Shown piece after piece: positions 1-11,237 of a DNA stretch of 11,237 bases. The stretch is from Gallionella sp. UBA6045 (GTDB taxonomy: Bacteria > Pseudomonadota > Gammaproteobacteria > Burkholderiales > Gallionellaceae). The notes beneath the pieces are model-generated. The model was not told the origin of the DNA. It saw nothing but the letters and a program-made list of their open reading frames with translations, and did no database searches. The stretch is taken from NCBI GenBank assembly GCA_002429165.1, contig DIYV01000077.1, positions 1 through 11,237 of the forward strand, given 5' to 3'. The stretch's first letter is position 1; the number at the start of each line of letters is the position of its first letter. The position numbers and the translations under genes were made by a program.

Positions 1-378
1 CATCTGGACAAGCATGGCATCGACCCGATCTTCCTGATCGCGCCGACCAGCACCGATGCCCGTGTTGAACTCGTCGCCAAACAGGCGCGCGGTTATGTGT
101 ATTATGTGTCGCTCAAGGGGGTGACTGGCGCGGGCCACCTGGATCTGTCCGCCATCGAGCAAAAAATCCCGCAGCTGCGCAAGCACATCAAGCTGCCCAT
201 CGGGGTGGGTTTCGGTATCCGCGACGCGGTGACCGCGCTGGCGGTGGCGAAGCTGTGTGATGGCGTGGTGGTGGGCAGCCGCATCGTGCAGGAGATTGAA
301 AATTCAACCGTGCAGAATGTCGTTGCCAACGTGATCAAGCTGGTCAAAGAATTAAGACAGGCTGTCGATAAGGCCTAA
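1..378 (+). CDS. trpA: Tryptophan synthase alpha chain, C-terminal part (partial, runs off the left edge)
   Basis: The reading frame is open from base 1 and gives the last 125 residues of TrpA; the start lies outside the window. TrpA cleaves indole-3-glycerol phosphate to indole and glyceraldehyde 3-phosphate, and the indole passes to TrpB in the cytoplasmic alpha2-beta2 complex. Visible family marks are PIFLIAPTST, followed by SLKGVTGA (active-site loop region), then GVGFGIRD and the DGVVVGSRIV segment; these glycine-rich loops bind the substrate phosphate in this (beta/alpha)8 barrel. The protein ends at a normal position. Its stop is 12 bases before accD, with the accD ribosome site in the gap, so the two are probably cotranscribed, a common arrangement in Beta- and Gammaproteobacteria. 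Identification is firm; only the N-terminal half cannot be judged. Confidence 0.96.
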   Translation, partial: HLDKHGIDPIFLIAPTSTDARVELVAKQARGYVYYVSLKGVTGAGHLDLSAIEQKIPQLRKHIKLPIGVGFGIRDAVTALAVAKLCDGVVVGSRIVQEIENSTVQNVVANVIKLVKELRQAVDKA

Positions 379-390
379 AGGGAGAGCACC

Positions 391-1272
391 ATGAGCTGGT
401 TCCAAAAGTTATTGCCACCGAAGATCAAGCGCCGTGAAGGCGACCTCAAGAAAAACGTGCCGGAAGGTTTATGGACCAAATGTCCGTCCTGCCAGGCGGT
501 GCTGTATCACTCCGACCTGGAAAAAAATCAAAGCGTTTGCCCCAAGTGCAACCATCATCACCGTATCACTGCGCGTACCCGCCTGGATATATTGCTGGAT
601 AGCGAGGGGCGTTTTGAGATCGGCGCGGAAGTGCTGCCGATAGACACGCTCAAGTTTCAGGACCAGAAAAAATATTCGGAGCGTCTGGTTGCAGCCAAGA
701 AAAGCACGGATGAGGATGACGCGCTGGTGGTAATGCAGGGCAGTATTCATGCGGTTCCGGTGGTTGCCGCCGCTTTTGAATTCACCTTCATGGGCGGTTC
801 GATGGGTTCGGTTGTTGGCGAGCGTTTCGTGCGCGGCGTGCAAGTCGCGCTGGAGCTGAAATGTCCGTTTATCTGTTTCAGCGCAAGCGGTGGTGCGCGC
901 ATGCAGGAAGGACTGCTGTCACTGATGCAGATGGCGAAAACCTGTGCAGCATTGACACAGTTGAGCCATGAGAGATTGCCCTTTATCTCGGTGCTGACCG
1001 ACCCGACCATGGGAGGCGTGTCCGCCAGCTTCGCTTTCATGGGCGACGTGGTGATCGCCGAACCAGGCGCGCTGATCGGCTTTGCCGGTGCACGCGTAAT
1101 CCAGCAGACGGTGCGCGAAACATTGCCCGAAGGTTTTCAGCGCGCCGAGTTCTTGCTCGAGCACGGTGCGGTGGACATGATCATCGACCGGCGCGAGATG
1201 AAAAACCAGCTGGCGACGCTGATCACGCTGCTGACCAAACAGTCGGCTGTGACGGAGATCGAGGCGGCGTAG
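391..1272 (+). CDS. accD: Acetyl-CoA carboxylase carboxyltransferase, beta subunit
   Basis: A 293-residue protein, close to the family's usual length. It forms the carboxyltransferase half of acetyl-CoA carboxylase with AccA, moving CO2 from biotinylated AccB to acetyl-CoA to make malonyl-CoA for fatty-acid synthesis. The N-terminal zinc ribbon is complete: Cys31, Cys34, Cys50 and Cys53 in CPSC...CPKC. The crotonase-like domain carries [11 protein letters not shown] (residues 164-174), which helps form the oxyanion site, and [12 protein letters not shown] (from residue 203). ATG 391 is preceded by GGGAG, and the N-terminus [12 protein letters not shown] is typical of AccD. It follows trpA by 12 bases and probably shares its transcript. 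A hairpin begins two bases after the stop and may end transcription. Confidence 0.98.
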
Positions 1273-1273
1273 G

Positions 1274-1305
1274 GTGGGCACGTCTTTGTGCCCACGCTGA
1301 TTTTT
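1274..1305 (+). terminator. Hairpin after accD, possible terminator or dispersed repeat
   Basis: GTGGGCAC (1274-1281) and GTGCCCAC (1288-1295) form a perfect 8-bp stem with a 6-base loop. Five Ts follow at 1301-1305. The T run is separated from the stem by GCTGA, which weakens the case for a classical intrinsic terminator. Short GTGGGCAC/GTGCCCAC palindromes are also, from memory, frequent dispersed intergenic elements in betaproteobacteria, so it may be a repeat serving as a transcript end. Confidence 0.45.
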
Positions 1306-1468
1306 GCACCGCAGTATGCAAATGGAAATATCTAGAAATTCGTTTTGCGGGATGGCAGGCTGGACACGGCGATACGAAGCATGAGGGGCGGGCAGGACTG
1401 CTGCTCCGCGCTCCCGCACCGGAGGGCTCTGCCGCACCGTGTCGCGCGGGCACCGCTAGGAGCCGCAC

Positions 1469-1511
1469 ATAACCAGCGACTTGCCCGCTTGCGGGCTTAG
1501 TCGAATGGCTA
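1469..1511 (+). repeat. 43-base dispersed repeat, copy 1
   Basis: The segment matches the reverse complement of 5714-5756 at 42 of 43 positions (the difference is C at 1496). It contains a GC hairpin, GCCCGC-TT-GCGGGC (1483-1488 with 1491-1496). Because both copies lie between genes and carry an internal palindrome, a REP-like mobile or structural repeat is likely. Confidence 0.85.
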
Positions 1512-1617
1512 GTAGTATCATCAGCGAACGACGAGACATATCAGATTGATAGGCGAGGAATGAGCGAGCACGCGACACCGCGATTCGCCCGAAAAACGGA
1601 TTTATTGAGATTCCCCC

Positions 1618-2910
1618 ATGCCTGACACACTGGCCGACTGGCTGACCTACCTCGAAACCCTGCATCCAAAAACCATCGCGCTCGGCTTGGAGCGCGTGGC
1701 GCAAATCAAGCAGCGACTCAATCTTCAACCTGATTTTCCGATCATCGTGGTTGGCGGCACCAACGGCAAAGGCTCGGTGTGTGCGATGCTGGAATCCATC
1801 CTGCACGCCGCCGGATACCGCGTCGGTTGTTATACTTCGCCGCATCTGCTGCATTACAACGAGCGCGTGCGCATCGCCAAGCAGCAGGCGACCGATGCGG
1901 AGTTGTACGCTTCATTTGAAAAAATCGAGCAGGTACGCGGGGCCGCTTTTTCAGGAATGGAAGAAGTGCCACTTACGTACTTTGAATTCGGAACGTTGGC
2001 CGCGATGCAATGTTTCATCGAGCACAAGGTGGATGTAGCGATCCTCGAAGTCGGACTGGGCGGCAGGCTGGATGCGGTGAATGTATTCGATAACGATTGC
2101 GCGGTGATCGCCAGCGTGGATATCGACCACACCGATTATCTGGGCGACACGCGCGAGGCCATCGCGTATGAAAAGGCCGGGATCATGCGCAGCGGCAAGA
2201 TAGCGATCTGCGCGGATGAGGACGTGCCACTGGCGATACGCAGCCATGCGCAGCAGGTCGGTGCGGAGCTGTGGTGCATAGGCGGGAAATTCAGCTTTAC
2301 AGCACACCAAGGGCAGTGGGATTTTCGCAGCAAGTCGGGCACGAGAAGCGCGTTGCCCTATCCCGCTTTGCGCGGAGCGTACCAGTTGCAGAACGCCAGT
2401 GCCGCACTGGCGGCGCTGGATGTGCTCAAGGACCGTTTGCCGATAAGCATGGAAGCGGTGCGGCGCGGGTTGGGCGAAGTGCAACTCGCGGGTCGTTTCC
2501 AGTTTGTTCCCGGCAAGCCGTCGCTGATACTGGATGTGGCGCACAATCCCCATGCGGCTCGTGCACTGGCACAGAATCTGGCCGGTTTGCCGCCGTGCCC
2601 GCATACTTATGCGGTATTTTCCATGCTGGCGGACAAGGATATTGCGGGGGTGGCATCGGCACTCGATCCGCACATCGATACCTGGCTGGTGGCGGGTGTA
2701 GACACTCCGCGCAGTGCGACCGCGCAGCAGCTCGATCAAGTGCTGGAGCAGTGCCGGGTGCGCGGCGAGATTAAAATCTGCAAAAACATCCCCGATGCGC
2801 TGCGTTATGCCTATAACGCAGCAGGCGAAAATGATAGAATCATCGCCTTCGGATCGTTCTATACGGTGGCGGAAGTGATGGCCGCAAAAAGGTTGTCCAT
2901 TGCCCGGTAA
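1618..2910 (+). CDS. folC: Bifunctional dihydrofolate synthase / folylpolyglutamate synthase
   Basis: A 430-residue Mur-ligase-family enzyme, normal in length. It adds L-glutamate to dihydropteroate (giving dihydrofolate) and then further glutamates to reduced folates, using ATP in the cytoplasm. The ATP-binding P-loop is GGTNGKGS (residues 46-53). The central domain has VDIDHTDYLGDT (167-178) and the EKAGIMR motif (185-191). The start of the C-terminal domain shows LDVAHNPHAA (305-314), a family signature for metal and substrate binding. ATG 1618 gives the usual N-terminus (LADWLTYLETLHPKTIALGLERV). The ribosome site is weak (GAGA, 7 bases upstream). It opens the folC-dedD-cvpA-purF cluster; dedD follows after 33 bases. 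Confidence 0.97.
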   Translation: MPDTLADWLTYLETLHPKTIALGLERVAQIKQRLNLQPDFPIIVVGGTNGKGSVCAMLESILHAAGYRVGCYTSPHLLHYNERVRIAKQQATDAELYASFEKIEQVRGAAFSGMEEVPLTYFEFGTLAAMQCFIEHKVDVAILEVGLGGRLDAVNVFDNDCAVIASVDIDHTDYLGDTREAIAYEKAGIMRSGKIAICADEDVPLAIRSHAQQVGAELWCIGGKFSFTAHQGQWDFRSKSGTRSALPYPALRGAYQLQNASAALAALDVLKDRLPISMEAVRRGLGEVQLAGRFQFVPGKPSLILDVAHNPHAARALAQNLAGLPPCPHTYAVFSMLADKDIAGVASALDPHIDTWLVAGVDTPRSATAQQLDQVLEQCRVRGEIKICKNIPDALRYAYNAAGENDRIIAFGSFYTVAEVMAAKRLSIAR

Positions 2911-2943
2911 GAAATCAAAGTTCCCTTAAAGCGAGAACAAAGC

Positions 2944-3555
2944 ATGGCAAAACAGCAGACGGACGATGAACTGAATCTCAGGCGCAAAGCACGCCGCCGT
3001 TTGATCGGTGCGGTTGCGCTCACCTTGGCGGTGGTGGTGATATTGCCGATGGTGCTGGACAGTGAACCAAAATCTACCGGCAACGACATTGATTTGAGCA
3101 TACCCGACCCGGATAAAGTCGGCTCGTTTGTCCCACATGTAGCAGTTTCGGAAGTGAAGCCGCCATCAGCCAGTTCAGCCGTGGTGTCCGGTTCCACGCA
3201 GGCTGTCCGGGAGCCGGACGTAAAAAAACCGCTTGCCACAACCGCTCAGCAAACAGCGCCCAAGGCGCCCTTGCATAAGCCGGCAGATGCCCCCAAATCA
3301 AAAGAAACCAAGAGCGTGGATAAGCCGGCCGGTGCCGAAAGTTATGTCGCGCAGGTCGGTGCGTATTCAAATCCAGGTACCGCGAAGCAGGAATTCAAAA
3401 AGTTGAAGCAATTGGGTTTCAAGGTTTATACAGAAAAAGTTGGCGGCAACATACGGGTGCGCGTTGGCCCTTACACGGATCGCGACAAGGCTGAGAAAGT
3501 AGGCCATCTATTGGAAAAACATGGATACCATCCGGTGATCGTCAGCAGCAAATGA
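2944..3555 (+). CDS. dedD: SPOR-domain inner-membrane protein (DedD-like)
   Basis: 203 residues in three parts: a basic cytoplasmic N-terminus (residues 1-19, RRKARRR), one membrane helix (about 20-37), and a periplasmic Pro/Lys/Ala-rich linker (about 40-130) leading to a C-terminal SPOR domain (about 132-203). The SPOR domain shows YVAQVGAYSNPGTA, then the NIRVRVGPYTDRDKA segment and a final beta strand. SPOR domains bind septal peptidoglycan stripped of stem peptides, and DedD helps cell constriction in E. coli. The position between folC and cvpA-purF matches E. coli dedD. The last four bases overlap the cvpA start (ATGA), indicating translational coupling. The linker is low complexity, so assignment rests on topology, the SPOR domain and synteny. 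Confidence 0.9.
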   Translation: MAKQQTDDELNLRRKARRRLIGAVALTLAVVVILPMVLDSEPKSTGNDIDLSIPDPDKVGSFVPHVAVSEVKPPSASSAVVSGSTQAVREPDVKKPLATTAQQTAPKAPLHKPADAPKSKETKSVDKPAGAESYVAQVGAYSNPGTAKQEFKKLKQLGFKVYTEKVGGNIRVRVGPYTDRDKAEKVGHLLEKHGYHPVIVSSK

Positions 3556-4046
3556 ATGGACTGGATTTTGTCGTTATCGGGATATTGCTGTTTTCCATGT
3601 TGCTCGGTTTGTGGCGCGGCCTGCTTTACGAGATATTGTCTCTGTTGGGTTGGCCGATAGCGATTATCCTGAGCAAGTTATTCGCGGCCAGCGTGGCCCC
3701 GCTGATACCGATTGCACAAGAGGAGATGCGTGTCACGGCGGCCTATGCGCTGGTGTTCATTGCCGCATTGATTGTATGGGGTATAGTGGCCAGGTTGATC
3801 GCAAAAATGCTGAAGGCGATAGGATCTGACTGGGCAGATAGGGCGATGGGCGGATTGTTTGGAGTAATGCGCGGCGTGTTGGTGGTGCTCGTTCTGGTTT
3901 GGCTGGCAGGATTGACTCATGTTCCCGAACAACCTTTCTGGCGTGGCTCGCTGACTGGCAAGACACTGGAAGATGTTGCTCTACTGACCAAAGTGTGGCT
4001 GCCGGATAGCATCGCACAGCGTATCCATTATAGAACTCGCAGTTAA
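3552..4046 (+). CDS. cvpA: CvpA family membrane protein
   Basis: 164 residues with four predicted membrane helices (about 5-20, 27-44, 62-84 and 104-121) and a polar C-terminal tail. The N-terminus MNGLDFVVIGILLFSMLLG, the GLWRG turn and the DRAMGGLFGVMRG segment before the last helix are typical of CvpA. The family was named for a role in colicin V production and purine-linked phenotypes in E. coli; later work links it to envelope stress tolerance, and no biochemical activity is established. The start overlaps the dedD stop by 4 bases, and purF begins 18 bases downstream, the standard cvpA-purF pairing. Family call is firm; function is not. Confidence 0.93.
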   Translation: MNGLDFVVIGILLFSMLLGLWRGLLYEILSLLGWPIAIILSKLFAASVAPLIPIAQEEMRVTAAYALVFIAALIVWGIVARLIAKMLKAIGSDWADRAMGGLFGVMRGVLVVLVLVWLAGLTHVPEQPFWRGSLTGKTLEDVALLTKVWLPDSIAQRIHYRTRS

Positions 4047-4064
4047 TTTTTGGGATAGAAAATC

Positions 4065-5591
4065 ATGTGCGGCTTACTCGGATTGATCTCGCAATCACCG
4101 GCCAACCAGCTGTTGTATGATGGCTTGCAAGTCTTGCAGCATCGCGGTCAGGATGCAGCCGGTATCGCGACACTGGAAGGACATACCTTCCACCTGCACA
4201 AAGACAACGGGCTGGTGCGGGATGTGTTCCGCACCCGCCATATGCGTTCGTTGCTGGGAAATGCGGGGATTGCGCACGTGCGTTATCCGACTGCCGGATC
4301 TGCGGTGGATCACAACGAAGCGCAGCCGTTCTATGTGAATTCCCCGTTCGGTATCGTACTCGGACACAACGGCAACCTGACCAATGCGGATGAGCTAAAG
4401 CGGCAGTTGTTCGCGGAAGACTTGCGCCATGTCAACACCAACTCTGATTCCGAAGTGCTGTTGAATGTATTGGCACATGAGTTGCAGATCAAATCCAGGC
4501 AATACCGCCTCGATGTGCAAACAATTTTTGCGGCAGTATCCGGCGTGCATCAGCGTTGCCGCGGCGCGTATGCGGTAGTGGCGATGATTGCAGGCTACGG
4601 TCTGCTGGCATTCCGGGATATTTACGGTATCCGCCCGCTGGTGATCGGCATGAACGAAACCGCTCTTGGCACGGAATATCTGGTCGCATCAGAAAGCGTA
4701 GCCCTTGATACCCTGGGCTTTAAATTCATGCGTGATATCGCGCCGGGTGAAGCTGTGTTCATTGATTTTGACGGCAATCTGCACAGTCGGCAATGCAGCG
4801 ACAAAGCCAGCCTTAATCCGTGCATATTCGAGTACGTGTATCTGGCGCGCCCGGACTCGGTGATCGACGGCATCTCGGTGTATCAGGCACGCTTGTACAT
4901 GGGGGAATATCTGGCCGACAAGATCAAGCGCAGCTGGAGCGAGATCGACATCGATGTGGTGATCCCTATCCCGGATTCGAGTCGTCCCAGCGCTTTGCAA
5001 CTGGCGAATCGTCTCAACATCCCGTTCCGCGAAGGTTTTGTGAAGAACCGCTACATCGGGCGCACCTTCATCATGCCGGGACAGGCGATGCGCAAGAAAT
5101 CGGTGCGCCAGAAACTGAATGCCATCGGTGTTGAATTCAAGGGCAAGAACGTGTTGCTGGTGGATGACTCGATCGTGCGCGGCACCACCAGTCGCGAGAT
5201 CGTCCAGATGGCGCGCGATGCCGGCGCGCGAAAAGTGTTTTTCGCTTCTGCGGCTCCGCCGGTGCGTTTCCCGAATGTGTATGGTATCGATATGCCCAGT
5301 CCGCAGGAGCTGATTGCCACCGGACGCAGAGATGATGAGATCTGCCGCGAGATCGGCGCGGACCGCCTCATTTATCAGGACCTCGATGATCTCAAGGCGG
5401 CGGTACACAAGGCCAATCCGGAGATAAAAAACTTCGATGCGTCATGTTTTGACGGAATCTACATCACCGGCGATATCAGCGCCGATTATCTGAACCGGGT
5501 CGAAGCGTTGCGCGGCAGCGGGGAAGCCAACCCGCCGATTGACGATGACCAGTTGGAGTTGAACTTGGCAGTCAGCGCCACATCGATGTGA
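4065..5591 (+). CDS. purF: Amidophosphoribosyltransferase
   Basis: 508 residues, close to the E. coli enzyme. It performs the first committed step of purine synthesis, converting PRPP and glutamine to 5-phosphoribosylamine. The sequence starts MCGLLG, so Cys2 becomes the N-terminal nucleophile of the Ntn glutaminase domain after Met removal. Other glutaminase marks are [20 protein letters not shown] and GHNGNLTN. The phosphoribosyltransferase domain has the PRPP loop [13 protein letters not shown] (363-375; Asp367, Asp368), with [12 protein letters not shown] before it. There is no propeptide and no sign of the Fe-S ligand cysteines of the Bacillus type, so it is the E. coli-like class. GGGATAG upstream is a plausible ribosome site. 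It ends the folC cluster, and a hairpin-rich gap follows. Confidence 0.98.
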
Positions 5592-5960
5592 TTCCGCTTC
5601 CACTGCATCGGCGAAACTGTGTTGGCTTCCTCGCTCACTCCTGATGAAGCTACTGGTGCAACAACTAGCCATCCCACTAAGCAACCAGAATACGGTTGCC
5701 AAGTGGTTGGTTATAGCCATTCGACTAAACCCGCAAGCGGGCAAGTCGCTGGTTATCGCCGTGCTGACGCGCACTGTAGCTACCGCCGCCCTTACGGGCT
5801 TAACTTCGCAAGCGAAGTTAGCGTGCGCTGAAACTTGGAGTTTTCATCGTCGTTCGCTTTGCGTCGCGGTCGATGCGAAGCATCGGGTACCGCACGGCAT
5901 ACCCCTTGCGGGTACAGCCGCCTTGTTTCGCCTTCGCATTGAAACCGGGATTGGGTATAG
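5592..5960. other. Gene-free, hairpin-rich intergenic region after purF
   Basis: About 370 bases without a supported gene. It contains a run of small hairpins: GCAACC/GGTTGC (5681-5699), CCCGC/GCGGG (5730-5741), GCCC/GGGC (5788-5799), TAACTTCGC/GCGAAGTTA (5801-5820), CGATGC/GCATCG (5871-5885) and CGGC-TACCC/GGGTA-GCCG (5895-5920). AGCCATYCSACTAA occurs twice, near 5667 and 5715. An open frame crosses the area (5644-5964), but it simply reads through these palindromes, has no ribosome site and matches no family I know. Confidence 0.7.
5714..5756 (-). repeat. 43-base dispersed repeat, copy 2 (inverted)
   Basis: This is the reverse complement of 1469-1511 with one mismatch. Its internal palindrome CCCGC-AA-GCGGG lies at 5730-5741. 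Together the two copies flank the folC-dedD-cvpA-purF block in opposite orientation, about 4.2 kb apart. Confidence 0.85.
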
Positions 5961-5989
5961 TTGACAGCGCAGGTTACGGATGTTAATTT
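5961..5989 (+). promoter_or_regulatory. Sigma70 promoter for metZ, extended -10 type
   Basis: A perfect -35 box, TTGACA (5961-5966), is followed after 17 bases by TAATTT (5984-5989). A TG at 5981-5982 makes an extended -10 element (TGTTAATTT). Transcription should begin near 5995-5997, exactly where the riboswitch's first stem begins, which supports both calls. The -10 hexamer itself matches consensus only at positions 1, 2 and 6. Confidence 0.75.
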
Positions 5990-5994
5990 CCAAC

Positions 5995-6046
5995 TGCGCC
6001 GATTTGAGGATCAGCTTGCGGGCGCATAATAAATGCAGCTAAAGCG
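5995..6046 (+). promoter_or_regulatory. SAM-II (SAM-alpha) riboswitch aptamer controlling metZ
   Basis: The leader has the conserved SAM-II words in the right order: P1 stem TGCGCC (5995-6000) with GGCGCA (6021-6026), loop GATTTGA, then GCTTGC (6014-6019), TAATAAATG (6027-6035) and GCTAAA (6038-6043). AGCTTGC (6013-6019) can pair with GCAGCT (6035-6040) to make the pseudoknot. The pattern closely resembles the metX aptamer whose crystal structure is known. SAM-II senses S-adenosylmethionine and shuts off methionine synthesis genes. Here it precedes metZ, and a terminator follows directly, so control is probably by transcription termination. Found by eye, without a covariance search. Confidence 0.92.
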
Positions 6047-6050
6047 TGGG

Positions 6051-6085
6051 AAACCCGGTTTAGCGCCAAGCTATCCGGGTTTTTT
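6051..6085 (+). terminator. Riboswitch-controlled intrinsic terminator upstream of metZ
   Basis: AAACCCGG (6051-6058) pairs with CCGGGTTT (6075-6082), and inside it TAGC (6061-6064) pairs with GCTA (6070-6073) around the loop GCCAA. The run TTTTTT (6080-6085) follows. An alternative hairpin uses GCTAAA (6038-6043) with TTTAGC (6059-6064) and GGG (6048-6050) with CCC (6054-6056). It would break both the aptamer and this terminator, so it is a natural antiterminator. SAM binding should therefore favour termination. Confidence 0.88.
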
Positions 6086-6101
6086 AATTTAAGGGGCAAT
6101 C

Positions 6102-7277
6102 ATGTCTGAATCATCCTACCAGCCGGAAACGCTGGCGGTACATGCCGGCACCGTGCGCAGCCAGTTCGGCGAACACAGTGAAGCATTATTCCTGACTTCC
6201 AGCTTCGTGTTCGAGAATGCCGCGCAGGCCGCCGCGCGTTTCATCGGCGAACAGCCGGGCAACATCTATTCGCGATTCACCAATCCGACCGTTACCATGT
6301 TCGAGGAGCGGCTCGCGGCGATGGAAGGCGCCGAGCAATGCGTCGCAACCGCTTCGGGCATGTCGGCGATACTGGCTTGTGTGATGGGTGTGCTCAAGGC
6401 GGGAGACCATATCGTCGCTTCGCGCAGCCTGTTCGGCGCGACGGTCAATCTGTTCAACAATATCATCAGGAAATTCGGCGTCGAGACGACTTACGTTTCT
6501 GCCACCAAGGTCGCGGAATGGCAGGCTGCAGTGCGTCCCAACACCAGGCTGTTCTTTCTGGAAACACCGTCCAATCCGCTCACCGAGATTTCGGACATCG
6601 CGGCGATTGCCGCTGTTGCGAAACAATGCGGCGCGCTGCTGGCGGTGGACAACTGTTTCTGCACGCCTATCCTGCAACGCCCGCTGAAACTGGGTGCGGA
6701 CATCGTGATCCATTCCGCGACCAAATACATAGACGGGCAGGGACGCGCGCTGGGCGGCGCGGTGCTGGGCAGCAGGAAGAATATGGAAAGTGTGTACGGC
6801 TTTTTGCGCACCGCAGGGCCGACCATGAGCCCGTTCAATGCCTGGGTGTTCCTGAAGGGCTTGGAAACGCTCAAGCTGCGCATGGACGCGCACAGTGCCA
6901 ATGCGCTGGAGCTGGCGCGCTGGCTGGAAGCACAGCCGAATGTGGCACGGGTTTTCTACCCGGGTTTGCCATCGCATCCGCAGCACAAGCTGGCGATGCG
7001 CCAGCAGAAGACCGGCGGCGGCATCGTGTCGTTCGAGGTGAAGGGCGGCAAGGCAGCAGCATGGCGTGTGATCGACAATACCCAATTGCTTTCAATCACC
7101 GCGAATCTGGGCGACACCAAGACCACCATCACCCATCCGGCCAGCACCACTCATGCGCGCATCACACCCGAGGCGCGCGCGGCGGCAGGGATCACGGATG
7201 GCCTGATACGTATTGCAGCGGGACTGGAAGCGGTCGTGGATATTCAGAATGATCTTGCTCGCGGTTTGGGGAACTGA
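6102..7277 (+). CDS. metZ: O-succinylhomoserine sulfhydrylase
   Basis: 391 residues, a PLP enzyme of the Cys/Met metabolism (gamma) family. It makes homocysteine directly from O-succinylhomoserine and sulfide, bypassing cystathionine. The N-terminal half has SRFTNPTVTMFEERLAAMEG and ATASGMSAI. The PLP lysine is Lys208 in HSATKYIDGQGR, followed by the stretch YGFLRTAGPTMSPFNAWVF, which is characteristic of MetZ. The C-terminal half has LLSITANLGDTKTTITHPA, the usual substrate-carboxylate region. Overall agreement with MetZ is stronger than with MetB or MetY. ATG 6102 has a good ribosome site (AAGGGG, 5 bases upstream). A SAM-II riboswitch and terminator precede it, in line with a methionine role. 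It lies downstream of purF, as often seen in betaproteobacteria, but has its own promoter. Confidence 0.95.
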   Translation: MSESSYQPETLAVHAGTVRSQFGEHSEALFLTSSFVFENAAQAAARFIGEQPGNIYSRFTNPTVTMFEERLAAMEGAEQCVATASGMSAILACVMGVLKAGDHIVASRSLFGATVNLFNNIIRKFGVETTYVSATKVAEWQAAVRPNTRLFFLETPSNPLTEISDIAAIAAVAKQCGALLAVDNCFCTPILQRPLKLGADIVIHSATKYIDGQGRALGGAVLGSRKNMESVYGFLRTAGPTMSPFNAWVFLKGLETLKLRMDAHSANALELARWLEAQPNVARVFYPGLPSHPQHKLAMRQQKTGGGIVSFEVKGGKAAAWRVIDNTQLLSITANLGDTKTTITHPASTTHARITPEARAAAGITDGLIRIAAGLEAVVDIQNDLARGLGN

Positions 7278-7291
7278 AGTGAAAGCAATTC

Positions 7292-7363
7292 AGCCACAGA
7301 GTACACAGAGAGGGATGAGGGAGACAATTGGTTTTCTCTGTGTACTCTGTGATCTCTGTGGCT
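7292..7363. repeat. Long-stem inverted repeat between metZ and pncC
   Basis: CACAGAGTACACAGAGA (7295-7311) is the perfect 17-base complement of 7335-7351, with a 23-base loop. The right arm repeats TCTCTGTG (7353-7360) before GGCT, so the outer AGCC/GGCT bases pair only if that extra copy loops out. This CCACAGAG-type element resembles, from memory, a dispersed repeat in many bacterial genomes. It could also act as a terminator for metZ, although no T tract follows. It ends 14 bases before the pncC start. Confidence 0.75.
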
Positions 7364-7377
7364 AATGGGTTTTGTAA

Positions 7378-7869
7378 ATGAACAAACTTGCCGCGAAAGT
7401 TGGAGAAACCCTCAAATCGCATGGCCTGATGCTGGCCACGGCAGAATCCTGCACCGGTGGAGGTGTTGCACAGGCTATCACCGAAGTGGCGGGAAGCTCC
7501 GCCTGGTTCGAGCGCGGTTTCGTCACCTATTCCAATCTGTCCAAGCAGCAGATGCTGGGAGTGCGCGAGACCACGCTCAGGCAGCACGGCGCAGTGTCGG
7601 AAATGACGGTGCGCGAGATGGTGGAGGGCGCGTTAGCTAACAGCGCGGCACAAGTCGCATTAGCCGTCAGCGGCATCGCCGGACCGGGCGGCGGCACTGC
7701 GGGAAAGCCGGTGGGTACGGTGTGGTTCGCCTGGGGTATCAAGCAGGGCGAGACATACGCGCAACGCTATCGGTTGGATGGCAATCGTGCCGAAGTGCGC
7801 AGCCAGGCGGTGCGTATCGCCCTGCAGGGAGTGGCTGACCTGCTTGATAAATTGACCGAAACAGCCTAA
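7378..7869 (+). CDS. pncC: Nicotinamide-nucleotide amidohydrolase (CinA C-terminal domain type)
   Basis: 163 residues, the stand-alone PncC/YgaD form rather than full CinA. It deamidates nicotinamide mononucleotide to nicotinate mononucleotide, recycling NMN released by the NAD-dependent DNA ligase. Family motifs are AESCTGG (residues 22-28; Ser24 is the expected catalytic serine), the GSSAWFERGFVTYSN segment, LRQHGAVSE, SGIAGPGGG (98-106) and KPVGTVWFA. The ribosome site for ATG 7378 is weak (GGG about 8 bases upstream), and the leader is mostly the inverted repeat. The gene sits just before recA, as in E. coli, and its last codons carry the recA -35 box. The N-terminus could shift slightly; the family call is firm. 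Confidence 0.95.
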   Translation: MNKLAAKVGETLKSHGLMLATAESCTGGGVAQAITEVAGSSAWFERGFVTYSNLSKQQMLGVRETTLRQHGAVSEMTVREMVEGALANSAAQVALAVSGIAGPGGGTAGKPVGTVWFAWGIKQGETYAQRYRLDGNRAEVRSQAVRIALQGVADLLDKLTETA

Positions 7870-7879
7870 AAACTACAAG
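7852..7879 (+). promoter_or_regulatory. Probable recA promoter inside the 3' end of pncC
   Basis: TTGACC (7852-7857, five of six matches to the -35 consensus) lies 16 bases before TACAAG (7874-7879, four of six matches to the -10). Transcription would begin near 7886, inside the LexA site. This placement makes repression by promoter occlusion plausible. The boxes are moderate matches, and the start site is inferred. Confidence 0.6.
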
Positions 7880-7880
7880 A

Positions 7881-7892
7881 GAACGAACGTTC
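7881..7892. promoter_or_regulatory. Noncanonical LexA operator (SOS box) of recA
   Basis: The site reads GAACGAACGTTC: GAAC, four bases, GTTC. Adding one base each side keeps the symmetry (AGAAC-N4-GTTCT). It equals the consensus GAACGaaCGTTC reported for the LexA of Sideroxydans lithotrophicus and predicted for Gallionellales, Nitrosomonadales and Methylophilales, and resembles the Bacillus motif. It overlaps the predicted start of transcription. No good CTGT-N8-ACAG site is present upstream of recA. Confidence 0.88.
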
Positions 7893-7950
7893 TGTACAAA
7901 TCCAGAATGATGTGCCACAATCCGCCATCGTTTTTTGAAAGGGAATAAAA

Positions 7951-9052
<1,102 letters not shown>

Positions 9053-9069
<17 letters not shown>

Positions 9070-9532
9070 GGTCAGTCTGCGCCGACGGGCACTGCAATAT
9101 TTAGCCCGGCGCGAATACAGCCGTGCCGAGCTGCGCGGCAAGCTGTTGCCGCATGCGCAACCAGATGCGGATTTCGAACAGGTTCAACCTGTCGATCTGG
9201 ATGCGTTGCTGGATGATCTGACCGCGCGCGGCTGGCTATCCGATGTGCGTGCCGCCACCCAACTGGTACACGCCAAACGCAGCCGCTTCGGCTTGCAGCG
9301 TATCACCCACGAGTTGCATCAGAGAGGCATCTCGGAAGAACTGATCAGCGCCGCATTGCTGGAATTAAAAGATGGCGAACTGGAAGCTGCACGTAGCGTT
9401 TGGCAAAAGAAGTTCGGTACCGCACCTCGGGATGAGAAAGAAAAGGCCAAGCAAGTCCGCTTTTTGCAATCGCGCGGGTTTGCGATGGATGCGATCTTCA
9501 AGGTGCTGCGATGTGATGATTCGGAAGATTGA
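9053..9532 (+). CDS. recX: RecX, regulator of RecA
   Basis: RecX binds in the groove of RecA filaments and usually limits their growth. The protein is built of three-helix repeats. The sequence has [25 protein letters not shown], then [33 protein letters not shown] and [18 protein letters not shown], which is the standard family order. I chose GTG 9053 (159 residues), overlapping recA by 17 bases, because it gives a usual RecX length. An earlier in-frame GTG at 9002 would add 17 residues read from the RecA tail repeat in another frame. Neither start has a good ribosome site, so coupling to recA translation is likely. In many relatives alaS follows; here a cassette-like block does. Confidence 0.92.
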
Positions 9533-9583
9533 CGATGCCTGATGTATTGCACAATTTGGCGAATCCCATGTCTTCGAAATTAC

Positions 9584-9590
9584 GTTAGGC
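9584..9590 (+). other. Integron-type recombination core site (GTTAGGC)
   Basis: GTTAGGC fits the GTTRRRY core cut by integron integrases between G and TT. It sits 51 bases after the recX stop and 15 bases before the next start codon, as expected for the left edge of a gene cassette. Only a partial partner is visible upstream (GCCT at 9537-9540 against AGGC), so it is not a clear complete attC. It may be an attI, a worn attC or a secondary site. On its own a 7-base match is weak; the support comes from the full attC downstream. Confidence 0.5.
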
Positions 9591-10362
9591 TTCATAGGTT
9601 TTCATATGCTTGCATTGCTCAATATCGCTTTGGTTGGTCTTGCGCTCGACACAGGATTGATTGCTGGTCTTCTCATCTCGCGCCTTCTACAACGATCGGC
9701 GACGGCTTCTATTGTTGATCTTGGTCCTCTTATTGTTGCCGCTGGTGCTCTAACTGCACTTGTAGCCTTTCTCGTAAATTTGCGCCGTGCGAGGTCCGAA
9801 GATCTCCTTGAGGCCGCTATCGACCTGCTAGAAAAAGCCTACGAAAAATTGGCGCCTGCGGAAGGCTCAGATCAGCCGAGTAACAGTCGCCGCGCATGGC
9901 TCTCATCGGCAAGGTTGATCTTGACTGCCGAAAGGCTGGGTAACGGCATAACAGAGCCCAGCCACCGCTTGATATACCAAGAGACAAAGGAATACTGGCG
10001 AACTAGGCTGCATGAACTGATCTTCCCGTCAATTGAAAGCCTACCCAGTTCGTTTTACGCCGAGAGTCCAGTGCACATGATCTCTTGGTCTGGAAGAGCA
10101 CGCGATCCTCTATCTGAAAAGTCTCTGGCGTTTCTGTACCGTTTTATTCGCTGGCCCGAAAATGCCCTCGATCCACTCGGGGACGAGCTTACCTTTACCG
10201 ATGAGGAAATCGAAAAAATGCAGAGCTTCGGGCCACGCGGGCTCGGGAACCTCTTGGCTGAAGTTCGTCGTTTGCGGCGATCTGGGGCCTAGTCATGAAG
10301 CCCAACCCTGCAGTCAACACGGACGCTGCGCTAAAAGCCGCGCAGCGCGGGTTACTTCCACG
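9585..10362 (+). mobile_element. Putative integron gene cassette (membrane protein ORF plus attC)
   Basis: The segment runs from the TT of GTTAGGC to the G of the core GTTGAGC at the end of the downstream attC, 778 bases. It has the standard cassette plan: very short leader, one promoterless ORF filling nearly the whole unit, and an attC beginning 7 bases after the stop. Its codon use is less GC-rich than that of recA or purF. No integrase gene is in the window, so this may belong to a cluster of attC sites lacking an integrase, or to an integron continuing to the right. Confidence 0.65.
9606..10292 (+). CDS. Hypothetical two-helix membrane protein (cassette gene)
   Basis: 228 residues, not assigned to a named family. 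Two hydrophobic segments (about 5-27 and 40-58) are followed by an RRAR stretch, so by the positive-inside rule the large C-terminal part (about 60-228) should be cytoplasmic. That part starts with a charged helix (ARSEDLLEAAIDLLEKAYEKL), continues with WLSSARLILTAERLG, EPSHRLIYQETKEYWRTRLHEL and FLYRFIRWPEN, and ends with FTDEEIEKMQSFGPRGLGNLLAEVRRL. I recall similar uncharacterised proteins in accessory DNA, without a known function. No catalytic motif is evident. The ribosome site is weak (AGG before ATG 9606). It fills the putative cassette and probably depends on transcription from upstream. Confidence 0.8.
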   Translation: MLALLNIALVGLALDTGLIAGLLISRLLQRSATASIVDLGPLIVAAGALTALVAFLVNLRRARSEDLLEAAIDLLEKAYEKLAPAEGSDQPSNSRRAWLSSARLILTAERLGNGITEPSHRLIYQETKEYWRTRLHELIFPSIESLPSSFYAESPVHMISWSGRARDPLSEKSLAFLYRFIRWPENALDPLGDELTFTDEEIEKMQSFGPRGLGNLLAEVRRLRRSGA

Positions 10363-10368
10363 TTGAGC
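10300..10368 (+). other. Integron attC recombination site
   Basis: A 69-base imperfect palindrome with all the attC parts. R'' is GCCCAAC (10300-10306, RYYYAAC) and R' is GTTGAGC (10362-10368, GTTRRRY), complementary at six of seven positions. Inner boxes are TCAACACGG (10314-10322) and CGGGTTACT (10348-10356), placed like the L boxes of the aadA attC (TCAAGCCG / CGGCTTATT). The centre is an 8-bp stem, CGCTGCGC with GCGCAGCG, around an 8-base loop. The site lies between two ORFs and begins 7 bases after the first one's stop. Sequence is poorly conserved in attC sites, so structure is the argument. Confidence 0.82.
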
Positions 10369-10419
10369 GCCGCAAAATGCCCGAGCCCATTCATCCACAT
10401 TTACAGAGAGGATACTTCC

Positions 10420-11127
10420 GTGAAGAATCCACAAGTTCCGATGATTAAGAAGAGGCTACGCTTGTCGGCAATGCTCAAGTTAGTAAGGCTACTTCCCTCG
10501 TTGTACCTCTTCATAGCGACGCACGCGATGGCTGCGACACCTTGCGATTTCAAAGGCGTTTTTGTCGGTGACAAGACAACACCACCTACTCTGATAAAGG
10601 CGTTCGGGATAATGAACTACAAGATGAATCCTGAGCGCCCGCCGTTCGACAAGACTCTTAAGCTTGGGAAGAAATATAGTTTGATCGCAGCCGCCGAAAT
10701 TGAAGATTGGAACATGGGGTCGGTCTGCGACGCCAATTCCTGTCGGATTCCATTTGGAGTAGGTGTAGGCAACAGTAATCTTCCGGTGAGCGTGTTCATA
10801 TCATTTCCGGAAGGACGCATTACCGAAATTGATGTAACCTTCAATCAGCTGTACTGGGGAGAGATCAGGTCAATCCTAGACAATAAATATGGGGCGGCCT
10901 GGCGCGTTGAACGAGATCCATACTTTTTAATCACAGATAAAGAGACAAAACAATCATTCACGGTGGAGCGTACAACGCTGACTCATCGAATAAATGGCAC
11001 TAACCCAAAGACCGGCGATACCTGTCAGATTTGGGCGACGAACTACGACATGGTTTTCACTCATCACGATCCTTTAGGCACGTACCATTCAGTGTTCGCC
11101 ATCAAGCTGACGTCGAGAAACTTCTGA
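10420..11127 (+). CDS. Hypothetical secreted (periplasmic) protein
   Basis: 235 residues, not recognised. GTG 10420 is chosen because AGAGAGGA lies 7 bases upstream; the frame is open further left, but that part overlaps the preceding gene and the attC. A start at ATG 10441 would give a more usual signal peptide but has no ribosome site. The N-terminus has a basic stretch (KKRLRL), a hydrophobic core (LLPSLYLFIA) and a likely signal peptidase I site after AMA (residue 38). The mature part has four cysteines (residue 42 and in VCDANSC and DTC), enough for two disulfides. It ends in beta-rich segments such as SFTVERTTLTHRI. It follows the attC and looks like a second cassette gene. Function unknown. 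Confidence 0.78.
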   Translation: MKNPQVPMIKKRLRLSAMLKLVRLLPSLYLFIATHAMAATPCDFKGVFVGDKTTPPTLIKAFGIMNYKMNPERPPFDKTLKLGKKYSLIAAAEIEDWNMGSVCDANSCRIPFGVGVGNSNLPVSVFISFPEGRITEIDVTFNQLYWGEIRSILDNKYGAAWRVERDPYFLITDKETKQSFTVERTTLTHRINGTNPKTGDTCQIWATNYDMVFTHHDPLGTYHSVFAIKLTSRNF

Positions 11128-11157
11128 TCTTTCGAGCCAACGAATTGGCAGCTCGCA

Positions 11158-11235
11158 TAGGGTGCAATAAACGTAGTGCATTGCACCGGATGTTTTATGG
11201 TAAATGGTGCAATGCCCGTTGGTTATTGCACCCTA
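11158..11235. repeat. Nested palindromic repeat
   Basis: The outer arms TAGGGTGCAATAA (11158-11170) and TTATTGCACCCTA (11223-11235) are perfect 13-base inverted repeats. The inner arms GCATTGCACC (11178-11187) and GGTGCAATGC (11206-11215) are perfect over 10 bases. GGTGCAAT and its complement each occur twice, so the strand can fold as one long hairpin or as two tandem 8-bp hairpins (11161-11187 and 11206-11232). From memory, TAGGGTGCAATAA-type elements are dispersed in betaproteobacterial genomes. Continuation to the right cannot be judged. Confidence 0.8.
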
Positions 11236-11237
11236 CA

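What the first reader, a model, noticed from the sequence alone, without database searches (positions are those of the whole stretch)
9584..11237. Probable integron gene cassettes in the recX downstream region
A structurally complete attC (10300-10368) separates two unrelated ORFs of unknown function, and a GTTRRRY core lies just before the first ORF. Cassette features fit: short leaders, one ORF per unit, attC 7 bases after the stop, and composition different from the core genes. No integrase is visible, and the place commonly held by alaS is occupied. This may be an integrase-less cassette cluster or an edge of a chromosomal integron.
Basis: partly seen in the sequence, partly recalled or inferred. 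Interest (0 to 1): 0.75.

Follow-up and report, generated by a model that had tools for sequence, protein, structure and literature searches.

The report
Integron cassettes beside recX, without integrase
Behind the DNA-repair gene recX, this bacterium holds captured integron genes at what looks like a leftover integron docking site without its own integrase; related species hold other genes at the same spot, which suggests a landing pad worth testing.

Summary
The attC at 10300-10368 scores 50.2 bits (E 2.6e-9 over the genome) with a model built from other Gallionella attC sites. The genome has an integron integrase with attI and an attC array on another contig, and alaS lies just beyond the window. 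The GTTAGGC core at 9584-9590 ends a roughly 45-base site that resembles integron attI sites and not attC sites. Such a site follows recX directly in 8 of 68 Gallionella genomes, each with a different gene behind it, and lies at recX in one genome each of two other genera. Longer relatives of the site at three other loci carry what looks like the start of intI but no intI; two of the three are followed by attC sites. Best reading: a relic integron platform that lost intI and kept a truncated attI with cassettes. recA-recX carries a LexA-like box, so read-through could make the cassettes SOS-inducible; that is inference. The closest relatives lack the insert. Whether the site still recombines is untested.

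The parts
7881..7892 (.). LexA-like palindrome GAACGAACGTTC upstream of recA
   Evidence: Form GAACGWWCGTTC in 26 of 29 recA upstream regions printed (own included); 5 exact copies in the genome against 1 for the reversed control pattern; one copy 26 bp before a LexA-like gene, (named by eye)
7951..9069 (+). recA
   Evidence: ORF, named by eye; used as tblastn query that finds recA beside recX in L248 and L249
9002..9532 (+). recX (longest ORF; true start probably later)
   Evidence: Pfam RecX_HTH1, HTH2 and HTH3 over cut-off
9545..9590 (+). attI-like site, truncated; core GTTAGGC 9584-9590, inferred crossover between G9584 and T9585
   Evidence: Shared at recX in 8 of 68 Gallionella genomes; model R2 match 9545-9589 (this site was in the model); resembles attI and not attC
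9585..10362 (+). cassette 1, limits inferred from the two cores
   Evidence: From TTAGGC of the site to the G of R' in attC
9606..10292 (+). ORF1, 228 aa, unknown function, N-terminal hydrophobic segments
   Evidence: 85 homologues; no Pfam family; mostly helical model, mean pLDDT 77; no PDB fold at E <= 0.001
10300..10368 (+). attC of cassette 1
   Evidence: 50.2 bits, E 2.6e-9 genome-wide, model built without it; 87-89% like attC at OXA-2-family cassettes
10363..11148 (+). second unit, probably cassette 2 without its attC
   Evidence: Lies between attC of cassette 1 and the host right flank; no attC called behind ORF2
10420..11127 (+). ORF2, 235 aa, unknown function, N-terminal signal-like segment
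   Evidence: 41 proteins found, the window's own included; no Pfam family; model mean pLDDT 87; no PDB fold at E <= 0.001
11149..11237 (+). host right flank leading to alaS, with a strong palindrome
   Evidence: Aligns directly to the sequence behind recX in G036; folding z -6.5 for 11128-11237

Best explanation
The segment 9533-11148 is a relic integron platform between recX and alaS. It keeps the last 45-60 bases of an attI site (intI is gone), one cassette with its attC, and a second cassette whose attC is lost. Cassettes arrived by IntI-catalysed attI x attC recombination between G9584 and T9585, carried out by an intI that once stood beside the site or, in trans, by an integron elsewhere in the cell; this genome still has one on contig C187. 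Different species hold different cassettes at the site, so cassettes were captured there more than once. As the cassettes lie 73 bases behind recX with no terminator-like site between, they are probably transcribed from the LexA-controlled recA promoter. Shown by computation: the attC, the shared site at recX, its attI likeness, different ORFs behind it, an integrase elsewhere in the genome. Inferred: loss of a local intI, action in trans, SOS-driven expression.
For: attC called by a model that did not contain it. Site directly behind recX in 8 of 68 Gallionella genomes with 8 different ORFs behind it, and at recX in G490 and G473 of two other genera. Against 4141 control anchors the sites look like type-B attI (0 controls as high for 4 sites; 4, 5, 11 and 79 for the others) and unlike attC (2867-4038 as high). 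Longer relatives of the site without intI in the 8-14 kb fetched match a profile of intI start plus attI with E 8e-9, 6e-8 and 6e-6, and two of those three are followed by attC (3 sites of 69-73 bits in G503, 1 of 35 bits in G014). The unit start TTGAACTAAACCGC stands directly behind the core G at four intI-adjacent attI sites and at the recX site of G473.
Against: The intI-start-plus-attI profile does not find the recX sites themselves (none listed at E <= 5), and the recX-site profile gives only E 0.7-8 at intI-adjacent attI; the link rests on the anchored test, on the intermediate sites and on position. Type B was chosen after the likeness was seen. Of the site-bearing genomes, 6 of 8 have an IntI over cut-off against 32 of 68 others (Fisher p 0.26), and none of the five whose attI could be read has a type-B attI beside its intI. 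No genome was found with intI beside recX. No attC is called behind the last ORF at any of the eight loci, which speaks against free exchange today. The closest relatives G036 and G001 lack the site, so loss or separate gain must be assumed.
Confidence: 0.7

Rival explanations
1. attG insertion: the sequence behind recX is ordinary host DNA that IntI uses as a non-classical genomic site, and its likeness to attI is convergence on what IntI binds.
For: attG sites are reported as genomic insertion sites (passages of PMC12901181 and PMC12444791). The first 20 or so bases behind recX are also found in G044, where a different gene follows (neighbours).
Against: The site was not seen without a foreign ORF behind it in the 8 Gallionella loci, and 60 of 68 recX loci lack it; its likeness to attI extends over about 40 bases; related sites carry intI-start relics and attC arrays at other loci. 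PMC12444791 describes attG insertions as scattered over many loci, here one place recurs.
Confidence: 0.14
2. A small mobile unit carrying an attI fragment with a cassette was inserted behind recX several times, so the site travels and is not a relic of a local platform.
For: The site also occurs away from recX (G014 C9, G471, G503), and there are two types of left junction at recX.
Against: The recX copies of one junction type share the same bases from the recX stop into the site in three genera, which fits inheritance or repair at one place better than repeated insertion; no transposase accompanies them in the stretches read.
Confidence: 0.1
3. The insert is an assembly artefact or a fragment of the C187 array joined to the wrong contig.
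For: The assembly has 204 contigs and 83% completeness and 228 N before alaS.
Against: The same layout occurs in seven other Gallionella genomes, among them contigs of 302 kb (G014) and 149 kb (G058); the window's right flank beside ORF2, before the N run, aligns to the recX-alaS spacer of G036.
Confidence: 0.03
4. Ordinary resident genes with a chance attC-like repeat.
For: Single-strand folding of the repeat is only modestly better than shuffles.
Against: E 2.6e-9 genome-wide with an independent attC model; likeness to attC of known cassettes; genes not shared with relatives.
Confidence: 0.02

Closest known systems
[quoted passage not shown]
   Same: Cassettes and attC away from any intI, in a genome that has an integron elsewhere
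   Different: Only one attC at this locus, below the usual threshold of two; an attI-like site is kept at the left end; the place recurs across species with different cassettes
Sedentary chromosomal integron
   Same: attI-like site followed by cassettes; the own genome has one on C187
   Different: No intI at recX; attI truncated to about 45-60 bases
Insertion at attG or secondary sites (Loot et al. 2024, known to me here only as cited by PMC12901181 and PMC12444791; PMC10127599 passages)
   Same: A few cassettes inserted in a chromosome outside an integron, next to a GTT core
   Different: The target resembles attI over about 40 bases and is the same place in several species

Membership tests
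Integron gene cassette with attC | attC with R''/R' boxes and a foldable imperfect palindrome | tested here: met
   Model R1, 50.2 bits, built without this site
Integron gene cassette with attC | One short promoterless ORF per unit, ending near attC | tested here: met
   ORF1 ends 7 bases before attC; two promoter-like matches on the + strand in 7700-11237 (one inside ORF1, one before ORF2) are at chance level
Integron gene cassette with attC | Excised and inserted by IntI | not testable with these tools
   Needs an assay
attI site | Sequence likeness to attI beside intI | tested here: met
   Anchored test with 4141 controls; weak by profile alone
attI site | Adjacent intI | tested here: not met
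   No IntI in the window's contig among the genome's TIGR02249 matches; none near the five non-training sites
CALIN | At least two attC without intI | tested here: not met
   One attC called at this locus
Complete integron | intI, attI and cassettes together | tested here: not met
   IntI is on C187, not on C197
attG insertion | Target is neither attI nor attC | tested here: inconclusive
   attI likeness argues against, but no assay was possible and the primary attG paper was not read

The most novel reading that the evidence does not exclude
Some Gallionellaceae keep an integrase-free attI in the recA-recX SOS operon as a standing landing pad. An IntI made elsewhere in the cell loads cassettes there in trans, and the LexA-controlled recA promoter expresses them, so capture and expression of new genes are both tied to DNA damage without a local integrase.
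Probability: 0.25. Interest if true: 0.75.

Novelty: new variant of a known kind. Interest (0 to 1): 0.52.

Why it matters
How integrase-less cassette loci arise and whether they stay in use is open. A shared attI-like site without intI, with a different gene behind it in each species, gives a concrete place to test whether attI works in trans, how integron platforms decay, and whether cassettes can be put under a host SOS operon. Searches that start from intI or require two attC sites would not report such loci.

Tried and rejected
Rfam scan: nothing at gathering thresholds. Strict attC regex on the recX loci of the other site-bearing genomes: none, although G058 has an attC-like repeat by eye that the model gives only 13.7 bits, E 0.98. 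LexA box of the form CTGT-N8-ACAG: no more than chance; replaced by GAACGWWCGTTC. Idea that the site is half of an attC: rejected, likeness below average. Idea that a type-B integron still sits beside recX somewhere: recA, recX, cinA, metZ and alaS were sought in the stretches around seven type-B intI genes and not found; the only hits were in the G020 recX region fetched separately. Idea that the site occurs only at recX: contradicted and dropped. In one search, 68 of 158 genomes have some match at E <= 0.1, but below the twelve best the matches are partial and at chance-like E-values (0.005-0.1), and I treated them as chance without looking at each; the recX site of G013 was not among the matches listed there and rests. 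In one search all eight sites were in the profile, so their scores there are not independent. Function of ORF1 and ORF2: no Pfam family, no PDB fold at E <= 0.001, 2 weak plasmid records for ORF1 and none for ORF2. The right-flank motif TAGGGTGCAATAARCG has 1 exact copy in this genome, so I do not call it a genome-wide repeat. Not done: NCBIfam and PADLOC scans of the cassette ORFs, searches for ORF1 and ORF2 in all genomes of the genus.

Full report
WHAT IS THERE. The window is the first 11,237 bases of contig C197 (19,642 bp) of a 2.81 Mb genome in 204 contigs, 83% complete. Genes in order look like accD, folC, a SPOR-type gene, cvpA, purF, metZ, cinA, recA and recX (by eye; recX by Pfam). 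Then follow the two ORFs, 228 N, and alaS. The attC is confirmed by a model that did not contain it and by likeness to attC at OXA-2-family cassettes on plasmids.

THE GENOME'S OWN INTEGRON. C187 holds an IntI with 488.8 bits to TIGR02249 (the 14 control genomes match weakly, none over the cut-off), a divergent attI-like region, and an array. A regex finds four good attC there (one further weak match at 15001); model R1 calls three of these and another at 13723-13795. In all, R1 has eight matches in the genome: C187 (4), C89 (1), C190 (2, one partial at a contig end) and the window's own. Three of the eight, on C187, were in the model. An IS91-like transposase and tyrosine recombinase ORFs interrupt the C187 array (by eye).

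THE SITE BEHIND recX. Of 76 same-genus genomes, 68 have a recX match. I read the sequence behind recX in the own genome and 67 relatives. A 23-base motif ending in GTTAGGC, at most 5 mismatches, begins 37-40 bases behind the start of the recX stop codon in 6 of 68 (G000, G014, G027, G058, G045, G021). Two degenerate copies (G041, G013) were seen by eye and score with a profile that included them. Behind the 8 sites stand different ORFs; all-against-all blastn of the segments gives nothing better than E 0.004, and the window's best match, to G058, lies where both have attC-like repeats. G058 has that repeat between two ORFs, like the window (only 13.7 bits, E 0.98). The closest relatives by recX, G036 and G001, have no site; against G036, window 9533-11148 is extra. 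On a recX protein tree with many weak branches the label needs 6 changes (shuffled mean 7.7; 23 of 500 shuffles as low).

IS IT AN attI? Beside intI genes of the genus I saw at least two attI types. Anchored on the GTT core, I compared positions -4 to -42 with 4141 control anchors from recX loci without the site (two alignment gaps in five sites, and single gaps in two, were skipped). Against type B, 0 controls score as high for G058, G045, G041 and G013, 4 for G014, 5 for the window, 11 for G021, 79 for G027. Against type A the counts are 8-54, and 181 for G027. Against attC the sites score below average (2867-4038 of 4141 as high). A column-shuffle version gave 45% identity against 26% expected, 0 of 2000 as high. 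Caveats: type B was chosen after the likeness was seen, the eight sites are related to each other, and profile searches alone do not make the link: the recX-site profile gives E 0.7-8 at intI-adjacent attI, and the intI-start-plus-attI profile lists no recX site at E <= 5.

INTERMEDIATES. A sequence-only model of seven of the sites searched 158 Gallionellaceae genomes. Besides the seven it found, with E from 7e-10 to 9e-6, G490 and G473 (other genera), a second site in G014 on C9, and one in G471; G503 follows with E 1.2e-3. G490 and G473 are again at recX; in G473 the main recX match ends 0.85 kb before the site, and a recX-like tail stands directly before it. The G471 site follows a gene that looks like hda (by eye). 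tblastn with the own IntI finds no intI in the 8-14 kb fetched around these five. The three sites away from recX are longer: a profile of intI start plus type-B attI finds them with E 8e-9, 6e-8 and 6e-6 in 182 kb, and the opposite strand reads short peptides like the IntI N terminus (by eye). Behind the G503 site stand three attC of 69-73 bits, behind the G014 C9 site one of 35 bits; the G471 site is 236 bases from its contig end. So attI-like sites without intI but with arrays exist in this family, and the recX sites look like their shorter relatives.

A further pointer: the start TTGAACTAAACCGC occurs at five distinct places in the loci fetched by then, each directly behind the core G: four at attI beside intI (G041, G067, G049, G073) and one at the recX site of G473. 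By blastn about 41 bases are shared; behind them the sequences differ or were not comparable.

HOW IT MOST LIKELY WORKS. IntI pairs a folded attC with attI and crosses over behind the G of the core (established knowledge). Cassette 1 would then run from T9585 to G10362. The second unit has no attC. No attC is called behind the last ORF at any of the eight loci, and in several the host-like flank GCGTAGGG begins within about 30 bases of the stop codon; G041 has an attC-like stretch by eye that the model did not report. Loss of the last attC would lock cassettes in; I cannot explain why it recurs, and it weakens the idea of free exchange today. Two left-junction types fit different deletions of an ancestral platform but also fit repeated arrival. 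IntI over cut-off is present in 6 of 8 site-bearing and 32 of 68 other genomes (p 0.26), so the site does not track intI; where I could read it, the attI beside those intI genes is not type B.

EXPRESSION. GAACGWWCGTTC stands upstream of recA in 26 of 29 regions printed, own included (30 loci examined). It has 5 exact copies in this genome, against 1 for the reversed pattern, one 26 bp before a LexA-like gene and one 61 bp before a UvrD-like gene (by eye). The terminator scan lists none on the + strand between recX and ORF1, but that scan finds no more than chance overall. SOS-driven read-through is plausible and untested.

THE GENES. ORF1: 85 proteins found, many on contigs of 1-3 kb; 4 of 399 genomes of the order at E <= 0.001, only the own one strong. 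ORF2: 41 proteins, the window's own included, one named from Paraburkholderia hospita; 1 of 399 genomes, its own. No Pfam family, no PDB fold at E <= 0.001. ORF1 is probably a membrane protein and ORF2 exported, from their hydrophobic N-terminal segments (inference).

LITERATURE. Searches of the held library gave 0 papers for integron + 'orphan attI', 0 for integron + attI + recX, and 6 for integron + Gallionella, seen as a listing. Statements on attG, CALIN and secondary sites come from passages of PMC12901181, PMC12444791 and PMC10127599. Loot et al. 2024 was seen only as a reference in the first two. The likeness of the site's end to attI1 of class 1 integrons is from memory and untested.

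Noticed in passing
L207 (own genome C190) 1-2232: A transposase ORF that looks like the IS110 family (319-1359) stands between what look like the two parts of one attC, followed by a cassette-like ORF and an attC at 2169-2232 (family by eye).
   Followed up: partly
L054 (own genome C187) 11634-13644: An IS91-like transposase and tyrosine recombinase ORFs interrupt the cassette array beside intI (by eye).
   Followed up: no
L161, L163, L177, L179, L249: The same unit start TTGAACTAAACCGC directly behind the core at attI sites of four integrons and at the recX site of G473; what the unit is was not worked out.
   Followed up: partly
L252 (G503) 4372-6692: attI-like site with an intI-start relic and three attC, no intI on the 8.4 kb contig: an integrase-less integron.
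   Followed up: partly
L250 (G014 C9) 6149-7382, minus strand: A second attI-like site in the same genome as a recX site, with one attC behind it and no intI in 14 kb.
   Followed up: partly
window 7881-7892 and loci L057-L086: GAACGWWCGTTC upstream of recA and of a LexA-like gene: the likely LexA box of this genus, unlike CTGT-N8-ACAG.
   Followed up: partly
window 11128-11237: Strong palindrome before alaS (folding z -6.5), also directly behind recX in G036.
   Followed up: partly
L098 (G041), L100 (G058), L090 (G027): Other ORFs behind the recX site look like an AAA-type ATPase (G041), a PIN-domain protein (G058) and an HNH-like protein (G027), named by eye only; possibly defence genes.
   Followed up: no
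window 10162-11127: The ORF2 frame is open back through the attC into ORF1, giving a 321-aa ORF.
   Followed up: no
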